A stretch of DNA of 64,000 bases from Bacteroidales bacterium (lineage in GTDB: Bacteria > Bacteroidota > Bacteroidia > Bacteroidales > UBA932): the NCBI GenBank assembly GCA_017443465.1, contig JAFRXO010000002.1, positions 1 through 64,000 on the forward strand, read 5' to 3'. The notes below the pieces were generated by a model. The model saw only the letters and a list, made by a program, of their open reading frames with translations. It searched no databases and was not told where the DNA came from. The translations under genes were made by a program, and so were the position numbers. This document shows, piece by piece, positions 1 to 64,000 of the stretch (positions within the stretch are counted from its first letter, which is position 1; each line of letters opens with the position of its first letter).

Positions 1-1
1 C

Positions 2-241
2 CTGAGCGTCTTCGCGAAGGACATTATGAAACTGTCCGCCGTGATGGCCGTTATCGCCTGTGTGGCAGCCTTCTTTGTGGCCCACAAGTGGCTGGAGCAG
101 TTTGCCGAAAAAGTATCCCTGAATCCTCTCTATTTCATCGGCGGAGCCGCCCTGGTGCTGCTGATTGTGCTGGCCGTGGTGGTGCTGAACTGCCTAAGAA
201 TCGCCCGGGCGAATCCGGTAGAATCGTTGAAAAATGAATAA
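2..241 (+). CDS. ABC transporter permease, C-terminal fragment (cut by window edge)
   Basis: Only the last 79 residues are in the window; the frame is open from base 2, so the ATG at 26 is internal. Two hydrophobic segments flank a short loop, and the protein ends RIARANPVESLKNE, the same type of ending (xxARxNPxxxLKxE) as the three complete permeases that follow. This is the last transmembrane hairpin of an FtsX-like domain. It sits 33 bases upstream of the next permease with a hairpin repeat between them, so it is the first member of a four-gene tandem array. The cognate ATPase is presumably further left, outside the window. Confidence 0.85.
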   Translation: MSVFAKDIMKLSAVMAVIACVAAFFVAHKWLEQFAEKVSLNPLYFIGGAALVLLIVLAVVVLNCLRIARANPVESLKNE

Positions 242-244
242 GAG

Positions 245-265
245 ATGCCCGATCAGGTCGGGCAT
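245..265. repeat. perfect hairpin repeat, copy 1
   Basis: The 21-base unit ATGCCCGATCAGGTCGGGCAT is an 8-base perfect inverted repeat (ATGCCCGA / TCGGGCAT) around a 5-base loop, followed by GACGA. An identical unit lies at 2592-2612, again exactly between two permease genes. Read in frame it gives MPDQVGHD, an artificial N-terminal extension of the next gene. There is no T-run, so it looks like a REP-type intergenic element or mRNA-stabilising hairpin rather than a terminator. Confidence 0.85.
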
Positions 266-274
266 GACGACTGT

Positions 275-2587
275 ATGAAAAGTTATCTGAAATTCCTCTC
301 CCGCAATAAACTCTACACCGCCATCGAGGCGATGGGACTCATCGTCAGTCTGGCTTTCGTGCTGCTCACGGGACACTATGTCTGGAAACAGAGACAGATG
401 ACGAGAAACGTCCCGGATTACAAGGACGTCTATACGGTTTACAGGACGCTCCGTGGTCAGTCCGTCATCGGACAGTCATGGGGATTTGCTTATCAGGCCC
501 GGGAAAGCGTTCCGGAAGTAGAAAAGGCCGCCATGTTTTGGAAATCGATTCCCGCAAATGAGGAAACCATTGAACTGAACAGTGAGAGGTATCACGTCAA
601 GAGTTTCATGGTAGGCGGGGACTTTTTCGACATTTTCCCGGCCGAATTTGAGAGCGGCGGCCCGGAAGTATTGTCGGACGTGTCTAACGTGATAATCAGC
701 CGGTCTTTTGCCAATCGGCTAGGAGGACAGACAAATGCCATCGGAAGCGTCATCGACGGCCGATATACGGTTGCCGCCATCATCAAAGAGACGCCCAACC
801 CCATTTTCGGGGACGTGGATGTCATCTATAACATTGAGAACCTTACCAACCGGAAGAACGCGCCGTTCAGGGTGGATGTCATCCCTTTTGTCAAAGTCAG
901 GAAAGGGACGGACCGTGAGGCGCTTGAAGTGAAGGCAGACACCCTTGTTGCCCAGTCCTTCGATGCGTTCGGAGGCAGGGCCTTCCTCGAAGGCAGCGGT
1001 TTGGTACGATATGATGAGCTTTGGTTCTCACCGGCCAACAATTTGTCTCTCAAGAGAGGAAGCCGGACTTACACAGGAATCATATTCCTTGTCACCATCA
1101 TTCTTCTGCTATCGGCCATTTTCAACTATATCAATCTGAATGTCGCCCTCTCTGGAAAACGTACCAAAGAGATGGCTACCCGAAAAATCCTTGGGGCTGG
1201 GAACGAATCCCTGTTTGCCGGCCGTCTGTTGGAATCACTGGTCTTCACCTCGGGTTGTTTCCTGTTGGCACTCGTCCTGGCCGAAGCGCTTACTCCCTGG
1301 TTCAACCGCATTGCGGGTGGAGACGGCGTTCCCGTCAAGGTTCTGTTCTCGCCGGGGTGGATCGGAGTCTATGTCCTGTTCATTGTCCTGGTATCCCTGA
1401 TTCAGGGATGTCTGCCGGCCTGGATCGGAACCCGGATTCCGGCCATCTCGGTCGTGAAGGGGGAATTCCGAGCCAAGAGAAAACACGTGTTCAGCAAAGT
1501 GTTCATCGTATTGCAACAGGTTTTCTCTATCGTTCTTCTGGCGCTTGCCATCGTCTTGGGCCTTCAGACATCCCATATGCTGAACAGGCCGCTGGGTGCC
1601 GATGTCGACGGGGACTTTTACGTGCATCTCCAGGACTGGAATTTGCAGGCTCGCTTTGCTGAGAAAGCCCTCTCATTGCCCTCAGTAGGAAGAATCGGCC
1701 ATAGTTCCTATTTCCCGGGAATGGCGGAAGAAATGATTACCGAAGACAAGGACAAGGGATTGATTCGGCTTGCCTTGCTTAATTGTGACCGCACAGCTTT
1801 CGAGATATTCGGATTCAATGTGGAGGAGAAATATGAAGAGCCGGAAAACGGGACCGTATGGATCTCGAGGCGGGAGATGACGCGTTTCGGCATTGACAGG
1901 AATACGGAGAATCTTAGGAATCATTATGTCTTTGGCAATTCCATCGGAGGGATTGTGGAAGATTTCGCGCCCAACGACATTCTCAACTATGACGCAGGCA
2001 TAGGAAGTTATATCGTAATCGGTCCCTCCGAGCAGCAGTACGGCCTGCTTATCGAGACGGTTGGGGATCGGCGACAAGTCCAAAAGGAATTGAGGTCACT
2101 CTATTCCGAACTCAGCATGGAGGAGAATGGAATTGAAGACAAACCCTATATGTTTGGTTTTGTTACGGACATTCTTTCGGAACACCTGGCGAAAGTGAAG
2201 GAACAATTGTCCCTTGTCCGGATTTTCATGCTCCTCAGTCTGTTGCTGTCCATTCTCGGACTGATTGCCATGAGCAGTTACTATGCCAACGAGAGTTCCA
2301 AAGACATTGCCATCAGAAAGGTTTTCGGAAGCACCATGGAGAATGAGATATGGAAGACCGTTCTGGATTATCTTATCCTGCTGGGAGTGGCTGCCGCTAT
2401 TGCAATTCCCATAGCCATTCGCCTGGCTTCCCGACTTCTGGAACAGTACGCCTACCGGATCTCTGGATATGGATGGGTGTTTGTCGTAACTATCCTCATC
2501 ACCACGATTGTCGCATTCTTCTCCGTCCTCTGGCAAACGCTCAAGGCAGCCCGGACCAATCCTGCCGTGGAGCTAAAAAAAGAATAA
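275..2587 (+). CDS. MacB/FtsX-type ABC transporter permease, paralog 1
   Basis: A 770-residue inner-membrane permease of the MacB/FtsX superfamily, duplicated type: TM1 near residues 20-38, a periplasmic core, three TMs of a first FtsX domain (about 265-410, with the motif RTKEMATRKILGA), a second half starting FSKVFIVLQQ with another TM and periplasmic domain, and a last FtsX domain containing SKDIAIRKVFGS. Such proteins couple cytoplasmic ATP hydrolysis to periplasmic movements, for example lipoprotein or peptide export; the substrate here is unknown. The start at 275 (MKSYLKFLSRNKLY) was chosen because upstream codons only translate the hairpin repeat. The first 30 residues and the ending NPAVELKKE match its two downstream paralogs closely while the middle diverges. 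Confidence 0.9.
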   Translation: MKSYLKFLSRNKLYTAIEAMGLIVSLAFVLLTGHYVWKQRQMTRNVPDYKDVYTVYRTLRGQSVIGQSWGFAYQARESVPEVEKAAMFWKSIPANEETIELNSERYHVKSFMVGGDFFDIFPAEFESGGPEVLSDVSNVIISRSFANRLGGQTNAIGSVIDGRYTVAAIIKETPNPIFGDVDVIYNIENLTNRKNAPFRVDVIPFVKVRKGTDREALEVKADTLVAQSFDAFGGRAFLEGSGLVRYDELWFSPANNLSLKRGSRTYTGIIFLVTIILLLSAIFNYINLNVALSGKRTKEMATRKILGAGNESLFAGRLLESLVFTSGCFLLALVLAEALTPWFNRIAGGDGVPVKVLFSPGWIGVYVLFIVLVSLIQGCLPAWIGTRIPAISVVKGEFRAKRKHVFSKVFIVLQQVFSIVLLALAIVLGLQTSHMLNRPLGADVDGDFYVHLQDWNLQARFAEKALSLPSVGRIGHSSYFPGMAEEMITEDKDKGLIRLALLNCDRTAFEIFGFNVEEKYEEPENGTVWISRREMTRFGIDRNTENLRNHYVFGNSIGGIVEDFAPNDILNYDAGIGSYIVIGPSEQQYGLLIETVGDRRQVQKELRSLYSELSMEENGIEDKPYMFGFVTDILSEHLAKVKEQLSLVRIFMLLSLLLSILGLIAMSSYYANESSKDIAIRKVFGSTMENEIWKTVLDYLILLGVAAAIAIPIAIRLASRLLEQYAYRISGYGWVFVVTILITTIVAFFSVLWQTLKAARTNPAVELKKE

Positions 2588-2591
2588 AAAG

Positions 2592-2612
2592 ATGCCCGAT
2601 CAGGTCGGGCAT
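2592..2612. repeat. perfect hairpin repeat, copy 2
   Basis: Identical in all 21 bases to the unit at 245-265 (ATGCCCGATCAGGTCGGGCAT). It begins five bases after the stop codon of the preceding permease and ends 18 bases before the ATG of the next. The strict intergenic placement between paralogs suggests it was copied along with the gene during tandem duplication, or is a mobile REP-like element. Confidence 0.85.
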
Positions 2613-2630
2613 GACGAAAGAACGAGTAGC

Positions 2631-4964
2631 ATGAAAAGTTACCTGAAATTCCTCTCCCGCAATAAGCTCTACACCGCCATCGAGGCGGTGGGGCTGGCCG
2701 TGAGCCTGGCCTTCGTGATTATCATCGGCAGTTATGTGGTTCAGCAATTCGAGGTCAAGTATGAGAACCCGAACTGGAGAGACGTTTACACTTTTGCCAT
2801 GGTGGAAGACGGATACCCGGATCAGTTGGGACTGACCTACACCTTCACGGATGCCATCAAAGCGGCGGCGCCGGAAGTGGAAATGGCAGGCAGGCTATCA
2901 CCTGTGGAGATGCTTATGACGCCGAAGGAAGGAACCCTGCAGGCTAAAGTGGTCACGGCCGACAAGAATTTCTTCGAGCTGTTCCCGAATCTGAAATTTG
3001 TCGAAGGCAGCCCGGAGGTGCTTTCGGATGCCGGGAATATAATTATCAGCGAAGAGTTTTCCAACAAGTCAGGTCTTAAACTCGGAGACAATTGGAAACT
3101 CGGAGACGATTCTTTTACCGTCGCCGCCATTATGAAAGACTGGAAGTCTACGCTTTTCGAGTATGCCGACATAGTCCTTTCCATCGATGGCCACATCAAA
3201 GGTTTCTCCGACCCCAACGACCAGTTCGGCAGTGTATATACCTTCGTCAAGCTTTCCCATGGCACCGATAGAAACGCCCTGGAAGAGAAGGCGGTATCCG
3301 TTTGCAAAAACCTGTATGACTTCTATGGATCCTCCTTCCTGCAAGGAGTGAGAGTATATCGGCTGGACGAACTGCTCTTCGGGGAAGTTCACGGAAACAC
3401 CATCAACGGACGTATCGCCCACAGCGACAAACGGACGCTGGACCTGCTGCTTGCGGCAGTGCTGCTCCTGCTTGTGAGCGCCGTATTCAATTACATCAAC
3501 CTGAACATGGCGTTCAGCATAAAACGTGCCCGGGAGATGGCCACAAGGCGGCTTATCGGAGCTTCGAAGGCTTCCATCTTCGGCCGGCGCATCCTGGAAT
3601 CCATGCTCTTTACGCTGGTGTGCTTTGTCATTTCTCTCCTTCTTGCCCTTTGGTGGACGCCGATGGTAAACCGCTTGTTGAACGACCCCGACATTGCCAT
3701 CCGGATCCAGTTTACGCCTAAATACATTGCCATTTTCACGGTCCTTGTGCTTGTAGTCGGCTCGATTTCCGGACTCCTTCCCGCCCTGTTTTCCAGCCGA
3801 TGGAAGCCCATCGACGTGGTTCGCGGAAGCTTTCGGGCGCAAAGCAAAATGACGTTCAGTAAGATATTTATCGTCCTGCAATGTGCGCTGTCGGTTTTCC
3901 TGATAGCCATGGCCATCGTCATGGAAGCGCAGTACCGGAAATCGCTGGACCGGCCCGTTCATGCCGATATTGGCAACAAATATATCCTGCAGTCTGCCTC
4001 CTTCGGTCTCTCGTCTCTCAGAAGTTCATTGGAGGCACTGCCTTTCGTTGATCACACAGGGCTAGCCTTTCAGGTGCCCGGGCAGCATGGGAACGGCCAG
4101 TACAGCAAGACGATGGACGACAAAGACATTCTCTACCGGGTGTACCACATGGACAAAGATGCCTTTGACATCCTGGGGCTGGAGGTGCTGGCAGATTACA
4201 ATGCTCCGGTGAACAATACCGTCTGGTTCGGAGAATCGGCATTTGCGGCTACCGGTTTTACCGATGCGTCCCATGATATCGGGGTTCTGAGCCAGCGAAT
4301 GGGTAATTGCGAGAACATGGGCGGCGTCATTGCCGATTTTCCGGTCTCCTTGAACAATATGGGAGCTAAGGAAAACATGATTGTCCTTGTCGAAAATATT
4401 CAGGAAACGTTCCCTTATACTTACGGCATATTGATGGAAATCAGCGGAGACCATGAAGAGGCCCGGGAACAGATCAGGGAAACCTATGAGACCTGGAAAA
4501 AGGACAATACGGTCTATTACGAACTGGCTAACGGTTACCTGACTGAGTTCTATGAAACAGCGCTGAAGCCTGCCCGGAACAACATGCGCCTGATGGAGGT
4601 TTTCATGGCGCTTGCACTGCTGCTTTCGCTTCTGGACCTGCTAGCCATGACCACCTATTATGCCGATGAAAAAGCCCATGACATCGCCGTACGCAAGGTG
4701 TTCGGTGGGACAGTTGACTCCGAGGCCCGAAGAACCATCCAGGATTATATGGTGCTCGTCAGTATAGCTTGCATCATCGGCATTCCGATTGCCGTCTATA
4801 CCGCCCAGGAATACCTCAAAGACTTTATTTACAGGCTGGAAGGCTATTGGTGGATATTCGGGGTGACTGTGGTCATCACTCTCGTCATCAGTCTCCTCTC
4901 CGTCATCTGGCAAACCCTCAAGGCCGCCCGCACCAATCCGGCGACGGAACTTAAAAAAGAATAG
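2631..4964 (+). CDS. MacB/FtsX-type ABC transporter permease, paralog 2
   Basis: A 777-residue inner-membrane permease, same architecture as its neighbours: an N-terminal TM (LAVSLAFVIIIGSYVV), a periplasmic MacB-like core, a first FtsX domain with RAREMATRRLIGA, a second half starting FSKIFIVLQCALS, and a final FtsX domain with AHDIAVRKVFGG, ending NPATELKKE. The start is the ATG at 2631, which gives the family N-terminus MKSYLKFLSRN; upstream in-frame codons translate a hairpin repeat. The tandem arrangement suggests several related exporters, or subunits of heteromeric complexes sharing one ATPase. Function beyond ABC permease cannot be read from the sequence. Confidence 0.9.
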   Translation: MKSYLKFLSRNKLYTAIEAVGLAVSLAFVIIIGSYVVQQFEVKYENPNWRDVYTFAMVEDGYPDQLGLTYTFTDAIKAAAPEVEMAGRLSPVEMLMTPKEGTLQAKVVTADKNFFELFPNLKFVEGSPEVLSDAGNIIISEEFSNKSGLKLGDNWKLGDDSFTVAAIMKDWKSTLFEYADIVLSIDGHIKGFSDPNDQFGSVYTFVKLSHGTDRNALEEKAVSVCKNLYDFYGSSFLQGVRVYRLDELLFGEVHGNTINGRIAHSDKRTLDLLLAAVLLLLVSAVFNYINLNMAFSIKRAREMATRRLIGASKASIFGRRILESMLFTLVCFVISLLLALWWTPMVNRLLNDPDIAIRIQFTPKYIAIFTVLVLVVGSISGLLPALFSSRWKPIDVVRGSFRAQSKMTFSKIFIVLQCALSVFLIAMAIVMEAQYRKSLDRPVHADIGNKYILQSASFGLSSLRSSLEALPFVDHTGLAFQVPGQHGNGQYSKTMDDKDILYRVYHMDKDAFDILGLEVLADYNAPVNNTVWFGESAFAATGFTDASHDIGVLSQRMGNCENMGGVIADFPVSLNNMGAKENMIVLVENIQETFPYTYGILMEISGDHEEAREQIRETYETWKKDNTVYYELANGYLTEFYETALKPARNNMRLMEVFMALALLLSLLDLLAMTTYYADEKAHDIAVRKVFGGTVDSEARRTIQDYMVLVSIACIIGIPIAVYTAQEYLKDFIYRLEGYWWIFGVTVVITLVISLLSVIWQTLKAARTNPATELKKE

Positions 4965-5010
4965 ATTCTTCGCTTCGCTCAGAATGACAAATAAGTGCCC
5001 AGAATGACGG
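4964..5010. repeat. REP-like intergenic repeat
   Basis: Directly after the permease stop codon lies GATTCTTCGCTTCGCTCAGAATGAC, followed 14 bases later by a second CCCAGAATGAC. This module (on the other strand it translates as CHSERSEES) is a familiar dispersed intergenic repeat in many bacterial genomes, from memory rather than from a search. ATTCT and AGAAT can pair around the CGCTTCGCTC core. It differs in sequence from the hairpin units between the other permeases. Confidence 0.6.
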
Positions 5011-5011
5011 A

Positions 5012-5341
5012 TTACCGTATGGAAGCAAATAGGTCCAAGTATCGGTTGGCAGCGGCAAGTTCGGGGAGGTTACGCTCCTCGAAAGCGGCACAGTACAACT
5101 CCCGGAAACGGCAGAGTTCTTTCCACATGGCGCTGCGGGCTGATGCCGACTGCCCGGCACGTCCGTACCGAATGGTAAGGTCAATGAGTTCCTGGAAACG
5201 GGCAAAAGCGCTCAAGGCGCGGCTTTCTTTCCCGGCTTCAAGGGCCCTCAGAACACGGGAAGTTTCGCTACCGATGTTGGCCATCTGCTGCGGGAAAGAA
5301 AGTTCGGCCCAGCGACCGTTTTCCAGGGAAGCGTGCTGCAT
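5012..5341 (-). CDS. conserved small protein of unknown function
   Basis: A 109-residue soluble, charged, probably all-helical protein. It opens MQHASLENGRWAELSFPQQM and continues MANIGSETSR, then ELIDLTIRYGR and ELCRFRELYC, a pattern I recognise from small uncharacterised proteins recurrent in gut Bacteroidales and other anaerobes. I know no function. Its ATG directly follows the TAA of the decayed DUF5674 gene upstream (TAAATG, no spacer), so the two were an operon. It is oriented against the permease array and appears to be a two-gene cassette inserted between paralogs 2 and 3. Confidence 0.75.
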   Translation of the reverse strand: MQHASLENGRWAELSFPQQMANIGSETSRVLRALEAGKESRALSAFARFQELIDLTIRYGRAGQSASARSAMWKELCRFRELYCAAFEERNLPELAAANRYLDLFASIR

Positions 5342-5495
5342 TTATGCTGTAATGAATTTATCTACAATGGAGGTCGGCATCAACGGCCAAAAGCCCTCGC
5401 TTAACATCTGCCACACATTTTATCATGTCGCCGAAGGTATTCTGCGCCAACTCTTTGAGTTCCGATATAGAGATTGCCTGCTGAAGGATTCGCAT
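5342..5495 (-). pseudogene. DUF5674 family gene, internally deleted
   Basis: From the ATG at 5495 the frame reads MRILQQAISISELKELAQNT, then FGDMIKCVADVKRGLLAVDA and DLHCR before a stop at 5358. The first 43 residues match the DUF5674 N-terminus (ISIxELKxLAxxxFGDMxKxVxDVxxxxLAVDAxLH). In another frame the bases just downstream encode IVDKFITA followed by TAA at 5342-5344, which looks like the normal C-terminus of the family. About 60 middle codons are therefore missing and the two ends are out of frame: an internal deletion, not a short gene. A promoter box TATCTTTG remains upstream at 5511-5518. The residual 45-residue peptide could still be translated. Confidence 0.7.
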
Positions 5496-5510
5496 AATCA
5501 AGTGTTTTGA

Positions 5511-5518
5511 CAAAGATA
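5511..5518 (-). promoter_or_regulatory. -7 box of the DUF5674 cassette
   Basis: TATCTTTG on the minus strand, matching the Bacteroidota TAnnTTTG -7 consensus, 15 bases upstream of the ATG at 5495. It overlaps the spacer before the next permease, read in the opposite direction. Confidence 0.5.
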
Positions 5519-5527
5519 CAAATAAAC

Positions 5528-7915
5528 ATGAATAGTTACCTGAAATTCCTCTCCCGAAACAAGTTGTACACCGCCATCGAGGCGGTGGGACTGGCGGTGA
5601 GCCTGGCCTTCGTGATTCTGATTGGTTCCTACGTGGTGCAGCAGTACGAGGTGGCGCATGAGTCACCGCAGTGGGAGCGCACTTTCGTGCTGGGTACCAA
5701 TGAGTTCCTTGGATTGACCTATTGGGACAAGGAGGAACTGGAGATGAACATTCCGGAGGTGGAGGCTGCAACCCACGCAGCCTTGCTTTGGCAGCCGATC
5801 ATCCGCCAGGGTGACCAGCTGCTCCAATGCTCCGGCATGGAGACCGATGCCGATTTCTTCAGAGTGTTCCCGCAGTACCATCTGGTCGAAGGCTGCCTGG
5901 ATGACTTTGTGGGCAAGGACGATATCCTCATCAGTGAATCCATGGCAAGGAAGATTGCCGATTTGGTCGGCAATGACGTTGTCGGCCAAACAATCAACGT
6001 GGGCGACTCCAACCGCACCATCAAAGGCGTCTTTGCCGATTTTGACGGCACTTTCTTCATGTCCTGCGACATAGTCAGGCACATTTCCGGAGCCTGGGCC
6101 GCAGAACAGGAGCGGAACTTCGGCAGCATCGGCAACTACACGACCTGGTTCCGCGCACGCGAAGATTCAGATCCCGACGAAGTGAGGGCCAAAGTGAAGG
6201 CACTGCTGCACAAGAACTACGATCCCATCTGGGGCGCGGAAAAGGTGGACGCATGGAAAGCTTACCGCATGGACGAGGCCTTCTTCTTCACTGGCAGCAG
6301 CAACGGCCTCACCCGCACCGGCAACGCCCAGATGCTACGGCTGCTGACGGTGGTTGTGCTCCTTCTGTTGCTCTCGGCCATCTTCAATTATGTGAACCTG
6401 AGTCTGGCGCTCACGGGCAAACGGGCCAAGGAAATGGCCACCCGGCGGCTGTTGGGTGCCGACAAAAAAAGCATCCTCTGGAAATACATCGGCGAATCCG
6501 TGGCCTTTACTGCCGTTTGTTTTGCGGCTGCACTTCTGTTGGCCGATCTCCTGGTACCCATGATGAACAGCCTGGTTTCCACCAGCGACCCGGACGAGCT
6601 GATGCTGGGGATGGGCGACACCAGCGTGAAACTCTCCTTCATGCTCACGCCGGGGTATATTCTGGCTTACGTGGCCGGGATTCTGCTTCTGGGCACCGTC
6701 TGCGGCCTCCTTCCGGCCATCATCGCCTCGCGTTACCAGCCTATCGATGTGATCAAGGGCACGCTCCGGCGCCGGAACAAGATGGTAATGAGCAAGGTGT
6801 TCATAGTCGTGCAGAACGTCCTTTCCGTCTTCCTGATTTCCCTGGCGTTGGTGATGGAGGTTCAGATGCGGCATATGCTTACCCGGCCGATGCATTCTGC
6901 CACGGACAACCGCTACTACATCGAGTATTCCGCCCAAAACTACGATGCGATGAAGCTGTTCAAGGACAAAGTGGAACAGCTGCCCTTTGTGACAAAAGCA
7001 GGTGTCGGCCGGGGAATTCCCGGAATGATTAACATGACGATGGGAGTCAAGGTGGACGAAGAGCATCGCGTAGATATGCCCGTCATCCTCTGCGATTCCA
7101 CCTACTTCAAACTGCTGGGACTGGAGGTGGAGGAAGATTTCGGCCATCCGCTCACGCATTCGCTTTGGATGAGCCGCAGTGCTTTCAATGCCGCCTCGGT
7201 ATCGGATACGTCCACCGTATTTCCCAGGAGGATCAATATGAACGGCGCCCAGCCGGAGTCCATCGGCGGTGTGGTGACGGATTTCCCCACCCGTCCGGCA
7301 TCCGAGAGCAATCAGAACCCCAATGGCGGCGTCATCGTGACCCGGGCCGAAGAACTGCATTATGCGAACTGTCTCCTGATTGGCACCACGGGAGAGGACG
7401 AGTCATACGACAAAGCCATACGGCAGGCCTACAGGGAATACCGGCTTGAAACAGCCGGCTTGGAAGAACCCGCCTGGCGGTACGGCTTTGTGCGTGACAT
7501 TAACAGGATAATGCTGGCTCCTGTCCAGAGAACCCTGCGCTTAGTGGAACTCTTTGCTGTCCTGGCAGTTCTCATTTCTCTCCTTGGCCTTCTTGCCATG
7601 AGCACCTATTATGCCGATGAGAGCACCAAGCACATTGCCGTGCGCAAGGTTTTCGGCTCTGATGTATCGCGCGAAACCTGGCGGAATGTCCGCAGCTACA
7701 TGGCGCTGGTGGGAGTGGCTTGCCTCGTCGGCATTCCGCTGGCTGTCTGGGCCACCAGAATGTATCTGGAGCGATTCGCTTACAGAATTAAAGGATACGG
7801 ATGGGTGTTCGTGGTAGCAGTGATAATCTCCCTTGCCATCGCCTTCGGCACAGTCCTCTGGCAAACATTGAAGGCAGCGAGGACCAATCCAGCGATTGAA
7901 TTGAAGAAAGAATAG
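5528..7915 (+). CDS. MacB/FtsX-type ABC transporter permease, paralog 3
   Basis: A 795-residue inner-membrane permease with the duplicated layout of its neighbours: N-terminus MNSYLKFLSRNKLYTAIEAV, TM1 near 20-40, a periplasmic core, a first FtsX domain with RAKEMATRRLLGA, a second half starting MSKVFIVVQNVLS, a last FtsX domain with TKHIAVRKVFGS, ending NPAIELKKE. The start at 5528 follows from alignment with paralogs 1 and 2. The first ~100 bases are nearly identical to those of the other two while most of the body is divergent, pointing to conversion or constraint at the ends. It is separated from paralog 2 by the decayed DUF5674 cassette and is the last gene of the array. Confidence 0.9.
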   Translation: MNSYLKFLSRNKLYTAIEAVGLAVSLAFVILIGSYVVQQYEVAHESPQWERTFVLGTNEFLGLTYWDKEELEMNIPEVEAATHAALLWQPIIRQGDQLLQCSGMETDADFFRVFPQYHLVEGCLDDFVGKDDILISESMARKIADLVGNDVVGQTINVGDSNRTIKGVFADFDGTFFMSCDIVRHISGAWAAEQERNFGSIGNYTTWFRAREDSDPDEVRAKVKALLHKNYDPIWGAEKVDAWKAYRMDEAFFFTGSSNGLTRTGNAQMLRLLTVVVLLLLLSAIFNYVNLSLALTGKRAKEMATRRLLGADKKSILWKYIGESVAFTAVCFAAALLLADLLVPMMNSLVSTSDPDELMLGMGDTSVKLSFMLTPGYILAYVAGILLLGTVCGLLPAIIASRYQPIDVIKGTLRRRNKMVMSKVFIVVQNVLSVFLISLALVMEVQMRHMLTRPMHSATDNRYYIEYSAQNYDAMKLFKDKVEQLPFVTKAGVGRGIPGMINMTMGVKVDEEHRVDMPVILCDSTYFKLLGLEVEEDFGHPLTHSLWMSRSAFNAASVSDTSTVFPRRINMNGAQPESIGGVVTDFPTRPASESNQNPNGGVIVTRAEELHYANCLLIGTTGEDESYDKAIRQAYREYRLETAGLEEPAWRYGFVRDINRIMLAPVQRTLRLVELFAVLAVLISLLGLLAMSTYYADESTKHIAVRKVFGSDVSRETWRNVRSYMALVGVACLVGIPLAVWATRMYLERFAYRIKGYGWVFVVAVIISLAIAFGTVLWQTLKAARTNPAIELKKE

Positions 7916-7941
7916 CCCAACCGCCAAAAAGAAATAATTCG

Positions 7942-8015
7942 TGATTCCGTTGGGATTCGAACCCAAGACCCACAGCTTAGAAGGCTGTTGCTCTATCCAG
8001 CTGAGCTACGGAACC
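7942..8015 (-). tRNA. tRNA-Arg (anticodon UCU)
   Basis: A 74-base cloverleaf on the minus strand. The acceptor GGTTCCG pairs with CGGAATC (one G-U), then TA, D-arm GCTC...GAGC, anticodon stem ACAGC/GCTGT around loop CTTCTAA (anticodon TCT, reads AGA/AGG), variable GGGTC, and T-arm TTGGG-TTCGAAT-CCCAA. The discriminator is A and CCA is not encoded. A promoter box lies at 8034-8041. It stands at the border between the permease array and a region of different hexamer composition. Confidence 0.95.
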
Positions 8016-8033
8016 ATTCCCGTTATGGGACTG

Positions 8034-8041
8034 CAAATATA
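8034..8041 (-). promoter_or_regulatory. -7 box of tRNA-Arg
   Basis: TATATTTG on the minus strand, a perfect TAnnTTTG box, 18 bases before the mature 5' end of the tRNA, leaving room for a short leader. Confidence 0.6.
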
Positions 8042-8095
8042 GCAATTTTTCTTCTTCCGCCACCAAAGGGAACAGACTATTCAGTTCCGGTTACC

Positions 8096-11000
8096 CTACA
8101 GCCCGACAAACCGGACAACAGTGCTTCCTGCCATGTCACCACGTGGCATCTCGAATTTCATCACCTTGCCATCGCCGGCCTTTCCGAAAAATGCCCCGGA
8201 AAGCTTGAGGTTGATTTCTTTACGAGAGTAAACGGGGTCTGCGACAGATATTTCGATCCCGGCATCGGTCTTCTCAACCAAAACTATGGCTTCCACATCG
8301 GCCGCCAGGGAACACTCCTCCGAAAACTTAACCTCCCCCCCTTTATAGAACACAACCGCAATCCTGCCATCGGACTCGACCGCCTGCGCCGCATCCGAAT
8401 TCTCAACCACGCGGAAACGGCCGCGGAAACGTCCTTCCCTGAAATAATCCACATCCTTTCCCGGAATCACTTCATAGCAATAAGTATCACCCGAAGGCTC
8501 ATCTCCGTGAGAAATCCATATGCTGAATACTTTCCGCTTCACAGTAGTAGTGTCGCCACCTTCCCTTACATTCCTCCAACTCCCTTTCTGCTCCTCATTC
8601 CATATGTTCACCTTTCCTCCCAGGGGGAAACAGTAACCGACACCCTCATGATAGGCCCATCCCACCTTTCCGTTCCTGATACGGCCGTCCAGGACTTTTA
8701 CCCCATCCTCTCCCCCATATGTACAATCTCCTTCGGAAAGGCATTGGTTCACAGATGTACGGATCTCAGAGGTTTTAGCTGCGGTTATACCTCCACCCAA
8801 ACATATCATCGAGCCATCAATGAAGAAATATGCCTTCCTGGCCTCAACGCCTTGATAGGCATTTACATATGCCGCCACTCCATCACGTCCGTTGCTTACT
8901 CCCCCGCCAAACACATTTGAGCCGAAGAAGTACCACCTGAGTTCAGCAGATGCGGCAGACGACACCGCAGTGGTCCCCGGGACCCTGGTCCAATCCCAAA
9001 CCGGGAATATGTTCTTGTACTCCTCTCCGGTAGTCATGATATTGGTCGCCCCCAGAGGGAGATAATATCCCATGATATTCTCGCCGTTAAGCATCTCTGT
9101 CCCATTATTCCTTACGGAAGGTATCTTCGCCGAGAGATAATAATCTGGACCGTGCTGGGTCATAATGTTGGATTTCCAGAAAAACTTGTTTCCAGGCGCA
9201 GGAAATGATGCACCATGTAAATGGTCAATCCAGGCTTGATATACATCAGCATGGTCGGGGCAGATTTCCTTTAATTTCAACAAAGTCTTCTCCGGGATAC
9301 CGCGTATATTGTTCGGACGACTCACCTCACGGCCATATGTCCCGAAATCCATGGCATCCCGATGACTGAACAACATGGTACCTTTAAGGGCCAGGTCGTC
9401 CACCAGTTTCCTCTGCTCCCCGGAAAACGCTGTCTCAAAACCGGTTCCTTCTACCAAGAGGAAATAATCCGCATAGTCATTAAGCAGCCCCTTGCCATAA
9501 CCCCCGGAATACAGCTGCGGACGATGCTGGTGGATGCTGAAATCCGATTTTATCCCCTCAGTAGGCTGTGTTTCAATCTTGATGGTGGAGGCTATAGATT
9601 TCAGACCCTTGCGGACCATGGCAGCATTATCTTCTATACACCCCTTGTGTATAAGGATAGACGACACCCATGTCCTGTTTTTACCCCGATGGGATTGATT
9701 ATCTGTCTTGTCCTGAAGATAGGACGAAAGCCTCATCACTTCATCGTGAGGCAACGCGTCCTTTATCAGGATAAGCGGAACCATATAATCCTCAGGAGCC
9801 CCGATATCATTGTACCACCAGTTACCGGAACGGGGATCGGCTTTACGGAAAAACTCCAGGCCATCAGCTACCGCCCGGAGGACTTTCTGATCCTTGTAAT
9901 AACGGCTATCCTTACAGCAATAGCACAGGGACAGATTATTGAGCCTGTCAAGATGCCTCTGGGCATTGAATCCAAAAATCACATTGACATAATCCACATC
10001 GGGCCAGCTTCCGTCCGGAAGCTGAGCCCTCAACGCTTCCGATGCAGCTTCATCATTAGGTTCCACCGCAGAAACATGATTCATGACCAGCCGGGAGGAA
10101 AGGATCTTCAGGTCTGCAGCATCAGAGGGGTAACCATTCACCTGCTCCAGAGGAGAAGGCGTGTTACCGGTCCACCTGAAAAGACGGGCGGTTGCGCCCT
10201 GCATCCCGTTCTCCCTCGAGGGAACTGCCAGATAGAAGAAGCCGTTTCCAAGAGAAGACGAGCCATATGCTCCGAGCCCCTGGTTCCAATAAGTGATTCC
10301 GTTCCTCCCGTCCTTCAGGCCTTTCGGGCTGAGAGGCAGGATAAGGCCGCTTTCCCCATCCGGGCTGCCTGCAAGCTGCCCCTTGAGAGGCTTGGTGCGG
10401 CCATCAACCATATAGAGGTCTCCGTTAGGATAAGCGCTCTTGGAACCTTTGTACACAAACATCAGCCAGTTACCCGAAGCCGGATCATAGCACAGGTTCT
10501 GGACGCCCCAGTTGGTGTTCCCTGTGAAAACGAAGCATTTCCTAGAAGGAGACTGCGGGCCTTTGAAAACGAAGCTGTCCTGGGAGAAATCGGAAGAGAG
10601 GGAATTCAGGACGGCTGGATCATATTGCAGAAGCACCTGATAATCATTGTCCACCCGCGTCGTATCCCCATATATGCCATATGCGACCGTAAGGAAGCTC
10701 TTCCCGCCTTTCTTCCCGAATGCCGGGCCTATGCTCACCCCGTCTATCCCGGAGCAGGCATATCTGTGCTTAAGTCCGCCGGAGACTGCTTCGTAATCCC
10801 TGACTGCATCCTGGACAAGCACAGTCTTCAGGACACCTCCGGCAGATGCGTCTATACCTTCGCGGTCGATCTTAGCCCCGTCAATGATGGCGATGAAAAA
10901 GGCAGTCTCGAAAGTCTTGTCGGAATTGGCGTTCTTGAGGATTCCCCGGCCAATGGCGTCATCCTTGTACTCCAGCGACCCGTAAACCTTCCCGTCGGCC

Positions 11001-11272
11001 TGGTTGAAAGTCAAGCAGCCGAGGTGGCCCAGGAAGCCGGTAAGGGTACCCAGGACATTTCCTTCGAAATCCGTCTTGACCAGCATCGTGGTGAAAGAAA
11101 AGTACATTTCGCGCCTGACATTGTCCACTGCGATTCCCTGGACATGTCCGGCTTTCCACATCCCTCCGTTGACCTCGAGAGGCAGCCGGGCGGCGTCCTT
11201 CGCGTACAGGCCAGCCGCTGAAAGAATGAAAACTAGCAGATATGCGAAAAATCTCCTCATAGACATATGCAT
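8096..11272 (-). CDS. secreted polysaccharide lyase, family PL8-like, with N-terminal propeller-like domain
   Basis: About 1,058 residues with a Sec signal peptide (MRRFFAYLLVFILSAAGLYA). The second part (about residue 440 on) has the PL8 alpha/alpha-toroid and beta-sandwich signatures: GNWWYNDIGAPEDYM, NRTWVSSILIHKG, SDFSIHQHRPQLYSGGYG around 577-592 (catalytic His and Tyr), GREVSRP near 647 (Arg), NGENIMGYYLPLGATN and FPVWDWTRVPGTT near 730-770. PL8 enzymes cleave hyaluronan, chondroitin sulfate or xanthan by beta-elimination, so the product would be unsaturated uronic oligosaccharides. Residues ~30-430 form an extra beta-rich domain (GHVQGIAVDN, NTNWGVQNLCYDPASGNWLM) that I cannot assign; it resembles a propeller. 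Start codons at 11272, 11266 and 11260 are all possible. Substrate is not determinable from sequence. Confidence 0.85.
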   Translation of the reverse strand: MHMSMRRFFAYLLVFILSAAGLYAKDAARLPLEVNGGMWKAGHVQGIAVDNVRREMYFSFTTMLVKTDFEGNVLGTLTGFLGHLGCLTFNQADGKVYGSLEYKDDAIGRGILKNANSDKTFETAFFIAIIDGAKIDREGIDASAGGVLKTVLVQDAVRDYEAVSGGLKHRYACSGIDGVSIGPAFGKKGGKSFLTVAYGIYGDTTRVDNDYQVLLQYDPAVLNSLSSDFSQDSFVFKGPQSPSRKCFVFTGNTNWGVQNLCYDPASGNWLMFVYKGSKSAYPNGDLYMVDGRTKPLKGQLAGSPDGESGLILPLSPKGLKDGRNGITYWNQGLGAYGSSSLGNGFFYLAVPSRENGMQGATARLFRWTGNTPSPLEQVNGYPSDAADLKILSSRLVMNHVSAVEPNDEAASEALRAQLPDGSWPDVDYVNVIFGFNAQRHLDRLNNLSLCYCCKDSRYYKDQKVLRAVADGLEFFRKADPRSGNWWYNDIGAPEDYMVPLILIKDALPHDEVMRLSSYLQDKTDNQSHRGKNRTWVSSILIHKGCIEDNAAMVRKGLKSIASTIKIETQPTEGIKSDFSIHQHRPQLYSGGYGKGLLNDYADYFLLVEGTGFETAFSGEQRKLVDDLALKGTMLFSHRDAMDFGTYGREVSRPNNIRGIPEKTLLKLKEICPDHADVYQAWIDHLHGASFPAPGNKFFWKSNIMTQHGPDYYLSAKIPSVRNNGTEMLNGENIMGYYLPLGATNIMTTGEEYKNIFPVWDWTRVPGTTAVSSAASAELRWYFFGSNVFGGGVSNGRDGVAAYVNAYQGVEARKAYFFIDGSMICLGGGITAAKTSEIRTSVNQCLSEGDCTYGGEDGVKVLDGRIRNGKVGWAYHEGVGYCFPLGGKVNIWNEEQKGSWRNVREGGDTTTVKRKVFSIWISHGDEPSGDTYCYEVIPGKDVDYFREGRFRGRFRVVENSDAAQAVESDGRIAVVFYKGGEVKFSEECSLAADVEAIVLVEKTDAGIEISVADPVYSRKEINLKLSGAFFGKAGDGKVMKFEMPRGDMAGSTVVRFVGL

Positions 11273-11285
11273 TTTACTTCCAAAG

Positions 11286-11293
11286 CAAATGTA
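11286..11293 (-). promoter_or_regulatory. -7 box of the PL8 lyase gene
   Basis: TACATTTG on the minus strand (TAnnTTTG), 13 bases upstream of the first candidate ATG at 11272, implying a very short leader. It is back to back with the box for the LamG-like gene at 11321-11328. Confidence 0.5.
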
Positions 11294-11320
11294 ACACTTT
11301 TCACTGAATAGCGGATTTAT

Positions 11321-11328
11321 TATATTTG
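11321..11328 (+). promoter_or_regulatory. -7 box of the LamG-like gene
   Basis: TATATTTG, perfect TAnnTTTG. Transcription would begin near 11335, downstream of the GTG/TTG/ATG codons around 11326, which supports the ATG at 11359 as the real start. Confidence 0.55.
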
Positions 11329-11358
11329 CATGAAACACGAATGTATTTACATCCACAT

Positions 11359-11985
11359 ATGAAAAACACAACCTCTAAACCCGGGACAGTCACATGGACT
11401 GCTGACTGCCATCCCGCAACCCTGGAAGTATCCGGATCACCACGCCTCATCCCCACCCCGCTTGGCCCCGCATTGGAATTCGACGGCAAAGGGGACGGCA
11501 TATGGCTGGACTCAGTCCCCGTCGCCGGTCTCGAAGAATGCACCATCGAAATGATCTTCAAACCATATGGCGGTTCCGAATTCGAGCAGAGATACTTCCA
11601 CATAGGGGAATCGGCAGGCCCCAGGGTCATGATGGAGCTCAGAATGAATCCGGACGACAGATGGTACCTCGACTCCTTCTTCTACCTGGATGACGAGAGG
11701 AAAAAGACCCTTCTGGACACTGGGAAGACCCATCCGGCCGATAAGTGGTACAATATCACATATGTCTTGGGGAAGGAAGGCACCAAGAGCTATGTCGACG
11801 GGGTACTGGAATGCTCAGACCCCTTCCCCTATGAGCCTGGGGTCAACACCGGAATGACATCCCTGGGTGTCAGGCTGAACAAAGTCTGCTGGTTCAAGGG
11901 CGCCATCCTGAAAATCCGCTTTACACCCAAACAGCTGCGCCCGGAGGAATTCCTCACAGACGCAGCCGTTCTGAACCGGGGATAG
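11359..11985 (+). CDS. LamG-like (concanavalin A-fold) protein
   Basis: A 208-residue protein without a signal peptide or membrane segment. The pattern LEFDGKGDGIWLDS, EECTIEMIFKPYG, RYFHIGESAGPRVMMELRMN, DKWYNITYVLGKEGTKSYVDG and LGVRLNKVCWFKGAILKIRF is a single LamG/concanavalin A-like jelly roll, a carbohydrate- or protein-binding fold found as stand-alone proteins next to polysaccharide-degrading genes in Bacteroidales. The ATG at 11359 lies in CATATG and follows a promoter box; an in-frame ATG at 11341 would add six residues. It is divergent from the PL8 lyase with a 90-base shared intergenic region, so co-regulation is plausible. Ligand unknown. Confidence 0.75.
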   Translation: MKNTTSKPGTVTWTADCHPATLEVSGSPRLIPTPLGPALEFDGKGDGIWLDSVPVAGLEECTIEMIFKPYGGSEFEQRYFHIGESAGPRVMMELRMNPDDRWYLDSFFYLDDERKKTLLDTGKTHPADKWYNITYVLGKEGTKSYVDGVLECSDPFPYEPGVNTGMTSLGVRLNKVCWFKGAILKIRFTPKQLRPEEFLTDAAVLNRG

Positions 11986-11998
11986 ATCCCGACCGGAC

Positions 11999-12481
11999 CT
12001 ATTGACGGTAGTTGCCCCTCTGCATATAAGTCGAACGGTCTCCCCTGGGCATCTCCCTTCCGGGAGCTCCACCCTGGAAACCACCTCTCTGATTGATTAT
12101 GAGGCTGGCCTGACGTGGAGTAAGCGTTTTGCAGAACTCCTTGAAATACTTTTCCTGGATGTCTATCCTCTTGCGCTCGTTGGAGAATGACTTCAGGGTA
12201 TTGGCCTTGATCTCTTCGTCGGAAGGCTTGGCATTTTGTGCTGAATCATTTCTCTGAGGAATGAGTTCACGAAGTTCGTTGCGATAAGCTTTATAAGTAT
12301 CGGCGAGATTCTTGGTCTGCTCGCTGGAAAGCATAGCCTCGGAGGCTATTCTCTGCCACTGGGATTCAACCATGTCTTCTGCCGATCTGGGGGTCGTTCC
12401 CCTCTGCCTGCCGCTCTGGGCAAAAATCGGTGCGCTGCAAGTCATAAGCAGTACGACCAGTGTAAAAACTAACTTTTTCAT
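11999..12481 (-). CDS. periplasmic LTxxQ/DUF4890-like protein
   Basis: 160 residues with a clear signal peptide (MKKLVFTLVVLLMTCSAPIF, cleavage after AQS). The mature part is helical with KTLTPRQASLI, a variant of the LTxxQ motif of Spy/CpxP-like and DUF4890 proteins, and a Gly/Arg-rich tail (GGFQGGAPGREMPRGDRS). Spy-like proteins are ATP-independent periplasmic chaperones or envelope-stress sensors; transfer of that role is inference. It is last in a leftward series, 54 bases after the DUF368 gene, and ends 14 bases from the convergent LamG-like gene. Confidence 0.7.
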   Translation of the reverse strand: MKKLVFTLVVLLMTCSAPIFAQSGRQRGTTPRSAEDMVESQWQRIASEAMLSSEQTKNLADTYKAYRNELRELIPQRNDSAQNAKPSDEEIKANTLKSFSNERKRIDIQEKYFKEFCKTLTPRQASLIINQRGGFQGGAPGREMPRGDRSTYMQRGNYRQ

Positions 12482-12535
12482 ATTATCTGCTTTTAGAAAA
12501 CTTTACTCCCTTAGACCCCGGAATCGGGTTCTGGT

Positions 12536-13432
12536 TTAACGGGAGGCAGACTTGCGGGTTGTCAGATACAGCGCACAGACAAGCAGAGAGCCGATTATGA
12601 ACCATATGACAGCACCCGGGACATGAAGGGGCTGGCCTGCTGCAGGAGTCGCCAGTCCGTCTGCGCGGGCGATGGCTTCCATGTCATTCCACGGCCATAT
12701 CTTTATCAGAAAGCCCAGCACCAGTCCAAGGAGGACCAGCATTGTCGGTCGCTCATAGTGGGCAAGCAGCCAGTGGAGTCCTTTTGAGAACAGCACGAGT
12801 CCGGCTCCGCATCCGAGGACGAATACAGTAAGTGGCCACCATTCGAGGTTGTTTATGGCCCCAAGCATATAATCGTACTTGCCTAGCATGATAAGGATGA
12901 AACTGCCTGAGATTCCCGGCAAGATCATGGAAACGACTCCGAGGGCCCCGCTCAAGGCTACATACCACATTGAATCGGGAGTCTGGGTCGGAGAGACCAG
13001 GCACAGCCACACCCCTATCGCGATTCCGGACAGGAGATAAAGCACGTCAGAGACTTTCCATTTCTTGATGTCGGTAAGCAGCCATATGGTAGAAACCAGG
13101 ATCAATCCGAAGAAAAAAGCCCACGTCTGGACCGGGAAATGAGCCAGGACGTATTCCACCAGCCTGGCCAGCAGGACAAAGCCCGCAAGGGTGCCTATCC
13201 CTACGGTCAGCAGGAAGCGGAGGTTGACTGCCTTGGCGAATTCAGAGGCATGACCGCGGAGGAGCATTTTCCAGTTAGACGGGGTCAGCAGGGCGTCGAG
13301 GGAATCGAGAAGCGGCTGGAATATACCGGTAATCAGGGCTATCGTACCGGCAGAGACACCGGGAAAGACTCCAGTCCCCATGCTGAAGCCCTTGAGGACA
13401 TTTGCTGCGTCCTTCTTCAGTAAGTCGCTCAT
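12536..13432 (-). CDS. DUF368 family integral membrane protein
   Basis: 298 residues with about eight transmembrane segments. The N-terminus GFSMGTGVFPGVSAGTIALI and the internal ISGSFILIMLGKYDYMLGAI are diagnostic of DUF368, whose members (for example the bacterial PopT and archaeal counterparts) have been linked to recycling of the undecaprenyl-phosphate lipid carrier across the inner membrane; applied here, that role is inference. Two internal repeats (GVFPGVSAGT and MILPGISGSF) indicate an inverted-repeat topology. The ATG lies one base after the stop codon of DUF6913, so the two are cotranscribed. Confidence 0.85.
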   Translation of the reverse strand: MSDLLKKDAANVLKGFSMGTGVFPGVSAGTIALITGIFQPLLDSLDALLTPSNWKMLLRGHASEFAKAVNLRFLLTVGIGTLAGFVLLARLVEYVLAHFPVQTWAFFFGLILVSTIWLLTDIKKWKVSDVLYLLSGIAIGVWLCLVSPTQTPDSMWYVALSGALGVVSMILPGISGSFILIMLGKYDYMLGAINNLEWWPLTVFVLGCGAGLVLFSKGLHWLLAHYERPTMLVLLGLVLGFLIKIWPWNDMEAIARADGLATPAAGQPLHVPGAVIWFIIGSLLVCALYLTTRKSASR

Positions 13433-13433
13433 C

Positions 13434-13967
13434 CTATTTGATCTTGTTCAGGAAAGCCTTCATGGCCAGGAAAGCCTCAGCTTCGGAAAGGTCCCTTCCG
13501 GAAGGATCCGAGATGACCAGGTCGAAAACATTCCCCGCAAGCTGCTTGCGCCCGATCTTGAACTTGGCCTCAGAACATGCCGCCATATACTCAAGAGGAT
13601 ACTGGTCGGACTTCATGAGGGATATGAAAGCATCGGGACGGCTCTCGGACATGAGGTCCATCTTCTCCTTCTTGGGCTTCCCGAACCAGTTCAGGTCGGA
13701 TTTGAGGACTGTGGTGGTTATGCTTGTGATGAGCCTCTCTCCTTCACCGAGTTTCCGGAAATCGAAGAAGAATATCTCGCCTTTTATGTTGTTCTCACGG
13801 TAGAATGCCATAAGGGCCTGCTTGCACGTATCGAAAGATGTGTCCTCGACATCGATGAAAGCGACCGCAGAACGGATCTGTCCCAACGGCATTATCATCG
13901 TAGGGACATTGCTCCTGTGCTTCCGCAGGCTCTTCTTCCTGAAAAAGTCTTTTATGCCTTCTAACAT
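13434..13967 (-). CDS. DUF6913 family protein
   Basis: 177 residues, cytosolic, basic N-terminus (FFRKKSLRKHR). The conserved block DLNWFGKPK together with PLEYMAACSEAKFKIG identifies the Bacteroidota-specific DUF6913 family, which has no known function. Its ATG lies within CATATG (13965-13970) and comes three bases after the kinase stop codon; the DUF368 gene follows after one base. Tight packing indicates one mRNA for kinase, DUF6913 and DUF368. Confidence 0.75.
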   Translation of the reverse strand: MLEGIKDFFRKKSLRKHRSNVPTMIMPLGQIRSAVAFIDVEDTSFDTCKQALMAFYRENNIKGEIFFFDFRKLGEGERLITSITTTVLKSDLNWFGKPKKEKMDLMSESRPDAFISLMKSDQYPLEYMAACSEAKFKIGRKQLAGNVFDLVISDPSGRDLSEAEAFLAMKAFLNKIK

Positions 13968-13970
13968 ATG

Positions 13971-14990
13971 TTATCTCTCCATGACGTTTCCGCCATTGGC
14001 TTTGATCAATTCACGGATCTCCGTCTTGGCAGCTCTCCAGCGTGGGACATCAATCTTCGTGCCTATAACCTCCACTACCTTTGCGGCAATGATGGAACCG
14101 ATCTCACCGCAGACCTTGAGCGGCATACCGAGGGAATGCGCGTAGATGAAGCCGGCGGCATATGTATCTCCAGCCCCGGTGGCATCAATGGTAGCTGCCG
14201 GCCAGGCAGGGATAAAGTAATACTCATCACCTCTCTGCACCATGGAGCCATCCTTTCCGATCTTTACCACGGCAATCTGGCAGAGCTTCGCAAGTTCATT
14301 GATAGCCTGCTTCGGCTCAAGTTTGGTAAATGCGCGGGCCTCGGTCTCATTCGCGAAGACTATGTCCACATACTTCTCCACCAGGTTGTGAAGGAAAGCG
14401 TCATTCGACTCCACCACGTTGTAGGAAGCCATATCCAGGGAAATGATGCATCCTGCTTCCCTGGCCATCCTGACCGCAGTAGAGATCAGGTCCTGGTTCT
14501 GGACCAGGTAGCCTTCGATATGGAAATAGTCGTAACCCTGGAAATATTCGGGTTTCAGGTCCTCGGGAACAAGTTCCAGGGCAGCGCCCATATAATCCGC
14601 GAAGGTACGCTCGGCATTGGCTCCTGTGATGAACACCATGCAGCGTCCGGACCCCTTGCTGCCGTAGAGCATGTTGGTCTTCACGCCGAACTGCTCCAGG
14701 GTACTCTTGTAGAGTTCCCCAAGTTCATCGTTGCCTATCTTGCCGATATAGCAGGAAGGCATGCCGAAGATGGAGGTACAGGTAATGGTGTTGGCAGCGG
14801 ATCCGCCAGGAACATATTTGACACCTATCTTCTTGAGTGCAGACCAGATTTCATCGCCTGTAGCGAGGTCCACATGCTGCATGCTCCCCAGGGGGAGATG
14901 ATAGCTGCGCAACATTTCAGAATCAGGAAGCACCGCCAGGATGTCGGTGAGGGCATTTCCGATGCCGAGTATGGATTTATTGTTCTGCAT
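13971..14990 (-). CDS. PfkB-family sugar/nucleoside kinase (probably adenosine kinase)
   Basis: 339 residues, ribokinase/PfkB fold. Motif 1 is PGGSAANTI (substrate/ATP clamp), and PfkB signature 2 is DATGAGDTYAAGF near residue 277, with the catalytic Asp and anion-hole GAGD. Of PfkB branches, the length and the features GIGNALTDIL and TVIG-like IGKIGNDELG are most like bacterial adenosine kinase-like enzymes, which phosphorylate the 5'-OH of a nucleoside or sugar with ATP. The ATG at 14990 (MQNNKSILGIGN) was chosen; the promoter box at 15012-15019 would start transcription close to 15005. First gene of the leftward set with DUF6913 and DUF368. Confidence 0.8.
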   Translation of the reverse strand: MQNNKSILGIGNALTDILAVLPDSEMLRSYHLPLGSMQHVDLATGDEIWSALKKIGVKYVPGGSAANTITCTSIFGMPSCYIGKIGNDELGELYKSTLEQFGVKTNMLYGSKGSGRCMVFITGANAERTFADYMGAALELVPEDLKPEYFQGYDYFHIEGYLVQNQDLISTAVRMAREAGCIISLDMASYNVVESNDAFLHNLVEKYVDIVFANETEARAFTKLEPKQAINELAKLCQIAVVKIGKDGSMVQRGDEYYFIPAWPAATIDATGAGDTYAAGFIYAHSLGMPLKVCGEIGSIIAAKVVEVIGTKIDVPRWRAAKTEIRELIKANGGNVMER

Positions 14991-15011
14991 TTTGTAAGAA
15001 GCTTTGAATTG

Positions 15012-15019
15012 CAAATTTA
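15012..15019 (-). promoter_or_regulatory. -7 box of the PfkB kinase gene
   Basis: TAAATTTG on the minus strand, 21 bases before the ATG at 14990. Confidence 0.55.
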
Positions 15020-15050
15020 CCAAAAATATCTGTTATTCGGCTAATTCTCT

Positions 15051-15058
15051 TAAATTTG
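15051..15058 (+). promoter_or_regulatory. -7 box of the flippase-like gene
   Basis: TAAATTTG, perfect TAnnTTTG, 24 bases before the ATG at 15083. It overlaps an in-frame TTG at 15056, which therefore cannot be the start. Confidence 0.55.
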
Positions 15059-15082
15059 CATAAGAATCTGACGGAACAAGTC

Positions 15083-16126
15083 ATGAACCAGGACCAGAAA
15101 AAGATTCTGAAATATCTGATTTCCGGGGCTTTCGCACTTGTACTCCTGTATTTTTCCTTCAAGGGAGTCCAATGGAGCCAGTTCATGGGAGCCCTGAAAA
15201 CATGTGACTGGGGTTACGTGATCCTGGCCATGGCGGCGGGTGCCCTGTCCTTCTGGCTCCGCGCCCGCAGGTGGAGAATGCTGATTCTCCCCATCGACCC
15301 GCAGACTTCCACCCTCTCCTGCCTCAATGCCGTGAACATCAGCTACCTCGCCAACATGGTCCTTCCAAGGGCGGGTGAGCTGGTCCGTTGCGCTTACATA
15401 ACCAAGAATTCATCCAGGGATTCATCGGGGAAGAAACTGGCTTCATATGAAAAGGCCTTGGGCACCATGCTGGCCGAACGCATATGGGACATAGTGATGG
15501 TCTTCCTTCTGATGTCCCTGATCATCTACGTACTGTGGAACAGGTTCGGTTCCTTCTTCTCGGAACAGCTTCTGGGGAAAGCGGGGCGGGGGTTCAGTTT
15601 CTCCACCCTGATGATAGTCCTGGCCGCTGCCGCCGTGATTTTCGTGGCCGCGGTAATCGCCCTGCGCCGGCGCGGGCGCCTCTGGGGGAAGATATGGGGC
15701 TTCTTCCAGGGTATGGGCCAGGGACTTGCATCCTGCCTGAAAATGAAACGGGGATGGATGTTCATCGTCTACACCATAGGCATATGGCTGTGCTATTGGA
15801 TAATGAGCCTGTTCACGGTGTGGGCCGCAAAAGGTATCGATCCGGCCTCCCTGGGGGAAGGTGCCGGAGCATTCATCGCAAAAATGAATGACCTGGACGC
15901 GATAGACGCTCTCTTCCTGATGACGGCAGGAGCATTCAGTTCCCTGATCCCTGTCCCGGGAGGCTTCGGCGCTTTCCACTACATCGTAGCCACTGCTCTC
16001 CAGTCCGTCTACGGAATCCCTTGGAACATAGCGATCATCTTCGCGACCCTTTCACATGAATCCCAGGTAGTGACCCAGGTCATATGCGGCGGCATTTCCT
16101 ACATCTGGGAAACGCTCCGGAAATAG
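15083..16126 (+). CDS. YbhN/UPF0104-type flippase-like membrane protein
   Basis: 347 residues with about eight TM helices, of the lysylphosphatidylglycerol synthase TM region/UPF0104 family: an early LISGAFALVLLYFSFKGVQW, the family hallmark LSCLNAVNISYLANMVLPRAGELVRC (quoted as the stretch around residues 75-100), and a late SSLIPVPGGFGAFHYI. Related proteins move lipids or polyisoprenoid-linked sugars across the inner membrane. There is no soluble aminoacyl-transferase domain, so it is not MprF. Its last 28 bases overlap the 3' end of the convergent isomerase-like gene. Confidence 0.8.
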   Translation: MNQDQKKILKYLISGAFALVLLYFSFKGVQWSQFMGALKTCDWGYVILAMAAGALSFWLRARRWRMLILPIDPQTSTLSCLNAVNISYLANMVLPRAGELVRCAYITKNSSRDSSGKKLASYEKALGTMLAERIWDIVMVFLLMSLIIYVLWNRFGSFFSEQLLGKAGRGFSFSTLMIVLAAAAVIFVAAVIALRRRGRLWGKIWGFFQGMGQGLASCLKMKRGWMFIVYTIGIWLCYWIMSLFTVWAAKGIDPASLGEGAGAFIAKMNDLDAIDALFLMTAGAFSSLIPVPGGFGAFHYIVATALQSVYGIPWNIAIIFATLSHESQVVTQVICGGISYIWETLRK

Positions 16127-17268
16127 GCCTCGAAAACCTCTGCCCTGGCTCCCGGAACGATTATGTGGTGATTACCTATAGGAGCCTTCAGGAAATAGTC
16201 TGCCAGTACCTCTTCACGCGCCCACTCCGGAACACGGAGAACAACCTGCGTACGGCAGAGATTCGGCTTGTACTGATTCGAGCAAAGGGTGGCTTCCCGG
16301 GCGAATATCCTGTCCATCCTGCCTGACAGTTTCAGGATGGTGACAGTCCCCTCCTCCATCTCACCATGGATGCCTATTCCCAGGCCGGATTCGAAATGGG
16401 TGGAGAAAGAATAGTCCCTGACCATGTTCAGCGGAATGGTACAATGAGCGAAAATTATCTCTCCGGAAGCGAGGTCGATGGAGGCGGGATTGGCCTGGAA
16501 GCCGGAAACTCCGGTCACTGCATCGGAAAGGGCCATTGACAGCATCGCCGGCACATCCCCTTCGCAGCCGGCCACAATCCCTTCGGCATTAAGCTTCGCC
16601 AATGCCAGGCAGCCGGTGTTGCGCACTTTGTCCAGCAGGTCGAAACATCTGAGGGTGAATCCGTTCAGCCTCTCCTCAACTACTATGTCTTTCAATGCGG
16701 TGTAGATTCTCATGGCGCCTTCTTCCACGTCCCCTCCTTCCGGAATTGAATCCAGTTTTTCCACAAGTCTTTCCATCGGGATATCTACCAGTTCAATTCC
16801 CATCCGTTTACGCACCTCGTAGTAATCGGCCTGGCTCGATATGAGCCAGTCGGATGGCTTCCCGATCACTCCGTACCGCCGCCCTTCCAGTTTTGAACGT
16901 GCCGAGGCCACCTCTTTCAGTAGGTCGATCCTTTTCCGCACATATGACGGGGACCCGTGCAGGATCTCCCCTTTGATCCCCTGGGCGTTAAGCCAGGAGA
17001 GTATCTCCATTGAGGCTGCAAGGGAATTGCTCTCCCCGCTGGTAAGCAGGTAGAAAGGGCCCTTCCCAAGGGAAGGGAAAAAGTTCCGGAACAGGCCTTC
17101 GGTCCCTCCGGTGCGGACATATATGAGGTCTGGGGCCCCAGTCCCATAATCAGAAAAATCAGCTTTCCCCAATTCATAGTCCATCCCGAGGCTGCTGAGA
17201 AACGCCTTGGAACTGTGGTCTACCGAGTCTTCGTTGTGAAGGCTGGAGGTGAGAAGGAACACTTTCAT
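16099..17268 (-). CDS. L-fucose/L-arabinose isomerase-like protein
   Basis: 389 residues, soluble. N-terminal Rossmann-like half (MKVFLLTSSLHNEDSVDHSS, LIYVRTGGTEGLF) and a C-terminal half with EGDVPAMLSMALSDAVTG and FAHCTIPLNMV, typical of the fucose/arabinose isomerase superfamily. Classical L-fucose isomerases are ~590 residues, so this is one of the shorter relatives with unproven chemistry. The metal-binding residues probably include the Glu and Asp of the CEGDVP region and the His of FAHCTI. The ATG at 17268 in CATATG was chosen over one at 17274. It overlaps the convergent flippase-like gene by 28 bases and is divergent from the lactonase. Confidence 0.65.
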   Translation of the reverse strand: MKVFLLTSSLHNEDSVDHSSKAFLSSLGMDYELGKADFSDYGTGAPDLIYVRTGGTEGLFRNFFPSLGKGPFYLLTSGESNSLAASMEILSWLNAQGIKGEILHGSPSYVRKRIDLLKEVASARSKLEGRRYGVIGKPSDWLISSQADYYEVRKRMGIELVDIPMERLVEKLDSIPEGGDVEEGAMRIYTALKDIVVEERLNGFTLRCFDLLDKVRNTGCLALAKLNAEGIVAGCEGDVPAMLSMALSDAVTGVSGFQANPASIDLASGEIIFAHCTIPLNMVRDYSFSTHFESGLGIGIHGEMEEGTVTILKLSGRMDRIFAREATLCSNQYKPNLCRTQVVLRVPEWAREEVLADYFLKAPIGNHHIIVPGARAEVFEAYFRSVSQM

Positions 17269-17289
17269 ATGCATCTTTTCTTGTCCAAT

Positions 17290-17297
17290 CAAATATC
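17290..17297 (-). promoter_or_regulatory. possible -7 box of the isomerase-like gene
   Basis: GATATTTG on the minus strand, one mismatch to TAnnTTTG, 21 bases before the ATG at 17268; the same variant precedes the NtrC-like gene. Confidence 0.35.
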
Positions 17298-17310
17298 GGG
17301 AAAATTTGCT

Positions 17311-17318
17311 TATTTTTG
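17311..17318 (+). promoter_or_regulatory. -7 box of the lactonase gene
   Basis: TATTTTTG, perfect TAnnTTTG, 25 bases before the ATG at 17344. Confidence 0.55.
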
Positions 17319-17343
17319 AAATTGAGAAAAAAGCTCCTTACAT

Positions 17344-18507
17344 ATGAAAAGAATCCTGTATCTGGCTGCGGCCGTCGCACTTTCCTGCCTCGCTTCCTGC
17401 AGCAACGACGAAGTCTATATGCTTCTGGGTACCTACACTGACGGAGGCACCAGCAAAGGCGCCTACTCATATGTATTCAACCAGAGGAACGGGAAGTCCC
17501 GGGAAATCAGCAGCGTGGAGACTCCCGACCCTTCTTTCATAGTCCCCTCCGTGGACGGGACGCACGCCTATTCCGTCAAGCAGTCGCCCGGCGGAAGGCA
17601 CGGGGCCACCTCATATGTCCTGGGCAAAGACAGAAGCCTGAGCCTTCTCAATACCAGGCCCGGAATTCCCGGCCCGGGAGCAAACGTGGAGATATGCGGA
17701 TATGACCTGGAAGATTCGCCTCTCGCAGGAAGGCCTGACGAAAAAGCCGGGACTTCGCCGTGCAACATACTGGTGGACAAAGGCCACATTATCACCTCCA
17801 ACTATTCCGGGGGTGACATCGGAGTCTATCCGATCAAAGAGGACGGAAGCATAGGGGACATATGCCAGTTCATCCGCATCAACCACACCCCGCACATCCA
17901 CTGCGCCATATTCTCGCCGGACAGTGCATATGTGTTCTTCACCGACCTGGGGAACGACATGATATTCCGTTTCACCGTCGACCGCACTTCTGATGCGAAC
18001 CACCTGAAGGACTGCACGGTAGCCTACAGCGGCGAGAAGGGATGGGGCCCGCGCCACATAATCTTCAACAAAGCGGGGGACAAAGCCTATCTCATAGATG
18101 AGCTGGGAGACATGCTGGTCGTGCTCAAATACAACCAGGACCACACCTTCACTCCGATCCAGTCTGTCCTGGCATATGACGGGGAAGGCGGCGGAGGTGC
18201 GGACATCCACCTGAGCCCGGACGAGAAATTCCTCTACACCTCCCACAGGCTCAAGAAAGACGGAGTAGCCATTTTCAAGGTAAAAGAGGACGGGACAGTG
18301 GAAAAAGCAGGGTACCAGCTGACCGGGATACATCCCAGGAACTTCAACATAAGCCCGGACGGGAAATGGGTCCTGGTCGCCTGCAGGGATTCTGACGTAA
18401 TCCAGATTTTCCGCCGCGACAAGGATACCGGCCTGCTTGAATCATGGAAAAATGGACAGAGAGATATCTCCCTGTCCAAACCTGTCTGCGTAAGCTGGGT
18501 GAAATAG
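17344..18507 (+). CDS. lactonase-family beta-propeller lipoprotein (6-phosphogluconolactonase-like)
   Basis: 387 residues. A lipoprotein signal peptide (CLASCSND, lipidated Cys near 20) is followed by a seven-bladed propeller of the YbhE/Pgl lactonase family: LGTYTDGGTSKGAYSY, SNYSGGDIGVYPI, PHIHCAIFSPDSAYVFFTDLG, GWGPRHIIFNKAGDKAYLIDELG, HPRNFNISPDGKWVLVACRD. Cytosolic members hydrolyse 6-phosphogluconolactone; the lipid anchor places this one at the envelope, so the real substrate is more likely an extracytoplasmic sugar lactone. The ATG lies in CATATG 25 bases downstream of a promoter box. It is monocistronic and ends 11 bases from the convergent thioredoxin-like gene. Confidence 0.85.
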   Translation: MKRILYLAAAVALSCLASCSNDEVYMLLGTYTDGGTSKGAYSYVFNQRNGKSREISSVETPDPSFIVPSVDGTHAYSVKQSPGGRHGATSYVLGKDRSLSLLNTRPGIPGPGANVEICGYDLEDSPLAGRPDEKAGTSPCNILVDKGHIITSNYSGGDIGVYPIKEDGSIGDICQFIRINHTPHIHCAIFSPDSAYVFFTDLGNDMIFRFTVDRTSDANHLKDCTVAYSGEKGWGPRHIIFNKAGDKAYLIDELGDMLVVLKYNQDHTFTPIQSVLAYDGEGGGGADIHLSPDEKFLYTSHRLKKDGVAIFKVKEDGTVEKAGYQLTGIHPRNFNISPDGKWVLVACRDSDVIQIFRRDKDTGLLESWKNGQRDISLSKPVCVSWVK

Positions 18508-18518
18508 TCCCCGGCCCG

Positions 18519-19664
18519 TTATTTCAGATACTTTGCGATTTCCTTGCGGAGGGACGCCTTATCGGTGACCTTTGCAGGAACGAGTTTCCCGTCCACAATC
18601 AGGAAAGCCATCGGGAGCACAGCCACATTATACAAAGTAGAGGCTGAAACGCTGGCATATCCCAATCCGTCATTTACGCATATCCAAGGCAGTTCCTGGC
18701 TGCGGACCGCGGTCGCCCAGGAAGCCTTGTCCTGAGTAAGGGCCACCTGAAAGATTTCCAGGCCCTTCGGATGGAACTCCGCATAAAGAGGCTTGAGTAC
18801 ATCCAGGTTGAGCATCTTCTGTGAGGGCTCCGAAGCATCCCAGAATTCCAAGAGGACAACCTTGGAACCCACTTCGCTGAGTTTTACTTTCTTCCCGTTC
18901 ACGTCAGGCATCTCGATCTCAGGATAATCCAGGGACTGCGCATCCTTGAGACGCATGTTCAGGTCCATTATCCTCTCGCGGCGGGCAGCCTCTTCTTCAA
19001 GGGCCTTGACATACCTGGAATCAGGGTAGACGGCCTTGAGCGAATCGCTCGCAGCCCTGAACCTGAGGGCATCCGACTGCTGGCTGAACACCGGGAACGA
19101 AGGATTGATCTCCTGATACAGAAGAGGAACCAAAGTCAGCGACTTCGGATTGTCGAGCATATACTTAAGACGGCTTTTGTAATAATCTACATACTGCTTC
19201 GACAGGTCCTTGCGGAGAGAGCTTTCAGCATATGTCCCGGGCTCGGCGGCGGCAAGTTCTTCCGCCGTTGACTTGAACTCGGAGATGAAAGACGCGAAAT
19301 CCTTGTTGAGGACGCGGAGTTTTTCGCTTTCCTCGGATCCCTCTACGGAGTAATCCCCGGAGGCGTCCACCTTGACGGTGATCTTGTCACCGTCGGCAAC
19401 GATGAGGGATGCAAGTGTCTTGTCACCACTGCACAGATACACGAATTCGGGCTGGCCCTTTTCCACCTTCATCTTGTAGGAGAAGGCTCCCGAAGCGTCG
19501 GTCTTTACAGTATCCAACACATTCACTACGTTGACATCAAGCTTCTTGACAACCAGGTCCGAGTCCTGAAGACCCTCAACATCGCCCTTGATGATGGTAC
19601 CGGTACATGAAACGGCCACCAGGGCCAGGACGGCCAGGGCCGAATTCTTCAACAGTCTTTTCAT
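18519..19664 (-). CDS. thioredoxin-fold lipoprotein lacking redox cysteines
   Basis: 381 residues: lipobox VAVSCTGT, an N-terminal DUF4369-type beta domain (GDVEGLQDSDLVVKKL), a helical linker, and a C-terminal AhpC/TSA-thioredoxin fold (from about residue 255: PDVNGKKVKLSEVGSKVVLL). Where TlpA/ResA proteins have WCxxC, this one reads FWDASEPSQKML, so both active-site cysteines are gone, while the cis-Pro loop (NVAVLPMAFLID-like) is kept. Thiol reductase activity is therefore excluded; a binding or scaffold role is inferred. Its ATG overlaps the HIT gene stop codon (ATGA), so translation is coupled in greA-HIT-this gene. Confidence 0.8.
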   Translation of the reverse strand: MKRLLKNSALAVLALVAVSCTGTIIKGDVEGLQDSDLVVKKLDVNVVNVLDTVKTDASGAFSYKMKVEKGQPEFVYLCSGDKTLASLIVADGDKITVKVDASGDYSVEGSEESEKLRVLNKDFASFISEFKSTAEELAAAEPGTYAESSLRKDLSKQYVDYYKSRLKYMLDNPKSLTLVPLLYQEINPSFPVFSQQSDALRFRAASDSLKAVYPDSRYVKALEEEAARRERIMDLNMRLKDAQSLDYPEIEMPDVNGKKVKLSEVGSKVVLLEFWDASEPSQKMLNLDVLKPLYAEFHPKGLEIFQVALTQDKASWATAVRSQELPWICVNDGLGYASVSASTLYNVAVLPMAFLIVDGKLVPAKVTDKASLRKEIAKYLK

Positions 19665-20065
19665 AGCTTGCGGAATTCTGCGTTGATTGATTCTGCTATC
19701 TCTTTGAACTCCTCGGGAGTGAGGGTCAGATGTTCCTTGCGGAAATTCAGGTCTCCCTCATTCTGCAGAGGGACCAGATGTATGTGTGTGTGAGGCACTT
19801 CCATGCCCAGGACGGCGACGCCTACCCTCTTGCAGGGAATAGCGTTGCCGATGGCCTGCGCTACTTTCCTGGCAAAAGCCCACAGCCCGGCATATGTCTG
19901 TTCGTCAAGATGGAAGATGTAGTCATCCTCCACCTTGCGCGGAATCACCAGGGTGTGTCCCTTGGTCAGGGGGCTGATATCGAGGAAAGCGTAGTAGTCC
20001 TCGCTTTCAGCGACCTTCCATGACGGGATCTCCCCGTTGGAAATTCTGGTAAAAATAGTAGCCAT
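19661..20065 (-). CDS. HIT family nucleotide hydrolase
   Basis: 134 residues, full length for a bacterial HIT/HINT protein. N-terminal TIFTRISNGEIPSWKVAES (FxxIxxGExPsxxVxE) and the histidine triad HTHIHLVP near residue 98-105, where the second-last His is the nucleophile that hydrolyses nucleotide phosphoramidates. The start at 20065 gives MATIFTRI; an upstream in-frame ATG would run into greA. It starts four bases after the greA stop and overlaps the next gene by ATGA. Confidence 0.9.
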   Translation of the reverse strand: MATIFTRISNGEIPSWKVAESEDYYAFLDISPLTKGHTLVIPRKVEDDYIFHLDEQTYAGLWAFARKVAQAIGNAIPCKRVGVAVLGMEVPHTHIHLVPLQNEGDLNFRKEHLTLTPEEFKEIAESINAEFRKL

Positions 20066-20069
20066 ATGC

Positions 20070-20540
20070 TTAAAGTGATATGTCGAGAACCTTGAACTCA
20101 ATGACTCCGCTGGGGACCTTGGCGGCGACCACGTCGCCTACGCAATGGCCTATCAGAGCCTTTCCTATCGGTGTGGTGGCGGCCAGTTTCCCCTGGGAGA
20201 AGTCTGCTTCAGTCTCCCCTACTATGGTGAAAGTCATCTCCCTCTTGGCGGAAAGATTCATAACCTTTACCTTGCTCATGAGGCCGATACGGTCGGTATT
20301 GAGTTTGGATTCGTCAATGACCTTGGCATTGGCGATCTTATTCTTGAGGTTGGATATCTTCACTTCGAGGAGTCCCTGGGCATCCCTGGCTGCATCGTAC
20401 TCCGCATTCTCGGAAAGGTCTCCCTTCTCCCTGGCCTCCGCTATGGCGGCAGCAATGACAGGGCGCTGGGCGAGCGCATCCGCAAGGTCCTTCTTCAATT
20501 TGTCCAGACCCGCCTGGGTCATGTAATGTACTTCTGGCAT
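20070..20540 (-). CDS. greA: transcription elongation factor GreA
   Basis: 156 residues, full length. The N-terminal coiled coil carries the catalytic acidic tip GDLSENAEYDAARDAQ (Asp and Glu that coordinate Mg in the RNA polymerase secondary channel), followed by the C-terminal FKBP-like domain (GKALIGHCVGDVVAAKVPSG). GreA rescues backtracked polymerase by stimulating transcript cleavage. Its promoter box is at 20620-20627 and a terminator-like hairpin sits in the ~75-base leader, so autoregulation by attenuation is possible. HIT and the thioredoxin-like lipoprotein follow in the same operon. Confidence 0.95.
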   Translation of the reverse strand: MPEVHYMTQAGLDKLKKDLADALAQRPVIAAAIAEAREKGDLSENAEYDAARDAQGLLEVKISNLKNKIANAKVIDESKLNTDRIGLMSKVKVMNLSAKREMTFTIVGETEADFSQGKLAATTPIGKALIGHCVGDVVAAKVPSGVIEFKVLDISL

Positions 20541-20560
20541 TTCAGCGTTTTCTTAGTGTC

Positions 20561-20596
20561 AAATAAAAACGAGTCCTGCCATTCTCGCGGCAGAAC
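20561..20596 (-). terminator. hairpin plus T-run in the greA leader (attenuator or ribF terminator)
   Basis: On the minus strand GTTCTGCC pairs with GGCAGGAC (8 bp, one G-U) around loop GCGAGAAT, followed by TCGTTTTTATTT. It lies between the -7 box at 20620-20627 and the greA ATG at 20540. It can serve as terminator of ribF read-through and, at the same time, as an attenuator that releases a ~50-base leader RNA. Confidence 0.6.
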
Positions 20597-20619
20597 CCCT
20601 GTGATCATTAATGTATATG

Positions 20620-20627
20620 CAAATATA
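20620..20627 (-). promoter_or_regulatory. -7 box of greA
   Basis: TATATTTG on the minus strand between the ribF stop (20634) and greA. The expected transcript start is near 20614, before the leader hairpin. Confidence 0.55.
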
Positions 20628-20633
20628 AGTATT

Positions 20634-21536
20634 TTATTTCAAACTGCGCAACAATTCCTCGCACCGGGCCCTGTCGATGGTGAGCTGCTCTTTCAGAAGG
20701 CCGACTGAAGCGAACTTGACCTCGGAGCGTATGCGGCGCATGAAAGAAAGGCGCAGGTCCAGACCGTAGATCTCTTCATCGAAATCAAATATGTTCGTTT
20801 CGATGGTAAGGGAGCTCCCGGGACCGACCGTAGGGCGGAAACCGATATTGCACATGCCGTAAAGCTCCCGTCCGAGTGTCTCGACCCTTACAAGATAGAC
20901 TCCCCTCTCGGGAATCAGCTTCAGGGGCTCATATAACTGCATATTTGCAGTCGGGAATCCTATCGTCCTGCCGAGGTGGTTCCCGGCGACCACCACTCCC
21001 AGGAGAGAGTAATCATATCCCAACATCCTGGAGGCCTCTTCGACCTTCCCAAGAAGGAGACTGTCTCGTATCCTGGTGGAACTGATGGCGACGCCCTCCC
21101 CTGATGCAATGTCACGGACCTCCCCGCAACGGATGACTTCCAACCCGAGGGATGATGCCAGGTCCGCTATCTGCGAAGTGGAACCGGAGTTGCTGCCCAT
21201 CCTGTTGTCATATCCCAACAGTATTGCCTTTCCTCCGAAACGCCCGATCACATAATCCCTCAGGTACTGTTCCGTGGAAAGACCTGAGAATTCCCGGGTA
21301 AAGTCCAGCACACGTACCTCATCCACCCCAAGGGATGCAAGCATCTCCTTTTTCTCGTCAAGTGACGTGAGCAGGCGGAGATTCCTGGCGTCCTTCTGGA
21401 GTACAGTGCGGGGATGGGGCCAGAACGTCACGACCATGCTCCGGTCCTTCCTGGCCCGGGCGGCCTCTACAAGCTGCCCTATGACCTGCCGGTGTCCCAT
21501 ATGGACTCCGTCGAAGAAACCGGTCGCGATAATCAT
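20634..21536 (-). CDS. ribF: bifunctional riboflavin kinase / FMN adenylyltransferase
   Basis: 300 residues. N-terminal nucleotidyltransferase domain with GFFDGVHMGHRQVI (HxGH) and later SSTRIRDSLLLGKVEEASRMLG, followed by the flavokinase domain (VVAGNHLGRTIGFPTANMQL, about residue 175 on), with ETNIFDFDEEIYG. It converts riboflavin to FMN and then FAD. The start at 21536 (MIIATGFFDG, ATG in CATATG) matches the family N-terminus. It is the last gene of the long leftward glycogen run, 13 bases after the phosphorylase stop codon. Confidence 0.95.
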   Translation of the reverse strand: MIIATGFFDGVHMGHRQVIGQLVEAARARKDRSMVVTFWPHPRTVLQKDARNLRLLTSLDEKKEMLASLGVDEVRVLDFTREFSGLSTEQYLRDYVIGRFGGKAILLGYDNRMGSNSGSTSQIADLASSLGLEVIRCGEVRDIASGEGVAISSTRIRDSLLLGKVEEASRMLGYDYSLLGVVVAGNHLGRTIGFPTANMQLYEPLKLIPERGVYLVRVETLGRELYGMCNIGFRPTVGPGSSLTIETNIFDFDEEIYGLDLRLSFMRRIRSEVKFASVGLLKEQLTIDRARCEELLRSLK

Positions 21537-21549
21537 ATGACTGAAGGGA

Positions 21550-24500
21550 TCAAAGCCACTTGACAAGCAGGAAGTCCTGACGGTGAGGCATCATTTCATT
21601 CCTGGGGTAGATCCTGGTGGCTACCTGGTACATTCCGGTACGCTCCGGGACAACGCTGGTGGTGTACTTGGCTATACCGTCGTTGAACTCGGCGAGCTGG
21701 AACTGGGAGACTTCCCTTATCTGCATCTTCCCGTTCTTTCCGGTGGCTGCGAAAATCATTTCGACTCCTATATCATCCGGAGTCAGGTCTCCGAGGTTGA
21801 GAACCAGTTCTGAATGGAGGCCCTTGTCAGGTGACAGGCTGTACGATGCGTCAGGAAGGGTGTGGGATACGATTCCGATATTCTGCCATTCCCTGCGGAC
21901 ACGCTTCTTCCAGGAAGCGATCTCCCTGGCCATGCTCCAGTCATCTGCGACCATCTTGACGGTACGCTCTGCCTGAGGCAGGTAATACTGGTTCATGTAA
22001 TCAGTCAGCATCCTGTTGGTAGTGAAATTGCTCGCTACAGAAGCGATAGTGTTCTTAATGTATTCTATCCATTTCGCAGACATCCCCGTCTTGGGATCCA
22101 CATCATAATACAGCGGGGCGATCTCGTTCTCTATGATGTTGTATTCGCTGGCTGCGTCCAGTTCGTTCTGGTAGTTCTGGTCGCTGTAGGTCTTCTCAAG
22201 GGGAAGGGCCCATCCTGCTCCGGGCTTGTATCCCTCAACCCACCATCCGTCGAGGACGGAGAAATGCATGACTCCGTTCATGGCAGCCTTCTCTCCGGAA
22301 GTACCGGAAGCCTCCTGGGGCCTCGTGGGATTGTTCATCCACACGTCGACTCCCTGCACCATCCTCTTGGCCAGGGTGATGTCATATCCCGGGACAAAGA
22401 CGATCTTTCCTATGAACCTCTCCTGTTTGGAAATAGCGACGATCTGCTTGATAAGGTCCTGTCCTGCCTTGTCCGCGGGATGGGCCTTACCTGCGAAAAT
22501 GAACTGGACCGGCATGTCCGGATTATTGACTATGGAGTCCAGCATGTCCAGGTCGGAGAATATGAGGGTAGCCCTCTTGTAAGTCGCGAAACGGCGCGCG
22601 AAACCTATGGTAAGGACATCATCCCTGAGGGTTTCCTTGATAGTAACCACTTCACGGGGAGAATAATGTCCTCCCATCGAAGGATCGGCAAGTTTCGCAT
22701 TGACTACGTCTATGAGTTGCTTCTTGAGCAGTTTACGTGTCGCCCAGATTTCTTCGTCAGGGACATTGTAGATGCCTTCGAAGCACTTCTTGTCATAATG
22801 GTGGGTCTGGAATTCGGGCCGAAGACCTTCGCATGGATGGCTTTCCACTCCTTGGCTGCCCATGTAGGATAGTGGACTCCGTTGGTCACATAACTGATGA
22901 AAAGTTCCTCAGGCAGGTAACCCGGATACATCGGGGAAAGGATATCCTGGCTGACCTTGCCGTGGAGTTTGGACACTCCGTTCACGTTCTGGGATATGTT
23001 CGCAGCCAGATTGCTCATTGAGAACTTCTCGCCTGCATTCATCGGGTTCAGCTTACCCAAGGACATCATCCTCGTCCAGTCGATCTTCAAAAGGCTCGGG
23101 AGATGACCGAGATACTTCCTGAGAAGCCCTTCCTCGAAGGCATCGTGGCCGGCGGGGACTGGGGTATGTGTAGTGAACAGGGAGGAAGCCCTTACGACCT
23201 CCATAGCCTCCGAGAACTCCAGATTGTCATTCTGGATGTACTCGCGGAGCCTCTCGAGGCCCGTAAAGGCGGCATGGCCTTCGTTGCAATGGAAAACGGT
23301 CGGGTTGATCCCCAGCTTGCGCAATGCCCTGACTCCGCCTATGCCAAGAAGCAGTTCCTGCTTGAGACGGTTCTCCCAGTTGCCTCCGTAAAGGTGCCAG
23401 GTCACCTGGCGGTCCTCATCGGTGTTGGCCTCGAAATCTGTATCGAGAAGATAGAGGTCCGTACGTCCTACTGCTACCTTCCAGACCCTTGCAGTCAGAT
23501 CCCTGCCGGGGAATGCGATCTGGACAGTGACCCAGTCCCCTTTCTCATCCATTACAGGCTGGGCCGGGGTACGCAGAAAGTCCTGAGGGTCATATCTCGC
23601 GATCTGGTCACCCTGGACTGACATGTACTGGGTGAAATAACCATAGCGGTAAAGCAATCCGACTGCAGTGAGGTTGACATTCATGTCACTGGTTTCCTTG
23701 AGATAGTCACCTGCAAGGATTCCAAGTCCTCCTGAATAGATCTTCAGCGAGCTGTCCAGTCCGTACTCCATGCAGAAATATCCTATGGAAGGTTCGGTCC
23801 TCTCCTTCTTGGCAGCCATATAGGTGTCAAATTCGTCCATGACGGCGGCAAGTTTCCCGAGGAATTCCGAGTCGTGAGCCAGTTCCTTGAACCTTTTCAG
23901 GCTCACGGTGTCCAGGACTGCCATGGGATTGTGACCGGAACTATGCCATATGGCCGGATCAACAGACCTGAAAAGGGCTTTGGCGCTGTCATTCCAGCAC
24001 CACCACAGGTTCTTGCAAAGCCTTTCCAGACCGGAGAGTTCCTCAGGCAGATGGCGTGTTACCATTACACTCTTCCAAGTTGGGGTACTGACTTCAGGCT
24101 GAATATATTCCATGTTCTTATTCTCTGTATATTGAGGGAAGGCCCCGTTCCTGGCAATGACTTTTTCCAGGGCTTTGGAATAGGCCTCCCAATAGTAACC
24201 AATCTGATTTTTCCATAAAGCGATGGAGGCGACATCGCGGGCATTCTCCATGTATTTCCTGCGCTCGTCGAGTTCAAGTGTCGCGATCTCCATAACCCTC
24301 TCTGCAACTCTCCCGACTACCTCTTCATAGTTGGAGTCATTCCTCTCTACTACCATTACTCCGGGGTGTTCCCCTTCATAATGGTTCAGGACCCACTGTC
24401 CGAAACCGGCAAGGGTAGTGGTGAGGGTGGGGACCCTGAATTCCGCTGCCTCGAGGGGAGTATAGCCCCAGGGCTCATAATACGAGGGGAAAAGGGCGAG

Positions 24501-25820
24501 GTCGAAGCCGACAATGAGATCATAATACCTCATGCCGAAGATTCCGTCATCTCCGTTGAGATAAGACGGGACAAACCAGCACTTTACCTTGTCATTACGG
24601 TTCCGGTCGAAACCGAGCTGGGACATCCTGTTCATAATCATGTCATACTCCGGATTCTGGAGCATATGGGTAGAACAGGTAGTATAATAGGGATCACCCT
24701 TCCCTTCAAGCTTGGCGGCAAGGTTCCTGTCCGGACCGTTATGACCGGCGGGCACCATTATGAAAGCATGGATCTCCGGTCCGGTATATCCGGAATGATT
24801 GACCTGGTTAAGGGAGTCCAGGAATATGTCTACACCTTTGTTGCGGTACTCGTAACGTCCGCTTATGCCTACGAATACGGCGTCTTTCGGGACTTCCGTC
24901 CCGGACATGGCAGAAGCCACTTCGATGAGCCTTGCACGGGCCTTGGAGCGCTTTTCAAAGAATTCCTTGTCACTGGCAGGAGTGAAACTGTCCTCGAAAC
25001 CGTTCGGAGTGACCACATCCACCTCCCTTGAAAGGAATTGCTTGCACTCGCGGGCCGTAGTTTCGCTCACCGTGGTGAAAATGTCCGCATGGGCCGCGGA
25101 GAATTTCTCAAGGGAATGACGTGACCTGTTGTTGAAGCGGTAAGCCATCTGGTCTCCGTCATATGTTCCAAGCTCATCGTACAATGGGAGGTTGTTCCCC
25201 GCGATGCAGCGGCCCATTACGGTCGCATGGGTGGTGAAGACAGTAGCAATGGGAAGTCCTGATGTCTTCAGGTAAAGGAGTCCGGCTCCGGTCTGCCACT
25301 CATGGAACTGGGCTACAACCTTGTCCGAGGCATCCAGGTTGAACCGGTAGAAACTCTCCACCACCTTTCCGGCGCAGTAGCCGAAAAGGGCGTTCTCCTT
25401 GTAATCCCAGTCTCCGGTTATGGAATCTACCTTGTACTTGTTCCAATAATCTGTAAGGATCTCATTCTGCCTGGTCAGGAACTGCCTGTAATCCACAAGG
25501 ATGGCAATAGGATGACCCGGGACGTTCCACTTTCCGATACGGACCCTCAGCCCCTCGCGGGCAGCATAGGCCTTCCACGGCCTGTAGAGCGAAACGTCTT
25601 CGATGAAATCGGGGTTGCTTCCCGTTTCCATCCATTCATCAGGTCCTATAAGGATGTGATGACGCTTGAGTTCATTCTTGAGAAACAGCGACTTTGTCGC
25701 TATGACGGTGTAAACACCCCCAACCTTGTTGCACACTTCCCAGCTTATCTCAAAAAGATAATCCGGGATTAAAATATCATTTGCCAATTTTGTCTGTTTT
25801 CTTGTTGTCAAAGTTAGCAC
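21550..25820 (-). pseudogene. glycogen synthase (GT3) - alpha-glucan phosphorylase (GT35) fusion, frameshifted
   Basis: Two overlapping frames together encode one ~1,423-residue protein. Part 1 starts with a GT3 (UDP-glucose, eukaryote-type) glycogen synthase (PDYLFEISWEVCNKVGGVYT ... YEPWGYTPLEAAE), about residues 1-560, then DUF3417 (LPEELSGLERLCKNLWWCWN) and the N-terminal phosphorylase domain. The frame is lost near 22812-22822: AKVFGP should continue EFQTHHYDKKCFEGIYN but reads NSRPTIM and stops at 22710. One missing base in a CCC run explains it. Part 2 (to 21550) keeps the phosphorylase C-terminal domain with the PLP-lysine motif EASGTSGEKAAMNG. As read, the phosphorylase is inactive but the synthase can be made. 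Real mutation and base-calling error are equally open. The start is the ATG at 25820 (overlapping GH57 by 44 bases) or a TTG at 25787. Confidence 0.85.
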
Positions 25821-27012
25821 TTAATACCGAAATTCCGTCCTCAACCCTGATGATAAAATCGCTCAAAACGTTCATATAGTTGATGAAAGCCTCATACGGG
25901 GTGTCATATGGGTTAAAATATTTGTGGACCTCTCCGTCGGAGAAGAATTTGGTACACATGTAATAGAGATGGTCGCTCTCCTGGAGGTGCCCGAAATCAT
26001 TCCACAGGGCCGGGTCATTGAGGATCGCGACTTTTTCGTACTGCGCATAGAGTTTATTGAAAGCGTCCTGCTGGAGTTCATTACCCAGCCACGCAGTGAC
26101 ATCGCGCTCTTCGTCCGCCCATGAAATCGGGTCAGGGACATCGAGCTGACTGACTACCTTGTTCGCCTTTACAGCACCAGAAGGCGTTACGAAAGACAAG
26201 GTTCCGTCAGAGATGACAGCTTCAGGGAGATACCTCATGAAATCGAAGATTCCGGATTCGGCTCCCTGATGCTCCCCGAAGGTTTCATAGTCCATGAAGA
26301 GATTGATCACGTCCCCTTCGGTCTCCTTGAGCCAGCCGAGGAATTTCTCTCCAGTCAGCGGCCATCCGTTCCAGCTCCTGTTGGAGAAACGGAAGGCTAT
26401 GTCGTCACTGAGGGACCAGTTCCTCAGAAGAAGCTTGAGCTTCGGCTGGGCTGAATCGCTGTAAACGAAATTGGGATTACGGTCACCCATGACGTGACGC
26501 GCTCCCTCTGTAAGCATGGTCTTGAAACCGAGGTCATAAACCTCAGCCCCTATGGCATTGGAATAGACCAGCTCGGTGTTGCGGAAGACCTTGGGAGTGA
26601 CTCCGAAATACTGCTCGACAGCATCCTTGTGCTTCATTACCTGGTGCCTGAATTCTGCAGGCGCGGCAAGGGAAGCAAGGGAGTGGTAATAGGTCTCCGC
26701 CAGGAACTCCACACAACCGGTGTCGGCCAGGGCACGGAAAGAGTCCAGAACCTCCGGAGCATACCTGTCGAACTGCTCTATCGCAGTACCGGAAATGGAG
26801 AACGCCACCTTGAATTTGCCGTCATGCTTCTTTATCTCCTCAAGAAGCAATTGGTTCATAGGAAGATAGCACTTCTGTGCAATCCTGCGCAGGATGGTCC
26901 TGTTGGCAAAATCGTCATAATAATGGGAATCCTTGCCGATATCGAAGAAGCGATAGAGCCTCAGCCTCATCGGCTGATGCACCTGGAAATAAAGGCATAT
27001 ATTCTTGCTCAT
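25777..27012 (-). CDS. glycoside hydrolase family 57 (alpha-amylase/glucanotransferase type)
   Basis: 411 residues, cytosolic. The GH57 conserved regions appear in order: YFQVHQPMRLR (His near 12), FSISGTAIEQ, ETYYHSLASL, the nucleophile region FRNTELVYSN, and the acid/base region FMDYETFGEH, then a short helical C-terminus. GH57 retaining enzymes cut or transfer alpha-1,4 or alpha-1,6 glucans. In the glycogen cassette it probably trims or rearranges linear chains; the exact bond specificity cannot be told. The ATG is in CATATG and starts 21 bases after the GT4 stop. Its 3' end overlaps the synthase/phosphorylase start. Confidence 0.9.
   Translation of the reverse strand: MSKNICLYFQVHQPMRLRLYRFFDIGKDSHYYDDFANRTILRRIAQKCYLPMNQLLLEEIKKHDGKFKVAFSISGTAIEQFDRYAPEVLDSFRALADTGCVEFLAETYYHSLASLAAPAEFRHQVMKHKDAVEQYFGVTPKVFRNTELVYSNAIGAEVYDLGFKTMLTEGARHVMGDRNPNFVYSDSAQPKLKLLLRNWSLSDDIAFRFSNRSWNGWPLTGEKFLGWLKETEGDVINLFMDYETFGEHQGAESGIFDFMRYLPEAVISDGTLSFVTPSGAVKANKVVSQLDVPDPISWADEERDVTAWLGNELQQDAFNKLYAQYEKVAILNDPALWNDFGHLQESDHLYYMCTKFFSDGEVHKYFNPYDTPYEAFINYMNVLSDFIIRVEDGISVLSANFDNKKTDKIGK
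25809..25816 (-). promoter_or_regulatory. possible internal -7 box before the GT3-GT35 gene
   Basis: TAACTTTG on the minus strand inside the 3' end of the GH57 gene. If used, transcription starts near 25803, downstream of the ATG at 25820, and translation would need the TTG at 25787. A chance match is possible. Confidence 0.3.
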
Positions 27013-27032
27013 ATGATTGTGTGTTTTTCAGT

Positions 27033-28322
27033 TTACTTATTGGCAACCTCTTCGTAAATAGCCTTGAGTTTGGCTGTCGCTATGTTCCATTTGAGCTGGT
27101 TGACCTCATCATATCCCTGCTTGCCCGCAAAATCGGCCAGCCCGGGATAGTTAAGGAGTGCATAGATGTCGTCCGCCATGGCATCGATGTCCCAGAAGTC
27201 CACCTTGAAAGCGTACTTGAGCACTTCCGCGGCGCCCGACTGACGGGATATGACTGTAGGCACATTGGTGCGCATCGCTTCGAGCGGAGAGATTCCGAAG
27301 GGCTCGGACACCGAAGGCATCACATATACATCCGAAAGGGCGAACATCTCCTGGACCTCCTTCCCGCGAAGGAAACCGGTGAAATGGAAACGGTCTGAAA
27401 TCCCCAGACGGGCGACGTGCCTGATACAGCGGTTCATCATATCCCCGCTTCCGGCCATCACGAACCGGACTCCCGAGGTCCTCTTCAGGACCTTCGCGGC
27501 AGCCTCGATGAAATATTCGGGTCCTTTCTGGAATGTGATCCTCCCGAGGAAGGTCACCACCTTGTCATGCACTCCCCTGCTCACCGACATATCCTGACGG
27601 CCGCTGAAGTCCACTGCATTATGGACGGTAACCACCTTGGAAGCATCTATTCCATAGCGGTTTATGACAATGTTCCTGGTAAGGTCGCTGACTGTCACGA
27701 CGCGGTCGGCCACTTCCATGCCCCGCTTTTCGATAGCCAGGACCCGGGTGTCGATCATATCCTCGCTGCCCCTGTCATATGAAGTGGCATGCACATGTAC
27801 CACCAGAGGCTTGCCGGTGAGCTCTTTCGCAGCGATTCCGGCGAGATAGGTGAGCCAGTCATGGGCATGGATGACATCGAATTCATCGCGCCTCTGGACA
27901 GCTATCGTACCTCCGACCATCGCATAACGGGCGACCTCCTCCATGAGGTTCTTCCCGTATTTGCCGGAGAACTTGTACTTTGTCCCATATGACACCCTGA
28001 AGTCCTTTTCCTGCCTCCTGCGCTCATCCTCGACGACACTTGAGAATTCCTCGGGACTGACATACGGCACCATATTGCTGCCTATATGCACGAACTTGAC
28101 CCTGTCCAGGAATTCATTCACATCCACTGAGACAGAATCCACAGAGACATCACTTGCATTGACTATGTCGATGCTCCGGTCTTCATCACCGGAAGCCGAA
28201 GGCATAACGAAAATGGTGTCCACTCCGTTATACGCCAAACCCTTTACGATACCGTAGCAGGCGGTGCCCAGACCTCCGGCGATATGAGGCGGGAACTCCC
28301 ACCCAAACATCAGCACTCTCAT
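27033..28322 (-). CDS. GT4-family glycosyltransferase (glycogen synthase-like)
   Basis: 429 residues, GT-B fold: N-terminal MRVLMFGWEFPPHIAGGLGT (donor/acceptor loop) and C-terminal sugar-nucleotide site VMPSVSEPFGISPLEAM with the EX7E glutamates. The opening FPPHxxGGLG is that of retaining glycogen/starch synthase-like GT4 enzymes. In the cassette it would extend alpha-1,4-glucan chains, alongside the distinct GT3 synthase two genes downstream. Its ATG overlaps the debranching enzyme stop (28319-28322), so they are translationally coupled. Confidence 0.85.
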   Translation of the reverse strand: MRVLMFGWEFPPHIAGGLGTACYGIVKGLAYNGVDTIFVMPSASGDEDRSIDIVNASDVSVDSVSVDVNEFLDRVKFVHIGSNMVPYVSPEEFSSVVEDERRRQEKDFRVSYGTKYKFSGKYGKNLMEEVARYAMVGGTIAVQRRDEFDVIHAHDWLTYLAGIAAKELTGKPLVVHVHATSYDRGSEDMIDTRVLAIEKRGMEVADRVVTVSDLTRNIVINRYGIDASKVVTVHNAVDFSGRQDMSVSRGVHDKVVTFLGRITFQKGPEYFIEAAAKVLKRTSGVRFVMAGSGDMMNRCIRHVARLGISDRFHFTGFLRGKEVQEMFALSDVYVMPSVSEPFGISPLEAMRTNVPTVISRQSGAAEVLKYAFKVDFWDIDAMADDIYALLNYPGLADFAGKQGYDEVNQLKWNIATAKLKAIYEEVANK

Positions 28323-30259
28323 CTGCGGTCCTCCTTGTATTTGTTCAACAGATAGTCAACTTTCAGGAGGGACGCCGTGCTGAGCGCAGAGGCTATTGCC
28401 CCGTGCGGCTCATGTGGCGGGTCCCCGTCATAGAGTTCGGAGAAAGCTCCCACTCCATGCTTGTTCATATCCTCGGCAAAGCCTTCCACCAGCCACTGTG
28501 CCTTCTTCCAGAAAGCCGGGCCTTTCATCCGGAACGAGACCTCCAGATAGGGTCCGAGCAGCGACGGACGCGTACTGCCTTGATGATATGCAAGGTCCCT
28601 GTCTACCTGGGTCCCTTCATATACTCCCTTGTAATTCGGATCGCGGGGTGAAAGGGTGCGGATTCCGCGTCTTGTTACCAGCTCCTTGTCAATTACCTGC
28701 ATGATCCTCTGGGCCATCTCATCATCTACCGGCGATTTTTCAGCCCATATGGCATAGAGCATATTCGGGCGCACTTCCATATGCTGTCCCCAATTATCTA
28801 CGTAGTCTGCAAGATATCCCAGTGAAGGATTCCAGAACGTCCGCATGTAATTCTCCGAAATCATCCTGCGGATTTCCCTGAACTCGGCGATGAAAGAGGC
28901 ATCGGAACCATATTTTTCCTCCATCTCTACGGCAAAGCATATGGAATTGTACCAGAATGCATTGGTCTCGACCTGGTATCCGGCCCTCTCTGTCACAGGG
29001 CGCCCATGGAGATAGGCGTTCATCCAGGACAGGGCGACCCCGTCCATCTGGGCCCAGAGCAGTCCGTTGGGCTGCATCGCGACCTCTTTCCTCACGCCCG
29101 GGAGATAGCTGCGGAGCACTCCCTTGAGGGTTTCTCCGTATTTCTTCCACACGCGGGCGGGATCGGCACCGAAGCGGATGTACTGTTCGAGCACTCCTGC
29201 AAGCCTCAGAGGCGCCTCAACCTGGGTAGTCCTGCGGAACAACCTCTCCTGCTCATCCGCGATAAGGTTGTCAAGGATCTCCTCGAATTCAGCCTTGTTG
29301 CCGTCACAGTAAAGGGTCATTCCGGGAAGGGCATATAAAGTCTCGCGGAGAAGCCCCGTGTAGAGCCATGAGAATCCGGCGGTGATACGCTTGTGACCAT
29401 GGCGGTTCATCTTGAACATATTGGCCCAGTACACCAGCTGGTCATGGTAGGACTTTATCTCACCCCTGGAAGCGACTCCGGCATCAAAGCGGCGTTTCAG
29501 TCCGGCAGGCTTGACAACACCCACCGAAGCGGAGAAGACAATCGATCCGCCCGGTTTCATCTCAACCTCGAACTGCCCCGGGACATAAAGGTCCTCACGG
29601 CAGTCGAAACCGCGGCGGTATTCATCGGAATAGGTCACCCCCTTGTACCAGTTCGGATTCCACTTGAAAACCGAAGAAGATGCGCTGAGCTGGAGGTTCA
29701 GGTCCGGGAAGCCTTCATACATATTGAAAGACACTCCGGAAGGAATCTCCTCGTAATCAAGCCTGGCCTGAGGATTCTGGACAGTAAGTGCGTGGATATT
29801 CCTGAATGCAAGGAAAGGCTTGAGTATCAGGGTGACAGGCGCCGGAGACTCAAGTACTTCGAATTTAATGAGCACCTGGTCACTGTCCTGCATCAGCTGG
29901 ATGCTCTTCCTGAAGAGGATGCTTCCGACCCTGTAAGTGATCTGTGGAACCGGATCGGCCTGGAAATCCACTATATACTTATGGCCACGGGGTTCATAGA
30001 TGTCCCCGTAGCAGTGGATACCGAGGTTGAACTGCTTGCCCCTCAGGATCAGGCTCTCATCCAGCGAAGACAGGAGAAGATACTTGTCCTCGCCGAACCT
30101 GTCGATGGGGACAGCCAGCAGGCCATGGTACCTGCGGGTATTGCAAGTCACTATCGAAGTGTTGCAATAGGCTCCGGTCTTGTTAACGCTGATAATCTCC
30201 CTTCCAAGGGAGTAAGAAAGATTGACAAGTTCCGCTTTGTTGAATTTCAGAAATGCCAT
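28319..30259 (-). CDS. glycogen debranching enzyme (amylo-alpha-1,6-glucosidase)
   Basis: 646 residues: an N-terminal beta domain with NTSIVTCNTRRYHGLLAVPI (typical GDE_N start, NTRRYHGLL) and a C-terminal alpha/alpha-barrel (GDE_C) with AGFSWLYTGLLRETLYALPG, the region LPNGLLWAQMDGVALSW-like near 400, and YHQGSTRPSLLGPYLEVSFR. It removes alpha-1,6 branches of glycogen. The ATG lies in CATATG; the gene starts 15 bases after the glgB stop and overlaps the GT4 start by four bases. Confidence 0.9.
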   Translation of the reverse strand: MAFLKFNKAELVNLSYSLGREIISVNKTGAYCNTSIVTCNTRRYHGLLAVPIDRFGEDKYLLLSSLDESLILRGKQFNLGIHCYGDIYEPRGHKYIVDFQADPVPQITYRVGSILFRKSIQLMQDSDQVLIKFEVLESPAPVTLILKPFLAFRNIHALTVQNPQARLDYEEIPSGVSFNMYEGFPDLNLQLSASSSVFKWNPNWYKGVTYSDEYRRGFDCREDLYVPGQFEVEMKPGGSIVFSASVGVVKPAGLKRRFDAGVASRGEIKSYHDQLVYWANMFKMNRHGHKRITAGFSWLYTGLLRETLYALPGMTLYCDGNKAEFEEILDNLIADEQERLFRRTTQVEAPLRLAGVLEQYIRFGADPARVWKKYGETLKGVLRSYLPGVRKEVAMQPNGLLWAQMDGVALSWMNAYLHGRPVTERAGYQVETNAFWYNSICFAVEMEEKYGSDASFIAEFREIRRMISENYMRTFWNPSLGYLADYVDNWGQHMEVRPNMLYAIWAEKSPVDDEMAQRIMQVIDKELVTRRGIRTLSPRDPNYKGVYEGTQVDRDLAYHQGSTRPSLLGPYLEVSFRMKGPAFWKKAQWLVEGFAEDMNKHGVGAFSELYDGDPPHEPHGAIASALSTASLLKVDYLLNKYKEDRR

Positions 30260-30274
30260 ATGCTAAGGTTTGTA

Positions 30275-32284
30275 TTATCTAACTTTTTTCAGGACGAGTG
30301 CACAGCGGCTGGGAAGGTACAACTCCAGCGTGTCGTCATAGGCCTGATTCCCGTTCGGACTCTTGACATGCATCGAAACATGTTCCTCTCCTGCTTTCAG
30401 GCGTGAGAATCCGTCGAAACGGTCCTCGTCGGAGTCCATTTCCAACCTCCATGTCCCGTCGGGTGCAGAAAAACCATAATCCGCAAAAGACGAGACCGGG
30501 TTGAAATTGACTGCAAAGATAAGATTTCTGCGCCTGAAAATCAATATTTTCTTTTCCTCATCGGCTGTCAGGAGCTCCGGAGCAGAGCCCAGAATCCTTT
30601 CAGAGCGCGCCAGATTGATCATCGCAGAATCGAAATTCCCGAGATACTTGTAACGAAGGTAGTCCTTGTCTTCAAGCGACCACTGTCTCCTGGCATATTT
30701 GTAAGACCATCCGTTCCCTTCCCTGGGGAAATCTATCCATTCGGGATGACCGAACTCATTCCCCATGAAATTGAGGTAACCGTCACCCGACGTCGCAAGG
30801 GTAACCAGCTTTATCAGCTTGGAAAGGGCGATGCCCCTGTCCACGATCATGTTGTCCGAGCCTCTGTTCATGGAGGTGTACATCTCTTTGTCCATGAGGC
30901 GGAATATGATAGTCTTGTCCCCGACAAGAGCCTGGTCATGGCACTCGGCATAGCTGATCGTCCTTTCGTCAGCCCTCTTGTTGGTCAGTTCGTACCAAAT
31001 CTCTCCCGGGCTCCACTCTTCATCCGCCTTCTCCTTTATCCACTTGATCCAATGGTCGGCGATCCCCATCGCCATCCGGAAGCCGAATCCGACGCCTCCC
31101 TTGTCCAGGGGGGCAGCAAGTCCGGCCATGCCGCTCACGTCCTCGGCTATCGTGATGGCGTCGGGATTGATCTCGCGTATCAGGATATTCGCAAGAGCCA
31201 GGTACTCAACGGCATTCTCATCAACTCCCTGGTTGAAATAGTTGTCATATCCCGTGAAATCCTTCCCGAGCCCATGGTCCCAGTAGAGCATGCTCGTGAC
31301 TCCGTCGAAACGGAACCCGTCCAGATGGTATTCTTCCATCCAGAATTTACAGTTGGAGAGGAGGAAACACTTGGTCTCGTCCTTTCCATAGTCAAAACAT
31401 CTTGAGCCCCAGGCCGGATGCCTCCCCTGTGGACCTTTATAGAAATAGAGGTCCTCCCGGCCGTCGAAAAGGCTCAGGCCTTCAGCCACGTTATCCACGG
31501 CATGGGAATGAACTATGTCCATCACCACGGCGATCCCCTTAGCATGAGCCTCGTCCACAAGGGCCTTGAACTCCTCTGGGGTTCCGAACCGCGAACTCAG
31601 GGCGAAGAAATTGGAGACCTGGTAGCCGAAGGATCCATAATAGGGATGTTCCTGGAGGGCCATGATCTGGAGGACATTGTAACCTCCACGGGCAACCCGG
31701 GGCAGCACATCCCGCCTGAAATCATCGAAAGAAGCGACTTTTTCCTGCTCCGAGGCCATGCCGATGTGACACTCATATATGAGCGGATTCGCCCTTTTCC
31801 CGGGCGCAGGATGCTTCCATGCATATGGCTTGTCCGGAGCCCAGACCTGGGCGCAGAATATCTTCGTCACAGGATCCTGCACGCATCGCGTCGCATATGA
31901 AGGGAGCCTTTCCCCGCCGCCTCCGGGCCACTCCACGAAGATTTTGTAGAGAGCCATATGATGGAGGAAGAAAGACGGCAGGACGATTTCCCAGTTCCCT
32001 CCTCCTACAGGCTTGAGGGAACAGGCCTCGGTCCGCTTCCAGTTGTTGAACTCTCCGATCAGGTAGATCCGGGTTGCGTTCGGGGCGAACTCGCGGAACA
32101 CCCATGACCCGTCCCCGTTCCTGTGGAGACCGTAATACAGATGATTGTTGATCCCGTCCGCAAGGGAGCCACCGCGGCCAAGATGAGCAGCGGCTTCCAG
32201 TATCCTGGCATGACGTGAGTCAATCGCAGCTTTGTAAGGCTTCAGCCAGGGATCGGTGTCGTAGATCATTTTTTTCTTTGCCAT
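30275..32284 (-). CDS. glgB: 1,4-alpha-glucan branching enzyme (GH13)
   Basis: 669 residues, eukaryote-like GH13 branching enzyme: N-terminal CBM48 (HLYYGLHRNGDGSWVFREFA, YLIGEFNNW), then the (beta/alpha)8 barrel with MDIVHSHAVDN (region I), DGFRFDGVTSMLY (nucleophile Asp), TIAEDVSG (acid/base Glu) and YAECHDQAL (transition-state Asp), and a C-terminal all-beta domain. It creates alpha-1,6 branches. The first residues (MAKKKMIYDTDPWLKPYKAA) match the long eukaryotic/Bacteroidota type rather than E. coli GlgB. It starts two bases after xseB. Confidence 0.95.
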   Translation of the reverse strand: MAKKKMIYDTDPWLKPYKAAIDSRHARILEAAAHLGRGGSLADGINNHLYYGLHRNGDGSWVFREFAPNATRIYLIGEFNNWKRTEACSLKPVGGGNWEIVLPSFFLHHMALYKIFVEWPGGGGERLPSYATRCVQDPVTKIFCAQVWAPDKPYAWKHPAPGKRANPLIYECHIGMASEQEKVASFDDFRRDVLPRVARGGYNVLQIMALQEHPYYGSFGYQVSNFFALSSRFGTPEEFKALVDEAHAKGIAVVMDIVHSHAVDNVAEGLSLFDGREDLYFYKGPQGRHPAWGSRCFDYGKDETKCFLLSNCKFWMEEYHLDGFRFDGVTSMLYWDHGLGKDFTGYDNYFNQGVDENAVEYLALANILIREINPDAITIAEDVSGMAGLAAPLDKGGVGFGFRMAMGIADHWIKWIKEKADEEWSPGEIWYELTNKRADERTISYAECHDQALVGDKTIIFRLMDKEMYTSMNRGSDNMIVDRGIALSKLIKLVTLATSGDGYLNFMGNEFGHPEWIDFPREGNGWSYKYARRQWSLEDKDYLRYKYLGNFDSAMINLARSERILGSAPELLTADEEKKILIFRRRNLIFAVNFNPVSSFADYGFSAPDGTWRLEMDSDEDRFDGFSRLKAGEEHVSMHVKSPNGNQAYDDTLELYLPSRCALVLKKVR

Positions 32285-32286
32285 GG

Positions 32287-32469
32287 TCAGGATTCTTTTT
32301 CGACGGTTTCACGAACGCTGCGGAGATAGTCCCTGCAGGAGGATATGAGTTCCCTGGAGCGTTTCACAAGCGCCCCGATATCATCCAGGCTGGTCTTCGG
32401 GTCTTCGACCTTCACCGCGATCGCCTCGAGTTCGGCCATTGCCTTGGAATAGTCAAATTTCTCTTCCAT
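32287..32469 (-). CDS. xseB: exodeoxyribonuclease VII small subunit
   Basis: 60 residues, the usual size for XseB. The pattern FDYSKAMAELEAIAVKVEDP followed by a helix ending in RDYLRSV is the family signature of two antiparallel helices that wrap the large subunit. The ATG is in CATATG and lies nine bases after the xseA stop; glgB begins two bases after its stop. This places DNA-repair genes at the head of the glycogen mRNA. Confidence 0.9.
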   Translation of the reverse strand: MEEKFDYSKAMAELEAIAVKVEDPKTSLDDIGALVKRSRELISSCRDYLRSVRETVEKES

Positions 32470-32477
32470 ATGTAATC

Positions 32478-33680
32478 TTATTCTTTGTCCATATCAACTG
32501 CTGTGACCTTTTCTACCACAGCGTCCAGACGGCCGTCCGCAAACAGTACGGATATCCCGTCTCCCGGGGCCCTTCCGCCGGCGGACGTCATCCTGACTCC
32601 CTTTGAATCCAGTGCGAGGGAGAAACCTCTCTTAAGCACATTCCGGGGATCGGTAGCCGCAATTTTAGTCTCCAGGAGACGCAGATCCGACTCAGCCCCG
32701 TCCAGGCGGGCCCGCACGGCGGACATCACATTCTTCTCATGGAGGTCCACCGAGGAAAGAAGGGCGGAAATGCGGTTCTGGAAAGCCAGGGAGAGTCTCG
32801 TAGCATATGAACTGATCCTCTCATCCTCGGCTGCAGTGCTCTCGATGAAAAGGTCGGCCAGGGCCGTAGGAGTCTTCACATATGCATGTGCTACCATGTC
32901 CGCTACGTGGAAGTCCTTGTCATGGCCGATTGCGGTTATTACGGGGAACGGGCTGCGGGCGATCGCCGAAGCCATCACGTATTCGTCAAAACAAGACAGG
33001 TCGGCGGCCGATCCGCCTCCCCTGAGGACGACGACTGCATCATAAGCGACCCCAGACTCCTCCACGAGCCGGAGGGCTTCGGCAACCGATTCAGGGGCAT
33101 CCTCTCCCTGCATTGTCGCCGGGAAGAAGTCCAGACGGTAGGCGAAACCATATGCATTCTTCAGCAGATGCTCCCTGAAATCCCCGAGCCCGGCGGCTCC
33201 TTCCGCGGAAACCACTGCAAGGCAGTAAGGCAGATCCGGGATGGACAGTTCCTTCTGAAGATCCATAAGCCCCTCTTCCTCAAGCCTTTCTATGGTACGC
33301 TTCTTCTTTAGTTCCTGCTCGCCGAGGGTAAAAGAGGGATCCAGGTCGTCTATGATGAGGGAAAAGCCGTAAATCTCATGGTAGTTCACCTGGGCATGGA
33401 CCAGGATCTCCTTTCCGGCGGACAGGGATGAACCCGTCGCCTGTTCGAACATGGAACTGAGTATCCGGTAATTGGCACTCCATATGATCGCCTTCGCCCT
33501 GGCAAGGACTTTCTCCTGGCGGATCTGGACGAGGTCCATGTAGCAATGGCCGTTCGCCTTGACACTGAGGGAGCCTATTTCGGCACGTACCCAGATTTTC
33601 TCCGGAAAAAGAGCTTCTAGACCGTCCCGGACAGCCGAGGAGAGCGTGTAAAGGTCTATAATTTCTTGTTCCATAGCCAT
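32478..33680 (-). CDS. xseA: exodeoxyribonuclease VII large subunit
   Basis: 400 residues: N-terminal OB-fold (IWVRAEIGSLSVKANGHCYM), then the catalytic domain with VVLRGGGSAADLSCFDE and AIGHDKDFHVADMVAHAYVKTPTALAD (residues ~250-280), followed by a coiled coil. It degrades single-stranded DNA into acid-soluble oligonucleotides together with XseB. The ATG at 33680 was chosen because the -7 box at 33696-33703 puts transcription initiation downstream of the ATG at 33698; 33674 is an alternative. First gene of the leftward xseAB-glycogen-ribF series. Confidence 0.9.
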   Translation of the reverse strand: MAMEQEIIDLYTLSSAVRDGLEALFPEKIWVRAEIGSLSVKANGHCYMDLVQIRQEKVLARAKAIIWSANYRILSSMFEQATGSSLSAGKEILVHAQVNYHEIYGFSLIIDDLDPSFTLGEQELKKKRTIERLEEEGLMDLQKELSIPDLPYCLAVVSAEGAAGLGDFREHLLKNAYGFAYRLDFFPATMQGEDAPESVAEALRLVEESGVAYDAVVVLRGGGSAADLSCFDEYVMASAIARSPFPVITAIGHDKDFHVADMVAHAYVKTPTALADLFIESTAAEDERISSYATRLSLAFQNRISALLSSVDLHEKNVMSAVRARLDGAESDLRLLETKIAATDPRNVLKRGFSLALDSKGVRMTSAGGRAPGDGISVLFADGRLDAVVEKVTAVDMDKE

Positions 33681-33695
33681 TTGAACCTCTTCAGA

Positions 33696-33703
33696 CAAAA
33701 ATA
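33696..33703 (-). promoter_or_regulatory. -7 box of xseA and the glycogen run
   Basis: TATTTTTG on the minus strand, 15 bases before the chosen xseA ATG. As no gap above 22 bases follows until greA, it may drive all eight genes through ribF. Confidence 0.5.
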
Positions 33704-33736
33704 AGCATTTTTCTCCGCACTGCCGCTTTTTTTTGC

Positions 33737-33744
33737 TATCTTTG
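33737..33744 (+). promoter_or_regulatory. -7 box of engB
   Basis: TATCTTTG, perfect TAnnTTTG, 26 bases before the ATG at 33771. Confidence 0.55.
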
Positions 33745-33770
33745 CACTGCCTTTCAAAACAGCCAGCCCG

Positions 33771-34370
33771 ATGATAATTACCGACGCAACTTTCGCAGGG
33801 AGCAGCACCAGGGTTTCCCAGAGAACCTCCTCAGGACTGCCCGAGTTCGCCTTCATCGGCCGCTCCAATGTCGGGAAGTCCTCTCTCATAAACATGCTGA
33901 CAGGACGCAGGGGGCTTGCGAAAACTTCATCGACCCCAGGCAAAACCCAACTGGTCAATCATTTCCTGATCAATAAAGAATGGTATCTGGTCGACCTCCC
34001 CGGATATGGATACGCCAAGATGGGGAAGAAAGGACGGGCAGAGCTGTCGAACATAATCGATGACTACATCCTGAACTCGAAGGAGATGGTCCTCCTTTTC
34101 GTCCTGATCGATTCCCGGCATGACATCCAGCAGAACGACATGGATTTCCTTTCCTCTCTCGGAGAAAACGGAATCCCGTTCGCAATTATCTTCACCAAGT
34201 GCGACAAGCTCAGCCAGACGGCTTTCAATGCCCAGCTGGAACGGAACAAAGGCCAGCTTTCCGAACTATGGGACCCACTCCCCGACATGCTGTCAAGCTC
34301 CTCCGAGAACGGAAAAGGAAAGGACGAAATCCTCAACTACATAGATAACCTGATTAAATCTCTAGAATAA
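33771..34370 (+). CDS. engB: ribosome biogenesis GTPase EngB (YihA/YsxC)
   Basis: 199 residues, normal length. GTPase motifs: G1 GRSNVGKSS, G2 STPGKTQ, G3 DLPGYGYAK, G4 TKCDKL, G5 near SSSSENGKG. EngB takes part in late assembly of the 50S subunit. It heads the rightward operon engB-prs-small membrane protein-der; its stop lies two bases from the prs ATG. Confidence 0.95.
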   Translation: MIITDATFAGSSTRVSQRTSSGLPEFAFIGRSNVGKSSLINMLTGRRGLAKTSSTPGKTQLVNHFLINKEWYLVDLPGYGYAKMGKKGRAELSNIIDDYILNSKEMVLLFVLIDSRHDIQQNDMDFLSSLGENGIPFAIIFTKCDKLSQTAFNAQLERNKGQLSELWDPLPDMLSSSSENGKGKDEILNYIDNLIKSLE

Positions 34371-34372
34371 CT

Positions 34373-35350
34373 ATGCAATCCGAACAGAAAATGGAAATCT
34401 TTGCGTGCAGGGCTTCACGGGACTTTGCACTGAAGGTAATCGACGAAATGAACAAAGACCGCAAGGCGGATGAGCCCCTTATCCACCTCGGGAGCTCCGA
34501 AGTGACCCAGTTCAGCGACGGAGAGTTCCAGCCCTCGTTCACCGAGAGCGTCAGAGGAGCCAAAGTCTTCATCATCCAGTCGACATTTCCCTCCGCCGAC
34601 AACCTCATGGAGCTTTTGCTGTACATAGATGCGGCGAAAAGGGCATCTGCAGGCAGCGTCGCCGCAGTCATGCCATATTTCGGATGGGCCCGCCAGGATC
34701 GCAAGGACCGTCCCAGGGTTTCCATAGGAGCTAAACTGGTGGCCAACCTTCTCCAGGTGGCCGGAGCTGACAGGGTAATGACCTGCGACCTCCACGCCGA
34801 CCAGATACAGGGTTTCTTCAACACCCCCGTAGACCATGTGTACGCCAGCAAGGTCTTCATCCCCTACCTTAAATCCCTGAATCTGGAGAATCTCGCCATT
34901 GCTGCACCGGACATGGGCGGCGCGAAGAGGGCGAATTCATATGCCACAGCTCTCGCATGCCCCGTAATCATATGCCACAAATCCCGTGAGAAGGCCAACG
35001 TAGTGGGTTCTATCACTGCGATCGGAGATGTCCAGGACAAGAATGTGGTAATAGTGGACGACATGATCGACACCGCAGGCACTCTCTGCAAGGCAGCTGA
35101 AGTGCTCATGGGCAAGGGAGCCAGGAGCGTCCGCGCCTGCGCGACCCACCCAGTCCTCTCAGGCCCCGCATATGACAGGCTCGCCGCTTCGCCTATCACT
35201 GAGATCGTGGTTACGGATTCAATCCCCCTCTCACAGGATCCAGCCAAGGACAAGAGCAAGATCCACGTAGTGTCCCTCACCCCGGTCTTCGCGAACGTGA
35301 TCCGCAAAGTATATTGCTACCAGCCGATCAGCCCGGACTTCATATTCTGA
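34373..35350 (+). CDS. prs: ribose-phosphate pyrophosphokinase (PRPP synthetase)
   Basis: 325 residues, two phosphoribosyltransferase-type domains. ATP/ribose-5-phosphate loop YFGWARQDRKDRPR, divalent-cation site DLHADQIQGFF, PRPP loop VVIVDDMIDTAGT. It makes PRPP from ribose-5-phosphate and ATP for nucleotide, His and Trp synthesis. A second ATG at 34391 (MEIFACRAS) is an alternative start. Located between two ribosome-assembly GTPase genes. Confidence 0.95.
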   Translation: MQSEQKMEIFACRASRDFALKVIDEMNKDRKADEPLIHLGSSEVTQFSDGEFQPSFTESVRGAKVFIIQSTFPSADNLMELLLYIDAAKRASAGSVAAVMPYFGWARQDRKDRPRVSIGAKLVANLLQVAGADRVMTCDLHADQIQGFFNTPVDHVYASKVFIPYLKSLNLENLAIAAPDMGGAKRANSYATALACPVIICHKSREKANVVGSITAIGDVQDKNVVIVDDMIDTAGTLCKAAEVLMGKGARSVRACATHPVLSGPAYDRLAASPITEIVVTDSIPLSQDPAKDKSKIHVVSLTPVFANVIRKVYCYQPISPDFIF

Positions 35351-35356
35351 CGCCCC

Positions 35357-35635
35357 GTGAAAGTATTCCTGGCAGCTCTTCTGTTCATCGCTCTCTGCGT
35401 CCTCGGATTCGGAGTCAATATCTTCTTCAGGGGGAAACCCTTCCCGGAAGGAGAGGTGAGCCGCAATGAAGACATGAAACGGCTGGGAATCAAGTGCATG
35501 CACCAGATAGATTCGGAAATCCACAGCAGGAAACCGGCCCGTAAGGCCGTGGATCCGGAAAGGATCTGCGACGGGAAATTCGATGCTTCGTGCGAAAGCT
35601 GCGCCCTGTACAAATACGAAAAGAAACAGCTTTAA
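35357..35635 (+). CDS. small membrane-anchored protein, GTG start
   Basis: 92 residues: one N-terminal TM helix (VFLAALLFIALCVLGFGVNI), then FFRGKPFPEGEVSRNEDMKRLGIKCM in pieces (basic/acidic cytosolic or periplasmic tail) with four Cys (residues about 48, 72, 79, 82) including CESC, which could bind metal or form disulfides. Similar short membrane proteins with an N-terminal TM and an FPxxHVSxxxxMRxxGIxC-like motif are common in Bacteroidota; no function is known. The start is the GTG at 35357, six bases after the prs stop, since no ATG precedes the TM. Part of the engB-prs-der operon. Confidence 0.7.
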   Translation: MKVFLAALLFIALCVLGFGVNIFFRGKPFPEGEVSRNEDMKRLGIKCMHQIDSEIHSRKPARKAVDPERICDGKFDASCESCALYKYEKKQL

Positions 35636-35647
35636 AACAAACATATC

Positions 35648-36958
35648 ATGAGTTTAGTAGCGATAGTCGGACGGCCTAACGTAGGCAAATCGACCCTCTT
35701 CAACCGCCTCGTGGGCACACGCAAGGCCATAGTCGATGAGACCGCAGGAGTGACACGCGACCGTCACTACGGAAAATGCGAATGGAACGGGAGGGAGTTC
35801 TCCGTGGTTGACACCGGAGGATGGACCACCAATTCCGACGACATCTTCGAAAATGCGATACGCAGCCAGGTCCTGATAGCCATAGAAGAGTCAGATGCCG
35901 TACTGTTCATGGTTGAGGCCGGAACCGGGATCACCGATTATGACGCCCAGATCGCCGACGTGCTCCGCAGGAGCAAGAAACCGGTGATCCTCTGCGTCAA
36001 CAAGGTAGATACCGGAGAGAAACAATATGACGCCTATCAGTTTTACTCATTGGGACTTGGCGAGGTCTGGAGCGTTTCTGCAGCGAACGGAAGCGGCACA
36101 GGAGACCTGCTGGACGAGGTCCTGAGAGTCCTCCCGGACGACACTACCGCCAACAAGGACGAGCATCCGGAACTTCCGCATATTGCAATCGTAGGACGGC
36201 CGAATGTCGGCAAGTCCTCCCTCGCGAACGCACTCTTGGGAGAAGACCGCAACATAGTGACCCCCCTGGCCGGAACGACAAGGGACTCGATATCCTCCTA
36301 CTACAACAAGTTCGGGCACGAGTTCATGCTGGTGGACACCGCCGGCATGCGCCGCAAGACCAAAGTCAAGGAAGACCTTGAATTCTACTCGGTCCTCCGC
36401 TCCATCAGGGCAATCGAGAATTCGGATGTCTGCATCCTCATGATTGACAGCAACCTGGGAATGGAAGCCCAGGACATGTCCATATTCAACCTCATCCTCA
36501 AGAACCGCAAAGGCTGCGTGCTGGTAGCCAACAAATGGGACCTCTTCGAGAAGGACAAAGATTCGGTAAAGAAATACACCGATGGCCTGAAGGCCAGGAT
36601 AGCCCCCTTCGACGACGTGCCCATCATATTCGCCTCTGTGCTCAAGATGCAGAGGATCCAGGATGTCCTTAACGCTGCGGAGACCGTGGCGGCAAACTAC
36701 AGCCAGAAGATCCCGACTTCGAAACTGAACGAAGTCCTGCTTCCGGAAATAGAGAACTACCCGCCGCCTGCATGGAAAGGGAAATACATCAAGATCAAGT
36801 ATGTAACCCAGCTTCCCACCAAGTTCCCGGCTTTCGTATTCTTCGCCAACCTCCCGCAGTACGTCAAGGATCCCTACAAGCGCTTCCTGGAGAACCAGAT
36901 ACGCAAGCACTTCAACTTCACAGGCTGCCCGATCCAGATCTACATCAGGCAGAAATAG
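35648..36958 (+). CDS. der: ribosome-assembly GTPase Der (EngA)
   Basis: 436 residues with two tandem GTPase domains (G1 GRPNVGKST at 8 and GRPNVGKSS at about 184; G3 DTGGW and DTAGM; G4 NKVD and NKWD) and a C-terminal KH-like domain ([19 protein letters not shown]). Essential for 50S maturation. Last gene of the engB operon, 12 bases after the small membrane protein. Confidence 0.97.
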
Positions 36959-37016
36959 CTATTTCAAGTTTCCTCACGGCCCACGCACATTTTTTTATCT
37001 ACGTTACCCCTTCCCT

Positions 37017-37043
37017 AAGTCCCTTCCCTCGGGGAAGGGACTT
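37017..37043. terminator. perfect 12-bp inverted repeat between convergent genes
   Basis: AAGTCCCTTCCC and GGGAAGGGACTT pair perfectly around a TCG loop. It lies between der and the convergent histidine kinase gene, with a smaller GCCC-TTTA-GGGC repeat at 37049-37060 after it. There is no T-run on either side, so it is either a bidirectional transcription barrier/RNA-stabilising hairpin or a dispersed repeat. Confidence 0.5.
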
Positions 37044-37072
37044 GCTCGCCCTTTAGGGCTCGGAAACAGGTT

Positions 37073-37090
37073 GTTTCGCACAAGCGAAAC
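37073..37090. repeat. short inverted repeat after the NtrY-like gene
   Basis: GTTTCGC ACAA GCGAAAC, a 7-bp perfect stem with a 4-base loop, ending one base from the kinase stop codon. It may act as a 3'-end hairpin of the leftward mRNA. Confidence 0.4.
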
Positions 37091-40000
37091 TTAAATAATT
37101 ATTTTCTTCGGGAACCTTACGGTAAAGCATGCTCCTCCGAGCATAAAGGACTTGGAGTAGGAAATCTCACCTCCGCATTTCTCCAGGATGTTTCGACATA
37201 TGGCCAGTCCGAGGCCGGTGCCGCTGCTCTTGGTAGTGAAGTTCGGGGTAAAGAGTTTCTGCCGGTTTTCCTCGGAGACTCCGGGACCGCTATCCTCGAC
37301 CACGACGTCATAGAAGCCATCCTTACGGGAGTTCCTAAGCGACACCAGTATATTCCCTTCCCTTGGCTGGACGCCCTTCTCGATATCCTCTTCCCTCTGC
37401 CCCTCTATTGCCTGGACAGCATTGGTGAGCAGGTTTACGAAAACGCGGGTCAGCTGAGGCTTCGGACCTGAGATCATGGCATTCTCAAGGCCCATGTACT
37501 GCAGGGTGATATCCTCTTTGCTGTCGAACATGTCGATTTCCTCCTTCAGCAGCCTGTCAAGGTCTATGTCCACCGGTTCCTCGGTGTACAGACGAGCGAA
37601 AGTAGAGAACTCGTTGGCGGTGTCGGCAAGGATATCGATGTGGTCGAGCACCACCTTGCTCACCTCGTCGAACTTCTCCGCCCAAGACGGGTCTCCGCGC
37701 TGCTTCATCCTGATCAGCCTCTGGATCTGGAGCTTCATCGGGGTAAGCGGATTCTTGATCTCATGTGCTACCTGCCTTGCCATGCCGCTCCATGCCTTGT
37801 CACGCTCGGCGACTGCCAGCTTCTTTGTGGAATCCGACAAGTCGTGCACCATAAGGTTATATGCCCGCACAAGGGTCGAGATCTCATCGTTCCGGTCATA
37901 TATGATATACTCCAGGTGGCCGATCTCAGCTGAATTCATCTTGCGTCCCATCTCTGAAAGCGGGCTGAACATCCTGTTGACGACGAGGCCGACTCCAAGG
38001 CGGGAAAGGAGGAGCAGGATGATGAAGAGCATTATGACAATGGCCGAGTGAAGGATGGCCTCGGACCCGAGGTCGAAACTCTCGTCCGAATAGGGTGCGC
38101 TCACGATTGCCAAAATACCTCCCGAGGAATTCATCACAGGAGCATACAGGGCCTGGTAGGAATGGTTGCCGATCTTCTCTGTGGCAACATAATAACGCTT
38201 GTGCGCAAGCATTATGTCGGCATATGCCTTGTCACTGATCCTCAATGGCAGGATACGCCGGTCGAAAAGCTGGGTCGCGGTCGAGCGGAACGCCATTCCG
38301 CCGGTCGTGTACAGGGTGATGTCTGTGGAATTGATGTTGCTCACCAGGTCCAGGAAGGTTGACACCTCCTGCGTGCTGATTTCATCGACTGAATTCACGA
38401 AGCGCATACGGTCCTCCAGCATTGTCCGGATTGTCTTGATCTTGTCGGACATGTTGGAGTACATGTTGGCCCGGCTTCTCCTGATGATGAAATTCAGGCT
38501 CAGGGCCGACATGGACACCAGGGTCAGGAACAGGGAGATCATCAAGAGCCAGGTGATCCTCGACTTGTAGTAGTTGCGCTCAGCCCTCTTGCGCCTTACC
38601 ATCGACAGGCCGAATAGGGAGAATACGAGGAAAAGCACTACCATCAGGACAAAGCCTGCGATCATATAGTAGAAAACGGGGATAAGCTGACGGGATATGA
38701 CTATGACCTCGTCATCCCCCACGTCATGATAGAAATGCCTGTAGCCGTCATCTTTTTTCTCCCTCTCTCCCAAAGCGGTAGGATAGGCATATGCTCCCCA
38801 GCTCATCATGCACTTCCCTTCTATGTACCTGGAATAGGAGTACCTTCCCGGGAGCACTACCTGGCCTGGAGGGGTCAGGCCCAGGATACCGGAATAACCC
38901 ATGGAGCCCCTGTTCGCCTTGGGCTCGACCTCTACCATGACTGTGGACATCCCATAGTCATTGTAATAGCGGAAGACACCGGCATATCTGGGACCGCCGC
39001 TTTCATGGCGGGTGTAGATGAACCTGGATCCCGGAGCTATGATGGCACCTCCCCTGAGGCGGTCATTGTAATACTGTATTGACTCCGGAGAACTGTCCGC
39101 ATTGAATATCCTCACCGCCATGTCATAGTCAGAGACCAGCTGCGGGAAATAGATCTCCCTCAAGCGGTTCTGGATAAGGGTGACGGAATTCTCCAGGGCC
39201 GAAACCGATGCGATGAACCGGTCGGAGGCAATCTGGGTCTCCAGGCTGCGGAGGGTTATCTCCAGGGATATGTCCCTGTCCATGGACAAGCGGTTGGCCC
39301 AGACCTTCTCTATCTGATGCTCCTTGCGGAATCCCAGCACAGAGACCGATACGGTCATCAGGACCGCCAGCGCCAGCGAGAAGAAAATCCTGCCCCAAAG
39401 GGAGAAGACATCATATCTGAAAGAGAAGAGCTTCGCCACGGCAGGACGGGCCATCTGGAGAAGCAGCAGGACCGAAACCGCAAGGGATATGAAAATCATA
39501 TAGACAACCGCGGTCTCCCAGGAAAGTTCCCTGATCCTGAAGAGGTCCAGGGTTATGTTGGAGTTAAGGATAATGCTCCGGAACGCCCACACGGCATACG
39601 CCGTAATACCAATGGAAAGAATCAGGAGAGCCGACAGGTTCAACACCGCGTTCCTGTCCGACTCCAGCATGGAGCGGGCGATGCCAAGGCGCGCCACATA
39701 TGCATATATCACCGTCATGAAAACGGCCATAGCCACCATTACCTGGACTCCGAGCGAAGAGAAGACCGGGCCGTCGGCATACAGGGTCGGAGAGAATATG
39801 CCGGAGGTCTCAGCCCGTCCGTGAGTCCACAGGAAGATCAGGGAGATGATCACCACCAGTCCGGCGGACGCGGCAAGCACTCGCGGAAGGGTCTTGCGGA
39901 TCGAGACATAGAAGACCGATCCGATCATATATATGAACAAGGCCAGCCATATGAAAAGCACGTCGGGACCTGTCGCGGCATAGTCCGACTCGCTCATTAT

Positions 40001-40606
40001 CTTGAAAACCGGCTTGCCTTCATACATCACAGGCGAACCGCCGCTGGCCGAAAGCACGTCTACGGAATATGCATCGCTCAGATGAAAACGCGGATTAACT
40101 CCATTATTCGACGTTTCATCCTGGAAATCAGCTATTTCCAGACCACATATGACTCTGTCGTCCTCTTCCCTGAACTCCCTGACGAGGTACCACTTCGAAC
40201 CATAGTTCTCGAACGAAGGTTCCCCGGTCACATATGTCAGGGGTGAAACCAGGCTTTCGCTCAGGTTGGTAAGGGTCTGGAAGACCATAACCCTGGATAT
40301 GTCGTCATTTATCAGCGGAAACGCCCCGGACCAGGCCTGCAGGCTGTCGTCTGCGTACCTGTATATGACCATGTCGGAAGGGATCTCCGCGATGTTAAGC
40401 CAGGAATAGTCGGTCTCGGACAGGGCCTGACGGGAGAACGCCTCCATCCGGGCCATCCGCTTCGCGAGGATGGACTCGACCCTGGAAGCAGCGGCACGGG
40501 TATCCTTCGGCCCCCTGGTCACTGTAAAAGCCGCGATAATGAAGACGGCTGACAGTACCAGGAAAACGGCCGCGAAGACCTTCCGTATGTTCATCCTGCG
40601 ATTCAT
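37091..40606 (-). CDS. NtrY-like membrane sensor histidine kinase
   Basis: 1,171 residues. N-terminal TM, a ~190-residue extracytoplasmic region, a cluster of about six TMs (about 215-420: DVLFIWLALFIYMIGSVFYV, then VLAASAGLVVIISLIFLWTH), a second large sensory region flanked by TMs near 440 and 670-710, a further sensory segment, a TM near 860 and HAMP (NRMFSPLSEMGRKMNSAEIG). The kinase core has ARQVAHEIKNPLTPMKLQ with the phospho-His at 948, N-box NLLTNAVQAI, G1 DSGPGV, F/G2 FTPNFTTKSSGTGLGLAI. The HEIKNPLTP and overall layout are those of NtrY. The ATG overlaps the rlmH stop (40603-40606). The likely partner is the NtrC-like regulator at 44,028, separated by four genes. Confidence 0.9.
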   Translation of the reverse strand: MNRRMNIRKVFAAVFLVLSAVFIIAAFTVTRGPKDTRAAASRVESILAKRMARMEAFSRQALSETDYSWLNIAEIPSDMVIYRYADDSLQAWSGAFPLINDDISRVMVFQTLTNLSESLVSPLTYVTGEPSFENYGSKWYLVREFREEDDRVICGLEIADFQDETSNNGVNPRFHLSDAYSVDVLSASGGSPVMYEGKPVFKIMSESDYAATGPDVLFIWLALFIYMIGSVFYVSIRKTLPRVLAASAGLVVIISLIFLWTHGRAETSGIFSPTLYADGPVFSSLGVQVMVAMAVFMTVIYAYVARLGIARSMLESDRNAVLNLSALLILSIGITAYAVWAFRSIILNSNITLDLFRIRELSWETAVVYMIFISLAVSVLLLLQMARPAVAKLFSFRYDVFSLWGRIFFSLALAVLMTVSVSVLGFRKEHQIEKVWANRLSMDRDISLEITLRSLETQIASDRFIASVSALENSVTLIQNRLREIYFPQLVSDYDMAVRIFNADSSPESIQYYNDRLRGGAIIAPGSRFIYTRHESGGPRYAGVFRYYNDYGMSTVMVEVEPKANRGSMGYSGILGLTPPGQVVLPGRYSYSRYIEGKCMMSWGAYAYPTALGEREKKDDGYRHFYHDVGDDEVIVISRQLIPVFYYMIAGFVLMVVLFLVFSLFGLSMVRRKRAERNYYKSRITWLLMISLFLTLVSMSALSLNFIIRRSRANMYSNMSDKIKTIRTMLEDRMRFVNSVDEISTQEVSTFLDLVSNINSTDITLYTTGGMAFRSTATQLFDRRILPLRISDKAYADIMLAHKRYYVATEKIGNHSYQALYAPVMNSSGGILAIVSAPYSDESFDLGSEAILHSAIVIMLFIILLLLSRLGVGLVVNRMFSPLSEMGRKMNSAEIGHLEYIIYDRNDEISTLVRAYNLMVHDLSDSTKKLAVAERDKAWSGMARQVAHEIKNPLTPMKLQIQRLIRMKQRGDPSWAEKFDEVSKVVLDHIDILADTANEFSTFARLYTEEPVDIDLDRLLKEEIDMFDSKEDITLQYMGLENAMISGPKPQLTRVFVNLLTNAVQAIEGQREEDIEKGVQPREGNILVSLRNSRKDGFYDVVVEDSGPGVSEENRQKLFTPNFTTKSSGTGLGLAICRNILEKCGGEISYSKSFMLGGACFTVRFPKKIII

Positions 40607-41073
40607 TCGTGATGGTAGGGCTCACCCCTCATTATAGTGAAAGCCCGGTAGAGCTGCTCTGCAAAAACCGTACGGACCATCTGGTGGGGAAACGTCATTT
40701 TTGAGAGAGACAGTTTTCCTTCCGCCCGTGCATAAACCGCCTCCGAGAATCCATATGCTCCGCCTATGACGAAAACCATGTCCTGACCGGACATCATCCT
40801 GTCCGAAAGCCAGGCGGAGAACTGCATTGAACTCATCTGGATTCCCCTCTCGTCCAGAAGGAAAACCTTGTCCCTCGGCTTGAGTGCCTTGAGGATAAGT
40901 TCCCCTTCCTTCACCTTGACCTGCGCCTCGCTCAGGGAAGATGCACCCTTCAGTTCAGGGATCTCGGAAAGGGTGAACGGCACATAATGTCCCAGCCGGG
41001 ATATGTACATATCCAGCCCCTGCCTTACCCAGGCAACATCCGTCTTCCCTACTGTGAGCAGCGTAATGTGCAT
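40603..41073 (-). CDS. rlmH: 23S rRNA (pseudouridine1915-N3)-methyltransferase RlmH
   Basis: 156 residues, full-length SPOUT methyltransferase. MHITLLTVGKTDVAWVRQGL at the start, LLDERGIQMSS, VIGGAYGFSEAVYARA (SAM-binding trefoil knot) and the C-terminal RAFTIMRGEPYHHE. It methylates helix 69 of 23S rRNA. The start at 41073 fits the family; upstream in-frame codons lie beyond the promoter box at 41093-41100. It overlaps the downstream histidine kinase by four bases. Confidence 0.95.
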   Translation of the reverse strand: MHITLLTVGKTDVAWVRQGLDMYISRLGHYVPFTLSEIPELKGASSLSEAQVKVKEGELILKALKPRDKVFLLDERGIQMSSMQFSAWLSDRMMSGQDMVFVIGGAYGFSEAVYARAEGKLSLSKMTFPHQMVRTVFAEQLYRAFTIMRGEPYHHE

Positions 41074-41092
41074 AAATTGACGGTTATATGTG

Positions 41093-41100
41093 CAAATATA
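41093..41100 (-). promoter_or_regulatory. -7 box of rlmH-kinase operon
   Basis: TATATTTG on the minus strand, 19 bases before the rlmH ATG. Confidence 0.55.
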
Positions 41101-41138
41101 ATAAATGCGGCTTGTTTTTTGCAACAAAACGGGGCGTT

Positions 41139-41543
41139 ATGGAAATCCTCCGGAAATTGACGCTTGCTGCAGTGCTCGCGTTTGCCTGCCTTGGACTGAA
41201 AGCCCAGGGCGGGAGTTACGATGTCTTCGTTCCCATAGCGAAATACATCAGCCAGGGGGATGCCGACAGGCTCTCAGCATGGTTCGCCGACAACCTGGAA
41301 ATATCCATCCAGTCAAAGTCTGTCGAATCCAGTAAAACCCAGGCCAGGCAGATCATGCGCACGTTTTTCGGCACTCACACTCCCCAGACATTCGACATCA
41401 CCCACACTGCAAGCCGGTCCAATGTCAAGTATGCACTCGGTTCACTGAGTACCGGAGGTGAAGTCTATATGGTCACCATATTCGTGTCTTCGGACGGAAG
41501 GACTTACAAGATACAGCAGTTGAAAATCGACAAAAATCGATAA
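41139..41543 (+). CDS. DUF4783 secreted protein
   Basis: 134 residues: signal peptide MEILRKLTLAAVLAFACLGL (cleavage after LKAQ), then an NTF2-like small alpha+beta domain (VFVPIAKYISQGDADRLSAW, LEISIQSKSVESSKTQARQI, FFGTHTPQTFDITHTA) that defines DUF4783, a Bacteroidota-specific family often beside rlmH or DNA-repair genes. The function is unknown; the NTF2 fold suggests small-ligand binding. The start is the ATG at 41139. Its 3' end carries two AAAATCGA repeats (41523-41530 and 41533-41540) upstream of a sigma-54 promoter. Confidence 0.8.
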   Translation: MEILRKLTLAAVLAFACLGLKAQGGSYDVFVPIAKYISQGDADRLSAWFADNLEISIQSKSVESSKTQARQIMRTFFGTHTPQTFDITHTASRSNVKYALGSLSTGGEVYMVTIFVSSDGRTYKIQQLKIDKNR

Positions 41544-41576
41544 AGTAAACAAACTAAAGCAATTTTGACGCCTTTT

Positions 41577-41592
41577 TGGCACAAGACTTGCA
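41577..41592 (+). promoter_or_regulatory. sigma-54 (RpoN) promoter
   Basis: TGGCAC-AAGAC-TTGCA matches the -24/-12 consensus TGGCACG-N4-TTGCA at every invariant base and with exact spacing. Transcription would start near 41603. It lies just past the DUF4783 stop codon; no open reading frame follows on the plus strand before a strong terminator at 41639-41672. A NtrC-family activator gene is 2.4 kb away and an NtrY-like kinase 1 kb away. Confidence 0.6.
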
Positions 41593-41602
41593 AATAAATC
41601 GG

Positions 41603-41672
41603 ACGGTTAGTTTAGTTAATAATAGGGTTAAAATCAAGAAAAGGAGACAGCCGCGAGGTTCTCTCCTTTTTT
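41603..41672 (+). ncRNA. candidate sigma-54-dependent small RNA
   Basis: A ~70-base transcript bounded by the sigma-54 promoter (41577-41592) and an intrinsic terminator. The first ~35 bases are AU-rich and unstructured (a seed-like region with GGUUAGUUUAGUUAAUAAUAGG in pieces); the 3' half is the GNRA-capped terminator hairpin. No start codon with an open frame of useful length is present. Prediction only: the transcript start is inferred from promoter spacing, and conservation was not checked. Confidence 0.45.
41639..41672 (+). terminator. GNRA-capped Rho-independent terminator
   Basis: AAAAGGAGA pairs with TCTCCTTTT (9 bp); after a C-C mismatch AGCC pairs with GGTT and closes a GCGA tetraloop (GNRA). 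A run of six T follows (41667-41672). Convergent efp ends at 41701. It can end both DUF4783 read-through and the candidate small RNA. Confidence 0.8.
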
Positions 41673-41700
41673 CATTATGTGTATTTCGAAGTGAAGTCTG

Positions 41701-42270
41701 CTACCTCTCGACCCTCTGGCCGTAAGTGCGGTCAACAGTGTTGACGGTGATCACATCACCGGTATTGATGAACAAGGGGACCATCACCTTTGCTCCGGTC
41801 TCGAGAGTGCATTCCTTCTGCGCGTTGGTAGAAGTGTTGCCCTTGACTGCGGGTTCCGAATAAGTGACCTCGAGAGTGACATATGTCGGGAGCTCACATG
41901 TGAGGCACCTCTCCTCGGGCTCGGTCACGAACATCATCTCGACATGCTGTCCTTCCTTCATGAGGTCGTTGTTGGCCACTACGTCCTGGGGGATGGAAAC
42001 CTGCTCATAGGTCTCTTCATGCATGAAGACGAAGTTGTCACCCTCGGCATAGAGGTACTGGTAAGGACGCCTTTCGACAGAGATGGTTTCTACCCTGGCG
42101 CCGGCGTTGTAAGTGTTCTCGAGAATCCTTCCGTTCTCAAGGTTGCGGAGCTTTACCTTCACGAAAGCGGGGCCCTTTCCGGGTTTCACATGCTGGAACC
42201 ATACGATGACACAGGGTTTCCCGTTGAAATCGAGATAAAGACCGTTCTTAAAATCAGCTGTTGTTGCCAT
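41701..42270 (-). CDS. efp: elongation factor P
   Basis: 189 residues, three beta-barrel domains as in all EF-P (KOW-like N-terminus, OB, C-terminal OB ending TVDRTYGQRVER). The tip loop of domain I is HVKPGKGPAF with Lys32 as the residue that contacts the P-site tRNA and is modified in many bacteria. EF-P relieves stalling at polyproline. Own promoter at 42308-42315; the ATG is in CATATG. Confidence 0.97.
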   Translation of the reverse strand: MATTADFKNGLYLDFNGKPCVIVWFQHVKPGKGPAFVKVKLRNLENGRILENTYNAGARVETISVERRPYQYLYAEGDNFVFMHEETYEQVSIPQDVVANNDLMKEGQHVEMMFVTEPEERCLTCELPTYVTLEVTYSEPAVKGNTSTNAQKECTLETGAKVMVPLFINTGDVITVNTVDRTYGQRVER

Positions 42271-42307
42271 ATGTTTGTAAAATATTAATATTGACTGATA
42301 AATCGTG

Positions 42308-42315
42308 CAAATTTA
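42308..42315 (-). promoter_or_regulatory. -7 box of efp
   Basis: TAAATTTG on the minus strand, 37 bases before the efp ATG, between it and the ispH stop codon. Confidence 0.5.
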
Positions 42316-42323
42316 GTGATATC

Positions 42324-43232
42324 TCAGGCAAAGTGCAAAATTTTCTCGGCAACCTCCTCAAGCAGCCACTTGGGAGTAGAGGTAGCGCCGCACACTCCGA
42401 CCCTGTCATCGGCCCTGAACCACTCCCTGCGGATATCCTCACACTGGCCTATCTGGTAAGTCCTGATATTCACAGACCTGCACAGGTCGCAAAGGACCTT
42501 CCCGTTTGAACTTGAACGTCCCGAGACAAAGATGACTACATCGTGGCTGCGCGCAAACTCTTCCAGCTCGCTGTGACGCGAAGCCACCTGTGAGCATATG
42601 GTGTCATGCACGGTCAGCTCACCTCCGTCACGGGTCACAAGGCGCGAGAGGGCCGAGCATATGTCTACATACCCGGTCGGGCTCTTGGTGGTCTGGGAGA
42701 ATATTTCAATCGGCCCGCCGGTACGGATTTTCCCTTCCGCGACAGCCTGGTCGAACATCGTCCTGTCCTCGATGACTATGGCGTCTCCGCCGATCTGGCC
42801 GAGGAGGCCGAGGACTTCGGCATGTGCCGCCTTTCCGAAAATGACCACCTGCCCGTTCCTTCCGTCGGAGTGGAGACGGTCATATGCTTCCTTTATGCTT
42901 TTCTGAAGTTTGAGGACTACCGGACACGTGCAGTCAATCACCTTGAATCCAAGTCTTTCCGCTATGCTGTAGGTCTCGGGAGGTTCTCCGTGCGCGCGAA
43001 TCAGGAGGGTCTCTCCCCCGGCGTCTACCATCTGTCGGAGATCCTCGGGATCAAGGGTGACAAGTCCCTTCCCTTCAAGGCGTCCGAGCTCAGCTTCATT
43101 GTGTACTATGGAACCCAGGGAGTACAGACGGCTCCCCTTCTTGTCTTCCAGCCAGGATTCGGCTATCCGGATAGCACGGGTGACACCGCCGCAGAATCCG
43201 GAATTGGGATCGATATCGACTTCAAGCGACAT
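42324..43232 (-). CDS. ispH: 4-hydroxy-3-methylbut-2-enyl diphosphate reductase
   Basis: 302 residues. The three iron-sulfur Cys are in GFCGGVTRA (Cys14), DCTCPVV (Cys103) and DTICSQVASR; the active-site AHGEPPE and the late GVCGATSTPKWLLEEV also match. It makes IPP and DMAPP in the last step of the non-mevalonate isoprenoid pathway. It starts two bases after the cmk stop, the usual Bacteroidota pairing of cmk and ispH. Confidence 0.95.
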   Translation of the reverse strand: MSLEVDIDPNSGFCGGVTRAIRIAESWLEDKKGSRLYSLGSIVHNEAELGRLEGKGLVTLDPEDLRQMVDAGGETLLIRAHGEPPETYSIAERLGFKVIDCTCPVVLKLQKSIKEAYDRLHSDGRNGQVVIFGKAAHAEVLGLLGQIGGDAIVIEDRTMFDQAVAEGKIRTGGPIEIFSQTTKSPTGYVDICSALSRLVTRDGGELTVHDTICSQVASRHSELEEFARSHDVVIFVSGRSSSNGKVLCDLCRSVNIRTYQIGQCEDIRREWFRADDRVGVCGATSTPKWLLEEVAEKILHFA

Positions 43233-43234
43233 TT

Positions 43235-43942
43235 TCAGCTCCGGATATCGAACCGTCCCATCAGGAGTCCGGTCACCCAGACTATCTCCTCATGGAAATT
43301 CATGTCCGAATTGTCCAGGACGAAGGCGTCCTCGGCCTGGCGGAGAGGGTTGACCTCCCTGTGGGAATCGATGTAATCCCTCTCGGCGAGGTTCTTCATA
43401 ACCTCTTCCATCACAGGATCCTGGCCCTTCGCCTTCATCTCGTCGAAACGTCTCTGGGCACGGACTTCATCCCTGGCAACCACGAAAATCTTGAGCTGGG
43501 CATCAGGGAAGACAGCAGTACCTATGTCGCGCCCGTCCATGACGACACGTCCCTTCCTGCCGAATTCGTGGAGCTTGTCATCTACGAATGCACGCACGAA
43601 CGGAACGGTGGCGATCGGGCTGACCTGTGAAGAAACCGCCATTGTGCGGATCTCCTTTTCCACGTTCCTCTCGCCGATGAATGTCTGGCTCCCTTCGGGA
43701 CTGTACTCGAAGCGGAGGTCAGGAGCCTCAGGGCCCTCCAGGGCTGCCTTCAGGCCTTTTTCATCGATATTGTTGGCGGAATCGATCAGTCCCCTCTCCT
43801 GGGCGAAAAGGGTGACGGCCCGGTACATTGCTCCCGAGTCCAGGTAAAGGAAGGAAAACTCCGATGCGATAAGCTTCGCAAGAGTGCTTTTGCCTGTAGA
43901 AGAATAACCGTCTATGGCAATGATTATGTCAGGGATAGTCAT
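43235..43942 (-). CDS. cmk: cytidylate kinase
   Basis: 235 residues. P-loop IDGYSSTGKST, FLYLDSGAMYRA, GRDIGTAVFPDA (phosphate/CMP binding) and the ARDEVRAQRRFDEM lid. It phosphorylates CMP/dCMP with ATP. First gene of cmk-ispH, divergent from the NtrC-like gene across 85 bases. Confidence 0.95.
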   Translation of the reverse strand: MTIPDIIIAIDGYSSTGKSTLAKLIASEFSFLYLDSGAMYRAVTLFAQERGLIDSANNIDEKGLKAALEGPEAPDLRFEYSPEGSQTFIGERNVEKEIRTMAVSSQVSPIATVPFVRAFVDDKLHEFGRKGRVVMDGRDIGTAVFPDAQLKIFVVARDEVRAQRRFDEMKAKGQDPVMEEVMKNLAERDYIDSHREVNPLRQAEDAFVLDNSDMNFHEEIVWVTGLLMGRFDIRS

Positions 43943-43967
43943 GGATAAAGACTAATAGGTTGAAATG

Positions 43968-43975
43968 CAAAATTA
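43968..43975 (-). promoter_or_regulatory. -7 box of cmk-ispH
   Basis: TAATTTTG on the minus strand, 25 bases before the cmk ATG. Confidence 0.5.
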
Positions 43976-43996
43976 GGAAAGTTTTATGTAATTTGC

Positions 43997-44004
43997 GATA
44001 TTTG
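43997..44004 (+). promoter_or_regulatory. possible -7 box of the NtrC-like gene
   Basis: GATATTTG, one mismatch to TAnnTTTG, 23 bases before the ATG at 44028. No sigma-54 site was seen here. Confidence 0.35.
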
Positions 44005-44027
44005 TAAAATCATATACTCATTGCTAA

Positions 44028-45182
44028 ATGAAAATCCTGGTAGTCGACGACGAGAAGTCAATCCGTAATTCCCTCAGGGAGATCCTCTCCGACGAGGGTT
44101 ATGAGGTTGATGTGGCCGAGGATGGTCCCATCGCCCTCAAGATGACCGCTGACGAGAAATACGACATAATATTCTGCGACATCAAGATGCCGGGGATGGA
44201 CGGGACCGAGGTGCTGTCGACCCTGGCCGGTTCGGGTTACGATGCCGCGATAATCATGATTTCCGGGCACGGAGACATCGACACCGCAGTGGACTGCATC
44301 AAGAAAGGAGCATATGATTTCATCCAGAAGCCCCTGGACCTCAACCGCATTCTCATAACCATAAAGAACGCTACCGACAAGACCAAGCTCGTCCAGGAGA
44401 CCAAGACCCTCAAGAAGAAAGTCTACGGCGGACAGCATATGGTAGGCAGTTCTGCCGCCCTTCAGCATATCCGCGACATAATCTCCAAAGTAGCGGCGAC
44501 GGATGCCAGGGTCCTTATCGAAGGAGCCAACGGCACGGGAAAGGAGCTGGTCGCCAGGTCCCTCTATCAGGAAAGCGACAGGGCCAACATGCCTTACATC
44601 GAGGTAAACTGTGCGGCTATCCCCTCTGAACTGATCGAGAGCGAACTGTTCGGACATGAAAAAGGCTCCTTCACCTCGGCCATCAAGCAGCACAAGGGAA
44701 AATTCGAGCAGGCTGACGGCGGAACTTTGTTCCTGGACGAGATAGGAGACATGTCCCTCGCCGCACAGGCGAAGGTCTTGAGGGTTCTCCAGGAGAAGAA
44801 GCTCTCCAGGGTCGGAAGCGACAAGGACATCGAAGTCAACGTAAGGGTGATCGCGGCTACCAACAAGGACCTCAAGGCCGAGATCGAGAAGGGGAATTTC
44901 CGTGAAGACCTGTATCACAGGCTCTCTGTGATCATTATCCGCGTCCCCACCCTGGATGAACGTAAGGAAGACATCCCTGAACTGGTACAGTATTTCACGG
45001 CACAGATATGCGCTGAGAGCGGAAAGCCACTCCGCACCTTCTCTCCGGAAGCTGTCAAAGCCCTGCAGGCCAAGAGCTGGCCCGGAAACATCCGTGAGTT
45101 GCGCAACGTAGTGGAGAGGCTGCTGATCCTCGGCAATGAACCGGTCACGGCTAAAGACGTGTCCGACTATGCCTCTGCCTGA
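44028..45182 (+). CDS. NtrC-family sigma-54 response regulator lacking a DNA-binding domain
   Basis: 384 residues: receiver domain (VVDDEKSIRN, phospho-acceptor Asp51 in FCDIKMPG, KP at 101-102), then the sigma-54 AAA+ domain with Walker A EGANGTGKE (165-173), ELFGHEKGSFTSA (the sigma-54-contacting GAFTGA loop is GSFTSA, 213-218), Walker B GGTLFLDEIGD, sensor/Arg finger FREDLYHRL, and WPGNIRELRNVVER near 351-364. It stops at DVSDYASA without the ~60-residue Fis-type helix-turn-helix. It would activate sigma-54 promoters from solution or through another protein. The probable kinase is the NtrY-like protein at 37,091-40,606. It is 30 bases from the next gene on the same strand. Confidence 0.9.
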   Translation: MKILVVDDEKSIRNSLREILSDEGYEVDVAEDGPIALKMTADEKYDIIFCDIKMPGMDGTEVLSTLAGSGYDAAIIMISGHGDIDTAVDCIKKGAYDFIQKPLDLNRILITIKNATDKTKLVQETKTLKKKVYGGQHMVGSSAALQHIRDIISKVAATDARVLIEGANGTGKELVARSLYQESDRANMPYIEVNCAAIPSELIESELFGHEKGSFTSAIKQHKGKFEQADGGTLFLDEIGDMSLAAQAKVLRVLQEKKLSRVGSDKDIEVNVRVIAATNKDLKAEIEKGNFREDLYHRLSVIIIRVPTLDERKEDIPELVQYFTAQICAESGKPLRTFSPEAVKALQAKSWPGNIRELRNVVERLLILGNEPVTAKDVSDYASA

Positions 45183-45212
45183 CGAAAGAGTTAAAAGACA
45201 CAAAACAATAAT

Positions 45213-46586
45213 ATGAAGAGAATCATGATTTTCGCAGGAATATGCCTGATGGCTGTCTCCTGCGCTTCCAATGGGAAGAAAGCGGAAAACGATGCTGCAG
45301 TCAAGCTGATCACCCTGGATCCCGGGCACTTCCACGCTGCCCTCGTCCAGAAGCGTTCCTATCCCCAGGTAGACAACAATGTCTATGTCTATGCGCCCCA
45401 GGGAGACGACCTGAAGGAGCATCTCAAGAAAGTCGAAGCTTACAACAACAGGGAAGACGACCCCACTTCCTGGAACGAGGTGGTTTACGCCGGGGATGAC
45501 TTCCTTCAGAAGATGATCGACGAGAAGAAAGGCAACGTAGTAGTCCTCGCCGGAAACAACAAGGAGAAAGTCAATTACATCGAAAAATCCCTCGACGCTG
45601 GGTTCAACGTCCTTGCCGACAAGCCGATGGCAATTGACCCCGCAGGCTTCCGCCAGCTCCAGAAATGCTTCGACAAGGCCAAGGAAAAAGGGCTTGTCTT
45701 CTACGACATCATGACTGAGCGCAACGAGATCACCACTATGCTCCAGAAAGAGCTGTCAATGGTACCTTCCGTTTACGGAACCCAGCTCCAGGGAACTCCC
45801 CAGGAGCCAGCTTTCTACACTGAAAGCGTCCACCACCTCTACAAGGAGGTTTCAGGAGTACCCCTGATCCGTCCGGACTGGTTCTACGATGTCGAGTGCC
45901 AGGGTGAAGGCATAGTCGATGTCACCACACACCTTGTGGACCTTGTCCAGTGGGAAACCTTCCCGGGACAGTCTATCGACTATGACAGGGACATAGAGCT
46001 CCTGGATGCAAACCGCTGGCCCACCCCCGTTTCCCTGAAGCAGTTCACAATGTCCACCACTAAGACCGAGTTCCCCGATTTCCTCAAGAAATACGTAAAG
46101 GATGACGTCCTGGACTACTATTGCAACGGTGACATCCTCTACAAGATCAAGGGAGTGACGGCAAAGGTTTCCGTAACCTGGGAGTTCTCCTATCCTGAAG
46201 GAGGCGGTGACACCCACTACTCCATCATGAAGGGAAGCAAGGCCGACCTGATCATCCGCCAGGGCAAGGAGCAGTCCTTCCGTCCTGAACTCTACATCGA
46301 GGCCGTAAAAGCAGATGCAGATTACGGGAAAGCCCTCGAGGCCGCCATTGCCAAGCTCGCGGAGAAATATCCCGGTATCGCCCTCGTCAACCTCTCTGAA
46401 GGGAAATGGCAGGTTACTATTCCCGACGTCTATCGCGTAGGACATGAGGCTCACTTCGGCCAGGTAATGGACAATTACCTAGAATACCTGCAGAACGGAA
46501 ATATGCCTGAGTGGGAAGTTCCCGGAATGATCGCCAAATACCGCCTGACCACTTCCGCCCTGGAAATGGCCCGCAGCAAGAAATAA
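45213..46586 (+). CDS. Gfo/Idh/MocA-family oxidoreductase-like lipoprotein
   Basis: 457 residues. Lipobox MAVSCASN (Cys ~17), then a Rossmann-like segment (KLITLDPGHFHAALVQKRSY, NVVVLAGNNKEKVNYIEKSL, FNVLADKPMAIDPAGF with the typical EKP-like DKP) and a C-terminal substrate domain (WFYDVECQGEGIVDVTTHLVDLVQW). Most family members are cytosolic NAD(P)-dependent sugar dehydrogenases; here the glycine-rich nucleotide loop (GxGxxG) is not evident (LDPGHFHAA instead) and the protein is predicted to be lipid-anchored. It belongs to the Bacteroidota group annotated as putative oxidoreductases. Substrate unknown. Confidence 0.8.
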   Translation: MKRIMIFAGICLMAVSCASNGKKAENDAAVKLITLDPGHFHAALVQKRSYPQVDNNVYVYAPQGDDLKEHLKKVEAYNNREDDPTSWNEVVYAGDDFLQKMIDEKKGNVVVLAGNNKEKVNYIEKSLDAGFNVLADKPMAIDPAGFRQLQKCFDKAKEKGLVFYDIMTERNEITTMLQKELSMVPSVYGTQLQGTPQEPAFYTESVHHLYKEVSGVPLIRPDWFYDVECQGEGIVDVTTHLVDLVQWETFPGQSIDYDRDIELLDANRWPTPVSLKQFTMSTTKTEFPDFLKKYVKDDVLDYYCNGDILYKIKGVTAKVSVTWEFSYPEGGGDTHYSIMKGSKADLIIRQGKEQSFRPELYIEAVKADADYGKALEAAIAKLAEKYPGIALVNLSEGKWQVTIPDVYRVGHEAHFGQVMDNYLEYLQNGNMPEWEVPGMIAKYRLTTSALEMARSKK

Positions 46587-46601
46587 TAAAGGCTTGAAAT
46601 A

Positions 46602-47402
46602 CTAAAGCGGTTGCCCGTCCTCTGCTCCGGCAGGGTGACGGGCTTCCCATTCTGCCTTGGCCCTCTCCACTGAAACGGAACGCTTCAGTACGAAGCCGGC
46701 ACCGAGGTATTTGGTCCGCACATCCTCATCAGAGGCCAGTTGCTGAGGAGTCCCTTCCTGAAGGATGGATCCCTCATAGAGAAGATAAGCCCTGTCGGTA
46801 ATGGCCAGGGTCTCACCTACGTTGTGGTCTGTTATGATGACTCCGATGTTCTTGTACTTGAGCTTGGCGATAATGTACTGGATGTCCTCGACCGCGATAG
46901 GGTCAACTCCCGCGAAAGGCTCATCCAGAAGGATGAATTTCGGGTCGATGGCAAGGGCCCGGGCTATTTCGCAGCGTCTTCTCTCTCCTCCCGAGAGCTG
47001 GATTCCAAGGCTCTTGCGGACTTTCGACAGATTGAATTCGTCGATAAGGGATTCCAGCCTGTCTTTGCGCTCCTGCTTAGTCATATCGGACAATTCCATT
47101 ACCGACATGATATTGTCTTCTACCGACATTTTCCTGAAGACGGAAGCCTCCTGAGGAAGATAGCCGATCCCCTTCTGGGCACGCCTGTACATCGGCAGGT
47201 CGGTTATCTCTTCGTCATCGAGGAAAACCCGGCCGTCATTCGGGACGATCTGGCCGGTAATCATATAGAAGCTGGTGGTCTTTCCCGCTCCGTTCGGACC
47301 GAGGAAACCTACGATCTCCCCCTGCTCCACTTCCATGGAGACACCCTTGACGACGGTACGGACCCCGTATTTCTTGACAAGTTTCTCTGCGCGTAACTTC
47401 AT
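46602..47402 (-). CDS. lptB: LPS export ABC transporter ATPase LptB
   Basis: 266 residues. Walker [16 protein letters not shown]-loop [13 protein letters not shown], signature [16 protein letters not shown], Walker [15 protein letters not shown]-loop ITDHNVGET, followed by [20 protein letters not shown]: diagnostic of LptB, which powers LPS extraction through LptFGC. The Bacteroidota form has a longer C-terminal tail. The ATG at 47402 ([13 protein letters not shown]) was chosen; it lies 16 bases after the dnaX stop codon. An upstream in-frame ATG at 47426 would overlap dnaX. Confidence 0.93.
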
Positions 47403-47418
47403 GGTCTGAAATTCTTTG

Positions 47419-49158
47419 TCACACATCCAGGTCCAGGTCCCTTACCAGGTTCCTGACCTCGCCGTTCTTTGACATCAGGTCCTTGGCCTGGTCCGACGGC
47501 ATATACTTGACATCCTTTGTCTCTTCCTGAGGAGTGATCCCAACCTCAAGGCGCACTTTCCCTGTCCCCAGGATGGTCTGGAAGTCCCTCTCCAGACTGC
47601 GGAGCATCTTTTCCCTGAGCCACTGCTCCTGTGCTACGTTCAGCACGTTGAACGTCACTTCCTTGTAACCGTCTTTAGAGGCTATTTCCAGCTTGGAACC
47701 GGAAAGGGCCGTAGCAAGACGGGGGCGGGAAGCATATTTCTGGGCAAGTTCGTTCCATTTCTCGCGGATACTGTCATCTTCGGGCACAATATCCTCTGAG
47801 GGAGCAACGGGCTTGGCGGCCTCCGTCTTCCCCTGGCGGTTCATCATGGCGCTCAGAGACAGGGCTGAACCCCTTGAACTGACAGGTGCAGCCGGTTTTT
47901 CCGCCTTAGGTTCCGGTTTCTCCGCTTTCACTTCAGGCTGCTCCGGCTTGGGTTCTGCTTTCTCAGCCTTGGGAGCCGGCTTCTCAACTTTCGGCGCAGG
48001 CTTCTCTGCCGGCTGGGCTTGCTGACGTGCTGCAGCTGCAACAGGTTTGGCAGGCGCCTCACCCTGGCGACAGAGCCAGGCCAGTTTCATCAAAGTGAAT
48101 TCGATGTGGAGTCTGGGATTCACTGCATATTTGTACTCCGCCTCACATGCAGTGGTAAGTGCAAGGGCGCTGTAAAGGAAATTCAGGGGGCAGCGCGATG
48201 CCTGCTCGAGATAACGCTGGCGGAGGGAATCGGGAAGTTCCAGAAGCGAATCCAGTCCCCCGCTACCTGCAACCACCAGGTCACGCAGATGCGATGACAG
48301 GGAGGCCATGAAATGAAGGGAGTTGAATCCCTTCGAAAGTATCTCGTCGAATATCAGGAGCGGCTGGGCGAAATCTCCCGTCAGGAAACAGTCGACCAGT
48401 CTGAACGAATACTCGTAATCCAGGACATTCAGATTGCGGATAACGTCGTCATATGCCACGTCTGTGCCGCAGAACGCCACTGTCTGGTCAAAGATAGTAA
48501 GCGCGTCACGCATCGCGCCGTCCGCCTTCCCGGCTATGACGTAGAGGGACCTGTCGTCTATGGTAACTCCTTCCTTGCTGGCGATGGACCTCAGGTTGGC
48601 AACCATGTCAGAGATGCTGATACGGTTGAAATCATATGTCTGGCACCTGGAGAGGATCGTGGGAAGTATCTTGTGCTTCTCGGTTGTGGCAAGGATGAAT
48701 ATCGCATGTGCAGGCGGCTCCTCGAGCGTCTTGAGGAAGGCGTTGAAGGCCTGGGAGGAAAGCATATGCACCTCGTCGATGATGAAGACGCTGTATTTGC
48801 CGACCTGCGGAGGTATGTTCACCTGGTCGATAAGCGCCTTCATGTCCTCGATTCCGTTATTGGACGCGGCATCCAGTTCATGGATGCAATAGGAGCGTCC
48901 TTCCTGGAAGGAAACACATGATTCACAATGGCCGCAGGGCTCCAGTCCCGGTCCGGGATCGGTGCAGTTTATGGTCTTCGCGAAGATGCGGGCAGTACTG
49001 GTCTTGCCGACTCCGCGGGGGCCGCAGAAAAGATATGCATGGGCCAGCTTACCCCTCTGGATGGAGTTCTTGAGGGTCTGGGCTATGTTGTCCTGGCCTA
49101 TTAATTCGGAAAAGGAGTCAGGCCTGTACTTCCTCGCCGATACGATATATTCCGCCAT
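47419..49158 (-). CDS. dnaX: DNA polymerase III subunit gamma/tau
   Basis: 579 residues. Clamp-loader AAA+ domain I-II ([20 protein letters not shown], Walker [15 protein letters not shown], a four-Cys zinc site [17 protein letters not shown], Walker [23 protein letters not shown] motif [10 protein letters not shown]), domain III, then an Ala/Pro/Lys/Glu-rich linker of EKPAPK-like repeats (about residues 385-430) and a C-terminal tau-like domain. Initiates at the ATG 49158 ([11 protein letters not shown]); the promoter box is only six bases upstream, so the mRNA may be leaderless. lptB follows in the operon. Confidence 0.95.
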
Positions 49159-49164
49159 ATATTG

Positions 49165-49172
49165 CAAAGTTA
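49165..49172 (-). promoter_or_regulatory. -7 box of dnaX (near-leaderless)
   Basis: TAACTTTG on the minus strand; only six bases (CAATAT) lie between it and the dnaX ATG at 49158. Confidence 0.5.
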
Positions 49173-49194
49173 ACAAATTATGGCGGTCTTTTTG

Positions 49195-49202
49195 TACATT
49201 TG
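49195..49202 (+). promoter_or_regulatory. -7 box of the M16 peptidase operon
   Basis: TACATTTG, perfect TAnnTTTG, 21 bases before the ATG at 49224. Confidence 0.55.
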
Positions 49203-49223
49203 CATAGAGAAAAAGATACGTCT

Positions 49224-50084
49224 ATGCAAAAACCATCATTCTTAAGGTCACTGCCTCTTCTCGCGAGCCTGCTTCTTTCAATCATCGTTTGCAGTCCCGC
49301 AAGTGCACAAGCAAAGATTGAGACCAGGGAATACAAGCTGGCCGACTTTACCCACAAGACCATCAAGGTGGTCCTCAGCGGCAATGACATTTTCGATGAA
49401 GCGCTCAAGGCAGAGGTAGGGAGCAGATGGAATCTCAACCCATTCGAGTTCTGCACGATGGATTCCTTCAAACAGCTCCGCAAAAGCAAGGATTTCTATT
49501 TCATGATCCCTGTCAAGGAAACCGGCAAGGACGGCAGGGCCACCATTTATTTCCTGACCATAGTCAAGGGAGGGACCGGAGAGGAGCTCAGCGATATGCT
49601 TGAAGTCGCATCATTCCCCATATGCCCGGCTGAAAACCTGGGCGGACGCGAACTCGTGTTCATGGGAGCGATAGTCGAATCCCTCCAGGAATATGCGACA
49701 AAAGGCACGGGAGGATCCACTGCCGTGACAATGCGCAATGCATATGGCCGTAGCGTCAACCGCTCCACCCAGACGAAGAGGATCATATTCTCAGAAGAAG
49801 ACATATGCCCTATAGTGGACAGGACGGGCTTTGACGCCGACATGATGACTGCGGAAGAGGAAGAAGCATGCAAGATGTACTCGGAAGGATCATATAACCT
49901 CCTCGGCAGCTATGTAATCGCCCCTGAGGACCCCAAGAAAGGCGATTGGTGCACCTGTTTCCTCTTCGGAGCCGATGACCAGAAGATCTACTACATGGCG
50001 TCCCACAAGATAGGGGGGAAGAACGGGGCCGGCTTCACCACAAAGGACATCAAGAAAATCATAAAGTCCAGGAAACTGAAATAA
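49224..50084 (+). CDS. secreted protein of unknown function
   Basis: 286 residues with a Sec signal peptide (MQKPSFLRSLPLLASLLLSI, cleavage after ASAQ). The mature part is alpha/beta with no TM: REYKLADFTHKTIKVVLSGN, LRKSKDFYFMIPVKETGKDG, YFLTIVKGG, YATKGTGGSTAVTMRNAYGR. Only three Cys in the mature chain (near 90, 153 and 253). I do not recognise a named family. Its stop codon overlaps the ATG of the M16 peptidase by one base (TAATG), so it is expressed with that peptidase and may act with it in the periplasm. It leads the rightward operon. Confidence 0.75.
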   Translation: MQKPSFLRSLPLLASLLLSIIVCSPASAQAKIETREYKLADFTHKTIKVVLSGNDIFDEALKAEVGSRWNLNPFEFCTMDSFKQLRKSKDFYFMIPVKETGKDGRATIYFLTIVKGGTGEELSDMLEVASFPICPAENLGGRELVFMGAIVESLQEYATKGTGGSTAVTMRNAYGRSVNRSTQTKRIIFSEEDICPIVDRTGFDADMMTAEEEEACKMYSEGSYNLLGSYVIAPEDPKKGDWCTCFLFGADDQKIYYMASHKIGGKNGAGFTTKDIKKIIKSRKLK

Positions 50085-51349
50085 TGCTCACAGGCAGGAC
50101 TCCATACGGACTCCGCTATGCATTGAAGCGGCGTTCCGGTTCTTCGGTCGCATATGTCGCCCTGACCATCCGCTGCGGCACCAGGGATGAAACCGGTTTC
50201 CCGGGCGGAACCGCGCATTTCACTGAACATACCATATTCAAAGGGACCGCCCATAAGACCGCTTCCAGGATAAACAGCTGCCTGGAAAGAGTCGGAGGCG
50301 ACCTTAACGCCTACACCAACAAGGAGGAGATAGTCATCCACGCCACAGTGCTCAAGGAAGACATCGGCAGGGCCGCCCGCCTTCTCTTCGAGCTTGCCAG
50401 GACTCCCTCTTTCCCCGAGACGGAAATAGAAACTGAAAGAGGCGTTGTAATAGAGGAAATCCATTCCTACAAGGACTCCCACGCGGATGACATATTCGAC
50501 CGTTTCGAGGAGATGCTTTTCAAGGGGCATCCTCTCGGCGGCCTGATCCTGGGGTCTGCAGCAACCGTCCGCAAGATAACTCCGGACATGTTGAGAGACT
50601 TCGTCAGTACCCGCTTCACTCCTGACAGGATGGCTTTTTCAGTGGTTGCTGACATGGATGAAAAGAAGTTGGAAGCCTCGCTGCTGAAAGATGCCATGCC
50701 TTTCTTCGAGGATGCTTCCCCGGTCCCCGCCCCGGATTCACCGATGTCTGCTCCGGAGCCCTCAATGACCACCGAATACCGGCTGCCCGCTCCCCTTCAC
50801 TTCAACAAGACAGTGGACAAACGCAGCCACGAAGCCGATGTAATAATCGGCGGCCTGGCCCCTTCTCTTTATGAGACGTCCGAGCGGACAGCCCTGACCC
50901 TTCTGGGCAACATCCTGGGAGGGCCCGGTTCGAATTCTCTCCTGAACACTTCGCTGCGCGAGAAACACGGGTGGGTCTATGGCATTGAAACCTGGTACAA
51001 CCGCTATGCAGAGACCGGATCCTTCGGAATCAGTTTCGGATGTGACAAAGCCAACATAGACAAGTGCTTTTCCGAGATCGGGAAGATCTGCAGCAAGGTC
51101 AGGGAGAAACCTTTCACCCCTTCATTCCTCAAGGCTGCGAAAAAACAACTCTACGGCCAGATGGCGATCAGTTCCGACTTCGGAGAGACGTCCTGCCTGT
51201 CCATGGGAAAGAATCTCATGGCTTTCAACAAGATAGCTACATCCTCCGAAATCATGGAGGCCTTTGACGCTATAACTCCCGACGACCTGTGCTCTGTCGC
51301 AGCCAAAGTCCTGGATCCGGACAGGCTCTCCACCCTGGTATATCTCTAG
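50084..51349 (+). CDS. M16 family zinc peptidase
   Basis: 421 residues. The inverted zinc motif HFTEH (residues 45-49) and the third ligand Glu125 in ETERGVVIEEI, 76 residues downstream, are intact, so it is a catalytic beta-type subunit of a two-domain M16B peptidase (pitrilysin/processing-peptidase group). The C-terminal half has the RxxY-like loop near LREKHGWVYGIETWYNRYAETG. There is no signal peptide, so it is probably cytosolic. One-base overlap with the secreted unknown and CATATG-linked start of the O-methyltransferase three bases downstream indicate one operon. Confidence 0.9.
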   Translation: MLTGRTPYGLRYALKRRSGSSVAYVALTIRCGTRDETGFPGGTAHFTEHTIFKGTAHKTASRINSCLERVGGDLNAYTNKEEIVIHATVLKEDIGRAARLLFELARTPSFPETEIETERGVVIEEIHSYKDSHADDIFDRFEEMLFKGHPLGGLILGSAATVRKITPDMLRDFVSTRFTPDRMAFSVVADMDEKKLEASLLKDAMPFFEDASPVPAPDSPMSAPEPSMTTEYRLPAPLHFNKTVDKRSHEADVIIGGLAPSLYETSERTALTLLGNILGGPGSNSLLNTSLREKHGWVYGIETWYNRYAETGSFGISFGCDKANIDKCFSEIGKICSKVREKPFTPSFLKAAKKQLYGQMAISSDFGETSCLSMGKNLMAFNKIATSSEIMEAFDAITPDDLCSVAAKVLDPDRLSTLVYL

Positions 51350-51352
51350 CAT

Positions 51353-51985
51353 ATGCTCAGCGAAGAAGAAAAATACATCCTGGAACACAGTTCCCCGCAG
51401 GAAGAAGGGCTCGACTGGATAATAAAGCAGACAAATATCCGGACCCATTACCAGCAGATGCTCGCCGGTCCCGTACAGGGGCGGCTGTTGAAAATGCTGG
51501 CGGCGGCCACCGGTGCCAGGAGAGCATTGGAAATAGGCACATTCACCGGGTACTCCTCAGCTTGCATAGCCCTGGGGATGCCCCCTGACGGGCACATCGA
51601 CAGCCTTGAAAAGAACGACGAACTGGAGGACCTCATCCTCGAAGGATGGAAGCGCACCGGTGTCGGACACAAAACCCGACTCATTATCGGAGATGCCCTC
51701 CAGACCCTTAAAGGACTAGAGGGCCCATATGACCTGGTCTTCATCGACGGAGCGAAAAGCGAATACTGCGACTATCTCGCAATGGTAGTTGACAAAGTGC
51801 GAAGCGACGGGCTCATAATAGCAGACGACACCCTTTGGGCCGGGCGCCTGTGGGAAAAACCTATGCCCGGGGATCCTCAGACCACAGGGATTGCCGCCTT
51901 CAACGACATGGCGGCTTCGGACCCGCGATTGGAATGTGTGCTCCTGCCACTTCGGCACGGACTTTCAATAATCAGAAAACGCTGA
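51353..51985 (+). CDS. class I SAM-dependent O-methyltransferase
   Basis: 210 residues, O-methyltransferase family 3 (CCoAOMT-like). SAM motif I RALEIGTFTGYSSACIALGM, the metal/SAM Asp in HIDSLEKNDEL, DLVFIDGAKSEYCDYL (motif with catalytic Asp), ADDTLWAGRLW (metal ligand Asp-Asn type, here DD) and the C-terminal LPLRHGLSIIRKR. Transfers methyl to a catechol-like or other hydroxyl acceptor; natural acceptor unknown. The ATG is in CATATG three bases after the M16 stop. Confidence 0.9.
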   Translation: MLSEEEKYILEHSSPQEEGLDWIIKQTNIRTHYQQMLAGPVQGRLLKMLAAATGARRALEIGTFTGYSSACIALGMPPDGHIDSLEKNDELEDLILEGWKRTGVGHKTRLIIGDALQTLKGLEGPYDLVFIDGAKSEYCDYLAMVVDKVRSDGLIIADDTLWAGRLWEKPMPGDPQTTGIAAFNDMAASDPRLECVLLPLRHGLSIIRKR

Positions 51986-51990
51986 AACAT

Positions 51991-53145
51991 ATGAAAAGAC
52001 GAGATTTCCTGAAAAACACGGCTGCGATCGCAGCAGGAGCTGCCCTTACCGGGACCGGAGCGGTTTCATGCACCGGAAACGGCCGGAACGTCCCCGCGGC
52101 CAACATCATCCTCGGTGCCGGAGGAAAGATGGAGCTCCGGTTCTTTCCATATGAACTCCAGCTTGCACACACTTTCACCGTAGCCACCTACTCCCGCAAA
52201 ACCACTCCGGATGTCCAGGTAGAGATCCGATATGAAGGCCTGACAGGATATGGTGAGGCTTCAATGCCCCCCTATCTCGGCCAGAGCGTAGAGAGCGTCA
52301 CGGCATTCCTCAAGAAAGTAGACCTGTCTTCCTTCAACGACCCCACGAAACTGGAAGACATCCTCGCATATGTAGATTCTATCTCCGAGGGCGACACGGC
52401 GGCGAAGGCAGCTATAGATATCGCCCTCCACGACCTGGTGGGCAAGATCCTGGGAGCCCCATGGTACCGCATATGGGGACTGGATCCTCTAAAGGCTCCC
52501 GACACCACTTTCACAATCGGGATTGACACCCCGGAGGTGGTCACCCAGAAAACCCGCGAATGCGCCGACCGGTTCAACATCCTGAAAGTCAAGGTCGGCC
52601 TCGACAACGATAAAGAGATGATAGAGACCATACGCAAAGTCACTGACCTTCCTATCGCCGTTGACGCCAACCAGGGCTGGACCGACCGGTCCAAAGCCCT
52701 GGATGAGATTTTCTGGCTGAAAGAGCAGGGAATCGTAATGGTAGAGCAGCCGATGCCAAAGGAACGGATGGATGACAATGCCTGGATCACCGAGCACAGC
52801 CCACTCCCCATTTTCGCAGACGAATCCATCCAGAGGCTCCGGGACATCCCATCGGTCAAGGGGGCCTACACCGGGATAAACATCAAGCTCATGAAATGTA
52901 CCGGAATGAGAGAGGCCTGGAAAATGCTGAACTATGCAAGGGCTGAAGGCATGAAGGTAATGATCGGATGCATGACCGAAACCTCCTGCGCAGTCTCGGC
53001 CGCAGCCCAACTGTCTCCTGCAGTGGACTTTGCAGACCTGGACGGCAACCTACTCATTAAAAACGACCGATTCTCGGGCGTAACTGTCGAGAAGGGAAAA
53101 CTCACCCTTCCCGACCGCCCGGGAATCGGACTCGAATTGCTTTAA
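51991..53145 (+). CDS. dipeptide (L-Ala-D/L-Glu) epimerase, Tat lipoprotein-like
   Basis: 384 residues, enolase superfamily, muconate-lactonizing subgroup. Acid/base Lys pair K199 and K201 (ILKVKVG), metal ligands D225 (AVDANQGW), E252 (VEQPMP), D277 (FADES), second base K299 (INIKL). DLDGNLLI (349-356) is the DxD motif that binds the substrate alpha-ammonium group and marks dipeptide epimerases. It interconverts L-Ala-L-Glu and L-Ala-D-Glu during murein-peptide recycling. The N-terminus KRRDFLK plus AVSC suggests a Tat-exported lipoprotein, so it may act on peptides outside the cytoplasm. The ATG lies in CATATG five bases after the methyltransferase stop. Confidence 0.88.
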   Translation: MKRRDFLKNTAAIAAGAALTGTGAVSCTGNGRNVPAANIILGAGGKMELRFFPYELQLAHTFTVATYSRKTTPDVQVEIRYEGLTGYGEASMPPYLGQSVESVTAFLKKVDLSSFNDPTKLEDILAYVDSISEGDTAAKAAIDIALHDLVGKILGAPWYRIWGLDPLKAPDTTFTIGIDTPEVVTQKTRECADRFNILKVKVGLDNDKEMIETIRKVTDLPIAVDANQGWTDRSKALDEIFWLKEQGIVMVEQPMPKERMDDNAWITEHSPLPIFADESIQRLRDIPSVKGAYTGINIKLMKCTGMREAWKMLNYARAEGMKVMIGCMTETSCAVSAAAQLSPAVDFADLDGNLLIKNDRFSGVTVEKGKLTLPDRPGIGLELL

Positions 53146-53149
53146 GCCG

Positions 53150-54325
53150 TTAAAGTTTCTGACGCCTCAGGAGAGCCTCGAGGAGATAGTAATCCGCATA
53201 GTTCAGCGGCACGTCAACATCGGAGCCGCCAGGAACGGAGCCACAAGAGTGCATCAGGATGAAGTTTCCGTTTTCGCCCTGTGCAGCACGGTACTCCGGC
53301 TTTGCGAGTGACTCTATGATCTTGTCCGCGCTGTCAAGATAAACCTGCTTACCGGTGATGGAATACAGCTCGCAGAAAGCGGATGCCATGATCGATGCGC
53401 AGGTGACTTCCTTATATGTGTTCGGAATGTCCGGGCAGTTGAAATCCCAGAACGGAACAAGGTCTTCCGGCATGGTCTTGTTGGTCAGGAGGAAATCGGC
53501 GATTTTCTCTGCCTGTGAGAGGTAACGCGGATCCTTGGTGAAGCGATATGCCATGGTGAAGCCGTAAAGACCCCAGGACTGTCCCCTGGCCCAGGCAGAC
53601 TCGTCTGCATAACCCTGGGCAGTCTGGCGGGCACGGATCTCTCCGGTCTCGGGATCGTAATCCACTACATGATAAGTGCTGTAGTCCGGACGGAAATGGT
53701 TCTGGATGGTCTTGTCGGCATGGCTGACGGCAACCTTCCAATAAGTGGAGTCTCCGGAGAACTGGGTAGCCTTGAAGAGGAGCTCGAGGTTCATCATGTT
53801 GTCGATGATGACAGGGCAGAGCCACTTGGCTGAAGTGTTCCAGGACTGGATGATCCCGGCTCCCGGATGGAACCTGGTGCAAAGGGATTTCGCCGACTGG
53901 ATCAGGACTTCCTTGTAAGCCTTCTGATCAACCAGGTCAGGAGCATACTGGAGTGCTCCGCCGTAGCTGGAATTCATCATGAAACCGATGTCATGATGAG
54001 AAGTCAGGAACTTGATTTCTTCCAGGTTCTCAGTCTGACGCTTGGCATAATCGGCGAAGGTCTTGTCGCCGGTAAGCGCATACATTTCCCACAGTGTGCC
54101 GGCGAAGAAACCAGAGGTCCATGCAGACTTTCCGACGAACTTGATCTGTCCGTTCTGGTAGGAATAAGGGATCTTTACTTCGGAGCCGTTGTCAGAAGCC
54201 GCAGCAAGGGCTTTTACCTGGACTTCAGCATTGCGGACATGGTCTTTGATAACCTTCTTGATGGGAGAGCCACAGGAAGTGACCGCGAAGGCAAGCACGA
54301 CCGCGCATACATTGTAGAACTTCAT
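53150..54325 (-). CDS. glycoside hydrolase family 88 (unsaturated glucuronyl hydrolase) lipoprotein
   Basis: 391 residues. Lipobox AVTSCGSP (Cys ~19), then an (alpha/alpha)6 barrel with GFFAGTLWEMYALTG, TSHHDIGFMMNSSYG (catalytic Asp), ADESAWARGQSWGLYGF (second Asp, family hallmark), and FWDFNCPDIPNTYKEVTCAS. GH88 enzymes hydrolyse the vinyl-ether bond of delta-4,5-unsaturated uronic acid oligosaccharides released by polysaccharide lyases, i.e. the product type of the PL8-like gene at 8,096-11,272. It has its own promoter (54351-54358) and converges with the epimerase gene four bases away. Confidence 0.92.
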   Translation of the reverse strand: MKFYNVCAVVLAFAVTSCGSPIKKVIKDHVRNAEVQVKALAAASDNGSEVKIPYSYQNGQIKFVGKSAWTSGFFAGTLWEMYALTGDKTFADYAKRQTENLEEIKFLTSHHDIGFMMNSSYGGALQYAPDLVDQKAYKEVLIQSAKSLCTRFHPGAGIIQSWNTSAKWLCPVIIDNMMNLELLFKATQFSGDSTYWKVAVSHADKTIQNHFRPDYSTYHVVDYDPETGEIRARQTAQGYADESAWARGQSWGLYGFTMAYRFTKDPRYLSQAEKIADFLLTNKTMPEDLVPFWDFNCPDIPNTYKEVTCASIMASAFCELYSITGKQVYLDSADKIIESLAKPEYRAAQGENGNFILMHSCGSVPGGSDVDVPLNYADYYLLEALLRRQKL

Positions 54326-54350
54326 GGTGATGGATGGTTATTTGTTTTGA

Positions 54351-54358
54351 CAAATATA
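54351..54358 (-). promoter_or_regulatory. -7 box of the GH88 gene
   Basis: TATATTTG on the minus strand, 25 bases before the ATG at 54325. Confidence 0.55.
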
Positions 54359-54399
54359 CTAATCTTTTTGCTATATTCGTAACTGGAGGACGGAATCTG

Positions 54400-55767
54400 A
54401 TGGCATCAACCGCTACAAATGCAAGAAACCAGGGAAGGCCTGACAACAGGACCTTCCTGACTACTGCGCCCGTCGGCAAAGTAATCTCCACGATGGCGGT
54501 TCCTACTGTAGTAAGCATGCTGGTAACAAGCATTTACAACATTGCCGACACTTATTTTGTGGGACTGATAAACACCCAGGCCACCGCTGCGGTAGGAGTC
54601 GTCTTCCCTGTAATGTCCATCATCCAGGCCATAGGCTTCTTCTTCGGGCAGGGATCCGGCACCTACATATCCCGCAAGCTGGGGGCAGATGAGAAACACG
54701 ATGCAGACCTGATGGCATCGACGGCCTTCTTCAGCGCCCTCGCATCCGGACTTCTGGTCACACTCCTGGGGCTCGCATGGCTCCGCCCCCTCTCCAGGGC
54801 CCTGGGTTCCACCCCTACGATCCTGCCCTACACCATAGATTACCTGGGTGTAATCCTCCTTGGCGCCCCGCTGATGACATGCTCGATGGTCCTCAACAAC
54901 CAGATGCGTTTCCAGGGCAATGCCGGGAAGGCCATGTTCGGAATGCTTGCCGGAGCCGGAATGAACCTCATCCTGGTGCCCCTGTTCATATTCGGCTTCA
55001 AGATGGGAATCCTGGGCTGCGCCATAGGAACCGTCCTGGCCCAGGCTTTCGGCTTCTTCACCCTGCTGGCCATGTCGCGGAGCAAAGAAAATATCAGCAT
55101 CAAGGCCAAATCATTTTCCACCCATAGGATCTACTACAGGGAAATACTCCGCGGCGGCACTCCGTCCCTCACCAGGCAGGTGCTCGCCTGCATATCCACA
55201 ATCCTCCTCAACGTCGCGGCCGGGGCATATGGAGACGCGGCAATCGCGGGAATGTCCATAGTAGGACGCCTGTCATTCGTCATATTCGCTACAATACTCG
55301 GCATAGGACAGGGCTTCCAGCCATTCTGCGGTTTCAATTACGGCGCGGGGAACTACGAACGGGTCCGCAAAGGAATATTCTACAGCATCAAGCTCTCGCT
55401 CAGCTTCCTGGCCCTGCTCTGCATCCCCTGCTTCATCTTCTCGCCTGAAATCATCTATCTGCTCCGTCACGACCCGCAGGTAGTAGCGGTCGGATCCACT
55501 GCATTCAGATGGCAGCTGTGCACCTATCCCCTTGCGGCTATAATAGTCGTGTCCACAATGGCCCTTCAGACAAGCGGACGGGCACTGATGGCCAACATCC
55601 TCTCCGCTTCCAGGAACGGACTGTTTTTCATTCCCCTGATCCTTATCCTTCCAAGGATCTTCGGGCTGCTGGGAGTAGAAATGTGCCAGGCTGTTGCCGA
55701 CCTGTTCTCATTCCTGGCCACCATACCGATAATGTACCGCTACCTTGAATCGATAAGGCAGCGGTAA
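54400..55767 (+). CDS. MATE family multidrug/Na+ antiporter
   Basis: 455 residues with twelve TM helices. MATE signatures: VISTMAVPTVVSMLVTSIYN, IADTYFVGLINTQATAAVG, GQGSGTYISRKLGA, and in the second half GQGFQPFCGFNYGAGNYERV. Exports organic cations or other toxic compounds using Na+ or H+. The ATG at 54400 is nine bases after a real Shine-Dalgarno GGAGGA (54385-54390), uncommon here, and a near-consensus -7 box TATATTCG lies at 54372-54379. Substrate cannot be told. Confidence 0.9.
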   Translation: MASTATNARNQGRPDNRTFLTTAPVGKVISTMAVPTVVSMLVTSIYNIADTYFVGLINTQATAAVGVVFPVMSIIQAIGFFFGQGSGTYISRKLGADEKHDADLMASTAFFSALASGLLVTLLGLAWLRPLSRALGSTPTILPYTIDYLGVILLGAPLMTCSMVLNNQMRFQGNAGKAMFGMLAGAGMNLILVPLFIFGFKMGILGCAIGTVLAQAFGFFTLLAMSRSKENISIKAKSFSTHRIYYREILRGGTPSLTRQVLACISTILLNVAAGAYGDAAIAGMSIVGRLSFVIFATILGIGQGFQPFCGFNYGAGNYERVRKGIFYSIKLSLSFLALLCIPCFIFSPEIIYLLRHDPQVVAVGSTAFRWQLCTYPLAAIIVVSTMALQTSGRALMANILSASRNGLFFIPLILILPRIFGLLGVEMCQAVADLFSFLATIPIMYRYLESIRQR

Positions 55768-55787
55768 CATATGGATCTGCAGTCCGG

Positions 55788-56792
55788 TCAGAGGACTGCT
55801 ACGGTCTGGAGTGAATTGTAGAGAGCCTCGATCACTGACGAGAAAGAATCTCCTGCAAATGTCTCGGTGAAAGTTCCGGCCTCGGTCACAATGCTCATCT
55901 TGCGGACTCCCGAAGAGAGCTGCTTGACCTGGTCGGCAGTCGGATAAAGGACAACCTCATTGTAAGTATCCCTCTGCTGCTTCATCTCGAGGATCGATCC
56001 GTCAGCGAAAGTGAAAGTCACTGGAATGTCGAAGCCCAGCAGGCGTTTTGCGGAGTCGTTCAGCCTGATGCTCAGGTCGTAATCTTCCTTGTTGGAGGAT
56101 TTGTAATAGATATAATTCATATTCACTCCGGTGACAAGGGATGCGCCTTCGACTTTGAGAGTCTTGGACACCACTGTCTTGGAGGAATTGTTGTCCGCAT
56201 AGCGTGCTACGTTGTCAACAAGCTCTCCTGAAGGCTTGCCTGCCTTCTTGACAGTCTCGGCCAGCTTACGCAGGTTCGAGGCAAACTCATCATTCGGGAA
56301 AGATTTCTGGATATATGAATCCGGATTCCAGCCGGTAGCCACATCGATGGACTTGACCCCTGAAAGGAGCCGGTTGAAATCGGAAGTTTCGTAAAGGTAT
56401 TTGCCCACGTTCCAGTAAACCCTCTTGCCCGAGCTGTTTACGAAGGCCCTCTTGTCACCGGCAGGAGATTCCATCTGCTTGCTGTTGACAACCTTGCTGT
56501 CATTGAGAGTGGCCCCGAGATTGACTCCCTTGGGAATGTTTACTGACGAAGCCTCTTCGAAATCCAGCTCCACTATCCACGCATCAGACTTGCCGTCAGG
56601 GAAGAGGATATACTCCAGACTCATCCAGAAAGGATGGACGTCGGTCTTTCCGCTGGCCACCCATATGCGTTCAGTGCGGACACGAGTGTAACCGTTGTAC
56701 TTATAATTGTGTCTGAGGAGGTTCTGAGCTCCTGAGGGGAGAGCCATCAGAATAAAAGCGGCCGCAGCCGTCATAAATCCAGATAATTTCAT
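55788..56792 (-). CDS. secreted protein of unknown function
   Basis: 334 residues, signal peptide MKLSGFMTAAAAFILMALPS (cleavage near GAQ), no Cys in the mature part. Beta-rich: YNGYTRVRTERIWVASGKTD, SLEYILFPDGKSDAWIVELD, a helical middle (FASNLRKLAETVKKAGKP), then a second beta domain (VSKTLKVEGASLVTGVNMNY, SIRLNDSAKRLLGFDIPVTF). I recognise no family. The two ends each look like a six-strand beta sandwich, so it may be a tandem-domain periplasmic binding protein. Own promoter at 56818-56825; divergent from dcuB. Confidence 0.7.
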   Translation of the reverse strand: MKLSGFMTAAAAFILMALPSGAQNLLRHNYKYNGYTRVRTERIWVASGKTDVHPFWMSLEYILFPDGKSDAWIVELDFEEASSVNIPKGVNLGATLNDSKVVNSKQMESPAGDKRAFVNSSGKRVYWNVGKYLYETSDFNRLLSGVKSIDVATGWNPDSYIQKSFPNDEFASNLRKLAETVKKAGKPSGELVDNVARYADNNSSKTVVSKTLKVEGASLVTGVNMNYIYYKSSNKEDYDLSIRLNDSAKRLLGFDIPVTFTFADGSILEMKQQRDTYNEVVLYPTADQVKQLSSGVRKMSIVTEAGTFTETFAGDSFSSVIEALYNSLQTVAVL

Positions 56793-56817
56793 TGTCAAAA
56801 AAGCCAGTTTTACTGTG

Positions 56818-56825
56818 CAAATTTA
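56818..56825 (-). promoter_or_regulatory. -7 box of the secreted unknown
   Basis: TAAATTTG on the minus strand, 25 bases before the ATG at 56792. Confidence 0.55.
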
Positions 56826-56908
56826 TAATAATTCCGCTTTAAATTAATATCTTTACGGAACGTACAATCACATACACAGACTTTACTCAACAATAACCGC
56901 ACCACTTC

Positions 56909-58288
56909 ATGACCGCATTAATGATTATTGAGCTCCTGATCGTGCTCGCCGCATTGTATGTTGGATCCCGCTATGGAAGCCTGGCCCTCGGAGCCATTTC
57001 CGGAATCGGCCTTGCCATCCTGGTCTTCGGCTTCGGCCTCAAGCCCGGCACTCCTCCTACGGACGTCATCTACATAATCATAGCAGCAGTAACCTGCGCA
57101 GGAACCTTACAGGCATCGGGAGGTATGGACTGGATGATCCAGATTGCTGAGAAGATGCTCCGCAAGCATCCCCAGCACATTACTTTCCTTGCTCCTTTCA
57201 CGACTTTCTTCCTGACGGTCCTTGTAGGAACCGGACATGTCGTCTACACAATCATGCCGATCATATGCGACATCGCCCTCAAGAAAGGGATCAGGCCTGA
57301 AAGGCCCTGCGGAGTCGCTTCGGTGGCCTCACAGGTAGGAATCACCTGCTCCCCGATCGCGGCTGCGGTTGTCGGTTTCGTAACCATTTCCAACGCCAAC
57401 GGCTACATGGTTTCCATCCCTCAGGTGCTTATGGTAACCATTCCCGCATGTATGTGCGGACTGCTCTGCGCCGCAGCGGCATCCTACAACAGGGGAAAAG
57501 ACCTCGACAAGGACCCGGTGTTCCAGGCGAAAATCGCCAATCCGGAGCAGCGTGCATATGTTTACGGCGGTTCCGCCACAACCCTTGAGAAGGTCATCAG
57601 CAAGAACGCCAAGATCTCCGTTTACGTTTTCCTGACCGCACTTCTGGTGATTGTCGGCTTCGCTTTCTGCCAGATGATCCACGTCAACAAGGGAGGCGAG
57701 GAAGTCACACTCGCTGCCGCCATGGGCATTCCGAAGATGAACATTATCATCCAGATCATCATGCTCACCGCAGCTGCCATAAACATAATGCTCTGCAAAG
57801 CCGACCCGAAGAAAGCAGTGGCAGGAGCCGTCTGGCAGTCCGGAATGGTTGCAGTGGTCGCTATTTTCGGTATCGCCTGGCTGGCCGATACCTACTTCGC
57901 CAACTACATGGATGAGATGAAGAGCATGCTGGCCGGAATCGTAGAACAATATCCATGGGCAATCGCCCTGGTCTTCTTCCTGGTATCGGTCCTGATCAAC
58001 TCCCAGGGCGCAGTAGTGGTGGCAATGCTCCCCCTCGCCTATTCACTCGGAATTCCGGGGCACGTACTTCTGGGTGTCCTCCCCAGCGTCTATGGCTATT
58101 TCTTCATCCCGAACTATCCTTCTGACATCGCCACGGTCAACTTCGACCGTTCAGGCACAACCGTCATCGGAAAGTACCTGCTGAACCATTCGTTCATGAT
58201 GCCGGGACTGATCAGCATCGTGGTTTCGACGATACTGGGATATATGATCACAACAGTCCTTTTCCCCGGCTTCTTCTCCTCATTCTAG
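56909..58288 (+). CDS. dcuB: anaerobic C4-dicarboxylate antiporter, DcuA/DcuB family
   Basis: 459 residues, about ten to twelve TM segments. DcuA/B signatures: ALMIIELLIVLAALYVGSRYG, GGMDWMIQIAEKMLRKHPQ, FLTVLVGTGHVVYTIMPIIC, GVASVASQVGITCSPIAAA and FFIPNYPSDIATVNFDRSGT. It exchanges external fumarate, malate or aspartate with internal succinate in fumarate-respiring anaerobes, matching a succinate-producing Bacteroidales. DcuA and DcuB are not separable from sequence alone. Its stop codon TAG shares the CTAG palindrome with the stop of the convergent LytTR gene. A box TATCTTTA at 56849-56856 may be its -7. Confidence 0.93.
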   Translation: MTALMIIELLIVLAALYVGSRYGSLALGAISGIGLAILVFGFGLKPGTPPTDVIYIIIAAVTCAGTLQASGGMDWMIQIAEKMLRKHPQHITFLAPFTTFFLTVLVGTGHVVYTIMPIICDIALKKGIRPERPCGVASVASQVGITCSPIAAAVVGFVTISNANGYMVSIPQVLMVTIPACMCGLLCAAAASYNRGKDLDKDPVFQAKIANPEQRAYVYGGSATTLEKVISKNAKISVYVFLTALLVIVGFAFCQMIHVNKGGEEVTLAAAMGIPKMNIIIQIIMLTAAAINIMLCKADPKKAVAGAVWQSGMVAVVAIFGIAWLADTYFANYMDEMKSMLAGIVEQYPWAIALVFFLVSVLINSQGAVVVAMLPLAYSLGIPGHVLLGVLPSVYGYFFIPNYPSDIATVNFDRSGTTVIGKYLLNHSFMMPGLISIVVSTILGYMITTVLFPGFFSSF

Positions 58289-59013
58289 TTGCCCAGGAAC
58301 TTGGAATCTATATAAGCTGAAAGGGAGTCTTTGTAGAGGTCCCCTATGGGGAGGGTGACATCGCCCTCGAGTTGGACGTGCCCCTTGGTCACCGACTTTA
58401 TCTTCTTGAGATTGATTATGTAGGACCGGTGGATCCTCATGAAGGAATCCGACGGGAGCCGGTCCTCCATCTTCTTGAGGCTCAGCAGGACTACGATAGC
58501 ATCCTTCTGGCCCTCAAGCCAGATCTTTATGTACTCGCTCATGCTCTCTACATAGCGGATAGACGGGACCTCGACTCTGAGTACCTTATAATCGGTCTTG
58601 AAAAAGAGGGCGTTGTCGCTGTCGGCCTTGGAGACCAGGGACTCGGCATGAAGAAGGTTCCACTGTTTCCTCACTTTTTCAGCCACCTGCCGGAAATCAT
58701 TGAAACTGAATGGCTTTAGAAGATAACCCAAAGCTTCGACCTTGTAACCCTCGACGGCATATTCCGAGTAGGCGGTGGTAAGCACCACCATAGGAGGGTC
58801 AGGCAGGAAACGGACCAGGTCCAAGCCGTTCATGTCCGGCATGTTGACATCCACGAACATCACATCAACCTGATTGGCCAAGAGATACTTCTGGGCTTCA
58901 ACCGAGCTCTGGAACGAGCCTGCGAGTTCAAAGTAAGGAACTTTGCCTATGTAGGAAACCAGCTGTTGGAGAGCCAGCGGTTCATCATCTATTGCAACAC
59001 AACGAATCATCAT
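58285..59013 (-). CDS. LytTR-type response regulator
   Basis: 242 residues: receiver domain (CVAIDDEPLALQQLVSYI, phospho-acceptor Asp55 in VMFVDVNMPDMNG, KP in LLKPFSF) and a C-terminal LytTR DNA-binding domain (VEVPSIRYVESMSEYIKIWL, FMRIHRSYIINLKKI). LytTR regulators bind direct repeats upstream of target promoters. The ATG overlaps the histidine kinase stop (59010-59013), so the pair is translationally coupled. Convergent and overlapping dcuB by four bases. Confidence 0.93.
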   Translation of the reverse strand: MMIRCVAIDDEPLALQQLVSYIGKVPYFELAGSFQSSVEAQKYLLANQVDVMFVDVNMPDMNGLDLVRFLPDPPMVVLTTAYSEYAVEGYKVEALGYLLKPFSFNDFRQVAEKVRKQWNLLHAESLVSKADSDNALFFKTDYKVLRVEVPSIRYVESMSEYIKIWLEGQKDAIVVLLSLKKMEDRLPSDSFMRIHRSYIINLKKIKSVTKGHVQLEGDVTLPIGDLYKDSLSAYIDSKFLGN

Positions 59014-60161
59014 ACCTGAGTGTTGGTCTGGGACGGGGGTATTTCCAGATGTACGTGATAATCTTCCGGTTTCTTGTCAATATCCAGCACGTACTGGCTG
59101 CCGTAAAGCAAAGATAATCTTTTTCTCACATTCTCCATTCCAATACCTCCGTAATTGTCCCGGCTTTCATGTCGCTTGTTGCTGCAGTCGAATACCAGGC
59201 CGCCTGAGGGGGAAGGACGCATGCTGATATCGATGGAACTGTCCGATGTATAGCTGATTCCGTGCTTGAAAGCATTCTCCACGAAATTGACCAGCAGAAG
59301 CGGCGGCACCATCACCCCCGGCATATCTTCGGGAAAATCCAGGTTGATCTTAACGGAATCCGAGTACCTGATGCTCATAAGCGACACGTACTGACGAAGG
59401 AAATTCGCCTCTTTTTCATATGTGATCAGATTCTGGTCACCATCATAGAGAACATACCTCATCAGTTTCGAGAGCTCCACTATCACTTCCTTCGCTTTTT
59501 CCAGATCGATATCCACAAGGGAGTGGATATTGTTCAAGGTATTCATGAAGAAATGCGGATTGATCTGGTTCCTCAGATACTGCAGTTCCTGGGATATCTT
59601 CTCTTTCTCCAGTTCGGCTATCCGTTTGCGTTCATCCTCGACGGTCCTGGCATACACTATCCCGAAGTCAGCCATTACGAGCAACACGGCCAGCAGGGAC
59701 TTCATCATTTCAGGCGACATCGGCCTGTTTTTCTCCCCGGGACGTCCTTTCGGCCCCGGCATCATCCGGGGACCTCCCTGCATATCTTTACGGGGAGGCA
59801 TATGCCCTGGAGGCGCTTCATGCCAACGGGCCGGCTCCGGAAGATTTCCGGGCACGTCCTTCCTGACCTGGAGAAGGATGAAGCCCCCGAGGAGAAGGAC
59901 GGTTATGATACCGGGAAGCAGGAATCTCCCCGTCCTGATCCATAGCTGGACCGCAGTCAGTTCGAAAACGACCAGAAGGATCAGGAACGGCAGGAGAGCC
60001 TGGAATACAGTCTTGAAAGTAGACAGGATATCTATCTGGTTCCCTCCCCGGACTGCTTCTCCGAAGCACATCACCACCACGAGGACCAGATAGATTGCGG
60101 CCGGGACTCCTAACACCTGGCCGGCACGCTTAATCAGTTTTTTGCCTTTAAAACCTGACAT
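59010..60161 (-). CDS. LytS-type sensor histidine kinase with Met/His-rich extracytoplasmic loop
   Basis: 383 residues. Four TMs (about 18-35, 53-75, 80-98, 153-171), then a coiled-coil and His-kinase domain (QINPHFFMNTLNNIHSLVDI with phospho-His203, PF06580 type) and HATPase (FVENAFKHGI, GGIGMENVRKRL). Positive-inside topology puts the ~54-residue loop between TM3 and TM4 in the periplasm; it is rich in Pro, Met and His (HEAPPGHMPPRKDM, GGPRMMPGP, MSPEMM), a composition seen in Cu(I)/Ag(I)-binding segments. Metal sensing is inference. The ATG at 60161 (MSGFKGKK) was chosen over one at 60191. It overlaps the LytTR gene by four bases. Confidence 0.88.
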   Translation of the reverse strand: MSGFKGKKLIKRAGQVLGVPAAIYLVLVVVMCFGEAVRGGNQIDILSTFKTVFQALLPFLILLVVFELTAVQLWIRTGRFLLPGIITVLLLGGFILLQVRKDVPGNLPEPARWHEAPPGHMPPRKDMQGGPRMMPGPKGRPGEKNRPMSPEMMKSLLAVLLVMADFGIVYARTVEDERKRIAELEKEKISQELQYLRNQINPHFFMNTLNNIHSLVDIDLEKAKEVIVELSKLMRYVLYDGDQNLITYEKEANFLRQYVSLMSIRYSDSVKINLDFPEDMPGVMVPPLLLVNFVENAFKHGISYTSDSSIDISMRPSPSGGLVFDCSNKRHESRDNYGGIGMENVRKRLSLLYGSQYVLDIDKKPEDYHVHLEIPPSQTNTQV

Positions 60162-60167
60162 AACATT

Positions 60168-60195
60168 CCCGGTGCGAAGATAACAGCGCACCGGG
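60168..60195. repeat. 9-bp inverted repeat just upstream of the LytS-type kinase gene
   Basis: CCCGGTGCG and CGCACCGGG are perfect inverted repeats separated by 10 bases, ending seven bases before the kinase ATG at 60161. On the kinase mRNA it would fold at the ribosome-binding region; it could equally be an operator. Either would regulate the kinase-regulator pair. Confidence 0.5.
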
Positions 60196-60202
60196 GACTT
60201 TC

Positions 60203-60225
60203 AAAAAGGATTCAGCGAATCCTTT
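60203..60225 (-). terminator. Rho-independent terminator of the outer-membrane barrel gene
   Basis: On the minus strand AAAGGATTC-GCT-GAATCCTTT is a perfect 9-bp hairpin followed by a T-run, 34 bases after the stop codon of the barrel gene at 60259. It separates that gene from the two-component operon. Confidence 0.75.
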
Positions 60226-60258
60226 GTTCTTCTCTGCGAAAAGTTTACGCGAGGATTG

Positions 60259-60759
60259 TCAGAACAGATAGCGGATGCTGAGTACCGGGAAAAATATGTT
60301 TCCGGCATCGAACACATCATTCCAGAACTCTCCGTCGGAATATCCGAGGATCGGACGAACGTCAGCGGAGATCTGCAGCGGGAACCAGAACTGGAACTCG
60401 AGACCGAACTGGCCTACGACTCCGAACATGGCCTTGTTCTCCCAGCTTCCATCCTCCTGCTTCTTTGGCACGGACCCGACTGCGACACCTGGACCTGCGT
60501 ACCATGACCAGCTACCGCGTGGAGTCCAGTCAGGCTGGGCGAAAACCCAGTTGTATGTTCCTGTAGCAAGAAAACCGGAATGATTGCTATAAGTATATGC
60601 ACCCAGATCGATCTCCATGAAATTGGGGTCACCGATATAGTGCTCGTAGCTGGCCTCAAGAGGACCATAGCCGAATCTTCCACCGATAGCCTTGGGCTGG
60701 GCGGAAGCGACGGCTCCCATGGTAATTATCGCGACAGCGATGAGAATGATCTTTTTCAT
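60259..60759 (-). CDS. outer-membrane beta-barrel protein
   Basis: 166 residues: signal peptide MKKIILIAVAIITMGAVASA (cleavage after AQP) and amphipathic strands ending in an aromatic (GGRFGYGPLEASYEHYI, FLATGTYNWVF, SWSWYAGPGVAVG, FGLEFQFWFPLQISADVRPI, NIFFPVLSIRYLF). Terminal Phe and eight-strand length fit an OmpW/opacity-type small barrel. No enzyme motif. The start at 60759 gives the signal peptide; promoter at 60788-60795, terminator at 60203-60225. Lies directly upstream of the LytS/LytR pair. Confidence 0.82.
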   Translation of the reverse strand: MKKIILIAVAIITMGAVASAQPKAIGGRFGYGPLEASYEHYIGDPNFMEIDLGAYTYSNHSGFLATGTYNWVFAQPDWTPRGSWSWYAGPGVAVGSVPKKQEDGSWENKAMFGVVGQFGLEFQFWFPLQISADVRPILGYSDGEFWNDVFDAGNIFFPVLSIRYLF

Positions 60760-60787
60760 TTTCACTTTCTGTTTAGCATTACAGATA

Positions 60788-60795
60788 CAAATATA
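60788..60795 (-). promoter_or_regulatory. -7 box of the outer-membrane barrel gene
   Basis: TATATTTG on the minus strand, 28 bases before the ATG at 60759. Confidence 0.55.
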
Positions 60796-60806
60796 ACTTT
60801 TTTTCC

Positions 60807-61931
60807 TCAAAGGCAATTGTCCACCGGATTGGAATAGATGCCAAGGAAAATGTCCCTCAGGGCGTCCATGTCATCCACATCATATGTATCCAGGATCTTC
60901 ATATGCTCCTCGAATGCCTTTTTCTGCGCAGACGTGTAGCGGGAGTGGAAATGCCTGGAGCCATAGCGGATGTCATGGGCTATGAAATTGTTGGGATACA
61001 GACGGTAGCCCTTGAATATCCTCGAGTCTATGAGTGAAGCCACGGCACGGTTGAACTCCACCTTCGTAAGGGAGTCATATGCCTGCAGGTCGCTTTCGGT
61101 TATACGCGGACATATGCAGTAATGCACCCTGCCCTTGAATGAAGTGATTCCGCTGAGGATGCTGCTGATGTCCTCTCCGGGCTTCTTGACATATTTCTGG
61201 CTTCGCGACTGATAGAGCTCCAGGGCCTTCTGGACGTCACAGGGCTCCCATTCATATGACACCGCCACAGGTACGATGTTCTCGCTTGCAAGCGCGCGGA
61301 CCTTGTCGTTGGACTGGCTCATTCCGAACATCTTTATGATTCCCTGGTCGGTCCTGTCATTGCCATCCTTCGTCCTGCCGTTGCGCTGGGCGATCCAGAC
61401 GGAAGCGCCCTTATCCACTATGGCCTGCCTGATGTAATCGGAAAGATGACGGGACTTGTTGTAGAAATCCTTGGGCGAGCCTCCCCTCTCTACGCGGAAC
61501 ATCTTGTTGGAACGGCCTATGTCAACTACCAGCTGGGGAGACATCAGGTTGGCTCCGAATGTGATTTCGCTGGTATCCATCCCATTGTCCACCAGGATGT
61601 TCTGAAGCAGGGATGCATCCAGCATGATGTCACGGTGGTTGGCCACGAAAAGATGGGCCGCGCCCTTGTCCAGGGAATCGACCCCTTCATATGTCAGTTC
61701 AGAGATGCTCCGCCTGATTACCTGCTCATTGACATAGTACATCACCTTGTGCTGGAACTCCCACACGGTCCCGATCGACGCGACCATCTCCCTCACGTCC
61801 TCCACGCTCCTGTCAGGAAAGACATATGCAGCCAGAAGGGCGAAGAAATCGCTGGAAGCGATACGCTTCATCGCATCCGGCACTTCCCCGTCCCGATAAG
61901 GCCTTATGTCGTCGAAAAGGTCCTGACCCAT
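60807..61931 (-). CDS. glycerol-phosphate acyltransferase-like (PlsC fold) protein
   Basis: 374 residues. The acyltransferase signature HLFVANHRDIMLDASLLQ (catalytic His99, Asp105) with KMFRVERGGSPKDFYN (phosphate-binding region) and VWIAQRNGRTKDGNDRTDQG (third block) identifies the PlsC/PlsB superfamily. The spacing NHRDIMLD is the HX5D variant common in Bacteroidota proteins that are larger than E. coli PlsC. It attaches an acyl chain to glycerol-3-phosphate or a related lipid; exact acceptor unknown. It starts four bases after the PaaK-like gene stop, so the two are coexpressed. Confidence 0.85.
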   Translation of the reverse strand: MGQDLFDDIRPYRDGEVPDAMKRIASSDFFALLAAYVFPDRSVEDVREMVASIGTVWEFQHKVMYYVNEQVIRRSISELTYEGVDSLDKGAAHLFVANHRDIMLDASLLQNILVDNGMDTSEITFGANLMSPQLVVDIGRSNKMFRVERGGSPKDFYNKSRHLSDYIRQAIVDKGASVWIAQRNGRTKDGNDRTDQGIIKMFGMSQSNDKVRALASENIVPVAVSYEWEPCDVQKALELYQSRSQKYVKKPGEDISSILSGITSFKGRVHYCICPRITESDLQAYDSLTKVEFNRAVASLIDSRIFKGYRLYPNNFIAHDIRYGSRHFHSRYTSAQKKAFEEHMKILDTYDVDDMDALRDIFLGIYSNPVDNCL

Positions 61932-61935
61932 CTTT

Positions 61936-63240
61936 CTACTTTTTGCGCATGTCTATGAATTTAACCGGCTTGCGGCTCTTTGCCGGGAAGTTGATACGCT
62001 GCACCTCCTCTACCGGAGCCACTTCCACTCCCGGAGCGACCCGCAACCTTGCACGGAAACGGTTCTTGAGTTCGCTGACGGCATCCTCCTTCGTCCCCTT
62101 AAGTCCTACCTTTACAACCACTTCGTCGGTACCGGCATCCGAATCCTTCACATATATCACGTAGTTCTCCACGAAATCCGTATTGTCCAGCACATCATTG
62201 ATGGCAGGAGGATACAGGGTCGTGCCCTTGAGCTTGATCATATTGTTCTTGCGGCCTACAAGAGGTGTAAGCCTGTAGGAATTCCTCCCGCAGCGGCAGG
62301 GCTCGACCACCTTGGCGGCGATGTCCCCGGTACGGAAACGGAGCAGGGGCATTCCCTCTACGCCGAGGGTGGTCACCACTATCTCCCCGCTCTGCCCGTC
62401 AGGGACAGGCATGCCGTCTTCGCCTATGATCTCCACTATAATCAGTTCGGGATGGACATGTCCTCCCTTGCCTTCGGGGCACTCGGAGAAAGTAGCACCC
62501 ATCTCGGTGGATGAGTAGGTCGCAAAGAGATCCACATCCCACTTTTCCTTGATCTTGCTGCCGAGGAGGTTCAGGCTGAAATCCTGGTTACGGAGTCCTT
62601 CCCCAATCCCTATGATCCTCTTTATGCTGGAATTACGGTAGTCGATTCCGTGGTCCTCGGCGTACTGGACGAGCTTGAGGATGAAACTGGGAACGCACAT
62701 TATGGAATCCGGACGGATCCTCCTGATAGTGTCCCACTGCAGTTCAGGGATGCCGTTCCCGACCCTGATCACTCCGACTCCCAACTTCCTGAGGCCCAAC
62801 CAATAGGCCAGTCCAGCCATGAACCTCTTATCGATGGTGCACATGAGCTGGAGGGTATCCCCGGGCTTCAGTCCGGCGCAGTCGAAGGATTTGGCCTCAT
62901 TCCAGGCCAGCCTCTCCAGGTCCTTGTCGGTGCAGCAGAATGTAACCGGATCCCCGAGCGTGCCGGAAGTGGTGACATAGTCTATCACTTTCTCACGGGG
63001 GCAGCACAGAAAGTCCTCACTGTAAAGCTGGAGGTCCTTCTTCTCCGTAAAGGGGATCTTGACCAGGTCTTCAAGATGCCTGATCTGGCTTATATCTGTA
63101 CCGAATTTACGGAAAACCCTCTGATAGTAAGGCGAATTGGCCTTAAGATATCCCAAAGCTTCCTTCAGTTTTTCCTCCTGGAAGGACTTGATGGTTTCAA
63201 CGCTTTGGAACTCAATGTCATTATCCTTATTGAACATCAT
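61936..63240 (-). CDS. phenylacetate-CoA ligase-like (PaaK family) acyl-adenylating enzyme
   Basis: 434 residues, ANL superfamily. AMP-binding motif YVTTSGTLGDPVTF, IRPDSIMCVPSFI, the adenylate motif LFATYSSTEMGATFSEC, LLRFRTGDIA (ribose-binding Asp), and the C-terminal hinge GRKNNMIKLKGTTLYPPAI and DEVVVKVGL. Forms acyl-AMP and then a thioester from an aromatic or other carboxylate; PaaK-type ligases in Bacteroidales commonly act on phenylacetate or indole acetate. Promoter at 63261-63268. The acyltransferase follows. Confidence 0.9.
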   Translation of the reverse strand: MMFNKDNDIEFQSVETIKSFQEEKLKEALGYLKANSPYYQRVFRKFGTDISQIRHLEDLVKIPFTEKKDLQLYSEDFLCCPREKVIDYVTTSGTLGDPVTFCCTDKDLERLAWNEAKSFDCAGLKPGDTLQLMCTIDKRFMAGLAYWLGLRKLGVGVIRVGNGIPELQWDTIRRIRPDSIMCVPSFILKLVQYAEDHGIDYRNSSIKRIIGIGEGLRNQDFSLNLLGSKIKEKWDVDLFATYSSTEMGATFSECPEGKGGHVHPELIIVEIIGEDGMPVPDGQSGEIVVTTLGVEGMPLLRFRTGDIAAKVVEPCRCGRNSYRLTPLVGRKNNMIKLKGTTLYPPAINDVLDNTDFVENYVIYVKDSDAGTDEVVVKVGLKGTKEDAVSELKNRFRARLRVAPGVEVAPVEEVQRINFPAKSRKPVKFIDMRKK

Positions 63241-63260
63241 CTTTGCCTAAAGTATCAAGG

Positions 63261-63268
63261 CAAAGATA
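63261..63268 (-). promoter_or_regulatory. -7 box of the PaaK-like operon
   Basis: TATCTTTG on the minus strand, 20 bases before the ATG at 63240, between it and the hydrolase stop codon. Confidence 0.5.
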
Positions 63269-63269
63269 A

Positions 63270-64000
63270 TCATTTTTTCATATGGAATTCCTGCCAGATA
63301 TCCACCCATCCGGAGGATGGTTCCGGATTCACGGAGGAGGATACCCCATAGCCGTGTCCTCCCTTCCCGTACTGAATGTACATATGCGGAATCCCCTTTG
63401 CGGTAAGGGCGCTGTCCATAACCTCCGAATTGCGCCAGTCCACTATCGGGTCATCCTTGCAGTTCGTAAGGAAGACCTGGGGCATATTGTCAGGGACATT
63501 TTTCTCCATGCTGAGACTGTCACGCAGGGATGCTTCCTTCAGGCGGCTGCCCAAAAGAGCCCGGCGGGAGCGCTCATGCACAATGTCTTCCCGGCACATG
63601 GTCACTACAGGATAGACAGCCACTATGAAATCCGGCCTGTCCCCCTCCCGGGATCCGTGCCCGAAAAACGGCCGGCCGTTCCCGAAGAATTCTCCGGAAC
63701 TCAGGGCGAGATGTCCTCCTGCAGAGAAGCCCATAACACCTACCTTCGAATAGCCCCCGGAACGGACGGTGCGTATCGCATCCAGCAGGTCCTCATGAGC
63801 GTCGGGCCAGTGGTTCTGGGGAAACGCCAGGCTGCGGAAGAGGAAATACCTGGTCCCGGACCGGCGGTAATGAAGCACATATGCGGCATATCCCATATCC
63901 CTGAGCTTCCCGGCGACTTCGGTACCTTCCACCTTCTTCGACAGCCAGTGATAGCTTCCGCCCGGACATATGATCACCGCCTCTCCGTTGGCCTTTCCGG
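63270..64000 (-). CDS. alpha/beta hydrolase (esterase-like), 5' end outside the window
   Basis: The last ~243 residues of an alpha/beta-hydrolase: AVIICPGGSYHWLSKKVEGT (oxyanion HGGG-type PGGSY), GYSKVGVMGFSAGGHLALSS (nucleophile Ser in GFSAGGH), CKDDPIVDWRNS (Asp), and GKGGHGYGVSSSV (His). This is the xylan/acetyl esterase-like group common in polysaccharide utilisation. The frame is open at the window edge through GKANGEAV; a GTG at 63977 is an internal Val codon, not a start. No signal peptide visible because the N-terminus is missing. Confidence 0.85.
   Translation of the reverse strand, partial: GKANGEAVIICPGGSYHWLSKKVEGTEVAGKLRDMGYAAYVLHYRRSGTRYFLFRSLAFPQNHWPDAHEDLLDAIRTVRSGGYSKVGVMGFSAGGHLALSSGEFFGNGRPFFGHGSREGDRPDFIVAVYPVVTMCREDIVHERSRRALLGSRLKEASLRDSLSMEKNVPDNMPQVFLTNCKDDPIVDWRNSEVMDSALTAKGIPHMYIQYGKGGHGYGVSSSVNPEPSSGWVDIWQEFHMKK

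Follow-up and report, generated by a model that had tools for sequence, protein, structure and literature searches.

A candidate sigma-54-dependent small RNA family with a conserved 5′ arm in Candidatus Cryptobacteroides

The promoter, arm and terminator of the window locus

Does the short intergenic stretch between a DUF4783 gene (PF16022; 41088..41543, + strand) and the convergent gene for elongation factor P (efp; 41701..42270, − strand) encode an RNA of its own? The initial annotation of the window, the 64-kb stretch of DNA analyzed here, proposed that a sigma-54 promoter drives an orphan small RNA (sRNA) at 41577-41672. The promoter sequence (TGGCACAAGACTTGCA) is indeed present at 41577..41592 on the + strand as an exact match, with the −24 element (TGGCAC) and the −12 element (TTGC) separated by an N5 spacer. 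The annotation also cautioned that a match of this kind could be fortuitous. This caution was justified, because the pattern with at most one mismatch is expected 0.97 times by chance in a 64-kb window and the match is, thus, not significant on its own. A search of the window’s own genome for the strict pattern (TGGCAYRNNNNTTGCW) returned two sites, the one at 41577 and another located apparently inside a coding sequence.

The promoter geometry places the predicted start of the transcript at 41603, 12 nt past the C of the −12 element (41591). Together with the terminator, this start delimits a predicted sRNA of ~70 nt (41603..41672, + strand). The 5′ half contains a conserved, cytosine-free arm (41605..41633, + strand), which alignments with relatives delimit and which in the window carries a 3-nt deletion relative to the genus consensus. 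An intrinsic terminator hairpin with a U-rich 3′ side follows at 41637..41672 (+ strand), as recognized by folding and by covariation in relatives. It folds as the annotation described: a lower stem, a C·C mismatch, four additional base pairs and a GCGA loop ahead of the U-rich 3′ side. The predicted energy of the hairpin is −18.3 kcal/mol (z-score of −2.85), and 1 of 200 shuffled sequences folded equally well. A simple terminator scan of the window did not include the hairpin 41637-41672 in its output. Consistent with the annotated lack of a downstream gene, no + strand open reading frame of 60 or more amino acids starts between 41543 and 41680.

Conservation and range of the unit in the genus

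A DNA search of 199 genomes of the family recovered the stretch ~41574-41630 in several genomes of the same genus. Reading these sequences confirmed a recurring three-part unit: a −24/−12 promoter followed 13-15 nt downstream by the arm (GGTTAGTTTAGTTGTTAATAATAGGGTTAT) and then by a hairpin resembling an intrinsic terminator. We located 124 distinct places with an arm pattern that was blind to both promoter and hairpin. The strict promoter TGGCA-Y-N5-TTG was found in 120 of them; among the other four, one was cut by the end of the locus and three were near-consensus. TTGN and the arm were separated by 13-15 nt for 117 of these strict promoters, and the last position of TTGC was a C in 102 of the 120. 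These places and their arms are kin sequences, so the counts reflect non-independent events. In an alignment of 12 sequences, the −24 TGGCA and the −12 TTG are invariant while the spacer and flanks drift. Furthermore, a matrix built from the promoters of the relatives identified 41577-41592 as the only site in the window scoring above 10 bits. The strength of the promoter assignment comes, therefore, from the comparison with relatives, the window alone being no better than chance.

The hairpins are conserved in structure and have little sequence in common in the 12-sequence alignment. We folded the 3′ part of 134 of the 137 sequences collected, after excluding three that were shortened. All 134 complete sequences folded with z-scores below −2 (mean of −5.2), and all 134 hairpins were different. 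In 113 of them the stem had 8 or more pairs and the T-run 3 or more, and the stem or the T-run was weaker in the remaining 21. Five close relatives have hairpins of equal length, in which each of the 70 cells is paired and both sides have changed in 4 of the 14 pairs. This covariation count covers those five sequences; in a separate alignment of 12 sequences the hairpins do not line up. The initial annotation had pointed to a conserved −24/−12 element with a covarying terminator as the pattern to look for in related genomes. That comparison was run and both features were found, supporting the interpretation of the locus as a sigma-54-driven sRNA with conserved promoter, arm and terminator. In a subgroup of places (L063, L065, L068, L075 and L079), the stem starts with TTCACCTCC, a sequence that we take to resemble the 3′ end of the 16S rRNA. 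The likeness is probably a coincidence, as the sequence is paired inside the terminator.

The arm changes little. The block GGTTAGTTTAGTTGTTAATAATAGGGTTA is nearly unchanged in the 12-sequence alignment, and cytosine makes up 0.2% of the first 28 nt of the arm across 137 distinct sequences. Divergent members of the family keep GGTTAGTT and continue with rearranged units of the type GGTTTAGTT.

A query combining the promoter with GTTAGTT matched 67 of 150 genus genomes and none of the 150 in the reversed control. All 70 of the matches listed read GGTTAGTT, even though the query does not demand the first G. The strict pattern was absent from the other 83 of the 150 genomes in a search that misses variants. 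The same query matched 50 of 298 genomes sampled across the family, all 50 in the genus (50 of 111), and none of the 187 genomes of 24 other genera; its reversed control produced two matches in one genome. Among 393 genomes of the order, the exact arm pattern was found in three, which are the three same-genus genomes sampled, and the reversed control in one other genome. When the arm was modeled by its sequence alone (R1), at least 84 of the 300 genus genomes examined had a match at E ≤0.01, weak matches included. The count is a lower bound for strong matches, as 24 candidates per genome were scored from an initial pool of several hundred or more. A search of named genomes returned 111 matching stretches. 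The titles of the 80 listed are Candidatus Cryptobacteroides species or Bacteroidales/Bacteroidia metagenome-assembled genomes, and many of the source genomes listed come from animal guts, such as those of ruminants and deer.

Copy number varies within the genus. Most genomes matched by R1 are listed with one match and 17 of 300 have 2-4 matches of at least 27 bits, with four in G763. The description of the RNA as an orphan holds, thus, for the window’s genome, which has one match, and does not extend to the relatives that carry 2-4 copies. Paralogous copies flank a single gene or sit in tandem in several loci: L060 (at 1832, 6011 and 7982), L062, L063, L064, L065, L068, L202 and L176, the last with tandem copies at 3368 and 3474 that are 106 bp apart. 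Such arrangements could reflect genes that were moved or duplicated through recombination between the copies. The comparison of genomes establishes a conserved promoter, arm and terminator, the occurrence of multiple copies and a genus-wide range, and it indicates that the family duplicated and relocated among intergenic sites of Candidatus Cryptobacteroides.

Gene neighborhood and candidate activators

The initial annotation also placed the sRNA between the two halves of a two-component system. Both genes are where it located them: an NtrY-like histidine kinase (37091..40606, − strand), a candidate for a possible sensor, and an NtrC-like enhancer-binding protein with receiver and sigma-54 AAA+ domains (44028..45182, + strand), a candidate activator. 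The neighborhood is not a requirement for the sRNA, which weakens this part of the claim. DUF4783 is the commonest neighbor of the sRNA (67 of 124 places) and 57 places have other neighbors; divergent forms in an additional set of places divide into 16 linked to DUF4783 and 17 that are not. When loci of 6 kb or longer were compared, 19 of the 22 linked to DUF4783 contained the kinase and 10 the NtrC-like gene, and none of the 20 non-DUF4783 loci contained either gene. Hence, the window represents a frequent location of the sRNA, and the kinase/regulator neighborhood is dispensable. In another genome of the genus (G096, locus L024), DUF4783 is present and the unit was not seen directly downstream of it.

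The window’s genome encodes the sigma factor needed to read the promoter (rpoN, E of 1e-120) and three proteins with strong matches to the PF00158 domain (>220 bits; five other matches score ≤34 bits). The first is the window protein, with its receiver and AAA+ domains. The second has a receiver and an HTH-like end and is encoded beside a kinase (L221), and the third has an HTH-like end and no receiver (L222). Because the genome encodes three strong enhancer-binding proteins, the regulation of the sRNA may not be a dedicated one. A Pfam search of the window protein did not detect an HTH or other DNA-binding domain. Inspection of C-termini by eye indicated that nine of ten NtrC-like proteins (~385-400 amino acids) stop right after the AAA+ lid and have no Fis-type HTH; the ten come from the best-scoring PF00158 loci, a choice by score that favors the HTH-less type. 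These HTH-less proteins (window 44028-45182 and loci L212-L220) span several Bacteroidales families, with three coming from other families.

We also examined the region upstream of the promoter, where two AAAATCGA repeats had been proposed as an activator site. Both repeats are present in the window, but they are not a conserved site: the word lies inside the 3′ coding end of DUF4783 and is found in 10 of 67 DUF4783-linked places. We therefore rejected it as an activator site. The k-mers enriched upstream across all contexts are mostly DUF4783 coding words. A comparison of k-mers with dinucleotide shuffles in the 42 non-DUF4783 contexts revealed no shared upstream motif at a fixed place. The 7-mer AAGAACA occurs in 10 of the 42 (shuffle maximum of 7), but its position varies, it is found on either strand and some of its occurrences fall within related coding ends. 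A conserved upstream site would not be strictly needed if the activator has no DNA-binding domain. The lack of a common upstream site and the HTH-less enhancer-binding proteins are, thus, compatible with an activator that works without a fixed enhancer.

As to the signal, the promoters with the sigma-54 motif SM4 in Flavobacterium psychrophilum are reported to include those of groESL, lon, dnaK and grpE-dnaJ, and three PF00158 proteins are mentioned for this species (PMC9723704). These promoters offer a hint of stress physiology, which is not evidence for the Cryptobacteroides sRNA.

Proposed function of the arm and comparison with known systems

Taken together, the sequence comparisons make it very likely that the locus produces a real, sigma-54-driven and terminated RNA. 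If so, the RNA probably acts by base-pairing in trans. The reading that we favor as a whole, with reasonable though lesser confidence, is that 41577-41672 is a free-standing noncoding RNA gene of ~70 nt and a member of a new sigma-54 sRNA family whose arm base-pairs with mRNAs. We infer the following course of transcription, activation, base-pairing and target choice. An enhancer-binding AAA+ protein would drive initiation by the sigma-54 holoenzyme near 41603, and transcription would end at the terminator 41637-41672. The predicted product would have a flexible, cytosine-free 5′ arm and a terminator hairpin. The arm would then most likely pair with A/C-rich stretches near the start codons of mRNAs and alter their translation or stability. 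In this way, a sigma-54 signal would be relayed to genes that lack sigma-54 promoters.

Pairing near start codons is suggested for the Cryptobacteroides sRNA because its layout matches that of FopS, an sRNA whose arm is reported to pair near the start codons of SusC mRNAs in Bacteroides thetaiotaomicron (PMC11697453). With the window’s own arm, the mean pairing score was −17.2 for the 15 SusC starts of the same genome versus −13.9 for 51 window genes; with the consensus arm, the values were −14.6 and −13.6, and base composition is uncontrolled in both comparisons. Perfect complements of a 12-mer of the arm in 80 genomes numbered 8, of which 3 are the sRNA itself, and the reversed control numbered 31. 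In the vicinity of 743 starts, complementary 7- to 9-mers were not in excess of the mirror control; the starts were taken from the window and from the surroundings of sRNAs, enhancer-binding proteins and SusC, which biases the sample. Overall, these searches pointed to no specific target.

The absence of complementary targets in the 12-mer and the 7- to 9-mer searches would also fit an RNA that is real and sigma-54-driven but whose arm binds or sequesters an RNA-binding protein or part of the ribosome rather than acting as an antisense seed. Csr-sequestering RNAs follow a parallel logic. A distinct arm contains TTAG 2.1 times on average versus 1.1 in shuffles, and protein binding is conceivable because the UUAG repeats exceed the shuffles; the excess is partly due to descent, as the 45 distinct arms are mutually related. 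The divergent members also point in this direction, for they shuffle GGTT(T)AGTT units (GGUU(U)AGUU and UUAG in the RNA) rather than keep a single fixed sequence. On the other hand, 40 of 41 genus genomes, the window’s own among them, have no RRM proteins, the commonest RNA-binding family in Bacteroides. We regard the sponge as possible but unlikely. An RbpB-like partner was considered and rejected given this absence of RRM_1. The sole genome of the 41 with an RRM protein is G598 (L318), and the arm of its sRNA is divergent (L254). A more specific and doubtful version has the cytosine-free UUAG-repeat arm capturing a non-RRM RNA-binding factor or part of the translation machinery under the switch of a diffusible, HTH-less NtrC-like activator. 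If true, the Bacteroidota would have a global post-transcriptional switch of a new kind.

Alternatively, the unit could act solely in cis, as a sigma-54-driven terminator or leader that protects or regulates its neighbors, for example by ending DUF4783 or convergent transcripts. Most copies begin shortly past a gene end and the window hairpin sits between convergent genes, as this would predict. Yet the arm is kept beside many different genes, including at the 57 places not linked to DUF4783, and termination in cis has no need of a sigma-54 promoter or of a 30-nt arm of fixed sequence, which makes a cis-only role very unlikely. Even less credible is the idea that the repeat is DNA that moves or recombines, with incidental promoter-like and hairpin features: multiple copies, some flanking one gene (L063, L064, L065, L068 and L202), would suit it, but most R1-matched genomes are listed with a single match, and a DNA element does not explain why hairpins that differ in sequence keep their pairing and mostly their T-run. 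Finally, a chance sigma-54-like match ahead of an efp terminator, which the one match expected in the window and the failure of the simple scan to report the hairpin might have suggested, is refuted by the comparative data (the matches in 67 of 150 genus genomes against a control without hits and the 120 of 124 promoters).

An sRNA family with an arm that pairs in trans, as we favor, has counterparts outside the Bacteroidota. Sigma-54-controlled sRNAs are known in Proteobacteria. The Qrr sRNAs of Vibrio, for example, have a sigma-54 promoter, an NtrC-type activator, one to several copies, a conserved pairing region and an intrinsic terminator, and are structured, Hfq-dependent RNAs of ~100 nt. 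The Cryptobacteroides family would share the promoter, activator type, copy range per genome, conserved pairing region and terminator; unlike in Qrr, its arm is 5′-terminal and cytosine-free. The GlmY/GlmZ RNAs of enterobacteria are longer, structured and processed. They resemble the Cryptobacteroides sRNA as small RNAs under sigma-54 and a two-component regulator, whereas the latter would be ~70 nt long and consist of a bare arm and a terminator. Scans of the window stretch and five relatives against Rfam release 15 returned no credible family match, including none to Qrr or GlmY/GlmZ; the look-alikes sroB, patAB, CsrC, FuFi-1 and toga_FSE scored far under their gathering scores and were discarded.

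FopS is another close counterpart (PMC11697453). Both are RNAs of Bacteroidales, 65-70 nt long, and occur in several copies that share a conserved arm and vary in the 3′ part. The two differ in their promoters, which are of the sigma-ABfr type in FopS (PMC11697453) and of the sigma-54 type in the Cryptobacteroides family. They also differ in the expected protein partner, as FopS binds the RRM protein RbpB (PMC11697453) and nearly all the Cryptobacteroides genomes lack such proteins. Scanned against Rfam 15, the window stretch and the five relatives gave no match to FopS, whose presence in the scanned copy rests on the deposition in Rfam stated in its paper (PMC11697453). A literature search that covered few subscription papers, and most papers by title or abstract, found no sigma-54-dependent sRNA of Bacteroidota. 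Judged from sequence, what is very probably new is, thus, a sigma-54-controlled sRNA of FopS-like layout in a genus of the Bacteroidales. If expressed, it would give the Bacteroidota an sRNA that depends on sigma-54, in a genus that is common in animal guts but has received little study. It would also supply a concrete output for sigma-54 in the genus, with more than 100 natural variants available to dissect the arm, promoter and terminator.
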